A stretch of 44,253 bases of DNA from a virus: IMG/VR virus record IMGVR_UViG_3300025151_000077, positions 1 through 44,253 of that record, one strand, 5' to 3'. Below the pieces are notes generated by a model, which made no database searches, had not been told where the DNA came from, and was given only the letters and a program-made list of their open reading frames with translations. Below are positions 1-44,253 of the stretch, piece after piece. Positions within the stretch are counted from its first letter, which is position 1. Each line of letters opens with the position of its first letter. The translations under genes and the position numbers were made by a program.

Positions 1-535
1 GGACGAACGCGAACTCGTCGAGAAAGAGGATGTTGAACGACATACCTCGGACAGCACTTGCAGACGTACTAGCTGCCAATATCTTACTGCCATTTTCTAG
101 TTCTAGGGATCCTTTATTCCATGATATAATACCCTGTTGCATCCATTTGGGCAAGTTTTCATATGCAGTTTGTAACCTTCCTAACAATTCTCTAGCAGTT
201 GCTGCCTTGTTTGCCAGGATGCCAATATTTACACTATCATTAAAAACTGCATAATGAAGTAAGTAAGATACGACAGTTGTGGATTTGCCTGTCTGACGAG
301 GCATCTTACAAATATTAAATCTATTCTCGTGGAAATTGTTAATTAACTTTTCTTGAAAGTGATATGGATGAAACTGAGTTAGACCTTCGTCAAGAGAAAC
401 GATCTTAATATAATTATTTGCAAAATAGACTGGATCATCTTTGCACTTTAAAAATTCACGGATATTTTCTTCCGTAAATTCAATCTGCGTATTTGCTTTT
501 TTTAGATTAGGATTACCAAGATATACTTCACTCAT
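1..535 (-). CDS. gp17: Terminase large subunit gp17 (N-terminal part, cut by window edge)
   Basis: This is the ATPase/nuclease motor that pumps DNA into the T4-type prohead. Only the first 178 residues are in the window; the frame stays open to base 1. The ATPase fold is visible: the Walker A motif PRQTGKST is at residues 79-86 and the Walker B motif FLDEFAF at 171-177, with the catalytic Glu at 174. T4 gp17 is about 610 residues, so the nuclease domain lies outside the window. The start ATG lies 9 bases after the stop of the 97-residue gene, and no separate promoter is seen, so co-transcription with gp16 and the genes between is likely. The family call is firm from motif and gene order. Confidence 0.95.
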   Translation of the reverse strand, partial: MSEVYLGNPNLKKANTQIEFTEENIREFLKCKDDPVYFANNYIKIVSLDEGLTQFHPYHFQEKLINNFHENRFNICKMPRQTGKSTTVVSYLLHYAVFNDSVNIGILANKAATARELLGRLQTAYENLPKWMQQGIISWNKGSLELENGSKILAASTSASAVRGMSFNILFLDEFAFV

Positions 536-544
536 ACTAAAAGA

Positions 545-838
545 TTATCCTTGATATACTACCGATGTTGCATATACGTCTGATGCACTTGAATAAAGTA
601 AATCTGTTCTTGCCTTATGAATAATTATTGGATCTTTTCCTGCCATGTGAACACTTCCATATGTCACACCCGCACCAGTTCTAATTTCTACAAGACGATC
701 AGATGAGTGACTATGCTGAAGTAAAACATATTCTGCACCTACTGCGGCACCAATACTACTATTAACTGATGCGGGGACAGAAGATCCAGTTCCTGCATTA
801 ATTTGAGTTGATTCGCCTAAAATTTTTACCGCATTCAT
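545..838 (-). CDS. Conserved cyanophage protein, 97 aa, probable virion protein
   Basis: I recognise this as a small protein of T4-like cyanophages without an assigned function. It is rich in Ser, Ala, Val and Gly, has no Cys, and looks like a small beta protein (for example the stretch VLLQHSHSSDRLVEIRTGAG). I chose the ATG at 838, one base after the stop of the upstream gene (TGATATG) with a GGAA upstream, rather than the in-frame ATG at 889. The latter would overlap the upstream gene by 50 bases and would add an atypical 17-residue leader. Its position just before gp17 suggests a late, virion or packaging role, but this is inference. Confidence 0.7.
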   Translation of the reverse strand: MNAVKILGESTQINAGTGSSVPASVNSSIGAAVGAEYVLLQHSHSSDRLVEIRTGAGVTYGSVHMAGKDPIIIHKARTDLLYSSASDVYATSVVYQG

Positions 839-839
839 A

Positions 840-2240
840 TCAGCAATTCCACGCTCTGAGGGACTTATTGATTCTGCTATCGGGATCATTAGCAGTTTTG
901 GCAGAAGTCAGTTTTTTCTTCATACCTTTCATTCTCGCACAAAAGCTCTTTCTACGAGGGTTCCCAACTTTCTTTGAAGGTCTCTTAAGATCGCTTCCTG
1001 GATTCTGACGTTCGTAGCTCTTTCTTCCTTTTTCATTTAAACCACCTTCGGGATTTTTACCAGATTTCTTTTGCCAATCCTCAGTGTGTAAGAATTGTTC
1101 GCCTGGTTTTACTTCACTAATAAAATAAGAATTTACTCTTGCTCCTGGGTATACTTTATCAATCTGATCCTGAACTTCTTTTCTACTTGGTTTTGATACA
1201 GTAGGGAAGAACATCTTGATCATATAAACCTTTCCTCTCCAGGATAAGGTTACACTAATAATGTTTCCAGTTTTAGCAGGAATTCTGATTGCCTCACTTA
1301 CTTTATCTGGGCAAAGATCCATACCATGAATAGGACACTCTTTACCTTTTTCGGTATGAGAACACTTTGGAGTTTCTTCTTTTACGCAACGATTGTAAGT
1401 TTTACCAAACAGTTTTTGTGTTCCTACTTTCTTATATCCCTTCCAGCACTTCTTGCCACCCTCAGAGAGTTCTGTTCTCCAATCTGAAAACTCTTCTTTC
1501 TTTGTCTTGTTTCCCCAATTGGCAGCACCAACTTTACGGCACTTAACCAGAGCACCTGAGGCATATGCAGAAGGCCATACAGAATAACGAGACTTGACCT
1601 TGTGATAGCAAGCATCTTTTTTACCCTCATCTACAGTCTTTCTACGACCGTAACGATCGGTTTCTTGATCGTGCTGTTTTGGTCTATCGTGCTTTTTCTT
1701 GGCGACAGATCTCTTAGAACCATCAGGATTCCTAAAGTCTGAAGGATAGGTTGCTTCTGGTAATGTTTCTTCTGTCTTCACGTTAATTGCTTTCCCTTTT
1801 CTATCTGGATTTGGGTCTTGGCGATTCTTACGACGAAATGCTGCTTCCTCTTCATCTTTGGAGAGAGCCCGCTTCATTTTGCTGGAACCACATTTTGGTT
1901 TAGTGGTTTGTCCTGGTTGTTTGGCGCAGGGTTTTCCTGCATACTTTCCACCCAACTGAACCCAGCCAGGCTTGCCATCAGAAGACTTACTCTTGCTAAA
2001 CCAGTCACGCAGAGAAGAATCACCACTCTTGTTCCCCTCCGAGACGGCACCACCGTTTCCGTTTCCGTTCCCATTACCATTTCCGTTTCCATTAAGTGGT
2101 TTATCAATACCAACCTCTTCTGGATCTTTTCCATTACCAGAAAATCTCGCAGTCATCTTCATTCCCTTAGAAATGGGTTTGCACACTTTGTCGGTATAGC
2201 AGTAGTAATATCCTGCTTTACATTTGCCGCTTTTAGACAT
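840..2240 (-). CDS. Mosaic basic, Cys-containing cyanophage protein (DUF5872/DUF6321-like modules), 466 aa
   Basis: The protein is a string of short modules that I have seen separately in cyanophage proteins. They are an N-terminal Cys patch (7-20), a Gly-Asn tract (50-64), a module with WVQLGGKYAGKPC (93-105) followed by a basic stretch, a DUF5872-like block CYHKVKSRYSVWPSAYASGA (211-230), a WKGYKKVG block (266-273), a Cys/His cluster (293-310), a block SWRGKVYMIKMFFP (333-346), and a DUF6321-like Lys/Arg-rich C-terminus from about 399 ending in LRAWNC. The many Lys/Arg residues suggest nucleic-acid contact or a packaged core protein; this is inference. A late promoter motif lies just upstream. 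It is unusual to find it between gp16 and gp17. Confidence 0.8.
   Translation of the reverse strand: MSKSGKCKAGYYYCYTDKVCKPISKGMKMTARFSGNGKDPEEVGIDKPLNGNGNGNGNGNGNGGAVSEGNKSGDSSLRDWFSKSKSSDGKPGWVQLGGKYAGKPCAKQPGQTTKPKCGSSKMKRALSKDEEEAAFRRKNRQDPNPDRKGKAINVKTEETLPEATYPSDFRNPDGSKRSVAKKKHDRPKQHDQETDRYGRRKTVDEGKKDACYHKVKSRYSVWPSAYASGALVKCRKVGAANWGNKTKKEEFSDWRTELSEGGKKCWKGYKKVGTQKLFGKTYNRCVKEETPKCSHTEKGKECPIHGMDLCPDKVSEAIRIPAKTGNIISVTLSWRGKVYMIKMFFPTVSKPSRKEVQDQIDKVYPGARVNSYFISEVKPGEQFLHTEDWQKKSGKNPEGGLNEKGRKSYERQNPGSDLKRPSKKVGNPRRKSFCARMKGMKKKLTSAKTANDPDSRINKSLRAWNC
2053..2092 (-). repeat. Hexanucleotide repeat encoding a Gly-Asn tract
   Basis: About six and a half imperfect copies of a six-base unit (GGAAAC / GGTAAT on the minus strand) encode alternating Asn and Gly at residues 50-64 of the mosaic protein. 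Such tandem short repeats readily change copy number, so the tract length may vary between related phages. Confidence 0.8.
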
Positions 2241-2262
2241 TCAATCGAGTGGATATTCCCTA

Positions 2263-2270
2263 TTATTTAG
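2263..2270 (-). promoter_or_regulatory. Late promoter motif CTAAATAA
   Basis: A T4-type late promoter octamer lies 22 bases upstream of the start of the mosaic protein gene, in the 41-base gap after gp16. It matches the cyanophage late pattern NTAAATAN. It probably also drives the 97-residue gene and gp17. Confidence 0.6.
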
Positions 2271-2281
2271 CGAGAATTTAA

Positions 2282-2719
2282 CTAAGACTCTTCTTTATTT
2301 GATTTCTTTAATAATTTTGCTAAGTCTGCAGTAGAACCAACGAAAAGTGCATTATTAACTGTTGATGGTCCTTTTACTTGAGTGTCCTCTTCAACTTCTT
2401 TTAATTTCTTTTGTAGTTCCATTAATTTATCTGTCGCATCTGCAACATTTTTAATTAACTGACCAGCAACTTCATATGCTCTTGCCTGTTCTGTTTCTTG
2501 CGCTAATTCAAGAATTCCGTTTATGGCTTCTTGTCCTTTTTCGATTAAAGAATATAAATTTCCTCTTGTATAATCATAGTCTTTCTTAATATCTTCTGGC
2601 GATTGACCAGTCTTTTTCTTGGCAGGAGTAATTGGTGTAGGTTCAACTTCGACGGGAACTACTTCTCCATTTACATCAAACGTTTCGTTTAATTTATCAA
2701 AGTTTTTTGTCATACTCAT
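2282..2719 (-). CDS. gp16: Terminase small subunit gp16
   Basis: The small terminase subunit recognises DNA and regulates the gp17 motor. At 145 residues it is near the T4 size (about 164). The centre (from about residue 45 to 110) is a long charged helical region with the phrase YDYTRGNLYSLIEKGQEAI, followed by a coiled-coil-like stretch ending in LKEVEEDTQ, as expected for the oligomerising coiled coil of gp16. The ATG at 2719 lies five bases after the gp15 stop; a second ATG two codons later is possible. Gene order gp15-gp16 supports the call. The gp16 and gp17 genes are separated here by two other genes, whereas in T4 they are adjacent. Confidence 0.9.
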   Translation of the reverse strand: MSMTKNFDKLNETFDVNGEVVPVEVEPTPITPAKKKTGQSPEDIKKDYDYTRGNLYSLIEKGQEAINGILELAQETEQARAYEVAGQLIKNVADATDKLMELQKKLKEVEEDTQVKGPSTVNNALFVGSTADLAKLLKKSNKEES

Positions 2720-2724
2720 AACTA

Positions 2725-3708
2725 TCAGAAGATACTACCACTAAATCCGAAGTCATCACCCTCTTCTATGAGAGCATCGTCTGCAGAATCAATTACAAAT
2801 ATTTCTGCTCCTCTTAAATGCTCTGCTGCAGTAGTATTGTCCTGCCCTCTAAGTACAGTAAGTTTGTTTCCACTAATAGTTTTGATGAACAGTTCTTCTT
2901 CGCCAATATCAATATAAGTCTTAGCAGTCAGACCACTTGCATCTTCAACTTCAATAGATTTTGCTGCTTTGGTAATATCATCAACCAATGTAGTTGCGGC
3001 AGGTCCAGTATAGTTTTTGGTTGCTCTTGGAATAACGGAGTATGTGAGAGATCTTTGAGCATTTTCTGGATCTCTTCCAGCAATATAACTGACAGTAGCT
3101 TTTTTGATAATATCTTTGGAAGCAGAAGAAACAGGTCCAAAAAGATATGTTTTTGCTGTAAATCTTAGTGTGTAGAGTAGTACCCTGCGAGAGGTATAGT
3201 CCCCTTCATAATCATCTTCCATAGTGATGTTTTCGAGAACTACTGGAACATCTCTTTTTTCTTTTATTGTTTCTACTAGTTCTACAGTTAAATTATATGC
3301 TGGTTGGAAGTAAGGTAAAATTTGCTCAACAATTTGCAGCATATCATCATTCAACTTAGTCATAACACTAAGTTCAAACTGCATATTATATGGAACTGGT
3401 ACATATGATTTCTTAACTTCAGACCCATCCGATGGATCTTTCACAACAAATTTTTGAGTTGTAGTAATTTTTCTAGTCGGATCATAAGTCAATCCAATAA
3501 ACTCAAAAGACATTCTAGGCAAAGACATTGCCGTAGATTTATTAAGATCTGGAGATTGTTCTAATCTCGCAAGAAACTTCTGAGTAGGACCATACGCCAA
3601 AGGTACTTTTACAACAGATCCTTCGTTCTTGATGCTAATATCGTTAAAGAGAGTACCAAAAGATATAATGGTTCTCCTCAAAATTTCGTTATAAAAATAC
3701 TCAAACAT
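2725..3708 (-). CDS. gp15: Tail sheath stabiliser gp15
   Basis: T4 gp15 caps the tail tube and sheath and joins the tail to the neck. The N-terminus FEYFYNEILRRTIISFGTLF and the stretch RMSFEFIGLTYDPTRK (about residues 85-100) are typical. Its 327 residues exceed T4 gp15 (272). The extra length is a C-terminal module from about residue 240, with the pattern IGEEELFIKTI then LTVLRGQ, which resembles repeats in the two giant baseplate proteins. A late promoter motif lies about 40 bases upstream, so gp15 and gp16 can form their own late transcript. Confidence 0.92.
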   Translation of the reverse strand: MFEYFYNEILRRTIISFGTLFNDISIKNEGSVVKVPLAYGPTQKFLARLEQSPDLNKSTAMSLPRMSFEFIGLTYDPTRKITTTQKFVVKDPSDGSEVKKSYVPVPYNMQFELSVMTKLNDDMLQIVEQILPYFQPAYNLTVELVETIKEKRDVPVVLENITMEDDYEGDYTSRRVLLYTLRFTAKTYLFGPVSSASKDIIKKATVSYIAGRDPENAQRSLTYSVIPRATKNYTGPAATTLVDDITKAAKSIEVEDASGLTAKTYIDIGEEELFIKTISGNKLTVLRGQDNTTAAEHLRGAEIFVIDSADDALIEEGDDFGFSGSIF

Positions 3709-3749
3709 TGTTTAGGTCCTATTATGATATTATTTACAAGATTAAATAT

Positions 3750-3757
3750 TATTTATC
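3750..3757 (-). promoter_or_regulatory. Late promoter motif GATAAATA
   Basis: A perfect NATAAATA octamer sits directly after the gp14 stop codon and 41 bases upstream of the gp15 start. It fits a late promoter for gp15 and gp16. Confidence 0.65.
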
Positions 3758-3759
3758 TG

Positions 3760-5187
3760 TTAAGGCATCCCAAAGGGATTTTGCTCAGAGAAGTCAATAA
3801 TTGAATCTGCTTCAGTTTCAATGTTATAATTATCAGCAAATCCATCATCGGTTGGATTAGTGTCAATTATTCTCAGAGCAAATGATGCTCCCGATTCAGA
3901 TCCGACAAGATTTTCTCCAACTTTGAAATCTCCTGTTACATGAGAAACTTCCAAAATATTCGTAACAGAATTCCAAACTCTAACTCTAGCCTTAGTTCCA
4001 CTTACAGATCCTGTAATTAGTTCATTGTAATTAAACGATCCAGTAGATCCAAGACTTGGATCAGAGATTGTTATTGTTGGTACTTCGGTATATCCAAGAC
4101 CTGCATTTGTCAAGTTGATTGAAGTTATAGTTCCTGCAGCACTAACAACAGCAGTTGCTGCCGCAGATATAGTAGAACTTCCAGTAAATGTAATCGTTGG
4201 TGCAGTGACGTATCCACCACCACCATTTGACATAGTTACAAATCCAACAATTCCATCCCCAATAAATGAAGTAGCAGCTGCACCTGTTCCACCTTTACCT
4301 CCTGTAAATTTGACGCCAGGTGCAACAGTATAACCAGAACCAGCGTTTACAATATCGACATTCTGTACGGATTTGAGTGCTGGATTTACATTTAAATTGC
4401 AAACATTAATGCCACCAATCATTCTTGTAGTTACAATACCCGTAACCCCTCCACTTGGTGCAGAAGAAAGTTGTACTGTTGGATTTTCTAAGTATCCTCC
4501 ACCTCTATTTGTTATACTTACTAAACGAACTCCACCATTAACAATTTGTGCATGAGCAATAGCAGTAACACCCACACCAACAAGAGTTAGTGTCTGTGTT
4601 GGTCCAAGAATGGTATTTAATCCATCAGATGTTAATCCATCAAGTTCGTTTCCAACGAGATTATCATCAATCTCCTCAATATCCGTATCTATTACTTCAT
4701 CTTCATATCTGAAGAGTTCACATCTCAATTCATAAACATAATTTTTTTGAAGTTGATAAAATGGTTTTTCATGTTCTACGAATTTTACTTCGTATAAACG
4801 ATCACCCAATGGAAAATAAACCAAATCTCCTTCTTTTGGTCTACTTGATAATTTTATATTTGCCTTTTCTTTGGATAGTGGTTGAATATAATTTTCCCAC
4901 CTTTCTTTTGATATTACTAAAGTTACTTCTTGAGTTTGTTGAATACCAAATTTTGAAAGTAATACAGAATTATCAGAATATCCTTCAAAATTTTGAACGT
5001 ATGCCTCTATTGGATATGCATCATCGAAAGATGATTGTATAACCTCTCGTATAACTGAATTTTCGGTAATATATTTTCTTGGAAGATAGTGAACTTCTAC
5101 ACCATACATCCTTAATTGTTCATTTATTAAGTCTTGAACAAGACTTTGCTCCCCTCTGGATCCTTGCTGAAAAAATGGATTAAGCAT
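3760..5187 (-). CDS. gp14: Neck protein gp14, enlarged by a repeat insert
   Basis: gp14 and gp13 form the T4 neck that closes the filled head. The N-terminal part (residues 1-180, beginning MLNPFFQQGSRGEQSLVQ) and the C-terminal end IDFSEQNPFGMP are gp14-like. T4 gp14 is only about 256 residues, whereas this protein has 475. The difference is an insert at about residues 195-450 made of at least four Gly-rich units of the type (N/G)xGxGYxxxPTxxxxG. The same unit recurs in other baseplate proteins here. The gene follows gp13 by four bases and is probably co-transcribed with it. Confidence 0.92.
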   Translation of the reverse strand: MLNPFFQQGSRGEQSLVQDLINEQLRMYGVEVHYLPRKYITENSVIREVIQSSFDDAYPIEAYVQNFEGYSDNSVLLSKFGIQQTQEVTLVISKERWENYIQPLSKEKANIKLSSRPKEGDLVYFPLGDRLYEVKFVEHEKPFYQLQKNYVYELRCELFRYEDEVIDTDIEEIDDNLVGNELDGLTSDGLNTILGPTQTLTLVGVGVTAIAHAQIVNGGVRLVSITNRGGGYLENPTVQLSSAPSGGVTGIVTTRMIGGINVCNLNVNPALKSVQNVDIVNAGSGYTVAPGVKFTGGKGGTGAAATSFIGDGIVGFVTMSNGGGGYVTAPTITFTGSSTISAAATAVVSAAGTITSINLTNAGLGYTEVPTITISDPSLGSTGSFNYNELITGSVSGTKARVRVWNSVTNILEVSHVTGDFKVGENLVGSESGASFALRIIDTNPTDDGFADNYNIETEADSIIDFSEQNPFGMP

Positions 5188-5191
5188 AGCA

Positions 5192-6049
5192 TTAACCGAT
5201 CATGTCTAAAGGTGGAAGTTCATATGTATTAGACATTTTTTCCATCAAATCATCAATTTCTTTCTGAGCGTCATCATAAATTTGTCTTCCATTGAGTTCA
5301 ACTCCACCTGGAAGTTTTACTCCTTGGAACTTAATAAGGTTTTGCCCCCACTGTTTTTTAATTAGTGAAGTCAAATACTTCTTCAAAAATGAATCGTTAT
5401 AAACCTTAGTGTAATCATTTGGATCCATTAATCTTGTGCAATCGATTACAAGATAATCATCTAAAGATACGCTTGCCCAATCAATATCCAAGTATAATCT
5501 TTCTCCTCTTTGGTTATATCTTATTTGTTTCTGTGTCGTGAGTAAAAAATCAAGATCTTCTAAGTAAGTTTTTGTCATTGCATATGACAACATCTCAGTT
5601 GATCCCCAGTAGTAAACATCATTTAAGAACATCTGATATTTAACACTGAACATATTATTTGTTGAGGTATTCGTACCATCAAAGTGATATATTTTTTGAA
5701 CTCCAATTACCGATGGTGGAACTTGCAAATAGTTGCTATTTTCTTCGTATGAAAAAGTAACAGCAGTGGTTGAAATTCCAGAAGATGCTGCTGCAGTTCC
5801 TGTGGTAGTTACAATACCAATTGGATTATCTCCCCCTCTTCCTCTACCTCTATCAATATCATCTTGAGTAATTTTATATTTTAAAAATGTTTGAGTTACA
5901 CCATCAAAATGCCTCTCATGAAAAAATTGCAGGGCATCATCAATCAGGTCATCAATTTGCTCATCAGCAACATTAATTTCTAAAACCGGTGCTCCCAGTT
6001 GTCTTTTACAATAGCTTATTAACTCAGACCTACTACTTGGTTGTGCCAT
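5192..6049 (-). CDS. gp13: Neck protein gp13
   Basis: This is the T4-type head-completion (neck) protein. The start SSRSELISYCKRQLGAPVLE and DDALQFFHERHFDG are characteristic. Its 285 residues compare with 309 in T4. The short loop DRGRGRGGDNPIG at about residues 65-80 is Arg/Gly-rich. It is followed closely by gp14. A late promoter motif 25 bases upstream of the start (CTAAATAC) makes this the first gene of a neck transcript. Confidence 0.93.
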   Translation of the reverse strand: MAQPSSRSELISYCKRQLGAPVLEINVADEQIDDLIDDALQFFHERHFDGVTQTFLKYKITQDDIDRGRGRGGDNPIGIVTTTGTAAASSGISTTAVTFSYEENSNYLQVPPSVIGVQKIYHFDGTNTSTNNMFSVKYQMFLNDVYYWGSTEMLSYAMTKTYLEDLDFLLTTQKQIRYNQRGERLYLDIDWASVSLDDYLVIDCTRLMDPNDYTKVYNDSFLKKYLTSLIKKQWGQNLIKFQGVKLPGGVELNGRQIYDDAQKEIDDLMEKMSNTYELPPLDMIG

Positions 6050-6074
6050 TTATTCACAAGAGTTTTTCCTAAGT

Positions 6075-6082
6075 GTATTTAG
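6075..6082 (-). promoter_or_regulatory. Late promoter motif CTAAATAC within a small inverted repeat
   Basis: The octamer lies 25 bases upstream of gp13, just after the stop of the 54-residue gene. It forms part of a small inverted repeat (CCTAA, six bases, TTAGG; 6068-6083), which could also fold as a weak hairpin in the upstream transcript. Confidence 0.55.
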
Positions 6083-6083
6083 G

Positions 6084-6248
6084 TCAAATTTTTTCGAGTG
6101 TTTCTTGCTGCTTATAATAAAGTTTGCAGAAAGATTTTGCAATATCTCTTAATTGATCAATACTTTCGCATCCATCAATTTCGGTTGCTATTTTTTGGTA
6201 TGCAAAACTTTTTGATAGATTATTTAATGTGATTGAATCAGGGTCCAT
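6084..6248 (-). CDS. Small conserved cyanophage protein, 54 aa
   Basis: A short gene starts at the ATG at 6248 and overlaps the end of the preceding gene by 11 bases. The product begins MDPDSITLNNLSKSFAYQKI and ends KQQETLEKI; it looks mostly helical. I recognise similar small proteins at the same place in other cyanomyoviruses, without known function. Supporting evidence is the tight overlap and the fact that it fills the gap before the gp13 promoter. Confidence 0.7.
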   Translation of the reverse strand: MDPDSITLNNLSKSFAYQKIATEIDGCESIDQLRDIAKSFCKLYYKQQETLEKI

Positions 6249-6465
6249 TTAATAACTCCTTTAGTAAAGATTTGATTTCATTAATGTCACTCTTTATATT
6301 AGCAACTTCTTCTTCAATGTTTTGTACTTTTTGATTCTTTTCACGTCTTACATTTCTTCTAGAAACATATTGCTCATATTCGACTGAATTTAAATTTACT
6401 ATTGAATTTGTTTTTGGGTCACGAAGCAAATCTCCATGACCCTCAACTCCATGATATTCTTTCAT
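6238..6465 (-). CDS. Small coiled-coil cyanophage protein, 75 aa
   Basis: The first half holds LLRDPKTNSIVNLNSVEYEQYV (about residues 13-34). The second half, from about residue 45, is a heptad-like coiled coil (VQNIEEEVANIKSDINEIKS). The gene begins one base after the stop of the DUF4815-type gene. Similar proteins occur in this position in other T4-like cyanophages. Coiled coil plus late context suggests a structural or assembly role; no function is known. Confidence 0.8.
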   Translation of the reverse strand: MKEYHGVEGHGDLLRDPKTNSIVNLNSVEYEQYVSRRNVRREKNQKVQNIEEEVANIKSDINEIKSLLKELLNGP

Positions 6466-6466
6466 A

Positions 6467-9400
6467 TTATGCTAATGCGATTACTCTCAGATCTTTCATT
6501 CTTGGGACATAAACCTGATTCGTTGATGACATAACAATTTTAATCTTATATGATCTAAATGCGGGGAGATCATCAACACTAAATGTAAATTCACTATACT
6601 GCAATTGATCTCCCTCAAAAGATTTAAAATTGGCTTTAGGAACAAGCTTATCAGATCTTCCACTATTTAATGCAGGATTGATTACTCTTCCTCTACGATC
6701 CAAATTATCAAATCCAGGAAATGGTTCGAAAATTGGATTAAAACCATCCTTATCACTGATTGCATAGAATGCTCTAATGTCATTATCTAGATTGATATGT
6801 GCATTGACAAGGATCTTTAATGAAGATGCAGGATTTTCCAAGTTAATTTCTTTAGAAATATATTGGAACGCATGTGGATCTTCAGTAAGTGTATTCACTC
6901 TTGGATCAGTTACATAATCACTGATTGGATTATTAACTCTATTTGAAGTAAGAATTGCACTAACTCTCTGGGAGTCAATAACAGGACTTACTCTTGTATC
7001 AGTAGTTGTAAGAGACATTCTCAGATTCAGAGATTTTGCTCCAGGAATATTAGTAAGTTTTGCATCTTCATTTACTTTAGATGCAACCATTCTTGGAGTT
7101 TCAAAATAATTTGATTCGTTAATTGTTACAGGTTCATAACCAGCATCAACATAAGGAATTTCTGTTCCGCTTATTGATTGACTTGTTAAAGTTCTCATTT
7201 CAGCGGTTACATTTGTTCCAGACACCGTTAATGTTTGAATTTGAGGAGTAGCAATTTCAAATGGCATATTTTGAGATGCTCTAATCTTATATCCGCCAGT
7301 TGATTTTGTAGTAGTTGGATATAATTGACGGAATCCTACATTATCACTTCTATCATCATTGTTAGAATTTATGAGTTCGGATGTATCTAACTTAATAGTG
7401 TAAGAATCATATGTTATTGGATTTGTTACAGTTGAATCGGACAAGTTATGAACTTTATTGATTCTATGTAAATTAATTCCATTAAGTTCGTACTTATAAA
7501 CAGGAGTTCCTACAGGATATACTCCTCTCTGATTAGATCCTCTAACAATATTACCACCAAGATTATTTCCATCAACATTGGTGTACTCAATAATTTCATC
7601 TCCAATGAGTGCGTATCCTACGTTAGTAGTTCCCACTCCAACACCTTCAAATTGTGCAAATGAAGATGCATCTTCTACTGTAATCGGAGTTGTATCTCCC
7701 AGAGAAAGAGTACCAGTTAATTTAGATGGTTTTACATCAGTTTCCGCTCCAGTTATTCTGACTAAGTTGTCATCAAAATACATACCATGATTCTGGTGAT
7801 CAACCTTGACATGAAGTCCATCACGATCAACATTAACAGTTGAAACTTGAATGTCGCCGCCATTATCATAATTCAGTTCAGTTGAAATTCCCGAACTATT
7901 TGTATAGAAAATAGTATTGGCAGATCCAACAATCCACTGACCCTGTATATTATCTAATATAAGTTCACTTGTTTGACCAATTGAAACAACAGACAGTCTT
8001 GCATCCCTGCCAACAGAAGAAATTCCAATTGTAGAAATACCTAAAACATCTCCAACCTGATATCCAGATCCACCATTAGAAATAGTTGCTGCTGCAGCGA
8101 CACCACTACTAATAGTAACATTTGCAGTAGCACCTCTTCCTTTTCCTGTTAATGTGACAAGATTAACATTATTAAATGTCAAACCTCCAACACTAGGAGT
8201 ATAACCAATTCCAGTATTGGTAATACTTAAAGTTCCAGTAACACTTCCTGCAGTTCCTACAAGATTACCAGTTGCATTAGTTCCAGTTTGAGTGAAGGTG
8301 TTTCCATTTGCATATCCAGTGTCACCTAAAGTAGTTCCTAGACCAACTCTAATTTGTCTTGACTGGAAGTTCAACGATTGTGGCATGAGAGTTGGAATTT
8401 GACCATTACCCTCCGACAATTCTGGATTGTAGAATTCAACACTTCCAGATTCTACAAAGTCTGCTCTATACAAGGTAAATTTAAGATCTTCCCATTGACT
8501 TGGTTCCCAAGTAGATGCGTTTTGTGATTTAAAGAGTGAACCAAGATATGGTTGGTTAGAAATGAACGTATCACTTAAAAGATCATTCTCTCCGATTCTG
8601 GAAATGTAAACACTATATTTCGTAGAGTTTGATGCCAAAGCAATTGCATATTCAGTATTACCACCTGCAAGATAAACTGGTGCTTTAAACTCAAATGTAG
8701 TAGCGACTGAACCATCAGCAGAAATATTAACATCGGATGGATCTAAAACAATTTCAGAGAATGGAAGAACATTTGGAGTTGGGAATCCATTTTCCATTGT
8801 TCTGATCTGGAAGACAACTGGAATATCCATGTCATCTTTAGATTTGAAGAATACATCACACTTTGTAATGAATACCCCAGTATCATCTTCAACCAAGAAA
8901 GATTGTGCAAGGGGATCATACCAACCAACAATACTTTCACTAGTGCTGCTAGAAGATCTACTTGAAGTAACTCTTGTTCCAAGATCTCTATTGACGTTTC
9001 TTTCTTGGAACTCTCTTCGCCTTTCAATCCTAGCATTTCTGAGAGAAATGATATTTTCTTGAACAGTCTCAATAGTTCCAGATGAAGTAAAGGTTTCTTC
9101 TGCAATGGTATTAGCATTATCTACATCATTATCTTCATCATTTGTTAGTGTAAAGGTTTTGGTTCCTGTTTCGAATTTTGGATGATTTGGATTGTTTGGA
9201 TCAGGAATATAGAAACTACCAATAAGAGTTGCCGATAAATCAGATACGAGCCTGTAATTTGTTATAGTTGCAGTTGCACCACTAGAAGCACCGACTAAAA
9301 CCATTCCTTCTTCAGCCCATCCATAATATGAACCTTGAACTTCATTTGAAAGTGAGAAAGTATCAACATTCAAAATAATGGAAGTTGAAGAGTAATCTGT

Positions 9401-12400
9401 TGGTAAGGTAGTACCAGTATATGGATTTTCTGGATATGTTACTGTTGGGGAATTATATGGTCCTTCTCTATGATTGGATTGTGCTACTCTAAATCTAATT
9501 TCTGGAGTAGTTGTAGTATTGTCTTGATCTAATCCAGTTTTCTCAATTCTTCCAATTACAGTCTCACCAACCTCAAAAACTCCATTGGTCATGGAAATTT
9601 CTAATAATTTAGGAACGCAATATTTGGTCACATCGTAACCATCAAAGAATGCATAAAGTTTTGTTAGAGGTTTTACTTTTTTAGAAACGAATTGTACGTT
9701 TCTAGATCTCATAATTGCAACAACTTCTCTATTGACAACTCTATCACCAACAGACTGTCTTTCAAATTCTTCGTGAACGATAGTCCTTATTCCATCTCTT
9801 CGATCAATACCATGTTGAATAGTCTGTTGAAGAGTTTGATGTGTTGTAGTAGTTGTAGTTCTTCTAACCCAAGCAGCAGGACCACCACTACCACCATTAA
9901 TCCATCCACCTCTTCCAAAAGTGTGGCCATGAGAAGATCGTAAAGTTCTAGTGCTGTTTCTAACAGTGGTTCCAGTCCATTGAGTATTCCATGCATTCCA
10001 TACAACAGGAGAAAATCCTGTTTGTGGGTCTACATTTAGAGTTCTGGCAGCATCTGCCAAAGTAGTGCTGTAATTTCCTTCGGCCTGGATAATCTTAGCT
10101 TCAAGTCTTGTAGTGTCTACCCAAGTATCAGTTGCTGGAGTTAATTCCAAAGTTCCGTTCCAAAAACTGATAAGGAATGGCGTTACACTTTCAGTTCTAG
10201 TAGCAAATGTTTGCTTCAACCACTCTACCTCATTATAATCAAGAGTAATAACATCACTGTCTCTTCTTACATTGACACCCTCAATTGTAGAAAATCCTAA
10301 GTCTTCATTAGGATCTAAACCCGTGACAGGTCCAGGAATTAAATCAATTGAATTTGTGTAGTGTCTTGGACGTATTTCCTTACGTTTCCTATCAATACTA
10401 TTATTGATAGGAATTTCACTATCTTGAGGTCTGAAATCATTAAAATTATCAACAAAGAATCCAGACTTGAATCTATTTAATCCATCTTGGTCTGGAACAA
10501 ATAAGTTTACTGTATTTGCCTCAAGTAAAGAAAGTGAAGTATAATATTCAAGATTCTTAATTCTATTCTCAAGGTCTTTGATATCGACCATTCTATATCT
10601 TTTATGCTCAAGGAATGAAATATCTGCATTCTCGTTATTATAAAGATATGGCGGAAATACTACGGTAGCAATTTCTAGTGCTTCATCAACTGGTACAGGA
10701 ACTTCTGGATTTTCTGAAGGTGTTCCATATTTTACTTGGAACTTTCCATCTCTAGTTAAGAAGATTCTATCAATTCTTCCCAAATAATATGAGAAGTTTA
10801 CAAGGATATTCTCATCAGATGCTAAAATGTTTGGAGAAGAATTTCCTACTTGATTAAAAGTTCTACCCAAAAATTCTAATGGAGATCTTTTATCTGCACT
10901 TACCGTGTAATTTGATACTCTAGGTCTTATATCGATGATATCGGCATTCAGAATACCATCTACTGCCATTATCTCTCTAGAATAACTAAAATTCTTATAA
11001 GAATTTACAGTGGTAATATCTCCATCATCAGTAGAATCGTATGAAGCACTAGTAAAGTAAACTTTTAATTTTTTGGTTGGTTCGGATGCCTCTGGTCTTC
11101 TTGTGATTGAAGCATAATTGTAAATAGTTGACTCTTGTCCAGTATCAAATGTATAACTTCCTGATATTTCAAAACTATTTGCATCTACTCTTGTAATGGT
11201 TCCAGTTGATGTGGACTCTTTGAAAGAAATTCTTTCTCCCTCTTTAAATTTAATATCATTTTTGTAAACAACTGATATGACAGTATCAGAATTTCTTTCA
11301 ACATAAATTGCAGTGGCACCACTCGTTTCTCCTACTAAAATTTCACCCAGAGTCAAATCTACTGTAGTTGTGGATGGAGTATTCAGTGCTTCGAGGGTTA
11401 ATTTTGGAGCAGATGGATTATTTGCATCGGCAGATTCAAAAATTCCATGAATTTCAATAACATCTGGAACGTTCAGAGAAATTGTTTCATCCTGAACTCT
11501 TGTTCCAAATGCAAAATTACCATAAGTTAATCCATCATTGAGAGTTGTATCACCAGTTCCAGATCCAGAATACTTAGACTTGTCAATAATAATTGCATTT
11601 GTTTTATTTTTATTTTTTACTTTTGCTTTTATATTTCTCTTAGATAAAGTTGCAACTAGTGTCGCTCCAGTATCGTCAGAACCCAAATTCCGAATTTGAC
11701 AGAAATCACCAGAACCAAAGTCAAACTTATCCGCAGTTAATTCTTCTGTAGATCCATCAAATCTCACTAAGGAATATCTTGCGGGAGTGAAAGGTAAAAA
11801 TACTTCACCATCTGCCGCTCTTGGTAATGTTCCTGTGGTGATTTGATTATTTACAATGTTGACTGTAAATGACTTTCTTATAGTCAATGATGCATTTGTT
11901 AAGTCAACGTCAGAAACGTTTCCTTTAGGTAATCTTGTGTAAAGTGTATTATCAGTAGACTCCTCTAAATTAGTTTTTAAAACTTTAAAATCAGTAACAT
12001 TTAATGCTGATCCTGGGAGTTTTCCATCTGCAATTCCGGAAACAGTCGTAACGCCTGAAATAGTAATTGAATTGGTTGCTACAGATTCAACTTTAGCAAA
12101 AATTGGATCATCTGATGATGCTATATCGGTATAGGAAATTACATCTCCAATGACAATATTTCCTGGGAAGAGTGGATTTGCGCTTCTGACAGTACTTTGC
12201 CCATTTGTTAATCCTGGACTGACAGTTGCGATTCCGACATTAAATGCTGTAGATTGAATTACATCTGCACTGAATGTATTAATTCCAATTGTGCCATCAG
12301 TTGTTCCAAAAATAGATTTTACTTTTGATATTCCGTGTTCAGTTACTGCAACAGCAATTCTTCCATCATTTATTCCATTAAAAATCAAAGATTCATTTTC

Positions 12401-13984
12401 AATAAAATTACCACTCTTTTCGTAAACTGTAAGAGCAACACCAGATGTTACTGGATCTTTTAAAAAAGCAGTAGCTCCACTATTAGCACCTTTTATATGA
12501 GTTGGTACGGTAAGAGTTACTGAAGAATTTAAAGTTAAGTTTGTATAAGTTTGAACATCAAATAATGAAAGTCCCCACTCATTATCATCTGCATTTGAAT
12601 CACTATATGTTCCGGATTCTAATTTAAAATCATATACTCTTGCAAGTCCAATCTCATTACCTGGAGCTACTTCTTGACTAGATCCTACCCTAGAATCTCT
12701 CAAACTAACATAGTAAGTATTTCCCAACCCTATAGTTGGAGTTCTGTAAACTCTATTAACGTTTAATGATGATCCAGTATTATAAATTAATGATTCATCT
12801 TCAATTAGTCTAGTTGTTCTTGGTTTTTCTACATCAATAAAAGTAGGTTGTAATGTTTCTACTTCATAACCACGAACAAATGCTCTTCCTGGTGAAATTC
12901 TATAAACTCCCAAATCATCTGATGGTGTTTCTCCATTAGAAGTTAATTGATTTTCTCTATATAACCCCCTATTGCCTAGATTATCATTTAACGAATCAAC
13001 AACAGAAATGTCAAATGGTTTGACGTAGTAATCCCCAGATTCTGCAAATGTTCTTCTTGCTAATGTATCTTCAATATTATTATATCCTGGTCCACCACCA
13101 AGGTCTCCTCTTCGTACCTTTGTTCTGACATTTCCGTCAGTTATTGTTGCTAATTCAACAAAGTTAGTATCATCAAAATCGTTAAGTGCTTTTTTAAATA
13201 GACTTACTGAAAGTTTTAATCTATCTGCACCTGGTGCTGCATAATTATTATAACCCTGAGAATTATCGTTCAGATCTTCATCAAGGTCTGCATTGATAAT
13301 CTCTTCATTTACAAATAAACCAACTCTATAATTAGGTTTGCTGTCATATTGATCTAATATTAAAGTTTCTCTATTAACATTTACAAAATTACCTCTTACA
13401 AAATAGACACCACTTTCAATTTGAAATGAAGATCCAGTCGCAGCAGCTTCATTTGCAATAGTGATTGCAAATGGTGATCCTACTTCTATAGATGCATTTC
13501 CTATCAGTCCAGAAGTAATAATATCACTACAAGACAACTCTTCTCCATCACTAAAGACTTGAGTAGAATTATTTGCAGTGCTGGAACCCAAGTAATTGAT
13601 ATAAAGTGTTAATGTATTTCTTTCTGAGTCTTCCGGCAGCAGTACATAATCAACATACGCAGTAACACCAGAGGTTAATCCAGTAATTTTTGTTCCAACC
13701 AATTGATCAGCATAAGCAGAAACTGGTACTCCTTGGTAAATATTTTCAAGTTGGATACAGTAATATAATTGACTATAACCAGTATTTCCGGGAATTACCT
13801 TTTCGCCTTCCTTAAAAAAATGTTGACCAAACTTTTCAATTTGGTTTTGTAATATTGACTGTAAATTAGTTAATTCTCTAGCCTGAACAGGATATCCAGG
13901 TTTAAATAACACCCTATGATAATCATTCGCAGGATCAAAATCGTCAAAATATGGAGCTACGTTGAGATTAGTTTGCTGTGGCAT
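6467..13984 (-). CDS. Giant virion structural protein, DUF4815 type, 2505 aa
   Basis: The N-terminus NVAPYFDDFDPANDYHRVLF, then PVQARELTNLQSILQNQIEK, is the start of the DUF4815 family of cyanophage structural proteins. Further family marks are RSRNVQF...FFDGYDVTKYC at about residue 1425 and WYDPLAQSFLVEDDTG at about 1685. A run of Thr (TTTTTT) is near residue 1375. Between about 1880 and 2010 lie two Gly-rich GxGYxxxP-type units, and near 2115 a GDEIIEYT...VRGSNQRG module like that in gp15. No T4 protein of this size occupies the place between gp8 and gp13. It probably forms part of the outer baseplate or fibre attachment; this is inference from position. Confidence 0.85.
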   Translation of the reverse strand: MPQQTNLNVAPYFDDFDPANDYHRVLFKPGYPVQARELTNLQSILQNQIEKFGQHFFKEGEKVIPGNTGYSQLYYCIQLENIYQGVPVSAYADQLVGTKITGLTSGVTAYVDYVLLPEDSERNTLTLYINYLGSSTANNSTQVFSDGEELSCSDIITSGLIGNASIEVGSPFAITIANEAAATGSSFQIESGVYFVRGNFVNVNRETLILDQYDSKPNYRVGLFVNEEIINADLDEDLNDNSQGYNNYAAPGADRLKLSVSLFKKALNDFDDTNFVELATITDGNVRTKVRRGDLGGGPGYNNIEDTLARRTFAESGDYYVKPFDISVVDSLNDNLGNRGLYRENQLTSNGETPSDDLGVYRISPGRAFVRGYEVETLQPTFIDVEKPRTTRLIEDESLIYNTGSSLNVNRVYRTPTIGLGNTYYVSLRDSRVGSSQEVAPGNEIGLARVYDFKLESGTYSDSNADDNEWGLSLFDVQTYTNLTLNSSVTLTVPTHIKGANSGATAFLKDPVTSGVALTVYEKSGNFIENESLIFNGINDGRIAVAVTEHGISKVKSIFGTTDGTIGINTFSADVIQSTAFNVGIATVSPGLTNGQSTVRSANPLFPGNIVIGDVISYTDIASSDDPIFAKVESVATNSITISGVTTVSGIADGKLPGSALNVTDFKVLKTNLEESTDNTLYTRLPKGNVSDVDLTNASLTIRKSFTVNIVNNQITTGTLPRAADGEVFLPFTPARYSLVRFDGSTEELTADKFDFGSGDFCQIRNLGSDDTGATLVATLSKRNIKAKVKNKNKTNAIIIDKSKYSGSGTGDTTLNDGLTYGNFAFGTRVQDETISLNVPDVIEIHGIFESADANNPSAPKLTLEALNTPSTTTVDLTLGEILVGETSGATAIYVERNSDTVISVVYKNDIKFKEGERISFKESTSTGTITRVDANSFEISGSYTFDTGQESTIYNYASITRRPEASEPTKKLKVYFTSASYDSTDDGDITTVNSYKNFSYSREIMAVDGILNADIIDIRPRVSNYTVSADKRSPLEFLGRTFNQVGNSSPNILASDENILVNFSYYLGRIDRIFLTRDGKFQVKYGTPSENPEVPVPVDEALEIATVVFPPYLYNNENADISFLEHKRYRMVDIKDLENRIKNLEYYTSLSLLEANTVNLFVPDQDGLNRFKSGFFVDNFNDFRPQDSEIPINNSIDRKRKEIRPRHYTNSIDLIPGPVTGLDPNEDLGFSTIEGVNVRRDSDVITLDYNEVEWLKQTFATRTESVTPFLISFWNGTLELTPATDTWVDTTRLEAKIIQAEGNYSTTLADAARTLNVDPQTGFSPVVWNAWNTQWTGTTVRNSTRTLRSSHGHTFGRGGWINGGSGGPAAWVRRTTTTTTHQTLQQTIQHGIDRRDGIRTIVHEEFERQSVGDRVVNREVVAIMRSRNVQFVSKKVKPLTKLYAFFDGYDVTKYCVPKLLEISMTNGVFEVGETVIGRIEKTGLDQDNTTTTPEIRFRVAQSNHREGPYNSPTVTYPENPYTGTTLPTDYSSTSIILNVDTFSLSNEVQGSYYGWAEEGMVLVGASSGATATITNYRLVSDLSATLIGSFYIPDPNNPNHPKFETGTKTFTLTNDEDNDVDNANTIAEETFTSSGTIETVQENIISLRNARIERRREFQERNVNRDLGTRVTSSRSSSSTSESIVGWYDPLAQSFLVEDDTGVFITKCDVFFKSKDDMDIPVVFQIRTMENGFPTPNVLPFSEIVLDPSDVNISADGSVATTFEFKAPVYLAGGNTEYAIALASNSTKYSVYISRIGENDLLSDTFISNQPYLGSLFKSQNASTWEPSQWEDLKFTLYRADFVESGSVEFYNPELSEGNGQIPTLMPQSLNFQSRQIRVGLGTTLGDTGYANGNTFTQTGTNATGNLVGTAGSVTGTLSITNTGIGYTPSVGGLTFNNVNLVTLTGKGRGATANVTISSGVAAAATISNGGSGYQVGDVLGISTIGISSVGRDARLSVVSIGQTSELILDNIQGQWIVGSANTIFYTNSSGISTELNYDNGGDIQVSTVNVDRDGLHVKVDHQNHGMYFDDNLVRITGAETDVKPSKLTGTLSLGDTTPITVEDASSFAQFEGVGVGTTNVGYALIGDEIIEYTNVDGNNLGGNIVRGSNQRGVYPVGTPVYKYELNGINLHRINKVHNLSDSTVTNPITYDSYTIKLDTSELINSNNDDRSDNVGFRQLYPTTTKSTGGYKIRASQNMPFEIATPQIQTLTVSGTNVTAEMRTLTSQSISGTEIPYVDAGYEPVTINESNYFETPRMVASKVNEDAKLTNIPGAKSLNLRMSLTTTDTRVSPVIDSQRVSAILTSNRVNNPISDYVTDPRVNTLTEDPHAFQYISKEINLENPASSLKILVNAHINLDNDIRAFYAISDKDGFNPIFEPFPGFDNLDRRGRVINPALNSGRSDKLVPKANFKSFEGDQLQYSEFTFSVDDLPAFRSYKIKIVMSSTNQVYVPRMKDLRVIALA

Positions 13985-13990
13985 GATTTT

Positions 13991-15544
13991 TTAGAACTGC
14001 AAAATGACTTTAATATCTTCTTTTTGGTTTGATGATCTTGTAATAGATGGTCTATTATCAACATAGATAATATTTCCAGTATATTTTTTCACTTCAGGAT
14101 CAGCAAGACCATTGGTATATTCCTGACCAAGATAGTATGTACGATTATTTATTACGGTAGAGAGACCTGTGAATGAAGTATCAATTGCCAAATTTGCTCC
14201 AGATGATGGAATAATTGTAAGATTTCCTCCTGTACCGGGAGTACTTGTAAACTGAAGAGAATCAAATCCATATGTTGGATTAGTTACACCAATCCCCGCT
14301 GTAGTAAATCCTGCAGTTGTTCTATCTTGCCAATACTTTAAAACACCTGTTGTTTGATTGTAACTAATTACCCTGCCAATTGCGGTAGAACCTGCAGAAA
14401 TAGTCTGAGTTACGTATGAATCTGCATCAAAGGTTGCAGAACTATATCCAGTGCCTGTCAATCTAAGCGCAGCAACTGCACTCGCTTTATCTAAATTTAA
14501 AATAGAAGAATCAGATCTTCTTGGATTTTCTACAATACCAATTCTTGCAATTTGATTTCCTGTAATAAAATCTGGGTTAGAAATATCATTTTCAATTCTC
14601 GAATACATTAAAACGTTGTAAGCACCCAATTCTCTGTAAATATCTGCACCATGCCCTCCTTGTGGAGTAATAATAATGTCGAAAGTAGGTCTTGTGGTTC
14701 CTGTTGGAACTCCACCCGCTTCTAAATCTACAGTTCCATAAGTATAACCAGAACCTTGATTTGAAATAGTTATTGATTGAACTTTCCTATCATTATTTGT
14801 TACGATTGTACACTCCGCACCAGTACCATCACCTTTAATTGGAACTCTTGTATATTCTGTACCACCCTCTGGACCAACAGCAATTCCTCTGTTCGTAATG
14901 GTTGCAATTTTAATAGATCCATCAACAGAATTATCTCTTACTGAGGCATTGTCAGTAGCAGTAGACCAATCCTGAGGTACAGGCATAAAGTCTGTGGATT
15001 CAAATTTTATAATATCACTTGGTCTAATTGTATAAAGATACTTCCAAATATAACCATCACCACTACTTCCAGCTGATCTTGGTTCCAAATCAGTAAACGT
15101 CGGTTCGTCGAGAGATGGTCTACCACTTGGATTATCTGGGTCTGTTCCATTTTGGAGACAGATATAAACTCTATAGTCGCTATTTAAAACATAAAATGCC
15201 GAAGAATATAAGTTCGTTGCACCTGAAATGGGAGCAGTATTAGATCTACTATAATCATGGCGATACATGTCATAAGTAGTTCCTGATGACCAATCTCTCT
15301 TGGATATAACCTGCCTCACATCAGAAGAAGTAATCTTCTTTAATGCAATAATAGTATCCCAATAATCATTCTCCTCATTGAAATTATCTTTGGGAGATGG
15401 TGGATTATTATCCCAATCTGGTTGAAAATTGGGAGCATTAGGTAATCCAATAAAAGAATAATACGAATTGCTTGAGGATTTGACTCCATCCACAAAATTT
15501 TTCGCATTTAATATTCTAATCTGGTCAGTTATAATGGCAGCCAT
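13991..15544 (-). CDS. gp8: Baseplate wedge protein gp8
   Basis: I recognise the N-terminus (TDQIRILNAKNFVDGVKSSS, then YYSFIGLPNAP) and the block SGTTYDMYRHDYSR as the protein annotated gp8 in cyanomyoviruses, a component of the six baseplate wedges. At 517 residues it is longer than T4 gp8 (334). A Gly-rich unit SNQGSGYTYGTVDLEAGG (about residues 260-280) matches the repeat family in gp14 and the giant proteins. Its own late promoter motif lies 18 bases upstream. It is followed six bases later by the DUF4815-type gene. The gp8 name rests on recalled family annotation rather than alignment. Confidence 0.8.
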   Translation of the reverse strand: MAAIITDQIRILNAKNFVDGVKSSSNSYYSFIGLPNAPNFQPDWDNNPPSPKDNFNEENDYWDTIIALKKITSSDVRQVISKRDWSSGTTYDMYRHDYSRSNTAPISGATNLYSSAFYVLNSDYRVYICLQNGTDPDNPSGRPSLDEPTFTDLEPRSAGSSGDGYIWKYLYTIRPSDIIKFESTDFMPVPQDWSTATDNASVRDNSVDGSIKIATITNRGIAVGPEGGTEYTRVPIKGDGTGAECTIVTNNDRKVQSITISNQGSGYTYGTVDLEAGGVPTGTTRPTFDIIITPQGGHGADIYRELGAYNVLMYSRIENDISNPDFITGNQIARIGIVENPRRSDSSILNLDKASAVAALRLTGTGYSSATFDADSYVTQTISAGSTAIGRVISYNQTTGVLKYWQDRTTAGFTTAGIGVTNPTYGFDSLQFTSTPGTGGNLTIIPSSGANLAIDTSFTGLSTVINNRTYYLGQEYTNGLADPEVKKYTGNIIYVDNRPSITRSSNQKEDIKVILQF

Positions 15545-15562
15545 TGGATACAGGTTTTTCTT

Positions 15563-15570
15563 TATTTATT
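15563..15570 (-). promoter_or_regulatory. Late promoter motif AATAAATA (gp8)
   Basis: A perfect NATAAATA octamer sits 18 bases upstream of the gp8 start. Just before it in the transcript is a weak hairpin, GGAC and GTCC around six bases (15571-15584), which has no following T-run. Confidence 0.65.
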
Positions 15571-15591
15571 GGACTTTTTGGTCCTTTACTA

Positions 15592-17130
15592 TTATGCTAA
15601 TGCAAAGGAAGTGGAACCAATACCAGCAACAGTGAATGTTAATACTCCAGCACTATGTGTTATGACTACGGGAGTAGTTGATGCTGCGCCAATAAAACCA
15701 CCAGTAGCAGTAATAATTCCAGAAGTATTTAAATTATAATCTCCATCTGTCAATCCAGATGCATTTCCAGTAACATTGCCAGTTAAACTACCAACAAATG
15801 ATGTTGCAGTAGCAACACCACTTAATGTAAGATCAATACCAGTAGCACCTACTGGCGCTAAACTAATAGCAGTGGATGCTGTACCAGTTAATGGTCCAAC
15901 AAATTCAGATGCAGTAATTATTCCAGAGGTATTTACGTCAGTGCTTGCTCCAATTCCCGCATTTACTACGTGTATTCTGCCTTTCATAGCAGCGTGTGAT
16001 GTACACACATACTGTAGTTCAGATGCCTCATCCATTCGAACATCCCAGAATTGTGTTCCCTCTTGTAATGGGTTGCTTCCAGAAACACCGTCTCCCGATG
16101 TTAATGCAACACCCGCCACTGTTTCAAGTTGAAATGGATGAGCATCCATATTATTGATAAATCTGTATCTCTGTCCCCGTAAAACAGTTATTTCTGGATT
16201 TTGTTCTGTTCCATCAAACCCCTGACCAGTGAAAGTATAATATGTGTTTCCTCCATCCGCACCAAGAGTCCATGATCCAACATAAGTTACATGAGTTGCT
16301 ACTGTAGCAGTGGCAGCATTACCTGTGATGTCAGAAGTAATCGATGCTGGCAATCTATCATCACTAATAGTTCCTGTAGTAATATTTGCAGCATTAGAAA
16401 GACGATTTGCTGTATCTGCAATACCGGTAAGATTTCCATAGAAATTAGCAGCTGTTACTGAACTAGAAGCAGACACATTAGCTGCATTAACATCACCAGA
16501 TAAACCTATATCAGTTGCACTAATAGTAACAGCAGTCAAAACACCAGCTTGGACATTAATACCACCAGCAGTTACATCAATTCCACCAGAAACAACATCA
16601 ATACCAATATTAGCAGTAACAACACCAACAGAATCTACATTTTTAACATCTTCATAGGTTAATGTTCCTCCAATAGTTACACTACCAGAAAATTCTGCCG
16701 ATACTGCAGTAATTACTCCCACTTCAATATTAGGAGTTCCTTGTAATGCATTCGCAACTGTTGCTGTTGTTGCAGTACCTGTTACGTCTCCAGTTAATGC
16801 ACCTACAAACGAGTTTGCACTAGCGGTAGCAAACGTTGATACTCCAGAAATAACATGAACATTTGAAGAAATTAGATCGGGCAATCGATCATCACTAATA
16901 GTTCCTGTAGTAATGTTTGCCCCATCAGCAAGAGTGGTTGCATTGCTTGCAGTACCAGTAACATCTCCCGTTAATGGTCCACTGAACGATGTGGCAGTTA
17001 CAACGCCAGTAACATTTAATCCTCCAGCACCGCTAAGAGATGCTCCAGAGGGGATAGTAGCGCCATGAGTCAGTTCAACAGCACCTGAACCTGCCTCATT
17101 CTTAATACTATTGACTCTAATCTCAGACAT
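15592..17130 (-). CDS. Tail-fibre-like protein with an embedded cupredoxin-like domain, 512 aa
   Basis: Most of the protein consists of short Gly/Thr/Ala repeats of the fibre kind (SGPLTGDVTGTASNATTLAD; ITTGTISDDRLP occurs twice). At about residues 283-391 this is interrupted by a globular domain with the order of a type 1 copper protein: YYTFTGQGFDG, EITVLRGQRYRF, then His331 (DAHPF), and Cys376, His379 and Met382 in VCTSHAAMKG. The C-x2-H-x2-M spacing equals that of amicyanin. The gene has its own late promoter and lies between the gp9/gp10-like protein and gp8, so the product is probably on the baseplate periphery. Copper binding is inferred from the residues only. Confidence 0.8.
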   Translation of the reverse strand: MSEIRVNSIKNEAGSGAVELTHGATIPSGASLSGAGGLNVTGVVTATSFSGPLTGDVTGTASNATTLADGANITTGTISDDRLPDLISSNVHVISGVSTFATASANSFVGALTGDVTGTATTATVANALQGTPNIEVGVITAVSAEFSGSVTIGGTLTYEDVKNVDSVGVVTANIGIDVVSGGIDVTAGGINVQAGVLTAVTISATDIGLSGDVNAANVSASSSVTAANFYGNLTGIADTANRLSNAANITTGTISDDRLPASITSDITGNAATATVATHVTYVGSWTLGADGGNTYYTFTGQGFDGTEQNPEITVLRGQRYRFINNMDAHPFQLETVAGVALTSGDGVSGSNPLQEGTQFWDVRMDEASELQYVCTSHAAMKGRIHVVNAGIGASTDVNTSGIITASEFVGPLTGTASTAISLAPVGATGIDLTLSGVATATSFVGSLTGNVTGNASGLTDGDYNLNTSGIITATGGFIGAASTTPVVITHSAGVLTFTVAGIGSTSFALA

Positions 17131-17157
17131 CTTGATTCTAATCTTTTTTGCTTCTTT

Positions 17158-17165
17158 TATTTATT
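17158..17165 (-). promoter_or_regulatory. Late promoter motif AATAAATA (fibre protein)
   Basis: The octamer overlaps the stop codon of the upstream gp9/gp10-like gene and lies 27 bases before the start of the cupredoxin-bearing fibre gene. Confidence 0.65.
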
Positions 17166-18108
17166 AAAAAATATTCAACACATTTAACAAGATAGTAGTT
17201 CCAGATCCAACTGTCATAGTACCACCACTAGCGACTCTAATATTTTTTTCTCTCGCAAATACTAAATTTCCACTAGTGTCATCTGATGCTACGAGAATAT
17301 TTTCCCCTGCTTTGACAATAATTTCCTTTGGTGTTTTAAAGAATGCATTTAGAGAAGATGCTGGATCTGGAGATAATGCAGTCGCAAGTCCAGATATTCC
17401 TGTTAATCTACTTCCATCGCCATAATATTTGTCATCTACAGTTAAGGAACCTGCTACACCAACAACACCAAGAGTAGCAATACCAGTAACATTTAGATTT
17501 CTACTTATATTTACCTCATCATACGTAATATCATCTTTTACATATAAGTCTCCACCAACATATAAGTCGCCACCAGTAGTTGTAATGCCGCCACTAGCAG
17601 ACAGGGTTGTTATTCCTGTACTGTGCAATTCATAAAAAGATCCAATGCCACTTCCAATAACATTTACTGCATTTGTTGCATCTGTCGCAAATCCCGCAGT
17701 ATGTGCATATGTAGAGACTCCAGCAAGAACTGCATAATCTGCATTAGTCGCAATGCCTGCAGAAGTTGCATAAGTTGCACTACTAGCATTACCAGAAAAA
17801 GTTCCAGTAAATGTTGTTGCAGTTACTAATCCAGTTCCACTTACATTTAAATTTCCTACAAATTCAACATCACCTAAAGTTTCTAAAATTTTAGTTGGAC
17901 TGGTTGTTCCAATACCAACTTTCCCTAGAGTGTTAATACCAACTCCAGTTTCTTCCCAAACGTTTGCAGTAAATGATAAAGTTGATCCATTACCAAAATA
18001 ATCATAAATTTCTTCAAAATTAGTATTAATTTTCCCACCGGCAATTCTGAGGGAATCACCCGTTCCATCATTTGCGCCTATACCGGTGTTTATGCCTAAT
18101 CTTGCCAT
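17164..18108 (-). CDS. Baseplate fibre protein with gp9/gp10-type N-terminus, 314 aa
   Basis: Residues 8-40 (IGANDGTGDSLR, then GGKINTNFEEIYDYFGNG) match the N-terminal pattern DGTGDxLRxxGxKINxNF shared by T4 gp10 and, more loosely, gp9. That region ties the protein to the baseplate. The rest is fibre-like repeats (FSGNASSATYATSAGIATN; YVGGDLYVKDDI). The last part, from about residue 255, is a small beta domain ending in GTTILLNVLNIF. At 314 residues it is shorter than T4 gp10 (602). Position after the gp7-like gene fits gp9 or gp10. I cannot decide between them, so no symbol is given. Confidence 0.75.
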   Translation of the reverse strand: MARLGINTGIGANDGTGDSLRIAGGKINTNFEEIYDYFGNGSTLSFTANVWEETGVGINTLGKVGIGTTSPTKILETLGDVEFVGNLNVSGTGLVTATTFTGTFSGNASSATYATSAGIATNADYAVLAGVSTYAHTAGFATDATNAVNVIGSGIGSFYELHSTGITTLSASGGITTTGGDLYVGGDLYVKDDITYDEVNISRNLNVTGIATLGVVGVAGSLTVDDKYYGDGSRLTGISGLATALSPDPASSLNAFFKTPKEIIVKAGENILVASDDTSGNLVFAREKNIRVASGGTMTVGSGTTILLNVLNIF

Positions 18109-18130
18109 TTATAGACCTTTTGGTTTAAAA

Positions 18131-18138
18131 ATATTTAG
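18131..18138 (-). promoter_or_regulatory. Late promoter motif CTAAATAT
   Basis: The octamer overlaps the stop codon of the giant gp7-position gene and lies 22 bases upstream of the gp9/gp10-like start. Confidence 0.55.
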
Positions 18139-21100
18139 ACTATGTAGTTCTTATATTTCAAAGCAATATCTCTTTGAACAATATCCGAAGTAGAAATGCC
18201 AACTCTGAAGTCTATTTGACCAGAATATGATTTAAATTCATTCTGCTCAGATCTTCCAACTAAAGTTATTTTACCCCAACAGAAGTCCCCAAAATAATGT
18301 TCGGGATTAGTTGAAATACCTGCAGTATAGATATTACCAACAGAATCATAAGTAAATGCAGTAGAATCTTTTGTAATTAAAGTAGAATCATATGCTGTAG
18401 ATCCAACACCAGTTATTCTGGTGAAAATTCTCTTAACAGTTGTAGTAATTCCACTAATTGAGGTTTCTACTAATTCAGTAGATTCTACTTGATATATTGT
18501 ATCAATATTATCGGTTGCAACTCCAACTTGATTTACGAAGTTAAAATCATTTGCTGCAAATGTTTCAAACTTCTCATTACCTTCTAATCTATTGATAGAG
18601 TTTTGAACCAAGAAATAATCACCTGTGGTTAATGAAGTGAGAGTAATTGCAGATCCAACAAGAACTGGATTTCTGAGATCTGAATCAAAAGGAATATGAA
18701 GATCTAAGATGATTTTATTTCCACCTGGATCAAAAGTGGAAGCACCATATCCAACAATAACTCCAGAATCTCCATTATATGAGAATACTTCATTTACTTC
18801 TCTCTTAACGACTGGTGGAGTAATTAAAATTGGTGGAGGTGTTGTCTGAGAATAACCGGATCCGCCATTTGAAACGGTAATACTAGTTACTACTCCTGCA
18901 GTCACTGATGATGTAATTACTGCGTTCGATCCAGTTCCGCCTACACTTACTAATGGTGAAGATGTATATCCAGAACCACCGTCAGAAATGACGATGGAAG
19001 TTATTGATCCTCCAGCAGAAACAACTGCAGTTGCAGCTGCACCAGTAACTTCTTCATTTCCAATAAGAACAACAGTATTTTGGAAGGTAAGAGATGTATC
19101 ATTTTCATTTCTACCATCGAAGAATGGTCTAACGTGATTGACATAAAGAATAGATTCTCCTACACCAACAGTTCTTATGAGAGATGCTGTTGGTTTAATA
19201 ATTGGTTCATATAATTCTCTGTCTTTACCAACTTCTATCCCATCAATAATTTTATCTTCAGTTTGTCTGCACCAAACAACAGGACGTAATAAGCTAGAAT
19301 CACTATTTTTACCAGGACCAAAGTATGGATTACTATCTACAGAGTCAACAGAAGTTATTTGTACTACACTTCTTTCTTCTTCTTGGAAATAAGAAGGTTG
19401 ACCTATAGAACTGTCATAACCAATTTGAAGAGTATCTCCTGCTTTAACAGTTTCAATAATTTCTTGTTGAATAACATCGACATCACCACTTCCCTTATAG
19501 AAAAGAATCTTTACATCATCTCCAACTTTAATTGCTTCAGTGAATGTTATAGTACTTCCTCCTTCAAAAATATATCCTTTTCCAGGAACTTGAAGTATGT
19601 TATTAACAAATACTAATAATACATCTTGAACATTAATTAAAGATCCTCGTTTCGCAACGATTGAAATTTGATTCGTTCCGACTGATAATGGGAAAGAATT
19701 TCTAGATCCATCAATATACTGATCAATACTATCTAGAGACTGTAGTTTTCCAATAGACCATCCAGTAAATTTGTCACTAAAAACTTCATCAACAATCAAT
19801 TTAAATTCAGTGTATCCTGAAGTAGTTGGAATTCCAGTGAGTCCTCCAAATGGAATTGTCAATGATTCGCTTGGTTTAAATCCATAACCATATTGTTTGA
19901 AGTTAAAGTCAATAATGCTAGATCCTTGACCAACTACAACGTCAACAACAGCTTGTGATCCCAATCCAGGACCAGTATTTCCTGAAGTGTATACAAGAGG
20001 GATGTTTGTATATGATAATGGATCATCGAACTCAACGTCAAATACTTTTTGAACATTTCCACATCTTGAGTAGAAATGAACTCTTGTTGATAGTCCAACA
20101 TTAGTTTCGAAATCAGTGCTGCTATTAATCTTAGTTACAAATGCGGAGGAATTTGCTTTAATTTCATCACTAGCTCTGGGGAATACTTCAGCCGCTTGAA
20201 CTGTTCCACCAGAATTATAGAAGTGTGGTGTTACGTGAGTGCCAACACCAACAGTAAATTCTGTTGTACTTGCAACACTAATAACAGCAGCACCACAGTA
20301 AGCGGGATCAGTGGATCTTGGATAATAATGCGTTCCAATACCCAAATCAAGATCGCATGTGAATCCAATACCAGATAAGATAACGGTACTTCTCTGTCCC
20401 GATGCTTGCAACTTATGATCAGCATCAGTAGTAATTGTCACAATTCCAGTTGTATTATCATAAACTGCATTTACGACATTTACCTGAGGTGCATAATCAC
20501 AAGTCATTGCAATTCCAGTGAATGTAATTTCATCACCTATGGATAAATTATGTGCAGTTGCTGTTGATACTGTAGAAATTCCAGTTGTGTTGTCATAAAG
20601 GAAGTTTGAAAGATTTCTAGGAGCATAGAAAACTTGTCCATTAGTTACAGCAACTCCCGTAATATGACCATCAGTTATTTGAGCAGTACCGATTGCAACA
20701 ATGTTATTAGCAGTAATGCTCTTCTCTCTGATAGAAACACTTACAGTCTGAATACCTGCTCTGTAACCAGATCCGCTGTTGCCAATTCCAATAGATGCGA
20801 TTGTTCCTGCAGCAGAAACAACTGCGGTTCCACCAGCAGCGACTAAAGGTTGATATCCATTTCCCTTAGAATCAACCGCAACAGAAAGAATAATTCCTCC
20901 TCTTGGGAAACTAGAAATGCCAACATCATGTGTTACTGATTGAGGAACACCATTAATTGTTGCTGTCGTTACTCCAGCACTTTCAGTCAACTTATAATCC
21001 TTAGTTTCTCCAGGACCTTGGAATATATCGTTAATTAAGAATACTGCGTTGTCTGCACTGATTCCAGAAACATTCTGACCCTCAGATTTGAGAATAAATT

Positions 21101-24100
21101 CATTAGTTTGAGTGTCAAAGTTTTCAGAAATATCATCAAAGATATAATTTTTGCTATATGGATCTGTAGAAGTATTTGGTACTCCAGAACGTAAGAAAAC
21201 TCTTCCATGGAAACTTGAACCTGTAGATATTCCAACCCAATCAACCTCATCTGGTGGATTTGTTGTAGTTCCTAAAGGAGTATTTCCAAAAGGTGGTTCC
21301 GCAAAGTTAAGTGAATTATTAACAATATTAAAGTTTCCTCTGACTTTAGTAATTTGGGTTCCGGTAGAGTATCCAGCTACAAATGTTCCAAGTCTTGCTC
21401 TACGAACTCGTATCATGTTAGTAGATCCAACACCAACTGCTTCAATTGCCATGATCTCATTATTCATCTTAATGAGATCACCACCCAAGAAATCTTTAGT
21501 ACTATCAAATTTAATTAAATCGTCTGTAGTAAATACATTCTCAGATGCTCTGGTAGTTACAGAAGTTGCAACAATAGGAGATTGAATGTTATTATCAAGA
21601 GAAATGATGCACTTGTTGTTTGGATTTTGCATCACAAATCTATGAGATGTTCCAATACCAACACTTGTCAAATCAACAACTTCTGGAGCAGATTTTAATG
21701 CTTTTTCTGCAGTTGCTGCAATTTTAATTTTATTATTATCAACTTTTACTACATATAAATCTTCTGGAAGTCTGTTTGTAACACCAACACCAGGGAAACT
21801 AGTATTTGAAATTCCAATTCCCTTATCACCATGAAAATATTTAATTTTTTCTCCAGTAACAAAGAAGTGATTTGGGATAATAATAACATTATTATCTGTA
21901 TCAACTATATTGGTGTCATTCCCAACAAATTGTCTTTCAAATATTGGATCTCCTCTGTGTAAGAGTTCAAATGCCCTCTTAATGTCTCTTTCGGTTCCTT
22001 CGTAAAGTCCTATTCCAGTTTTTACAGTTCCTTCATGGTAAGTAACAACAGATTGAGTGTCATCTTGACCTCTAATCGCATTTAAAAATGTATTGACTTT
22101 AACAGGAGTTCCTGGAATTGGTGTAAATAAAATCTGCACTGTTGCGGCTATACCAACAGAATTTGTAAGGATTCTAGATCCTATCGTACCAATGCCAGCA
22201 GAAGTTTCTATATAAGCAAATTCTGTGTCATATGTTTCTGGATTAGGAATATCCTCTATATAATCATCAACTACAATAAATTCAGAGAACTGATAACCAT
22301 TCGTAGATTCATCATGTGCCTGAATAAAGCAGTATGCACCATCATAACCAGTAAATGAATCCGTTTGATATTCTGCAATAACATGTTGAGTTGGATTAGG
22401 AGAAGCACTAATAGATGTTGTAGTTGTTTCCAACCTAGCGTGCTTCATGACATGAGTACCAACGCCAGTATTGGTAGCGTCTGCTAATCCAATCGTTATT
22501 GTGTTAATAATTCCAGTGCTTCCTACTCCAACATTGAATCCTGGAGTAAAGTCTACTTTTAAATTACTACCTTCAAGATATGCATTATATGTACCAAGAC
22601 CTGCCACAGCAAACTCATTTAAAGATGTAGATAATGGAGCATATTCTATGAATGAAACATCAGTTCCATCATGAACAATGTTTAATTGATTAAATTCATA
22701 TCTATCAGTATTATTAGTATCTGGGGTCAGTTCTATTAATACCTTTGCAGAAGAATATGTTTTTGCTATAGAAACAATCGTTGTTGTTATTCCAGATGCA
22801 AGAGAAACTGTATCATTTTTGATGACAGTTGGTCCAATGTTAGTTGTACCATATCCAATTAAATCATCATCTAAGCGATATGCTAAAGTAGAAACATCAT
22901 AATCATTTAAAGTGAAATTAGTTGGATAGAATAATAATTGCCCAGCATCACCAAAAACATTAAAATCAAATGATCCTTGATCATATGCAGATTCCAATCT
23001 TCCATATTGATTAGTATAAGCAATTGCTCCATCATGAACCAAATCAACTATTAACAATTGTCTTTGAGTAGTATATCTTCTATCCTTGACAAGAGTCAGG
23101 AATTTCATTGCCCTTGCTCTATCAATATTAAATGAAGATACTACTTCATATGGAGTAGATCTTGGATTGCTATTAAACAATCCACTCATATCATCGACAT
23201 TTAAAACTCTATTTCCAACAGATTCCTCAAAATCTGTTAAAGTTCTGTTTGCAAATAGTATTTCAGTAGTGAGAGTCTCCTCTCCAATCTCAAAAGTGGA
23301 TTCCTTAACAAGATCAAAATCATATACACAATTTAGATCAGCAACACTAATAAGATCACTTACAATTTGGAAAAAAGTAAGTTCTGTCGAAATACCAACT
23401 ACCATCGAAGAGGAATTAGGTGAAGACTCTAATTGATAGTCTGAAAACTTCTTAAGTCCAACAGTATGATTCAGTGCTGAAACCGATTCATTCCATGTCT
23501 GATATGGAACTCTAGATTTTAATGTATATGAGAAATTTTGATAATAGTCACTATCTTGAATTCTCTGTAAATCATCATTCAAGAATCCAGAATTTACTTG
23601 CCATCCTCTAACAACTTTTGATTTTGCCTCTAAATTCAAGAATCCTTCACTATAATATACTTTCGAAGCAATCCCTTGTGTCTTTGTAGATAAACCCTTT
23701 ACAATTTCTCCTTGAGAAAAATCTTCTTTTGCAGATACTCTCAGAATTCCATTTCTAGAATCCCAAGACTCGACAATTCCAACAGAAGATCCGCATTTTA
23801 CTTCCTCACCAATACCAAAATCATTGGTAGTCAAAGTGATGTTAAACTGAGGGAAATGTTTTTCTGGAATAATTCTTGCTGCAGAATTATTAAGAGAATC
23901 AAATATTCCTGGCGTAGTTACACTATCATCATAATAGTCAGAAAGACTAAATGTAACTGTAGCACCTGCACCACCAATATTTTCGTCTGTAGATACAACA
24001 GTGAATAAATTATATCCATAATTAGATGAGTTATATCCTCTTGCGGTAGATCCAACACCAACACTAACATTTTCAACCAAGATCTTATCATTGACCTTGA

Positions 24101-27100
24101 ATGGGAAATTATTTGTGTCACTAAACTCTTTAGAAAGAGTCGCAGTTGCATTTTTGTTTGAAGTATTATATGAAATTGTACTAATACCAACTCCATTACT
24201 ATTGTGTACAGGTACAATTCTAGGAGTTAAATTACTAATACCATAAGTATTTTTAAGTATTTTAACATCTGTTGTTCCGAGATCATACTGAAGATCTAAG
24301 TCTTCAACTAATTTTCTAGTTTCGGCATCAAAGACAAGTAACTTAGGTGATGTTAAGTAACCTCTACCAACCGAACTGACTCCAATAGATTCTATCGATG
24401 CTAAAGATGTAACCTTAATAACCTGGGGAAGATTAACACTTGGACTTAAAGTAGTGTCCGTTGGGAAATCATATCCAATATCATTAATTTTTGTTCTCTT
24501 TACTCTTCCAATATCAGAACTATTTGCTTCTAACAGAGCTCCTGTTCCAGTTTTTGATCTTACACTATTAATACCGGGTAATGAATAATAATTCCTACCT
24601 TTATTTGTAATGGATATTTGACATATTGGTCCTGTTGTATGGGTACAATCAGTTTTATAACTTAAATCAGAATTTGTTGAACTATATGAAGTTTTTTCTG
24701 GAATTTCTTTTAATGTATAAGTAAATTCTGTTGAAGAACCAATAGAAATTGAGTGTCTTCCTGAGTAAATGCTATTCTTAACTTGAATCTGTGCTGCATT
24801 ATAAGGTTCAAAATCAGTTACTACATTTTCTTTTCTCTCAGGAATATCACTTTCATAAACTGGTACTAATTTATAGAATAAAACATTTGGCACTTTTTCG
24901 TCAATTATCAATGTTACTTTTGCATTAGCTGATACTCCAACCTCTCCCTCTTTTGTTACATAGAAATTTTTAGAATCATTTGGTTTATCCCAAACTTTTG
25001 CAAAATTTGAATTGACATAGAAATTGAAATCAAATGCTGGATATTTTGTAGAGAAGTTGATATATGATAAAGAAGAATCACTTAAATCAAAGATAATGGT
25101 GGAGTTTTTATATACCTTTAATGCTGGATTTATTGGATTGATTATTCCAGAAGATGCACTAGTAATATCAACAACGATTGGTATAACTTGAACTGCATTA
25201 TACCTAGAGGTTGCTAATTTTACATTATTATTATCAACTCTAACAATATAATAAACTTGATTATGAGTTAAACCCCCAGATGCACTAGAGGAAGTGTGAA
25301 TTACTTTATCTCCAGTTACAAATCCATGACTTTCGAGAGTTATTGTATTCTCATTAACATTAACATCACCGGCAACAAATGATTGTGGATTAATAATTAA
25401 CTTTCTGTGATGATCATTGTATTTTACAATATATGTAATTATATTTTTTGGATTTACTGTAATATTTACAGCATGTTCTGGACTCAATCCATGTGTAGAT
25501 GCAGTAGATACAGTTACTATATTTCTATTAACCTCTGCGGTAAGAACATCATAATTTGTTTTAAAACTATGAATGACTCCAGTTCCAATACCAACAAAAT
25601 AAAGACTTCTAGAGTCTCTATACGTGCTTGCAACACCTACAAAAGTGCCACTAGTATCTAATCCTACCCTTACCGTGGAAATACCAATTAAACTTTCACT
25701 TAATCTAACTGCAAACAAATTCTGCCCATCACTGAGAGTAGTTCCTACTCCAACATTACCTTCTTCAGCAACTACAATTCCACTACCGTTACTAAAATTG
25801 TAAGTTAATACATCACCAGTAGCAAGATTGTGATTTGGATAGTAGATAGATTTTGTTGGAACAAATGTCTCAGTTAATCCAGATCCTGGATTTGAAAAAC
25901 TTATGGTCGTGCCAATTCCAACTCCAAAAGATGTTCCTAAGGCAACACTTTCACTGGGATCAAAATAAAGTTGTCTATTCTCTCTTATGCTGGTGTTATT
26001 TAATTTTTTCTTAGCACTTATTCTTATCTTTCTTGGATCCTCAAATAAGAATGTAGTTGCAGTATGAGCAGAACCTGTTGTTCCTTGAACCTCTCTTAAA
26101 ACTCTAATTCTAGAAAGTCTGTGATCAACATTCAGAATTTTAACTTTTTCAGTTTGGATGTTTAAAATGTCATTTTCTCTTACCTTTGACAATTCTCCAA
26201 TTACACTAAAATAAGTAACAATTCCGGTTACTGAAGGCGCACTTACTCCATATCCAGTCGTATTCAATCCTGCAATTACAAGACGAGCACTAGTAATACC
26301 AGCAGAATATGAATTTTCTAAGTATGAAGAAGTTGTATTGAATCCAGTGATATTGATAATATCATCTTTTTGTAAATTATGAGGATTATCCGCAACAATT
26401 AAATATTGGTCTTTACCATCTGGATAAATTTCTACCCCAGCAATAGTACTAGTTGCTACACTAACACTATTAACTTCTTTTCCATCTACCAAAGAAACCA
26501 CTGCAGAAGCGCCACTTCCTTCTGTATTAGAATTATCAAAAACTACCTGATCACCAACTCTATAGTTAGTTCCACCACTACTAATACCAATAGAATTAAT
26601 GCTTCCAGGAGCAATAGATTCGATGTTAATTGTTTGTAATAAATTGTTGGGAATAAACGTATAAGAATAATTACTATCTTTTTCTATTAAGTTATATGGA
26701 TTAATTACTCTAGACCATTCGGAATTGCCAAGGTCAATATAGTCTTGATTCGCATTTCCCGAAAAATTAGAAATATTTGGAGAATTTTTAAAAGAATTTC
26801 CAATTAAATATGGGAAAATTGGTCTTCTATATTTTGAAAATGGACCAGAAGTATCCGAAACATTACTAATTGTAGCAAAATATGCATAAGTTCCTTTAGG
26901 GAACTCTGGAGTTACACAAAAACGACCATTGTTTTCATCAAGAGTAGATTCACTTAAAACATTTTTATGCTCATAATCTTCAATAAAAAGACCCTCTGGG
27001 AAAACACTAGTCGGTGGTCTGTCTTCGGAAATATTTAATTCATATCCAGATTTCATTAATACTACAGATCCACCACTTCTCTTAGAATATCCATATGGTC

Positions 27101-30100
27101 CATATATTGGGTTTCCATCATATGCCCATCCAATAATGGGAGAATGGTCTGCAGAAGTAGATTCAATACTATTAATCTTTCTTAAATCAGTTTTACCATA
27201 TAAAGTATTTCCGCCTTGATCGACTGAGAATAATTGTTCTCTTAACTTTCTCGGTGAATATATGTGAGAATACTGAAGTCCATAAGAATCATTATTTCCA
27301 TTTACCAGGAATCCATCATCTAAAGTGAAATTATTGAAATATCTTTCAAATAAGTTAATAGTCCATTTTTGTAAGACTGGTTTGAATTCTACTCCTTGGC
27401 CAGAGGAATTAATTACAATAGATGTTTCTTGAGTATAATTGATTCCTCCATGAACTACTTTAACTGAGGTAAATCTGCCATTTTCAATAACCGGAGTTAA
27501 AACTCCACCAATACCTTCTCCCTCAATAGTTAAATCAGGAATACTTGTGTAATTCTTTCCTGCATTTAAGATAATAACTTCTGTGATTCTTCCACCACTA
27601 ACCACTGGAAGTAATTGCGCTTCAGTACCAGTACTTAAAGTTACTAAAGGAGTTCTTTCGAAATTGATAATTTCTGAAGATCCATAACCAACTCCATTAT
27701 TGGTTAAGTGTACTGAAGTGACTTCTCCTCTAAAAATAGGTTGGATTTTTGCTTCAAAGTTTTCTTCACCGATAGAAGATATTCCAACACTACCTACCAA
27801 AGAAACTGTAATGTCTGGGTAGTTGAAAACCTGAGTACCAGAACCACTACTAGTTAAATTGACATACTCTTTTTCGTTATAAAAGAGTTCTTTTACTGTT
27901 GAAACTCCAACATTAATATTGGATAATTTAAAATTATTATTATCTACTTTAGTTACATAATATTCAGATCCTGAATTTAGTCCAGAAATTACCGTTCCTT
28001 CAGAAGTATACTTTACAATTTCTCCAGACTCGTAATCATGGTCTTTTATTGTTATTACATTTGTAGCAGTATTAATTCCAACAGGAAGGACAGTTCTTTT
28101 TTTATTCTCATATCCAGATCCAGAATCTATTACACTGATAGAATCTACTAATAATTTTCTATTTACAGATTCTAAATTATGATTTCCTTCTCCAACAGCA
28201 CTTAAAGTTACAGTGTTAATTCCAGCAAGTGCATCTCCTCTTGTTTCATGTAATTTTACCGTATTTGAATTAACAATAGAGGTATAGTAAATAGATCCCG
28301 TCGAAATGCCACTGATTCCTTTTTGAGATCCTGTTCTATAAATTACTGGTTCGCCTATTCTGAATTTGTGATATGTACTAAATCCTATCGTTGAATCTGT
28401 AACACCAGTTGTGACGTTTAATACTGAACTGAATGGAACAGAATGGACTGTTTGCCTCATCGTAGGAGATGCCTTAGCACCTTCTCCATTTCCTCCAGTA
28501 ATTTTAACAGTGGGAGTGCTTATATAATCAAATCCAGGATCAATAACTCTAATTTCTTTAAGAACCCCAGAAATTGCAGCATATCCTGTAGCTCCAGTTC
28601 CAACCTGATCCGATACTATTAGAGTAGGAGGATTAGCAACATCATAGTTATATCCAGGGGAAGTTATATTAATCTTTTCAATTTTTCCATAATTGATTGA
28701 ATCTCCCGATTTGTAATTTAATAATTCTACACCATTAACAAATATTCCAGTGAATCCTGGATTAGTTGTAGAGGGTAATGTAGTTTCATTTGGTGGATTA
28801 ATTTCTCTAAGAATCTTTTGAGATGTTAAAGTTTTATTCTTTAAATCAAATGGAGTAATCGTATTATTTAAAATCGTGACAGAATTTTCAAAAGTAATAT
28901 ATTTTGAATTATAAAGATTAGATCTACTTAATGCAAATCTAACTGTATTTCTATTAACTCTTTCTACGAAGTAAAGACCATCATCAAATAAGGATGAATT
29001 TCCATTTGAAGTATAATATACAGCATCTCCTGTATAGAATCCATGATCTAATGGTGAGATGGTGATTTCGTCTCCAATAAATGTTCCCGAAAAAGTGATA
29101 GACCTATCAGTAGTTACAATTGGTTGAGAATTGTAGTTTGGTAAAGATCCAGATGCAACTAAGTAATTATCTTTATTCTTCTTACTTCTGTATAAGTTTT
29201 GAACATTAGCTGTGTAAATCGAAGCATTTACAAAACTATTTGAAGTTACTCTACGTATATTCTTTTTGACTGTATAAGTGAGATTTTCTGAAAGTTGTCC
29301 TTGCCCACGAACTGTAATTGATTTGCCAGATGGAATTCCAATTACAGTTGCAGTTTTCTTTTGTCCATCACTATAGATTAATTCAATTCCATCACCCAAA
29401 TAGAAGTAATGATTTACATTTAAATTGAGATTATAAGTATTATCCGAAGAATCGAGTAAATCAAAAGTATTTACTTTGTATGAAGGAGAAACATTATATA
29501 ACCAATTCTTTGCCTTAAACGAATCATCATCTACTCCAAAAGTTTTTATCTTTGCACGATCTCCTCTTCCCTGAAGATATGCATTTTCAGTTACTTCTAG
29601 ATCAGAAAGAACAGAATTAATTCTAACTTCAATAAGTTCGTTGTCATCAAAAGCGGCAGTTCCATACGCAAAAGTATTAATACCAATAGATGTAGAATCG
29701 GCAATTTCAGAGTCTATATCCGTACAACCTAGAAATTGGTTAAGTGTTTTTGATTTATACGAAATAACTCCAACAGTATTATCTGTATAATTGAGAAACA
29801 GTTCTCCACTGGATTCAAAACCAACAGTAGAATCAACTATAATCGCAGACGAACCAGCTGATACTTTACCTATGATTTTAGTTTTTGGTTGTACCTGGAA
29901 ATCTCCATAAATTGATCCAGAAACTCTAATATCCCTATTATATCCTGCATCAAATACAAGTTTATAATATGTTTGTCCAGCTCCAACATTTATCTTTTCA
30001 ACAAAAGTAATTGGTCCATATGCTTTATTGATCTTACTGCCATATGGATCTTGAAAAAGAGTTGATCCTTGGAGTTTTTCTGGATCTCCAAAAACAGGTT

Positions 30101-30842
30101 CTACTACTAAATCATTAGTTATTCTCCATTGTGCATTAGATGGAGTACTCAAAAGTTCAGATGGTTTAACAATTTTTACGTCTTCATTGTAGAGAGCTTT
30201 GAATAAAATTTCAAAACCCCTATCTGTACCTTTGGCAAGATAAAAATCTCTGGAATTCTTCAGGAATAATCTTTCATTGAGATTTTCGTTAAAAGATTTA
30301 TTTTCAATTCCAGGAAGTATTTGACGTTTTGTCTTTTGTAAAAATTCCTTTAAAAATAAAATACTTAGATTTTTTACTTCTGAACCTGATTCATGACTAG
30401 AAGATTCTGAAGTTTTGAATACCAACTGGTCAGCATTAAAATCATCTTTTAGTGAAGATACACCACTAAAACCTCTTACACAACCTGTAAACGAAAAGTC
30501 GGTTTTTCCCGTATATGTAATAATTTCATCACCAATCTGCAAGAGACCATATGAATCGGGAAATCCTCTTGTGCCCTGAGGAGAAAGAGATCCATTTATC
30601 GTTATTGTTTCGTCAAATTCATTAATACCTACGCCAATGAAAGCAGATTCTGTTAAATTCGCTGTCTCATCAATTTTCACATACTTGTCGATATTTTGAA
30701 TTAAATCGACAGGAGCACCTTGAAATTCTTGAGCAATGTAATATTGCTCTAAAAATTCCTCAAGTAGAGGAAACTCATCCCTAACATAGTTGGGAAGTTG
30801 ACTTTTAACAATATTGTTAAGTTGTACTCTTTTTTCTGACAT
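18135..30842 (-). CDS. Giant baseplate/virion protein in the gp7 position, 4235 aa
   Basis: This single 12.7-kb frame makes up 29% of the window. It begins SEKRVQLNNIVKSQLPNYVR, an N-terminus that I recall from cyanophage proteins placed after gp6, where T4 has gp7 (1032 residues). Visible modules are GDEIITYT...VRGFSG units (near 105 and 3140), at least six units with H-x-x-x-x-G-(D/E) followed by YYVxxVDxNxxKL (near 600, 825, 935, 1670, 1840 and 2990), about a dozen Gly-rich GxGYxxxP-type units, and a YHYH-like domain at about 1225-1345 (IIGWAYDGNPIYGPYGY, then FCVTPEFPKGTYAYF). It starts 17 bases after gp6 without a clear promoter, so it is probably co-transcribed with gp25 and gp6. Equivalence to gp7 is by position only. 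Confidence 0.88.
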   Translation of the reverse strand: MSEKRVQLNNIVKSQLPNYVRDEFPLLEEFLEQYYIAQEFQGAPVDLIQNIDKYVKIDETANLTESAFIGVGINEFDETITINGSLSPQGTRGFPDSYGLLQIGDEIITYTGKTDFSFTGCVRGFSGVSSLKDDFNADQLVFKTSESSSHESGSEVKNLSILFLKEFLQKTKRQILPGIENKSFNENLNERLFLKNSRDFYLAKGTDRGFEILFKALYNEDVKIVKPSELLSTPSNAQWRITNDLVVEPVFGDPEKLQGSTLFQDPYGSKINKAYGPITFVEKINVGAGQTYYKLVFDAGYNRDIRVSGSIYGDFQVQPKTKIIGKVSAGSSAIIVDSTVGFESSGELFLNYTDNTVGVISYKSKTLNQFLGCTDIDSEIADSTSIGINTFAYGTAAFDDNELIEVRINSVLSDLEVTENAYLQGRGDRAKIKTFGVDDDSFKAKNWLYNVSPSYKVNTFDLLDSSDNTYNLNLNVNHYFYLGDGIELIYSDGQKKTATVIGIPSGKSITVRGQGQLSENLTYTVKKNIRRVTSNSFVNASIYTANVQNLYRSKKNKDNYLVASGSLPNYNSQPIVTTDRSITFSGTFIGDEITISPLDHGFYTGDAVYYTSNGNSSLFDDGLYFVERVNRNTVRFALSRSNLYNSKYITFENSVTILNNTITPFDLKNKTLTSQKILREINPPNETTLPSTTNPGFTGIFVNGVELLNYKSGDSINYGKIEKINITSPGYNYDVANPPTLIVSDQVGTGATGYAAISGVLKEIRVIDPGFDYISTPTVKITGGNGEGAKASPTMRQTVHSVPFSSVLNVTTGVTDSTIGFSTYHKFRIGEPVIYRTGSQKGISGISTGSIYYTSIVNSNTVKLHETRGDALAGINTVTLSAVGEGNHNLESVNRKLLVDSISVIDSGSGYENKKRTVLPVGINTATNVITIKDHDYESGEIVKYTSEGTVISGLNSGSEYYVTKVDNNNFKLSNINVGVSTVKELFYNEKEYVNLTSSGSGTQVFNYPDITVSLVGSVGISSIGEENFEAKIQPIFRGEVTSVHLTNNGVGYGSSEIINFERTPLVTLSTGTEAQLLPVVSGGRITEVIILNAGKNYTSIPDLTIEGEGIGGVLTPVIENGRFTSVKVVHGGINYTQETSIVINSSGQGVEFKPVLQKWTINLFERYFNNFTLDDGFLVNGNNDSYGLQYSHIYSPRKLREQLFSVDQGGNTLYGKTDLRKINSIESTSADHSPIIGWAYDGNPIYGPYGYSKRSGGSVVLMKSGYELNISEDRPPTSVFPEGLFIEDYEHKNVLSESTLDENNGRFCVTPEFPKGTYAYFATISNVSDTSGPFSKYRRPIFPYLIGNSFKNSPNISNFSGNANQDYIDLGNSEWSRVINPYNLIEKDSNYSYTFIPNNLLQTINIESIAPGSINSIGISSGGTNYRVGDQVVFDNSNTEGSGASAVVSLVDGKEVNSVSVATSTIAGVEIYPDGKDQYLIVADNPHNLQKDDIINITGFNTTSSYLENSYSAGITSARLVIAGLNTTGYGVSAPSVTGIVTYFSVIGELSKVRENDILNIQTEKVKILNVDHRLSRIRVLREVQGTTGSAHTATTFLFEDPRKIRISAKKKLNNTSIRENRQLYFDPSESVALGTSFGVGIGTTISFSNPGSGLTETFVPTKSIYYPNHNLATGDVLTYNFSNGSGIVVAEEGNVGVGTTLSDGQNLFAVRLSESLIGISTVRVGLDTSGTFVGVASTYRDSRSLYFVGIGTGVIHSFKTNYDVLTAEVNRNIVTVSTASTHGLSPEHAVNITVNPKNIITYIVKYNDHHRKLIINPQSFVAGDVNVNENTITLESHGFVTGDKVIHTSSSASGGLTHNQVYYIVRVDNNNVKLATSRYNAVQVIPIVVDITSASSGIINPINPALKVYKNSTIIFDLSDSSLSYINFSTKYPAFDFNFYVNSNFAKVWDKPNDSKNFYVTKEGEVGVSANAKVTLIIDEKVPNVLFYKLVPVYESDIPERKENVVTDFEPYNAAQIQVKNSIYSGRHSISIGSSTEFTYTLKEIPEKTSYSSTNSDLSYKTDCTHTTGPICQISITNKGRNYYSLPGINSVRSKTGTGALLEANSSDIGRVKRTKINDIGYDFPTDTTLSPSVNLPQVIKVTSLASIESIGVSSVGRGYLTSPKLLVFDAETRKLVEDLDLQYDLGTTDVKILKNTYGISNLTPRIVPVHNSNGVGISTISYNTSNKNATATLSKEFSDTNNFPFKVNDKILVENVSVGVGSTARGYNSSNYGYNLFTVVSTDENIGGAGATVTFSLSDYYDDSVTTPGIFDSLNNSAARIIPEKHFPQFNITLTTNDFGIGEEVKCGSSVGIVESWDSRNGILRVSAKEDFSQGEIVKGLSTKTQGIASKVYYSEGFLNLEAKSKVVRGWQVNSGFLNDDLQRIQDSDYYQNFSYTLKSRVPYQTWNESVSALNHTVGLKKFSDYQLESSPNSSSMVVGISTELTFFQIVSDLISVADLNCVYDFDLVKESTFEIGEETLTTEILFANRTLTDFEESVGNRVLNVDDMSGLFNSNPRSTPYEVVSSFNIDRARAMKFLTLVKDRRYTTQRQLLIVDLVHDGAIAYTNQYGRLESAYDQGSFDFNVFGDAGQLLFYPTNFTLNDYDVSTLAYRLDDDLIGYGTTNIGPTVIKNDTVSLASGITTTIVSIAKTYSSAKVLIELTPDTNNTDRYEFNQLNIVHDGTDVSFIEYAPLSTSLNEFAVAGLGTYNAYLEGSNLKVDFTPGFNVGVGSTGIINTITIGLADATNTGVGTHVMKHARLETTTTSISASPNPTQHVIAEYQTDSFTGYDGAYCFIQAHDESTNGYQFSEFIVVDDYIEDIPNPETYDTEFAYIETSAGIGTIGSRILTNSVGIAATVQILFTPIPGTPVKVNTFLNAIRGQDDTQSVVTYHEGTVKTGIGLYEGTERDIKRAFELLHRGDPIFERQFVGNDTNIVDTDNNVIIIPNHFFVTGEKIKYFHGDKGIGISNTSFPGVGVTNRLPEDLYVVKVDNNKIKIAATAEKALKSAPEVVDLTSVGIGTSHRFVMQNPNNKCIISLDNNIQSPIVATSVTTRASENVFTTDDLIKFDSTKDFLGGDLIKMNNEIMAIEAVGVGSTNMIRVRRARLGTFVAGYSTGTQITKVRGNFNIVNNSLNFAEPPFGNTPLGTTTNPPDEVDWVGISTGSSFHGRVFLRSGVPNTSTDPYSKNYIFDDISENFDTQTNEFILKSEGQNVSGISADNAVFLINDIFQGPGETKDYKLTESAGVTTATINGVPQSVTHDVGISSFPRGGIILSVAVDSKGNGYQPLVAAGGTAVVSAAGTIASIGIGNSGSGYRAGIQTVSVSIREKSITANNIVAIGTAQITDGHITGVAVTNGQVFYAPRNLSNFLYDNTTGISTVSTATAHNLSIGDEITFTGIAMTCDYAPQVNVVNAVYDNTTGIVTITTDADHKLQASGQRSTVILSGIGFTCDLDLGIGTHYYPRSTDPAYCGAAVISVASTTEFTVGVGTHVTPHFYNSGGTVQAAEVFPRASDEIKANSSAFVTKINSSTDFETNVGLSTRVHFYSRCGNVQKVFDVEFDDPLSYTNIPLVYTSGNTGPGLGSQAVVDVVVGQGSSIIDFNFKQYGYGFKPSESLTIPFGGLTGIPTTSGYTEFKLIVDEVFSDKFTGWSIGKLQSLDSIDQYIDGSRNSFPLSVGTNQISIVAKRGSLINVQDVLLVFVNNILQVPGKGYIFEGGSTITFTEAIKVGDDVKILFYKGSGDVDVIQQEIIETVKAGDTLQIGYDSSIGQPSYFQEEERSVVQITSVDSVDSNPYFGPGKNSDSSLLRPVVWCRQTEDKIIDGIEVGKDRELYEPIIKPTASLIRTVGVGESILYVNHVRPFFDGRNENDTSLTFQNTVVLIGNEEVTGAAATAVVSAGGSITSIVISDGGSGYTSSPLVSVGGTGSNAVITSSVTAGVVTSITVSNGGSGYSQTTPPPILITPPVVKREVNEVFSYNGDSGVIVGYGASTFDPGGNKIILDLHIPFDSDLRNPVLVGSAITLTSLTTGDYFLVQNSINRLEGNEKFETFAANDFNFVNQVGVATDNIDTIYQVESTELVETSISGITTTVKRIFTRITGVGSTAYDSTLITKDSTAFTYDSVGNIYTAGISTNPEHYFGDFCWGKITLVGRSEQNEFKSYSGQIDFRVGISTSDIVQRDIALKYKNYIV

Positions 30843-30859
30843 TTTAATATTTTACAGAC

Positions 30860-32905
30860 TTAGTAAGATGAACCCGAAGAACCCGAACCACCTGAAGTGG
30901 AAACTGTGGTAGAAACTGCTTGATTTGTTGTTGGTGTGATAGTAGAAGCGGAAGAGGTAGTTAATGCACTAGAACGTCCCCCAGAGCGTACCAAATTTCC
31001 ATCTGGATAACTGGAAGAAACTACATAATTTGACGCTGAGGGATCTAATCCAGATGAAATTTCGTCCACAATAGTTTCAAAATTACTATTACTAATATCT
31101 AGTTGCAAATATAAGTCCTGTAATCCAACAACATCATTGGATTTTGGAGAAACTGATATTTCAATGATAGTTTGACCATCTTTTACTTTTCCCCCCAAAA
31201 TATTAATTGGGTTGAGAGTAATAATTCCTCTAATATAATCAACTACACCTACATTTCTTCTTACGATAGTGGGACTTTGAGAATTTTCAGAAGGTAGAGT
31301 GAAGAAAAATAAAGATCCTGTTGCTCCGTCAGCATTTGGAATGTCGGAGAAGTAAATATCGTCTTGTATCCCTGCAATTCTAAAAGCAGATGATTTTATG
31401 TTATATCCATCCTGAAATTTTACGTAGAATTCATTACCAAAACCAATTGAATACTCAGCAAATGAATTTAAAACCGCTCTCAAGTCTCTCCTCATACTTA
31501 CAGTCGTAATATTCGATGTAATTGATTCGTGACTATCATCAAGAACTTTTAAAAACTTACTATACTTAAATCTTGCACCATATCTGTTTAATTCTGTTGA
31601 TTCTGAATACTTATTTCCATTAGTTTGAACTAAATCAGAAACATATGCTGAAGATGGTGCTAAATTTGAGTTATAATAAACTTTTGAATCAATTTCAATA
31701 AACAAATACTTCAAATCTAGAATTTCTGGGACAATTCCAGCAACAGCATACTTTCTTAATTTATTTTTTATGTCCTGTTTTGACAAATTTGAGAGAAAAT
31801 CTCCAGTTCTTGGTTTTATACTAATAAAAACTTTTCCATATTGAGGAGGAACTAACTCCTCTCCACCAAAAACTGATATTGATTCGGTTTGAGGATAAAT
31901 TTGAGAGGGAATTAGAGTTTCATAGTCATTAGATGTGACCGCTCTGTTTTGAGTTGCATAAACCTTAGGTGCATACTTTCTAATAGACTCCACAGATTCA
32001 ATATTTTCTCCACCACTAGCACCAGCAATCGTTGTTATAAGAGAAATGCCCGAGGTTACAACATAATTTTCCCCATTTCTTGTATATGAAACGTTTCCAG
32101 AGAAATTAAACTGATTTATTCCATTAGCTGCATCACCATTAGATACGATATAATTAGCAGTTATGAAATTTCCTTCTCTTAACTTCGCTCCAAAGATGTC
32201 ATCACCAAAAAATAGTTCATATCTTTCGCCTTCGATCTCTTGTAAGTAATAAACTTTCGAATCTCTTTTTACATCTAACAGTTTATGCTGCAGACTATAC
32301 TTAGTTTGAGATGTTGACTGTTGATTATTCTTTACTGTGACTGAAATTAAATCAGTATCAACTCCACTATTAGGTAAAATAAACTTTTGATTGGGGGTTC
32401 TAGTAGAATATGTAAAATTAGATGTTAAAAGTGACCCTTCATAGACTCTAATATCGTTAAATGTAGCGATTCCATTGAAAACTGGAACTGTAATGTCATC
32501 TAATATTGAAAAAATGCGCGATTCATTACCAAATCCGGAAGTAGAAGTCGCTACAGGACCCTTTTTAAGAGTAATACTTGCTGGAGTTGGTGTAATCGAA
32601 GTAGCATCAATAAAAAAACTTATAACAGCAGTTGCTGCCTTTCTGGAACGAGGTAAATATCCGATATTTTTTGCTAAAGATACGACATTTTCTCTTAATG
32701 TCGCACTATCAATGAATACTTCATTTGCAACCATGTTTGCATTATATGAAGTGATGTACGTATTATACGCAAGTACATCTAAAATCGTTGAAAGATTGGA
32801 TCCTTCAAAATCATAATCTGTAAAATTAGAGTTTGACTTAAGATAATCAACCAAGGATTGTTTTACTTGGTCAAAATCTAAGTTAGAAAAGTTGACTAGT
32901 GTCAT
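30860..32905 (-). CDS. gp6: Baseplate wedge protein gp6
   Basis: gp6 forms the inner ring that joins neighbouring baseplate wedges. The N-terminal region (NFSNLDFDQVKQSLVDYLKS, then SNLSTILDVLAYNTYITSYN and MVANEVFIDSATLRENV) is the most conserved part of the gp6/J-like family. Its 681 residues compare with 660 in T4. The last 40 residues are a Ser/Thr/Gly-rich tail (SGGSGSSGSSY), probably disordered. The start ATG lies two bases after the gp25 stop, so translation is probably coupled. Confidence 0.95.
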   Translation of the reverse strand: MTLVNFSNLDFDQVKQSLVDYLKSNSNFTDYDFEGSNLSTILDVLAYNTYITSYNANMVANEVFIDSATLRENVVSLAKNIGYLPRSRKAATAVISFFIDATSITPTPASITLKKGPVATSTSGFGNESRIFSILDDITVPVFNGIATFNDIRVYEGSLLTSNFTYSTRTPNQKFILPNSGVDTDLISVTVKNNQQSTSQTKYSLQHKLLDVKRDSKVYYLQEIEGERYELFFGDDIFGAKLREGNFITANYIVSNGDAANGINQFNFSGNVSYTRNGENYVVTSGISLITTIAGASGGENIESVESIRKYAPKVYATQNRAVTSNDYETLIPSQIYPQTESISVFGGEELVPPQYGKVFISIKPRTGDFLSNLSKQDIKNKLRKYAVAGIVPEILDLKYLFIEIDSKVYYNSNLAPSSAYVSDLVQTNGNKYSESTELNRYGARFKYSKFLKVLDDSHESITSNITTVSMRRDLRAVLNSFAEYSIGFGNEFYVKFQDGYNIKSSAFRIAGIQDDIYFSDIPNADGATGSLFFFTLPSENSQSPTIVRRNVGVVDYIRGIITLNPINILGGKVKDGQTIIEISVSPKSNDVVGLQDLYLQLDISNSNFETIVDEISSGLDPSASNYVVSSSYPDGNLVRSGGRSSALTTSSASTITPTTNQAVSTTVSTSGGSGSSGSSY

Positions 32906-32907
32906 TT

Positions 32908-33309
32908 TTACCTAGTTGGTTGCAAAACGAATTGTAATTCTTGTTGTGGAACATCTGCTCCAATAATGTCATATAAAATAACTGCATCAAATGTGTTCTG
33001 ATCTGGATCTGGATATACATTCACTGAGATTAAATTCACTCTTGATTCATAGCGATTGATTGATTCACGTATTTCATCCGCAATCTTAATAGAAGATATA
33101 TCATCAATGTTTTCAAAGAGAGAAGCAGTGATTCTAGACCCGAAAGTCTCATCAAAAAACTTCTCTCCAGGCACTGTAAAAACAATATTACGAATTGAAC
33201 GTGCTATTGCAGACTCATTTTTAAGTGCAAGAAGGTCTCCATTCAGAGGATTTTTCTGAAAAGACATACTAATATCTTTAAAACCTTGACTTACTCTTTC
33301 TAAAGGCAC
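32908..33309 (-). CDS. gp25: Baseplate wedge protein gp25
   Basis: gp25 is the small lysozyme-fold (not lytic) wedge protein that binds gp6 and initiates sheath assembly. The 133 residues match T4 gp25 in length (132). ARSIRNIVFTVPGEKFFDETFGS is the conserved core with the EPR-like region replaced by GEKFFDETFG. The start is GTG at 33309 (PLERVSQGFKDISMSF follows); no in-frame ATG lies nearby, and recalled homologues begin at this point. A late promoter motif is 21 bases upstream. Confidence 0.93.
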   Translation of the reverse strand: MPLERVSQGFKDISMSFQKNPLNGDLLALKNESAIARSIRNIVFTVPGEKFFDETFGSRITASLFENIDDISSIKIADEIRESINRYESRVNLISVNVYPDPDQNTFDAVILYDIIGADVPQQELQFVLQPTR

Positions 33310-33330
33310 TAAAATACAGCAATTTATACT

Positions 33331-33338
33331 TATTTATC
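33331..33338 (-). promoter_or_regulatory. Late promoter motif GATAAATA (gp25 operon)
   Basis: A perfect octamer lies between the 94-residue gene and gp25. It probably drives gp25, gp6 and the giant gp7-position gene, whose junctions are too tight to hold promoters of their own. Confidence 0.65.
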
Positions 33339-33349
33339 AAGGATTCGTA

Positions 33350-33634
33350 TCAAAATTCATTGAGAGGAATTGGTTCTGTGCCATATTCCCAGTCATCATA
33401 ATCATCGTCATTACGAATTTTTTCGTGCAATTCGTTTTGTACCTTAAAATCGTGTTTTTTTGGTGTTAAATCATCATTTGAAATTTCACGAAGCATCTTT
33501 TGATGTTGATGATTTGCCAAATTATCTAAAAAATCATGATTTGGTCGCAATGCACTATAATCTGTGACCAATTCAACTGTTCCCCACTGTTCTTTCATGT
33601 AATTTACATTCCTATCTACTGGTGAATTGCCCAT
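33350..33634 (-). CDS. Uncharacterised acidic protein, 94 aa
   Basis: The product is polar and acidic at its C-terminus (KIRNDDDYDDWEYGTEPIPL) and has a short His-rich stretch (ANHQHQKM, about residues 40-47). I do not recognise a domain. A strong Shine-Dalgarno (AGGAG) lies seven bases before the ATG. It sits between the methyltransferase-fusion gene and gp25, suggesting late expression. Similar small proteins occur here in cyanophages; the function is unknown. Confidence 0.78.
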   Translation of the reverse strand: MGNSPVDRNVNYMKEQWGTVELVTDYSALRPNHDFLDNLANHQHQKMLREISNDDLTPKKHDFKVQNELHEKIRNDDDYDDWEYGTEPIPLNEF

Positions 33635-33665
33635 TTAGGTCTCCTGATCGGTAAATCAGAACTTT

Positions 33666-33687
33666 TTAAGGGGTTACTATCCCTTAA
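33666..33687 (-). other. Hairpin after the methyltransferase-fusion gene
   Basis: A perfect seven-base inverted repeat (TTAAGGG, eight-base loop, CCCTTAA) starts one base after the stop codon of the 518-residue gene and precedes the Shine-Dalgarno of the next. It has no following T-run in the direction of transcription, so it looks more like an RNA-stabilising or attenuating hairpin than an intrinsic terminator. Confidence 0.5.
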
Positions 33688-33688
33688 T

Positions 33689-35245
33689 TCACCGATTGTC
33701 AATATACAAATTAACTAAAATGTAACCATCAACAAACCAATCTTCCCACAAAGCCCACTTCATATCAACATAGTCGATAGATTCAATCTCAAATTTTGGA
33801 AATGCTCTAAGGTATGTATCTCTAAATTTTTTAAACTTTTCCTTTTGTTCTGGAGTAGATAAATGCCACTCTCCCGCAATCTTACGAACGTTATTACGAA
33901 TCCAATCCAAGTTCTCATCATTAAAGATGTCATATTCACCACCTTCACAATCACTCTTTAAAAAATCAATCCTTGTAATATTATTTTCTTTAATAAAGGT
34001 TGAAAACTTAACCGATGGAACTGTATGAATATTTTCGTCAGAACATGTCGCATTTAAAACCGCATCAAATAGTCCGCAAGTTTCAAATGAACCATCGACT
34101 GGTCCAATTGCTTTATCTATAAGGACAACATTATCATCCTGTACATTTTCAACGAGATCTTTATATAAGTCAGGATGTGGTTCAAAAGAATAAATCTTTT
34201 CTGGGTTTTGATCTTTAACAAGGTGAGTGAATGGACCAACACTAGCTCCAACATCAAAAACAATATCACCTTCTTCTACTGAAAAGAATTTTTGGTAAAC
34301 ATTGTCTATAAAGTTTTCATTTTCAATAGTTCTTTTAAACCGTTCATTATCTGCCGCATTTCCCCAATTAAAATCCCTCAATCTCTTAGGAAGACGAGAA
34401 CGATTGAAGTCTGTTAATTGTTTAATCGAATGCTTCACTCTGTTTACATTAGTCTCAAGAGCTCTTCTACTCTCTTCATCAAGATAATCTGTACCAAGAA
34501 CATATTCAAGAGCGTCTCTAGAATCATCCAGAACAGTATAGAGTCCAGGGAATTCGATAGAATCAGTAGGTTTTTCTTCAGTAGGTTTTTCTTCTGGTTC
34601 TCTTTCTTTTGCAGTTTTCCAGAAGTATTCGTCCTCTCTACCCATTCCAAGACGTTCAAATCCATTCTCAACTTGATAATATTGTGTTGAAACCTTAAAG
34701 TCAGGCATCTTTGGATTAACAGGAGTCAAGCTATTATCAAAAATACGCATTCTATTATTAGGATAGAGTGCATATTGTCCATTATCTAATTCAATCAAAT
34801 TATGTGATTTGTGCTCAGCAGGATTTTCACTTGTTGCATAGTCAATTACATCTGGATCTTGGTGGTAATTATCTAAAGTACAGATATAAGTTCCTTTCTG
34901 AGTTCCAAAATCTCTTGTGTATAATTCATAGTCCATACTACCAATAAATTGCTTCGTAACTGAAACTACACCATAATCCATACAGTTCCAGAACTGTAGA
35001 TTAGGAAGGTCCATATCGGGGTCTGGAAGCGCCGGAGACGAGAGAAACGCGCTGATAGGTAGTTTATCATACATCGCTGCGTATTCAGGTAAATACGTCT
35101 CAAAATAAAAAGTGCGCCCAGGAATCGACTTTGCCGAAACCCAGACGCCTTTTACGAATTCTCCATGACCACTTTGATGATCTGTCAGATATTCTTTTCT
35201 AACCCATACCTCAACTGAAGGGAGATTACAAATAAGTGCCGCCAT
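33689..35245 (-). CDS. Cyanophage structural-type protein fused to FkbM-family methyltransferase, 518 aa
   Basis: Residues 1-195 (NLPSVEVWVRKEYLTDHQSG, ISIPGRTFYFETYLPEYAAM-like core, ALYPNNRMRIFDNSLTP) form a cyanophage-specific protein that I recall as a stand-alone protein of about 200 residues. A linker EREPEEKPTEEKPTDS (214-229) follows, then a helical region, and from about 320 an FkbM (Methyltransf_21) domain. The domain has an SAM-binding motif VFDVGASVGPFTHLV (329-343), FEPHP (354-358) and FLKSDCEGGEYDIF (428-441). FkbM enzymes methylate sugar or polyketide hydroxyls. The neighbouring gene is glycosyltransferase-like, which suggests virion or host glycan modification; this is inference. 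Confidence 0.85.
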   Translation of the reverse strand: MAALICNLPSVEVWVRKEYLTDHQSGHGEFVKGVWVSAKSIPGRTFYFETYLPEYAAMYDKLPISAFLSSPALPDPDMDLPNLQFWNCMDYGVVSVTKQFIGSMDYELYTRDFGTQKGTYICTLDNYHQDPDVIDYATSENPAEHKSHNLIELDNGQYALYPNNRMRIFDNSLTPVNPKMPDFKVSTQYYQVENGFERLGMGREDEYFWKTAKEREPEEKPTEEKPTDSIEFPGLYTVLDDSRDALEYVLGTDYLDEESRRALETNVNRVKHSIKQLTDFNRSRLPKRLRDFNWGNAADNERFKRTIENENFIDNVYQKFFSVEEGDIVFDVGASVGPFTHLVKDQNPEKIYSFEPHPDLYKDLVENVQDDNVVLIDKAIGPVDGSFETCGLFDAVLNATCSDENIHTVPSVKFSTFIKENNITRIDFLKSDCEGGEYDIFNDENLDWIRNNVRKIAGEWHLSTPEQKEKFKKFRDTYLRAFPKFEIESIDYVDMKWALWEDWFVDGYILVNLYIDNR

Positions 35246-35264
35246 TAAATTAATGTAACTTTAC

Positions 35265-35272
35265 TTATTTAC
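35265..35272 (-). promoter_or_regulatory. Possible late promoter motif GTAAATAA
   Basis: A weaker variant of the late octamer overlaps the stop codon of the 46-residue gene, 19 bases before the methyltransferase-fusion gene. The spacing resembles that of the stronger late motifs in this window. Confidence 0.4.
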
Positions 35273-35409
35273 CTACCTTGTCCACGATATTTCTTCTTTG
35301 CTTTATTACGAGAAGTCGCGGAAAGCAGGGTATGTTGTGATGACCCTTGACGAGTTTTTTTCGGTTTTCCGGGGACATAACTCCCGCCTTTCATCATGCT
35401 TTTTGCCAT
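35269..35409 (-). CDS. Small very basic protein, 46 aa
   Basis: The product begins MAKSMMKGGSYVPGKPKKTR and ends NKAKKKYRGQGR. About a third of the residues are Lys or Arg, with no hydrophobic core. The gene has a good Shine-Dalgarno (AGGAG) ten bases before its ATG. I recall near-identical small proteins in many T4-like cyanophages, always without function. Its composition suggests nucleic-acid binding, possibly a packaged or RNA-binding peptide; this is inference. Confidence 0.75.
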   Translation of the reverse strand: MAKSMMKGGSYVPGKPKKTRQGSSQHTLLSATSRNKAKKKYRGQGR

Positions 35410-35424
35410 TGTAATAATCTCCTA

Positions 35425-36195
35425 TCAAATAACCCGAGTTTTTTCGTGACCAACGCGAATCCGAGGATCGCACCAAATTTCAAAACCTGCTTCTTTTGCA
35501 TCAAGACAGAATGATACGTCTTCACCACACATATCTTGAACTTGACCAGATTCAAAGACTTGCATCTTAGGAGCAAACCATGGATACTCCAAGTTCTCAA
35601 AAACACCCTTCTTGATTAGTACCCAACCAAATCCAGTGTAATCAACAGTAAATGGTTTCTTACGCTTGGTGATCGTATCAAGAGTTTCATGATTCATCAC
35701 TCCACCATTCTTACGGAAGTCATCTTCTTCCAACCAGTGTGCTACTGAGGTTGTGTGACCATCTTCTGTAGAATACCACCCAGCAGCTACTTCACGTTCT
35801 GTGCCGTCTTCAGAGATTGCAAGATCACACAATTGCCAGAATTTTTCTGTGTTGAATACAATGTCATTATCAATCCACAACTGATAATCATATTCCAGTT
35901 TACCATCCCAAGGAATTTGCTTTGGTCCACGAAGTACATTCGCACCCAAACACTTACAACGAGCAAAATTAACCATAGAAGAGTAATCTTGACTGATCTG
36001 AATACTCATACCATTCTGTACCATATCAAAGCACAGTTGTACGAAATTCTTCAGAAAAGTATAGGAACACCCACGACCAGGAAGACAAAATACAATTGTC
36101 TTCCCTCGCATACGTTGCTTAATAGCGGCAATGTCCCACTCTGCTTCTTCTTTCTTCGCAGGCGGTTTTGCCTTTACAGTAAATCCTTTTGCCAT
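35425..36195 (-). CDS. Glycosyltransferase-like protein (GT-A type), 256 aa
   Basis: The fold signs of a GT-A glycosyltransferase are visible: a first beta strand with KTIVFCLPGRGCSY (32-45), the metal-binding acidic motif WIDNDIVF (107-114, DND at 109-111), and the C-terminal acceptor region MCGEDVSFCLDAKEAGF (222-238) with a following VGHEK His (250). It would transfer a sugar from a nucleotide sugar, with an unknown acceptor. A host-type promoter lies immediately upstream, so it may be made earlier than the baseplate genes. The gene ends 15 bases before the 46-residue gene. Confidence 0.82.
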   Translation of the reverse strand: MAKGFTVKAKPPAKKEEAEWDIAAIKQRMRGKTIVFCLPGRGCSYTFLKNFVQLCFDMVQNGMSIQISQDYSSMVNFARCKCLGANVLRGPKQIPWDGKLEYDYQLWIDNDIVFNTEKFWQLCDLAISEDGTEREVAAGWYSTEDGHTTSVAHWLEEDDFRKNGGVMNHETLDTITKRKKPFTVDYTGFGWVLIKKGVFENLEYPWFAPKMQVFESGQVQDMCGEDVSFCLDAKEAGFEIWCDPRIRVGHEKTRVI

Positions 36196-36218
36196 AACTT
36201 TGATTTGACTTCAGTTCA

Positions 36219-36247
36219 ATTTTAACAGTTTATCTATACATTGTCAA
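36219..36247 (-). promoter_or_regulatory. Host-type (sigma-70-like) promoter before the glycosyltransferase gene
   Basis: A perfect -35 TTGACA (36242-36247) is followed by a 17-base spacer and the -10 TAAAAT (36219-36224), 23 bases before the start codon. The -35 box overlaps the stop codon of the 62-residue gene. Downstream, AACTGAAG and AAAG precede the ATG and look like a shortened form of the 32-base element described elsewhere. Confidence 0.7.
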
Positions 36248-36432
36248 TAACTTGCTTCCTCTCCTTTCTGTACGGTTAACTCCTCATATGACAAATCCTC
36301 AATAGTGTAATCAGTCTTCATGAGACCAACCATACCATTGAGGGTTTTCCATACTTTATTAAATTGTTCTTCAGTCAAACAATTATATAAACACTCTTCC
36401 TTTGCGTAAATGTGATAAACCTTTGTTTGCAT
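36244..36432 (-). CDS. Small conserved cyanophage protein, 62 aa
   Basis: The product begins MQTKVYHIYAKEECLYNCLT and contains the phrase LSYEELTVQKGEE (about residues 47-59), a pattern that I recall in small cyanophage proteins that often occur as paralogues. No catalytic motif is seen. A Shine-Dalgarno (TCCGGAGTAA) lies nine bases before the ATG. The gene is downstream of an HNH endonuclease gene with the same ribosome-binding sequence. Confidence 0.78.
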   Translation of the reverse strand: MQTKVYHIYAKEECLYNCLTEEQFNKVWKTLNGMVGLMKTDYTIEDLSYEELTVQKGEEASY

Positions 36433-36458
36433 TATTTTTTACTCCGGATTTTTTTTAT

Positions 36459-37004
36459 CTATAACCTTTTTCTTTTTTGATATGCTATTCTTTGAGCTTC
36501 TTTATACTTCTCATCTCTTTCCCATGATTTCTTATTTTCATCCAAATCCATCCATACCAAATTACTTATATGATTATCGTGTTTATTCCTATTCTTATGT
36601 TCCACTGAATTATATTCATGGGGGTTTGGTATGAATGTCTCTGCTACAAGATTATGAATGTTTGCTTTTATTTGTTTCACAAACTTTCCATTCTCATCTT
36701 TAATAGAAACATTAATGCTCGGATATTGATATTGCTTCCCCCTTGGATTTCCACGTAAATGAGTATTCAATTCAATTAATCCATACTCGTTTAATGGTAC
36801 GTTCCTATCACATCTTCCAGGTGCTCGATATGGTTTCCCCTCCTCACTGATATAATACCCAGGGTATTTTGTCTCTTTTATATTCTCCGGAATTTTTATT
36901 TCTGGATATACTGGAGGTTTTAATTTATTATCCACTCCATACTTTTTTCTTTGATAGTATAAGCGTTTCCATTCTTTCTGCTTTTCTGGATCCTTATATG
37001 GCAT
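36459..37004 (-). CDS. HNH homing endonuclease, 181 aa
   Basis: A free-standing homing endonuclease that would cut a DNA site in related phages. The catalytic HNH core is IHNLVAETFIPNP (116-128), then VEHKNRNKHDNHISNLVW (134-151), with His117, His136 and Asn148 as the key residues. The N-terminus PYKDPEKQKEWKRLYYQ is a common basic leader of such phage enzymes. It lies between a strong promoter with a long leader and the 62-residue gene. Its AT-rich, A-biased codon use fits a mobile gene. Its ribosome-binding sequence repeats that of the next gene. Confidence 0.9.
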   Translation of the reverse strand: MPYKDPEKQKEWKRLYYQRKKYGVDNKLKPPVYPEIKIPENIKETKYPGYYISEEGKPYRAPGRCDRNVPLNEYGLIELNTHLRGNPRGKQYQYPSINVSIKDENGKFVKQIKANIHNLVAETFIPNPHEYNSVEHKNRNKHDNHISNLVWMDLDENKKSWERDEKYKEAQRIAYQKRKRL

Positions 37005-37029
37005 AAAAAATTACTCCGGAAATTTTTTT

Positions 37030-37041
37030 ATATTTAAATAT
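37030..37041. repeat. 12-base perfect palindrome in the HNH leader
   Basis: The palindrome ATATTTAAATAT lies 26 bases upstream of the HNH start codon, next to a CGCGAGAGAG stretch. It could be a binding or cleavage site for a dimeric protein, or merely AT-rich sequence. Confidence 0.4.
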
Positions 37042-37160
37042 CTCTCTCGCGATTTGTCACATCTGTAGGTTAGGGAAGTGGGTCGTTTTTATATACGCAA
37101 CGCCCGCCGCAACGCATCAACAACGCCCCGAAAACACTGTCGTTTCACTGATACTCTCTG
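37042..37160 (-). other. GC-rich untranslated leader between promoter and HNH gene
   Basis: About 120 bases hold no supported gene. On the minus strand the centre contains GGGCGTTG twice and GCGTTG once more within 34 bases, far richer in G and C than its surroundings. The segment would be transcribed from the promoter at 37161-37189 as the 5' leader of the HNH gene, or as a short RNA. I see no tRNA or known riboswitch in it. Confidence 0.4.
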
Positions 37161-37189
37161 ATTATAATACGGGGACTAACTGATGTCAA
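37161..37189 (-). promoter_or_regulatory. Perfect consensus host-type promoter
   Basis: TTGACA (37184-37189), a 17-base spacer and TATAAT (37161-37166) form an exact sigma-70 consensus on the minus strand, as in strong T4 and cyanophage early promoters. It points into the GC-rich leader and the HNH gene and lies just after the 84-residue gene. Confidence 0.85.
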
Positions 37190-37208
37190 CCCCCCGTGTT
37201 CTTAAGTA

Positions 37209-37463
37209 TCAGAATTCTTCCAACATTTCATTCAGTTCATTGATATTCAGATCAGCGTGCTTCCAATACACACCATCAGGAGTAACTGCACCGAAAGTTT
37301 CTACTAACTGGTGCGACAGAGACTTATAACCATGCTCCGCAAACATACGCGCAAAGTTATACATAGTCTCATCATTTCCCAACCACAGAGCAACATTCCA
37401 GGTCTCATAATTTGCCCAACCGTTGTAAGTTTGAGCGGTCATGTCTGTCGAAGTGATGTTCAT
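37209..37463 (-). CDS. Small conserved protein with YNGWxNYETWNVALW signature (DUF7249-like), 84 aa
   Basis: The line NGWANYETWNVALWLGNDE (about residues 14-32) is the signature of a small family found in cyanophages, other phages and some bacteria. The function is not known. The start ATG at 37463 is the last triplet of repeat copy 1; there is no Shine-Dalgarno in front of it. The gene lies between two host-type promoters, suggesting early expression. Confidence 0.85.
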   Translation of the reverse strand: MNITSTDMTAQTYNGWANYETWNVALWLGNDETMYNFARMFAEHGYKSLSHQLVETFGAVTPDGVYWKHADLNINELNEMLEEF

Positions 37464-37492
37464 ACTACTGAGACACTTTACAGGCTTCAGTT
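37461..37492 (-). repeat. 32-base upstream element, copy 1
   Basis: On the minus strand it reads AACTGAAGCCTGTAAAGTGT followed by CTCAGTAGTATG; the final ATG is the start codon of the 84-residue gene. It shares the core AACTGAAGCC-nnn-AAA-n-TGT with seven other copies. Confidence 0.9.
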
Positions 37493-37517
37493 ACTATCAC
37501 CCACCACTGACAAACTA

Positions 37518-37691
37518 TCACCAACGACCAGGATTTGACAGGTCTTCGATATACGCATCACAAGACTCATTACCCTCCAATTTGAATAACTTTTCCCAGT
37601 TAATCTGATGAGGGTCAAAGTCTGCTAGTGCTTCAATTTCCAGAGTGATGCGATACTTACTCTTTTGAGACTGGTGATAGACTGTCGGCAT
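37518..37691 (-). CDS. Small conserved cyanophage protein, 57 aa
   Basis: The product begins MPTVYHQSQKSKYRITLEIE and ends YIEDLSNPGRW. I recall near-identical small proteins in other cyanomyoviruses, without function. The ATG at 37691 follows a CAGGGAG Shine-Dalgarno, and a strong host-type promoter lies 29 bases upstream, so this gene is well supported despite its size. It is probably among the early transcripts. Confidence 0.82.
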   Translation of the reverse strand: MPTVYHQSQKSKYRITLEIEALADFDPHQINWEKLFKLEGNESCDAYIEDLSNPGRW

Positions 37692-37720
37692 TTGTGAGAC
37701 TCCCTGAGTGATACTTTACT

Positions 37721-37749
37721 AGTATAGAATAACAGAGAGGAACTGTCAA
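37721..37749 (-). promoter_or_regulatory. Host-type promoter before the 57-residue gene
   Basis: TTGACA (37744-37749), a 17-base spacer and TATACT (37721-37726) form a near-consensus promoter. Transcription would begin about 23 bases upstream of the start codon, just ahead of a Shine-Dalgarno. Confidence 0.8.
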
Positions 37750-37761
37750 TAATACTCTCAG

Positions 37762-37769
37762 TATTTATT
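37762..37769 (-). promoter_or_regulatory. Late-type motif AATAAATA next to an early promoter
   Basis: A perfect late octamer lies 12 bases upstream of the host-type -35 box. If used, it would let the 57-residue and following genes be transcribed late as well as early. It may be chance in AT-rich sequence. Confidence 0.35.
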
Positions 37770-38032
37770 AGCAAGTCTGATAGTTTTGTGTTGTCAATCC
37801 CTGGTAAAACTTATCTCCGCCCGGTTGACATTTCTGCGCGTTCGTGATAGACTGCTCGCTAAGATCACAACGTCTGAGAGCATTAAAATCACTACAAATA
37901 CGCCCCAGAGTAACTACGAAGACACTGCTAAGTAACTCCATTTCCAACAATGTTAAACACGATACAAACAACGCAAATACATTTTTTAATACATTTTTAA
38001 TATAAAAAAAGGGTAATCTTTATCTATAATAG
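37770..38032. other. Intergenic region of about 260 bases without a supported gene
   Basis: I see no convincing gene here: the longest minus-strand frame needs a TTG start and has no ribosome-binding site. The half near 37800-37900 is richer in G and C than its surroundings. It contains a possible plus-strand promoter (37825-37853). The end near 37980-38030 is AT-rich and includes AATACATTTTT twice. It separates the terminator of the 48-residue gene from the promoter of the 57-residue gene. Confidence 0.5.
37825..37853 (+). promoter_or_regulatory. Possible plus-strand host-type promoter
   Basis: TTGACA (37825-37830), a 17-base spacer and TAGACT (37848-37853) lie on the plus strand, opposite to all genes. 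A transcript would run about 200 bases to the hairpin at 38037-38061, whose plus-strand T-run is weak. No plus-strand gene follows, so any product would be a short RNA. Confidence 0.35.
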
Positions 38033-38061
38033 CAAAAAAGGGGCATTTTTTGTGCCCCTTT
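38033..38061 (-). terminator. Intrinsic terminator after the 48-residue gene
   Basis: A nine-base stem (AAAGGGGCA / TGCCCCTTT) with a seven-base loop is followed by a run of six T on the minus strand. It lies eight bases after the stop of the 48-residue gene. It ends the transcript of the early small-gene block coming from higher coordinates. Confidence 0.92.
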
Positions 38062-38068
38062 CTTATTA

Positions 38069-38215
38069 TCAGAAGTTTACAGGTTGACCGCTGAAGTCTA
38101 CTGCGTCAGAGGAAATACTCTCCTTTTCAGTGTCAGTAATGCTGTCAAGAATTTGAAGCATTTGATCACCGTTCTGAGCAATTTTCAGCATACCGATGAG
38201 AACTTCTTTAGACAT
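38069..38215 (-). CDS. Small conserved cyanophage protein, 48 aa
   Basis: The product begins MSKEVLIGMLKIAQNGDQML, continues ILDSI, and ends VDFSGQPVNF. I recall this pattern (a short helix-forming N-terminus and a C-terminal PVxF) as a very common small protein of T4-like cyanophages, without function. It is the last gene before the intrinsic terminator, which supports its reality. No clear Shine-Dalgarno precedes the ATG. Confidence 0.78.
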   Translation of the reverse strand: MSKEVLIGMLKIAQNGDQMLQILDSITDTEKESISSDAVDFSGQPVNF

Positions 38216-38338
38216 GAGTTGTTGTTAGTTAGAGTGAAATGTGAGCAGTTTATAGTGTTACTCAGCACTTGGTTAAATCTAGGTCTTACGTTGTGAATCA
38301 GTCTCCCAATTCTGTACTGCCTAGATGTAAGTTAGGAC

Positions 38339-38686
38339 TCAGGCAAAGACATAACCAGACTCAAAATCTTCGGTTACGAATACACTTTCGCCATTGATTG
38401 CACCAGCAAACTTTCTCACATACCAAGCGAAGTTTTTCTGAAAAACACCTTCGCCAGCAATGCAGAAAGTATCACACAGAGCGTTCAATCGCGACTTAGT
38501 GGTGTTACTTTGCCAACCACCATCATAAATGGTCATGTCATTATCTGTCACAGTAGCAATCAGATTGCCGTGAAGATAAACAGAGGAAGTGTTAGTCTCC
38601 TCATCAATCGTAACCGTAGTGTTACCAGAACTCCAGTTCTTATTAGACTGAACTGCCTGGCACATTTGGGATTCGATCTTACGCAT
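38339..38686 (-). CDS. Conserved cyanophage protein with GGWQSNTTKSRLNAL signature, 115 aa
   Basis: The product has a beta-rich N-terminal half (VTIDEETNTSSVYLHGNLIA, about residues 25-44), the signature DGGWQSNTTKSRLNAL (about 55-70), and a second half with GVFQKNFAWYVRKF. I recall it as widely conserved among cyanomyoviruses and of unknown function; I see no catalytic motif. Its start is about 30 bases downstream of repeat copy 2, with no Shine-Dalgarno. Confidence 0.82.
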   Translation of the reverse strand: MRKIESQMCQAVQSNKNWSSGNTTVTIDEETNTSSVYLHGNLIATVTDNDMTIYDGGWQSNTTKSRLNALCDTFCIAGEGVFQKNFAWYVRKFAGAINGESVFVTEDFESGYVFA

Positions 38687-38715
38687 TTGGAAAAGTGTTG
38701 GGGGTTGTGTGTCCT

Positions 38716-38747
38716 TACACTATAGGGACACTTTACAGGCTTCAGTT
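38716..38747 (-). repeat. 32-base upstream element, copy 2
   Basis: On the minus strand it has AACTGAAGCCTGTAAAGTGT then CCCTATAGTGTA. Here the element does not end in ATG; the start codon of the 115-residue gene is 30 bases further on. Confidence 0.85.
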
Positions 38748-38821
38748 AGTATTACTGAGGTTGATTGATACTAATGATCAAAAAATCCGGAACGCTGCGC
38801 TACTCGGAAACCCTCGGTAAG

Positions 38822-39058
38822 TTATACTGACTCTTGAAGATCTTTCCAAGTTTCATCATCATACAAATAAAGAACTTCTTCTTTAACATCTACTTCGTCC
38901 CATTTTTCCATATCATTCATGAGACTATCAAGTGCAAATTGTACGAGAGTATCCATATCCATCCCATCAACAATCAGGTTGGCATAGTTCTCTTTAAGTT
39001 TGTTAAGTTGCTCTTGATTCATGATGTTTGGGTCAGTAGAAAATGAAACGAAAGACAT
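38822..39058 (-). CDS. Small conserved cyanophage protein, 78 aa
   Basis: The core MNQEQLNKLKENYANLIVDG (13-32), then MDMDTLVQFALDSL, and the acidic C-terminal VKEEVLYLYDDETWKDL form a small helical protein that I recall from many marine cyanophages. The start at 39058 overlaps the stop of the previous gene (TAATG), suggesting coupled translation. Recalled homologues often begin at the internal Met13 (39022), which remains an alternative. Function is unknown. Confidence 0.8.
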   Translation of the reverse strand: MSFVSFSTDPNIMNQEQLNKLKENYANLIVDGMDMDTLVQFALDSLMNDMEKWDEVDVKEEVLYLYDDETWKDLQESV

Positions 39059-39243
39059 TAGTTAGTGGGAAAGTTTTTACAGACTGCATCACACAGTTGA
39101 CGAATTACATCATCTTTATATTCAACCTCTCCAAAGTTTGATTCAATAATACAATCAATGTCCTCCATAAGTTGTTCACGTTGAGTCAACATTTCAAGTC
39201 GGTCCATCATTTTGTTGTGAAGATAAGATTTGATTAGTGACAT
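39058..39243 (-). CDS. Small helical cyanophage protein, 61 aa
   Basis: The product begins MSLIKSYLHNKMMDRLEMLT and ends LCDAVCKNFPTN. It is helical and acidic, and I recall it beside the 78-residue protein in other cyanophages. A GGGGTGA Shine-Dalgarno lies before the ATG, and the gene starts three bases after the stop of the previous one. The pair with the next gene is overlapped by one base pair of codons (TAATG). Function is unknown. Confidence 0.8.
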   Translation of the reverse strand: MSLIKSYLHNKMMDRLEMLTQREQLMEDIDCIIESNFGEVEYKDDVIRQLCDAVCKNFPTN

Positions 39244-39246
39244 AAA

Positions 39247-39519
39247 TCACCCCACACATGCAAGAGGCATGAACTCAGAGCGAGGCAGTTTTTCAGTGTT
39301 AAAGTCAGTCACTTCTGCACCTTTAGCAATACGCGCTTGCCAATCATATTTTGCTTCAATGCCAAGAACTGTGCTATAAGATTTTTGACCAGTAGCACGA
39401 AACTTAACGCGGCGGATAAAACGTTTGACAACAACTTTCATGCCTTTGATCTCATCTGCCTCAGCAATAAATGCCTCGGGAAAGTAATCAACAATGACAG
39501 CAGAATTGGTGACTTGCAT
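39247..39519 (-). CDS. Conserved cyanophage protein, 90 aa
   Basis: The product is a mixed protein with a basic beta-like centre (GMKVVVKRFIRRVKFRATGQ, about residues 26-45) and an end EFMPLACVG. I recognise no domain. The start at 39519 lies 28 bases beyond repeat copy 3. The untranslated stretch in between is pyrimidine-rich and lacks a Shine-Dalgarno. Function is unknown. Confidence 0.75.
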   Translation of the reverse strand: MQVTNSAVIVDYFPEAFIAEADEIKGMKVVVKRFIRRVKFRATGQKSYSTVLGIEAKYDWQARIAKGAEVTDFNTEKLPRSEFMPLACVG

Positions 39520-39546
39520 GTGAGAAAAGAAAAATGAATCGGTGCC

Positions 39547-39578
39547 TATACTATAGAAACACTTTGGGGGCTTCAGTT
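39547..39578 (-). repeat. 32-base upstream element, copy 3
   Basis: On the minus strand it has AACTGAAGCCCCCAAAGTGT then TTCTATAGTATA. The ATG position is replaced by ATA, and the start codon of the 90-residue gene lies 28 bases further on. Confidence 0.88.
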
Positions 39579-39579
39579 A

Positions 39580-39864
39580 TTAAACCTCTGAAAGTTCTTG
39601 TTGTTGTAACATCAACTGCTCTTCAGTTACTTCATCAACACACTCCTGAATTACGGTGTAGATGTAATCATTGTTGCCAACTTCATTGAAGATTCTTTCT
39701 GCCAATTCAGGATTATCAAGAGCAGGATATTCAATGTTGTCATCTTCATCAATAATATAACAATCTTCCTTGGTGTAAATCCATGCACCACAATCTGCAT
39801 CTTCTCCCTGTTGTTCGATGAGTTTGTTGACGCGATCTTTGAGTTCTTTGAGTGTGTAGTTCAT
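39580..39864 (-). CDS. Acidic conserved cyanophage protein, 94 aa
   Basis: The product is strongly acidic (CYIIDEDDNIEYPALDNPEL, about residues 35-54) with a helical N-terminus (LKELKDRVNKLIEQQG) and a Gln-rich end (LMLQQQELSEV). I recall homologues in cyanophages without function. Its ATG overlaps the stop of the 57-residue gene (TGATG), so translation is likely coupled. Confidence 0.78.
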   Translation of the reverse strand: MNYTLKELKDRVNKLIEQQGEDADCGAWIYTKEDCYIIDEDDNIEYPALDNPELAERIFNEVGNNDYIYTVIQECVDEVTEEQLMLQQQELSEV

Positions 39865-40037
39865 CAGTCTTCGATGGTGATAGAGTGAATTACAAAGTTG
39901 GGATTGAGACGATTACATGTAGCAATCGCTTCTTCTTTTGTTGCTTTGATGTAACCCAAACAGTCATTCATAATCCAACCGTTTGCGCGATGGAATTGAC
40001 CGTGAAGAAGGAATTTAGTCTCTTGAGTGTTGTTCAT
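39864..40037 (-). CDS. Small protein, 57 aa, starting at repeat copy 4
   Basis: The product begins MNNTQETKFLLHGQFHRANG and contains WIMNDCLGYIKATKEEAIAT, then CNRLNPNFVIHSITIED. The block KATKEEAIATCNRLNPNF resembles small phage proteins with a beta-alpha unit that I have seen in cyanophages. It is supported by its start at the end of a 32-base element and by the one-base overlap with the next gene. Function is unknown. Confidence 0.75.
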   Translation of the reverse strand: MNNTQETKFLLHGQFHRANGWIMNDCLGYIKATKEEAIATCNRLNPNFVIHSITIED

Positions 40038-40066
40038 ACTACTGGGACACTTTAGGGGCTTCAGTT
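40035..40066 (-). repeat. 32-base upstream element, copy 4
   Basis: On the minus strand it reads AACTGAAGCCCCTAAAGTGT then CCCAGTAGTATG; the last triplet is the start codon of the 57-residue gene. Confidence 0.9.
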
Positions 40067-40079
40067 ACTAAACCTCCGA

Positions 40080-40301
40080 TTACATGCCATTCATAAACTC
40101 GTGAATCGCTTCGTTATATTCTTCTTCAGTCTGATAAGTGCGACCGTGAATTGTATATGGAAACGTTTTCTTTTGAAACATCGTAGACGCAGTTTCTACG
40201 TCTTTTCGATCATATCCCATCTCGACAAGATTTTCGACGTAAGGATTAGTAATGCTCATAAGTTCAGAAAAAAGTGGATAAGTTTTGATAAAATCAGACA
40301 T
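40080..40301 (-). CDS. Small conserved protein, 73 aa
   Basis: The start is the ATG at 40301 because a GAGGAG Shine-Dalgarno stands ten bases before it and the overlap with the previous gene is then only eight bases; a longer frame would overlap it by over 100. The product begins MSDFIKTYPLFSELMSITNP and ends YNEAIHEFMNGM. The piece MGYDRKDVETASTMF looks like a short helix pair. No domain is recognised. Confidence 0.78.
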   Translation of the reverse strand: MSDFIKTYPLFSELMSITNPYVENLVEMGYDRKDVETASTMFQKKTFPYTIHGRTYQTEEEYNEAIHEFMNGM

Positions 40302-40509
40302 CGATAAAGTTCTCCTCAGCAACCTTTTCCCATGCTTCATAGAACATATCCCATGCTTCTTTATTATCAACGAAAGAATCAATTTCTGCAATCTCGCAGA
40401 CATAATCGTAGCACATATCCAGATCAGGATTCATTTCATAAAAGAATCCAGACATGGACTCCAAAGCATCAGTGAAAGCGGTGCTGATTTGCGTTTGTGT
40501 GTTCTTCAT
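40294..40509 (-). CDS. Small acidic protein, 71 aa
   Basis: The product is acidic and rich in aromatic residues (DMCYDYVCEIAEIDSFVDNK, about residues 30-49; EAWDMFYEAWEKVAEENF). I recognise no domain. Its start is the ATG that ends repeat copy 5, with MKNT as first residues. The same first four residues begin the 297-residue gene at copy 8. It overlaps the next gene by eight bases. Confidence 0.75.
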   Translation of the reverse strand: MKNTQTQISTAFTDALESMSGFFYEMNPDLDMCYDYVCEIAEIDSFVDNKEAWDMFYEAWEKVAEENFIDV

Positions 40510-40538
40510 ACTACTAGGACACTTTAGGGGCTTCAGTT
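40507..40538 (-). repeat. 32-base upstream element, copy 5
   Basis: On the minus strand it reads AACTGAAGCCCCTAAAGTGT then CCTAGTAGTATG; the last triplet starts the 71-residue gene. Confidence 0.9.
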
Positions 40539-40546
40539 TCTAATCC

Positions 40547-40687
40547 TTAGAACTTTGCTGTCACTCCTATTACTTTTGCATTAGGATTGCGTGCTAATGC
40601 AACTTCTCTTGCCTCTTGATAATCTTTCGCATATACTTCCTCAGCGAAAACTTTTCCTGCAACGTACAACTTTACTTCGCATTTCAT
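40547..40687 (-). CDS. Small conserved cyanophage protein, 46 aa
   Basis: The product begins MKCEVKLYVAGKVFAEEVYA and ends NPNAKVIGVTAKF. This beta-alpha-beta peptide is one that I recall, nearly unchanged, in many T4-like cyanophages; it resembles half of a small ferredoxin-like unit. The start at 40687 overlaps the stop of the membrane-protein gene (ATGA), supporting coupled translation. Function is unknown. Confidence 0.82.
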   Translation of the reverse strand: MKCEVKLYVAGKVFAEEVYAKDYQEAREVALARNPNAKVIGVTAKF

Positions 40688-40908
40688 GATAAACCAAACC
40701 CAAATAATTTACTAGAAGAAATACACAATAAGAAAACTAACATAATGACAACATCCCAGGACTTTGTTCGTATAAAGAATGGAATGGAAATTGCATCACC
40801 AATGAAGTTTAATGTCACCCCAAATGTGAGATCAATGTGTAAAATAACAAAATAGGCAACGATTACAAGAACTGAACCAATAACCCTGCCTATTGTATCA
40901 ATTTTCAT
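40684..40908 (-). CDS. Small membrane protein, 74 aa
   Basis: Two to three hydrophobic segments are visible: about residues 8-24 (VIGSVLVIVAYFVILHI), about 27-45, and about 50-65 (VVIMLVFLLCISSS). FIRTKSWDV lies between the last two. I recall a conserved cyanophage membrane protein of this type, without known function. The start is the ATG at 40908; an upstream TTG in frame would overlap the previous gene and is not needed. It overlaps the next gene by ATGA. Confidence 0.8.
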   Translation of the reverse strand: MKIDTIGRVIGSVLVIVAYFVILHIDLTFGVTLNFIGDAISIPFFIRTKSWDVVIMLVFLLCISSSKLFGFGLS

Positions 40909-40910
40909 AA

Positions 40911-41078
40911 TTACCAAATGTTAGTCCAACGCTTGTGATTTGCTTTGCTAATTCTACCTTCTTTCAACATGTTGTCGCAAACATTACAAAAGACTTGAAA
41001 CTTTTCCTCTCGGGTGAGAGTATCTGCACCGTCACATTTTGACATGACGTTGAGCATTTGTGCTTTGTTAGTGATCAT
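40911..41078 (-). CDS. Small protein with CxxC pair, 55 aa
   Basis: The start is the ATG at 41078, overlapping the stop of the previous gene (ATGA). The product begins MITNKAQMLNVMSKCDGADT and ends SKANHKRWTNIW. It holds Cys15, Cys31 and Cys34 (FCNVCDN), a possible partial metal site. I recognise small cyanophage proteins of this kind with KFxxFCxVxDxxLKxGRIxxxxHxRWTxIW. Function is unknown. Confidence 0.75.
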   Translation of the reverse strand: MITNKAQMLNVMSKCDGADTLTREEKFQVFCNVCDNMLKEGRISKANHKRWTNIW

Positions 41079-41245
41079 TCTGAAAGTGGGGATTCGCGTT
41101 TGCAATCAGCAGGGTATTTTGAGAGTCCTAAGACTGCTTCAAGGTATGGGGGAAGTTTCTCAAATTCCTGCCCATCTGACTCGGAATTGTACCAAAAGTC
41201 TTCCCAATCTTTGGGAGAGTTTGTTACATCTTCGATGTTACTCAT
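41075..41245 (-). CDS. Small acidic protein, 56 aa
   Basis: The product begins MSNIEDVTNSPKDWEDFWYN and continues ...FEKLPPYLEAVLGLSKYPAD. It is acidic and aromatic-rich with no recognised domain. It is supported mainly by position: its ATG overlaps the stop of the gene before it and its stop overlaps the ATG of the next (both ATGA), filling what would otherwise be a gap in a tight gene chain. Confidence 0.7.
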   Translation of the reverse strand: MSNIEDVTNSPKDWEDFWYNSESDGQEFEKLPPYLEAVLGLSKYPADCKRESPLSE

Positions 41246-41430
41246 GGCAATAGTTTAACGTCGATTTCTTTCCAGTTAGGATACTGCTTCATGGCATAGT
41301 TTTCCAGTCTGGTGTTATGATTCTTAATGCCCTTAGATGTTTTTGGACGTGTGGGCATTGTCCTCAAAAATGATAGTGTACCCTCATCAGTTGTCACTGA
41401 AACTTGATAAGTTGCTGTTGTTGTTTTCAT
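41242..41430 (-). CDS. Small basic protein, 62 aa
   Basis: The product begins with a beta-like N-terminus (TTTATYQVSVTTDEGTLSFL) and continues into a basic stretch (TRPKTSKGIKNHNTRLENYA) and YPNWKEIDVKLLP. No domain is recognised. Both ends overlap neighbours by ATGA. Function is unknown. Confidence 0.72.
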   Translation of the reverse strand: MKTTTATYQVSVTTDEGTLSFLRTMPTRPKTSKGIKNHNTRLENYAMKQYPNWKEIDVKLLP

Positions 41431-41648
41431 CTGAGAACGTGACGATAATCAATGGATTTGATACACCAACCTGATGCACATGTGATTTCTTCGATGAGAT
41501 CATCCTCATCACATGCTTCCCAGGTTGTTGACATCGTTTCGTCAACTATTTCACGTTTGTAATCATCAGTAAGGAAATCATCCATTGTATCTCCATCACC
41601 AATATCATCGGTGAAATCAAACTCAATTTGTGTTACTTGGAATTGCAT
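41427..41648 (-). CDS. Acidic conserved cyanophage protein, 73 aa
   Basis: The opening MQFQVTQIEFDFTDDIGDGD, the block EACDEDDLIEEITCASGWCI and the end SIDYRHVLR are familiar from a widespread small cyanophage protein of unknown function. The ATG at 41648 stands seven bases after a GGAGG Shine-Dalgarno; an in-frame TTG one codon earlier is not needed. It overlaps the next gene by ATGA. Confidence 0.82.
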   Translation of the reverse strand: MQFQVTQIEFDFTDDIGDGDTMDDFLTDDYKREIVDETMSTTWEACDEDDLIEEITCASGWCIKSIDYRHVLR

Positions 41649-41651
41649 CAA

Positions 41652-41894
41652 TCAACCTCCGTAGACTTCTTCTGCCATGGGAGTGTCACTCATGCGATCA
41701 AGATGATCCCACAAAGTATTCTTCTCACCGAACATTTCCTCATAAAGATCAATGTTCTGACGATCGTATTCAGACTTAACTGCCATGATCTCAGTTTCGA
41801 TCCATGCAAGTTCCATACGCTTTTGATCAAGTTTTTTGCGAAGATCGTAGAGTTTTTGGTTGCGTTCGGTGAGAGTCATTTTAGTTGTGCTCAT
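41652..41894 (-). CDS. Small coiled-coil protein, 80 aa
   Basis: Residues 8-45 are a charged coiled coil (ERNQKLYDLRKKLDQKRMEL, then AWIETEIMAVKSEYDRQN). The remainder is acidic (YEEMFGEKNTLWDHLDRM). The start ATG is the last triplet of repeat copy 6. No function is recognised; the coiled coil suggests oligomerisation or partner binding. Confidence 0.75.
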   Translation of the reverse strand: MSTTKMTLTERNQKLYDLRKKLDQKRMELAWIETEIMAVKSEYDRQNIDLYEEMFGEKNTLWDHLDRMSDTPMAEEVYGG

Positions 41895-41923
41895 ACTATA
41901 GGGACACTTTGGGGGCTTCAGTT
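41892..41923 (-). repeat. 32-base upstream element, copy 6
   Basis: On the minus strand it reads AACTGAAGCCCCCAAAGTGT then CCCTATAGTATG; the last triplet starts the 80-residue gene. Confidence 0.9.
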
Positions 41924-41927
41924 TTAA

Positions 41928-42314
41928 TCAACGAACATACAAATATCCACCTGCCCAATCTGCACGGGCAAAACATTCTTCGCGAGACTCAATCATCAGA
42001 AGATTGTAACGAACAATCTTTGCAGGTGCTTTGTATGATGCGGGTTTGTAAACTTCACCTGACTTCTTATCAACAAAGGCATGAACACTTTTGCTTTGAG
42101 ATTCAGTCTCCATCACAATTTTGTGATACTTACGTCCACTTTCGATGTAGAACTTGTAGGGATCAGAGTTAGGATGACGACGATTAAAATCATTCTCCAA
42201 TGCTTCACACAGCATCAGAGTATATTTACGCACATTCAGTTGAATCTCGTTGCGTGCATCTTGCGTGGCAACGTAGTCAGCGAAGGATTGAGTGGTCATG
42301 GAATCGGTGCTCAT
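41928..42314 (-). CDS. Conserved cyanophage protein, 128 aa
   Basis: The product has a helical N-terminal half (ARNEIQLNVRKYTLMLCEAL, about residues 20-39) and a beta-like second half with YIESGRKYHKIVMETESQSK, then SVHAFVDKKSGEVYKPASYK and ARADWAGGYLYVR. I recall homologues across cyanophages and related phages where the pattern VHAFVDxxTGxVYKPASWK is conserved. No catalytic residues are evident. The start ATG ends repeat copy 7. Confidence 0.8.
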   Translation of the reverse strand: MSTDSMTTQSFADYVATQDARNEIQLNVRKYTLMLCEALENDFNRRHPNSDPYKFYIESGRKYHKIVMETESQSKSVHAFVDKKSGEVYKPASYKAPAKIVRYNLLMIESREECFARADWAGGYLYVR

Positions 42315-42343
42315 GTAACTAGGACAGTTTAGGGGCTTCAGTT
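42312..42343 (-). repeat. 32-base upstream element, copy 7
   Basis: On the minus strand it reads AACTGAAGCCCCTAAACTGT then CCTAGTTACATG; the last triplet starts the 128-residue gene. It has C for G in the AAAGTG part, as in copy 8. Confidence 0.9.
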
Positions 42344-42347
42344 TTAA

Positions 42348-43241
42348 TTACCAAGTCTTTTCCATGATAAAGTTTGCACGGGAAAACTCTTCACGATCAA
42401 CAACTTTGAACATGCCATATTTGTTGGTGATGACATAACCTTCATGTAATGTAACTTCTTCACCAATCAAACAACCAATGTCATCACACTCATCAATGAA
42501 GCAGAACAAATCTTCCTTGATAGATGCAACCAACTTCCACAATCGGATCAAGTTGATGTCACAATCAAATTTTTCTGCAATTTCATCTTCATCAATGTAG
42601 TTTTCCCCACGGATGCAGTCATTGATATGTTTTTTGATTTTTGTTGCTTTGTTTGGCGTGACAAACTCACATAGAGTGGACATTTGCTTGGCAAATGCAC
42701 AAACATCTACCAAATCTTCACGATGAGGATGCAAAGCAACTTCAGGTTGGACAAACAAACAAGAATCAGTGCTGATCAGTTTGTTAGTCAAAGGTGCTGC
42801 TTTTACAGTTCGCAGATCAACACCAAAATACAAAGTATGAGGTGCAATGATAATATCTTCCGATACTATTTGAGGGAAGACATAAGTAATCGTATTGGGG
42901 CGAAAAGTATCACTACCACCATACCCAATAAAATCACCCTGAATAATGGATTGAGTGCGAGGCAAACAATCAAAGCAAGCATGAAGAATACGAGCAACTT
43001 TGCCTTCGTGATTCTTGTCAATTTCTTCATGTGAATGATTGATCTTGATTTTTACTTTGTTGAAGACAGATTTAGTGCCAACAAAGAATGTACCAGTCGC
43101 AGGATCTGTGCCCCAAACAATAGCAGGAGCGCCATCCATTTTGGTGCTGATAATACTATCCGACTCACCGAACCAATCAAGAACTGAAAGGTCTCCAGTC
43201 AGAATAGAATCTTCAGGATGTTGCAAATGAGTGTTCTTCAT
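42348..43241 (-). CDS. Putative covalent nucleotidyltransferase / RNA ligase-like protein (DUF6267-like), 297 aa
   Basis: The order of motifs matches the ligase/capping-enzyme fold: a lysine motif STKMDGAPA (32-40, candidate nucleotide-binding Lys34), GTKSVFNK (55-62), IIQGDFIGYGG (99-109, motif III-like), LYFGVDLR (137-144, motif IIIa-like), EGYVI (267-271, motif IV) and MFKVV (277-281, motif V). I recall this cyanophage family as DUF6267, without a proved activity. If active it would form a Lys-NMP intermediate and might seal RNA or DNA nicks. The start ATG ends repeat copy 8. The downstream neighbour is the 128-residue gene. Confidence 0.8.
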   Translation of the reverse strand: MKNTHLQHPEDSILTGDLSVLDWFGESDSIISTKMDGAPAIVWGTDPATGTFFVGTKSVFNKVKIKINHSHEEIDKNHEGKVARILHACFDCLPRTQSIIQGDFIGYGGSDTFRPNTITYVFPQIVSEDIIIAPHTLYFGVDLRTVKAAPLTNKLISTDSCLFVQPEVALHPHREDLVDVCAFAKQMSTLCEFVTPNKATKIKKHINDCIRGENYIDEDEIAEKFDCDINLIRLWKLVASIKEDLFCFIDECDDIGCLIGEEVTLHEGYVITNKYGMFKVVDREEFSRANFIMEKTW

Positions 43242-43270
43242 ACTACTAGGACAGTTTAGGGGCTTCAGTT
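43239..43270 (-). repeat. 32-base upstream element, copy 8
   Basis: On the minus strand it reads AACTGAAGCCCCTAAACTGT then CCTAGTAGTATG; the last triplet starts the nucleotidyltransferase gene. Confidence 0.9.
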
Positions 43271-43273
43271 TAG

Positions 43274-43513
43274 TTAAATGGGAAGTTTTGCTACAGATTT
43301 ACCCTTACGATGCTTCTCAATAAAGTTAATTGCTGATTGTCGATTGCGACACTCTTTAATAACTCTCCCTCGATGTATAATTGCTAGTTGTGTATTACTT
43401 CCCATAATTGGGACAGCAGCATAACACAATGGGTCTTCATATTTTCCCACCATGAATCCCTCTTCTACTGGTTTGGGTTCTAGTATGCTGCTTCTGGTTT
43501 GTGTTAGTTTCAT
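43274..43513 (-). CDS. Small protein, 79 aa, coupled to the helicase gene
   Basis: The product has a Pro-rich start (ILEPKPVEEGFMVGKYEDPL) then a beta-alpha unit (LAIIHRGRVIKECRNRQSAI, about residues 43-62) and a basic C-terminus (EKHRKGKSVAKLPI). No domain is recognised. Its ATG overlaps the helicase stop codon (ATGA), so the two are co-transcribed and probably translationally coupled. A helicase accessory role is possible but is only inferred from position. Confidence 0.75.
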   Translation of the reverse strand: MKLTQTRSSILEPKPVEEGFMVGKYEDPLCYAAVPIMGSNTQLAIIHRGRVIKECRNRQSAINFIEKHRKGKSVAKLPI

Positions 43514-44253
43514 CGACGAATCTCAGAAATAGCGGGTTCACCTTTGTTGAATACAACATCAACAACTGCCTGAACTTTGCGAGCAGTAGAAATACCAACA
43601 GTGTCATAAGTTGGGATGCAAACTAAACCAAAGGTCTTAGACTTGCCACCCAAACGAATCACACGACCGATAGATTGACTGATGCCGATATAATCCATGT
43701 TACGCATGAAAATAACTGCTTCAAGTCCACTCACGTTGATGCCTTCAGACAAAATGCTGTGGTGAATGACAACAAACTTCTTCTCAGGATCTTTGCCCCA
43801 AGTGTTCAGAGTCTCAAAGAATTGCTCACGATTGACTTTCTTACCATCAATGATTGCACCAGTCTTCGATGTGATCGTCATCCAAGAATATCCACGCTGA
43901 GCAAGTTCAGCACAGAAATCAGACTGAGAAAGAAGACCCACAATCTGCTTTGTAGTGCGAGCACAAATCAAAGTCTTGTCGATGTTGTTCTCATCAATAG
44001 TTTCGATCAAATTGTCAGCATCTTCAGCATACATGACTTTGCGACCTTTGATCAAAGGAAGCGACTTGACTACAACTTTGGGAGGAAGAATGTAACCACC
44101 TTTAACTAGTTCAGGAGCAGGAACATTTGCCAGAACCTGACCATAAACAGCAAAATCATTCATCCCAGGTTTAGAAACAGTAAGAGAATGTTTAGGAGTA
44201 GCAGTGAAGAAATAGCAACGATCAGAATTAGCAGCAAAGTATTCCGTAGCAGG
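43510..44253 (-). CDS. SF2 DNA/RNA helicase, C-terminal part (cut by window edge)
   Basis: The frame is open to the right edge, so the N-terminal ATPase half is missing. At the edge, CYFFTATP (44194-44217) is the motif III region. The C-terminal RecA-like domain carries a motif V-like HHSILSEGINV (43732-43764) and the arginine-finger motif VI QSIGRVIR (43654-43677). This is a DEAD/DEAH-type superfamily 2 helicase. I cannot equate it with T4 UvsW because the text after motif VI differs from what I recall of UvsW. It would act in phage replication or recombination. Confidence 0.88.
   Translation of the reverse strand, partial: PATEYFAANSDRCYFFTATPKHSLTVSKPGMNDFAVYGQVLANVPAPELVKGGYILPPKVVVKSLPLIKGRKVMYAEDADNLIETIDENNIDKTLICARTTKQIVGLLSQSDFCAELAQRGYSWMTITSKTGAIIDGKKVNREQFFETLNTWGKDPEKKFVVIHHSILSEGINVSGLEAVIFMRNMDYIGISQSIGRVIRLGGKSKTFGLVCIPTYDTVGISTARKVQAVVDVVFNKGEPAISEIRR

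Follow-up and report, generated by a model that had tools for sequence, protein, structure and literature searches.

A repeated 32-base element at small-gene starts of T4-like cyanophages: a probable early promoter joining a phage-specific box to a common core

Introduction

An early-gene regulatory element of cyanophage Syn9 was reportedly described by Doron et al. in 2016. The 32-base element analyzed here resembles it in being repeated and in preceding small early genes of the equivalent cluster. In that cluster, Syn9 and Bellamy carry a repeated motif of their own, approximately TGTATTMTAWAAGAGTCAAAG with a GTGKCAC-like motif around 40 nt upstream, which differs from the present element in sequence and in its longer spacing. 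A search of the first 100 kb of Syn9 and of a 15 kb stretch of Bellamy found no element with our core. In T4 middle (MotA) promoters, which have a TGCTT core, a phage-specific box near -30 replaces the -35 box. The present element also has a phage-specific box instead of a -35 box, but the box sequences are unrelated (no box type in our catalogue resembles the TGCTT core) and here the start codon is the inferred RNA start. T4-type late promoters have TATAAATA at -10, whereas the consensus here is TAGTRT and copies are confined to clusters of small (early) genes. Leaderless genes usually keep a TA box, resembling a -10 box, some 10 bp ahead of the start codon. In our element, bases 18–23, located 7–12 bp before an ATG at element bases 30–32 (hereafter ATG30), read YGTCCY, so that GTCC stands at that -10 place. 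The likeness to leaderless bacterial promoters (PMC3160421, PMC4633059) would lie in a putative RNA 5' end that coincides with the start codon, for which the sequence evidence is indirect but strong.

Two mycobacteriophage systems are also comparable. The SAS and ESAS of Cluster K are repeated in one orientation directly at the starts of non-structural genes; the SAS has a Shine-Dalgarno core 3–7 bp before the start, and the ESAS module has the form of an inverted repeat (PMC3203893). They share with our element the association of a conserved module with an upstream one, whose consensus varies by subcluster, but the present element has no Shine-Dalgarno core (0/101 ATG30 copies) and contains the ATG. 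The stoperators of Cluster A stop elongation under the immunity repressor (PMC9283540, PMC6550527). Like them, the present sites are numerous, asymmetric and putatively bound, but they are limited to gene starts and occur in lytic T4-like phages. In the literature library searched, no relevant paper paired CTGAAGCC with cyanophage. Cyanophage early elements are a known kind, and the swappable box and the start-codon fusion appear to be new. Middle promoters of the T4 type, together with motA and/or asiA, are missing from T4-like cyanophages (PMC5780444). The element bears on how these phages take over transcription without MotA/AsiA.

Results

Eight copies of the element in the window

The pattern AACTGAAGCCNNNAAASTGT gave 8 exact matches, on the minus strand only, in the window (the whole stretch of DNA analyzed, 44,253 nt of a marine cyanobacterial virus), while shuffled windows gave a mean of 0.19 matches and a maximum of 2 with 3 mismatches allowed. 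The eight elements are real and not due to chance; exact matching confirmed the number, the 32-base length, the coordinates and the single orientation that an earlier note on this DNA had given.

37461..37492, minus strand: element copy 1 (AACTGAAGCCTGTAAAGTGTCTCAGTAGTATG); ATG30 at 37461-37463, second in-frame ATG at codon 8
38716..38747, minus strand: element copy 2, with a leader; gene 38339-38686 (Kyano_Gp96) begins at element position 62
39547..39578, minus strand: element copy 3, with a leader; gene 39247-39519 begins at element position 60
40035..40066, minus strand: element copy 4; ATG30 is the sole start of gene 39864-40037
40507..40538, minus strand: element copy 5; ATG30 is the sole start of gene 40294-40509
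41892..41923, minus strand: element copy 6; gene 41652-41894 has both ATG30 and an in-frame ATG at codon 6
42312..42343, minus strand: element copy 7, with a diverged end (AGTTACATG); ATG30 and an in-frame ATG at codon 6
43239..43270, minus strand: element copy 8; gene 42348-43241 (DUF6267, MKNTHLQHPEDSILTG) has its true start at ATG30
43262..43270, minus strand, in copy 8: phage-specific 5' box AACTGAAGC, element bases 1-9, the same in 8/8 copies
43240..43245, minus strand, in copy 8: TAGTAT box, element bases 26-31, running into ATG30

The earlier note had six copies ending in the start codon and two with the start about 30 bases on, which agrees with ATG30 in the copies at 37461, 40035, 40507, 41892, 42312 and 43239 and with the starts at positions 62 and 60 of the copies at 38716 and 39547. 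Its common TAGTATG-like end needs a correction for the copy at 42312, which ends TTACATG. No Shine-Dalgarno-like run was found at the element starts, as the note had said; the contrast that it drew with neighbouring genes is weaker, since such runs occur in only about one third of the window's remaining genes.

In copies 1, 6 and 7, an extra in-frame ATG lies 5–7 codons past ATG30. The homologue of the copy 1 gene (37209-37463, DUF7249, Pfam match from residue 10) in the related locus L001 starts at the second ATG, and the copy 7 gene (41928-42314, DUF7717) has its Pfam match from residue 11. In L035, the homologue of the copy 6 gene reads GTA at base 30 and uses the downstream ATG as its start. 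GTA likewise stands at base 30 in the L014 and L035 homologues of the copy 4 gene, whose downstream ATG has been lost in the window; at element position 45 of copy 5, the window reads ACG versus ATG in the related locus L027. The Pfam PF23790 match of the copy 2 gene spans residues 1–115. Bellamy gp89, at which our search found no element, has the same N-terminus as the copy 8 protein.

A private box joined to a common core

The search of cyanophage genomes for the core that the note had suggested found about 770 copies in T4-like cyanophages. S-SM2 has 13 and SynMITS9220M01 has 12, on one strand and only in the early-gene cluster, which in the scanned genomes is 14–16 kb of small genes. S-B05 has 14 copies in two small-gene stretches (31.7–40.4 kb and 156–157 kb, in a scan ending 8.9 kb before the end of the genome), which keep the box spacing with a changed middle. 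The small-gene region with copies lies near helicase, purM and gp25. A search of cellular genomes with the strict core gave a single match, which we took as chance.

Our results showed that the element is modular, with a 9-base 5' box followed at fixed spacing by a common core, YYAAAGTGTCC-nnn-TAGTRT, in which T26, A27 and T31 are nearly invariant. The box is near-identical across the copies of one phage and differs among phages: AACTGAAGC in the window; GTTACTCAC, AGGGGGGTC, ACTTGGATC and others elsewhere. Mean box identity was 8.6/9 within a source versus 4.1/9 between sources, and mean core identity 20.5/24 versus 18.5/24; 645 of 675 copies were at most 1 mismatch from the box of their own source. 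The phage-specific box is visible only by comparing phages, not in a single window. We rejected bases 13–18 (YAAAGT) as a -10 box, S-SM2 often having AAAGCGT and base 13 being T in only 67% of copies.

That every copy in a genome carries the private box suggests a DNA-binding factor that co-evolves with it. The cognate factor was not found by comparing the proteomes of S-SM2, SynMITS9220M01, S-B05 and Syn9, nor among 98 protein families tested for identity tracking the box. The top family in that test, phrog_2171 (67 aa, weak HTH match), was rejected: L129 combines the expected box with a mismatched allele, and among the loci newly fetched for this family, only one had at least 2 elements nearby. 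No DNA-binding domain scored above the cut-off with Pfam on 20 SynMITS9220M01 proteins or with PHROGs on 10 of those.

Start codons lie at base 30 or at least 14 bases beyond

The distribution of gene starts is bimodal: they fall exactly on base 30 of the element or 14 and more bases beyond it, and bases 31–43 are nearly devoid of them. Copies with a single open ATG gave 102 starts at base 30 and 0 at 31–43, then a peak at 44–50; in non-redundant copies, the count was 74 at base 30 and 0 at 31–43, again followed by a peak. ATG30 opens a frame of at least 43 codons in 325/346 cases (94%) versus 28–38% for other common triplets, and its frequency is 57% when it is in frame with the downstream gene versus 4% out of frame (p ~1e-38, a value that overstates independence because copies and contigs share descent; 144/270 versus 8/181 in non-redundant copies). 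GTG30 was rejected as a start codon, being open in only 2/19. Among proteins with ATG30 only, 47/76 share their first residue with leadered homologues, and this support from homologous sequences indicates that ATG30 is a true start. Shine-Dalgarno-like runs were absent before all 101 ATG30 and present in 12/360 leadered copies. The element is a unit standing in for the Shine-Dalgarno layout, as the note had proposed.

Copies directly after terminators

Terminators were found just upstream of 29/669 copies, compared to 6 in the control region and about 1 in shuffles, at a distance of 0–13 nt from the element. ATG30 is carried by 18 of these 29 copies; since ATG30 copies directly follow strong terminators, the mRNA would begin inside the element. 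Antitermination could carry upstream transcripts across the terminators, which is a point against reading the element as a promoter.

Discussion

We consider it probable that the element is an early promoter whose box is read by a phage factor and whose RNA 5' end lies at about base 30. A phage-encoded DNA-binding factor would read the 9–10 bp box at the upstream end, each lineage having its own box and a matching factor, and the common core with the TAGT-R end would place RNA polymerase so as to begin the RNA at about base 30 (T29/R30). Where bases 30–32 are ATG, the mRNA would be leaderless (5'-AUG) or nearly so; elsewhere it would carry a leader of 14 bases or more that is G-poor and CA-rich and lacks a Shine-Dalgarno. 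We infer promoter activity, the exact 5' end, the factor and the early timing from these sequence patterns. A 5' end at base 30 puts YGTCCY at the standard -10 place, unlike host promoters, and an unusual mode of recognition would be needed.

A more specific joint proposal is tentative, and we would sooner doubt than accept it: a specificity factor, brought in the virion or made at once, would redirect host polymerase through the lineage-private 9–10 bp box to start exactly at the AUG, giving leaderless early mRNAs. All 10–14 copies per genome would change in concert with the factor, and co-infecting relatives would not fire each other's early genes, avoiding cross-firing.

The element could instead be a sigma-70-type promoter, with TAGTRT (bases 26–31) as -10, the box as -35 region and RNA from about base 37, ATG30 being upstream of the RNA start and used only on read-through transcripts. 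The separation of box and TAGTRT suits -35 and -10 boxes, even in S-B05 with its changed middle, and so do the nearly invariant T26, A27 and T31. We nevertheless find this rather unlikely, as genes with only ATG30 directly follow strong terminators and no starts occur at 31–43 though read-through would permit them. Host SigA promoters have a TTGACA-like -35 and a TATAAT-like -10 about 17 bp apart; the element has a TANNNT-like box, but its upstream box takes many unrelated sequences and is unlike TTGACA in most phages. A canonical TTTACA-17-TATAAT-like promoter exists separately, downstream of the element at the helicase, which means that these phages use true host-type promoters elsewhere. 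A "conserved hairpin" that had been considered there looks, once aligned, like this promoter. The note had reasoned that a plain promoter is insufficient, which is borne out for a host sigma-70 promoter, and that RNA starting past the TAGTAT box would exclude ATG30. As relatives show ATG30 to be a true start, an RNA start at this codon or upstream of it is expected. The start-codon statistics also argue against an RNA start 6–8 nt after the -10 box, as for SigA.

A processing or translation-start signal at the RNA level, with long early transcripts cut between bases 29 and 30 into 5'-AUG messages, would explain the start-codon coupling, the frame selection on ATG30 and the position of the upstream stop codon, which usually falls between about 16 nt ahead of the box start and 6 nt past it. 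It is improbable given the copies 0–13 nt after terminators and the many copies preceding leadered or structured 5' regions without ATG30; the box varies freely while the core stays fixed, and we rejected RNA pairing between them. The note's suggestion of a translation leader or RNA-processing site is not supported as the main role, because bases 30–32 are not ATG in more than half of the relatives and copies directly follow terminators, from which we infer that the element starts transcription. Least credible, and very improbable, is a stoperator-like repressor operator or a recombination seam that does not itself act as a promoter; the start overlap would then be a packing effect. The many identical copies in a single orientation fit it, as does one gene found behind many different upstream genes, but it predicts neither the 31–43 gap, nor the TAGT-R conservation, nor the placement after terminators. 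The cassette seam raised in the note has indirect support from one downstream gene family, for which 63 copies show 18 different families upstream. Such a pattern can be a by-product of genes moving along with their own promoter.

If the element is an early promoter as proposed, the private box is perhaps a barrier between co-infecting phages and a handle for finding the factor, and the start-codon fusion, if true, would mean widespread leaderless early mRNAs. The presence of the element in the cultured phages S-SM2, SynMITS9220M01 and S-B05 makes this testable now. Annotation is also affected: S-SM2 genes are called from ATG30 even where homologues start 5–6 codons later.

Private box and shared core of the element

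The 44,253-base window, a virus record, is kin of T4-like Synechococcus phages. All eight 32-base elements that an earlier note had claimed near its gene starts are exact matches on the minus strand and are not due to chance. Base 1 of our numbering is the A of AACTGAAGCC, which places the final triplet on bases 30–32. A gene at 36459–37004 (minus strand), with the structural genes on one side and the element cluster on the other, weakly matches HNH_3 endonuclease (E 0.0012, under the Pfam cut-off).

An IMG/VR scan for CTGAAGCC-N3-AAAGTGTC found the pattern in at least 52 stretches, the richest of those listed holding 12 copies. In these relatives, bases 30–32 often read GTA and the gene starts some 15–30 bases further on. 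Phage SynMITS9220M01 has an identical core and another 5′ end, GTTACTCAC. Leaving the 5′ end open in a search for the core retrieved many contigs, nearly all with one 9-base box per contig, and among the matches listed the box differs from contig to contig (AACTGAAGC, GTTACTCAC, ATAGCTCAC, GTTAGTAAC, ACTTGGATC, AGGGGGGAC, AACTGTAGC, GTTAGGATC, TAGTGGGCC and more). Across the 124 sources that have three or more copies, box identity is 8.6/9 within a source against 4.1/9 between sources, and core identity 20.5/24 against 18.5/24; contigs are often related and fragments overlap, so that copy statistics here describe a pattern among the matches listed and not independent events. Box conservation reaches about six A/T bases further upstream in some lineages. 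The strict core pattern matched 257 Gb of cellular genomes only once, by chance.

Copies in isolate genomes

The whole S-SM2 genome was scanned with a box-free weight matrix, which gave 10 copies, all AGGGGGGTCG; searching for the box itself raised the total to 13, on a single strand at 42.7–58.5 kb. SynMITS9220M01 carries 12 copies, also on a single strand (36.3–50.0 kb). Outside these two clusters we found no copies, only two weak box-less matches. S-B05 has 14 copies in the genome minus its last 8.9 kb, with the box (A/G)TTACTCAC and an altered middle that keeps the box-to-TAGTRT spacing.

Copies in S-B05, all among small genes
31.7–40.4 kb, minus strand, 12 copies
156–157 kb, plus strand, 2 copies

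The clusters adjoin the early helicase and purM/gp25; from this layout and general knowledge of Syn9, we infer that the clustered genes are early.

Gene starts relative to the element

The first open ATG lies at base 30 (ATG30) in 330 of the 784 copies listed, almost never at 31–43, and again from 44 onwards with a peak at 45–50. Copies with a single candidate start behave alike (102 at base 30, none at 31–43, then the peak), also once redundancy is removed (74 and none, then the peak). From ATG30 the frame stays open for 43 codons or more in 325/346 copies, while GTA, ATA or ATC at this position is open in 28–38% and GTG in 2/19. ATG30 is common where the downstream gene is in frame (170/296) and nearly absent where it is in another frame (9/202); this therefore suggests that ribosomes meet base 30.

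Proteins whose only start is ATG30 begin with the same residue as homologues with a leader in 47/76 cases. Where two ATGs exist, the downstream one mostly agrees with such homologues, and ATG30 adds 5–6 residues. In window copies 4 and 5 (40035 and 40507), the downstream ATG of the homologues is lost and ATG30 is the sole start left. The DUF6267 protein of copy 8 (43239; MKNTHLQHPEDSILTG) has an identical start in phage Bellamy, in whose 15 kb stretch no element was found; S-B05 has the gene with a leader. Annotated S-SM2 starts at 53466, 54389 and 55323 are ATG30. Judging by homologues, SSM2_071 and SSM2_075 may originally have started 5–6 codons later than annotated.

A promoter reading

A strong intrinsic terminator lies just upstream of 29/669 copies, mostly within 13 nt, compared with 6 in a control region 300 nt upstream and 0–4 in shuffles. 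Nine of the 29 have ATG30 only and nine combine it with a further start; an mRNA bearing ATG30 must begin between terminator and base 30, unless transcription overrides the terminators. Other copies precede leaders that lack ATG30 or have strong secondary structure, and past base 36 leaders are CA-rich and G-poor with few Shine-Dalgarno runs. Together, terminators, leader types and start positions fit an RNA 5′ end at about T29/R30. The message would then be either leaderless or carry a leader of at least 14 nt; an AUG usable at the very 5′ end or behind enough leader would give the 31–43 gap. A 5′ end at base 30 would put the sigma-70 −10 box on YGTCCY, which is not a −10 box. The simplest explanation for one private box throughout the copies of a genome is a phage-coded DNA-binding factor; no such factor was identified by comparing the proteomes of S-SM2, SynMITS9220M01, S-B05 and Syn9, in a test of 98 protein families for identity that tracks the box, or with Pfam (20 SynMITS9220M01 proteins) and PHROGs (10 of these). 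After the element in L071 (copy at oriented index 2645), L163 (2167) and L165 (1280) lies a structured stretch, CCTGCnnC..CACTAAAC, with a terminal T run in L071, where the element may drive a small non-coding RNA or a structured leader.

Downstream of the element and ahead of the helicase's GTG start, the same phages have a canonical promoter-like sequence, TTTACA-17-TATAAT; their host-type promoters are thus unlike the element.

Helicase promoter-like sequence
L078, L094, L095, L100, L104, L127, L180, L184, L187, L193, L232: conserved
SynMITS9220M01, about 42,560–42,610
S-SM2 and L002: TTGACA in place of TTTACA

The −35 and spacer of this sequence make up an inverted repeat (AGCACCCTTTACA..TGTAAGGGTGCT) whose pairing is kept in L127, and the region is possibly a tandem early and middle promoter with an operator.

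Related systems and gene exchange

Doron et al. 2016 reportedly describe a previously unknown regulatory element of early genes in Syn9. Syn9 and Bellamy have another repeated motif in the corresponding region, a start-proximal repeat of about TGTATTMTAWAAGAGTCAAAG with a GTGKCAC-like sequence some 40 nt upstream, which differs from the window element.

Repeated motif
Syn9, L233:46300–48640 and L236:1000–3090
Bellamy, L060, upstream of 8233, 9246, 12503 and 13983

According to PMC5780444, T4-like middle promoters are absent from T4-like cyanophages, as are motA and/or asiA. The nearest analogue in layout is SAS/ESAS of Cluster K mycobacteriophages, presented in the relevant parts of PMC3203893 as a conserved module linked to gene starts, with a second module upstream that varies by subcluster; unlike the window element they carry a Shine-Dalgarno core, and those parts claim no promoter role.

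Across 63 copies, the gene upstream of DUF6267 belongs to 18 different families, and the stop of the upstream gene usually adjoins the box; genes seem to travel together with their element.
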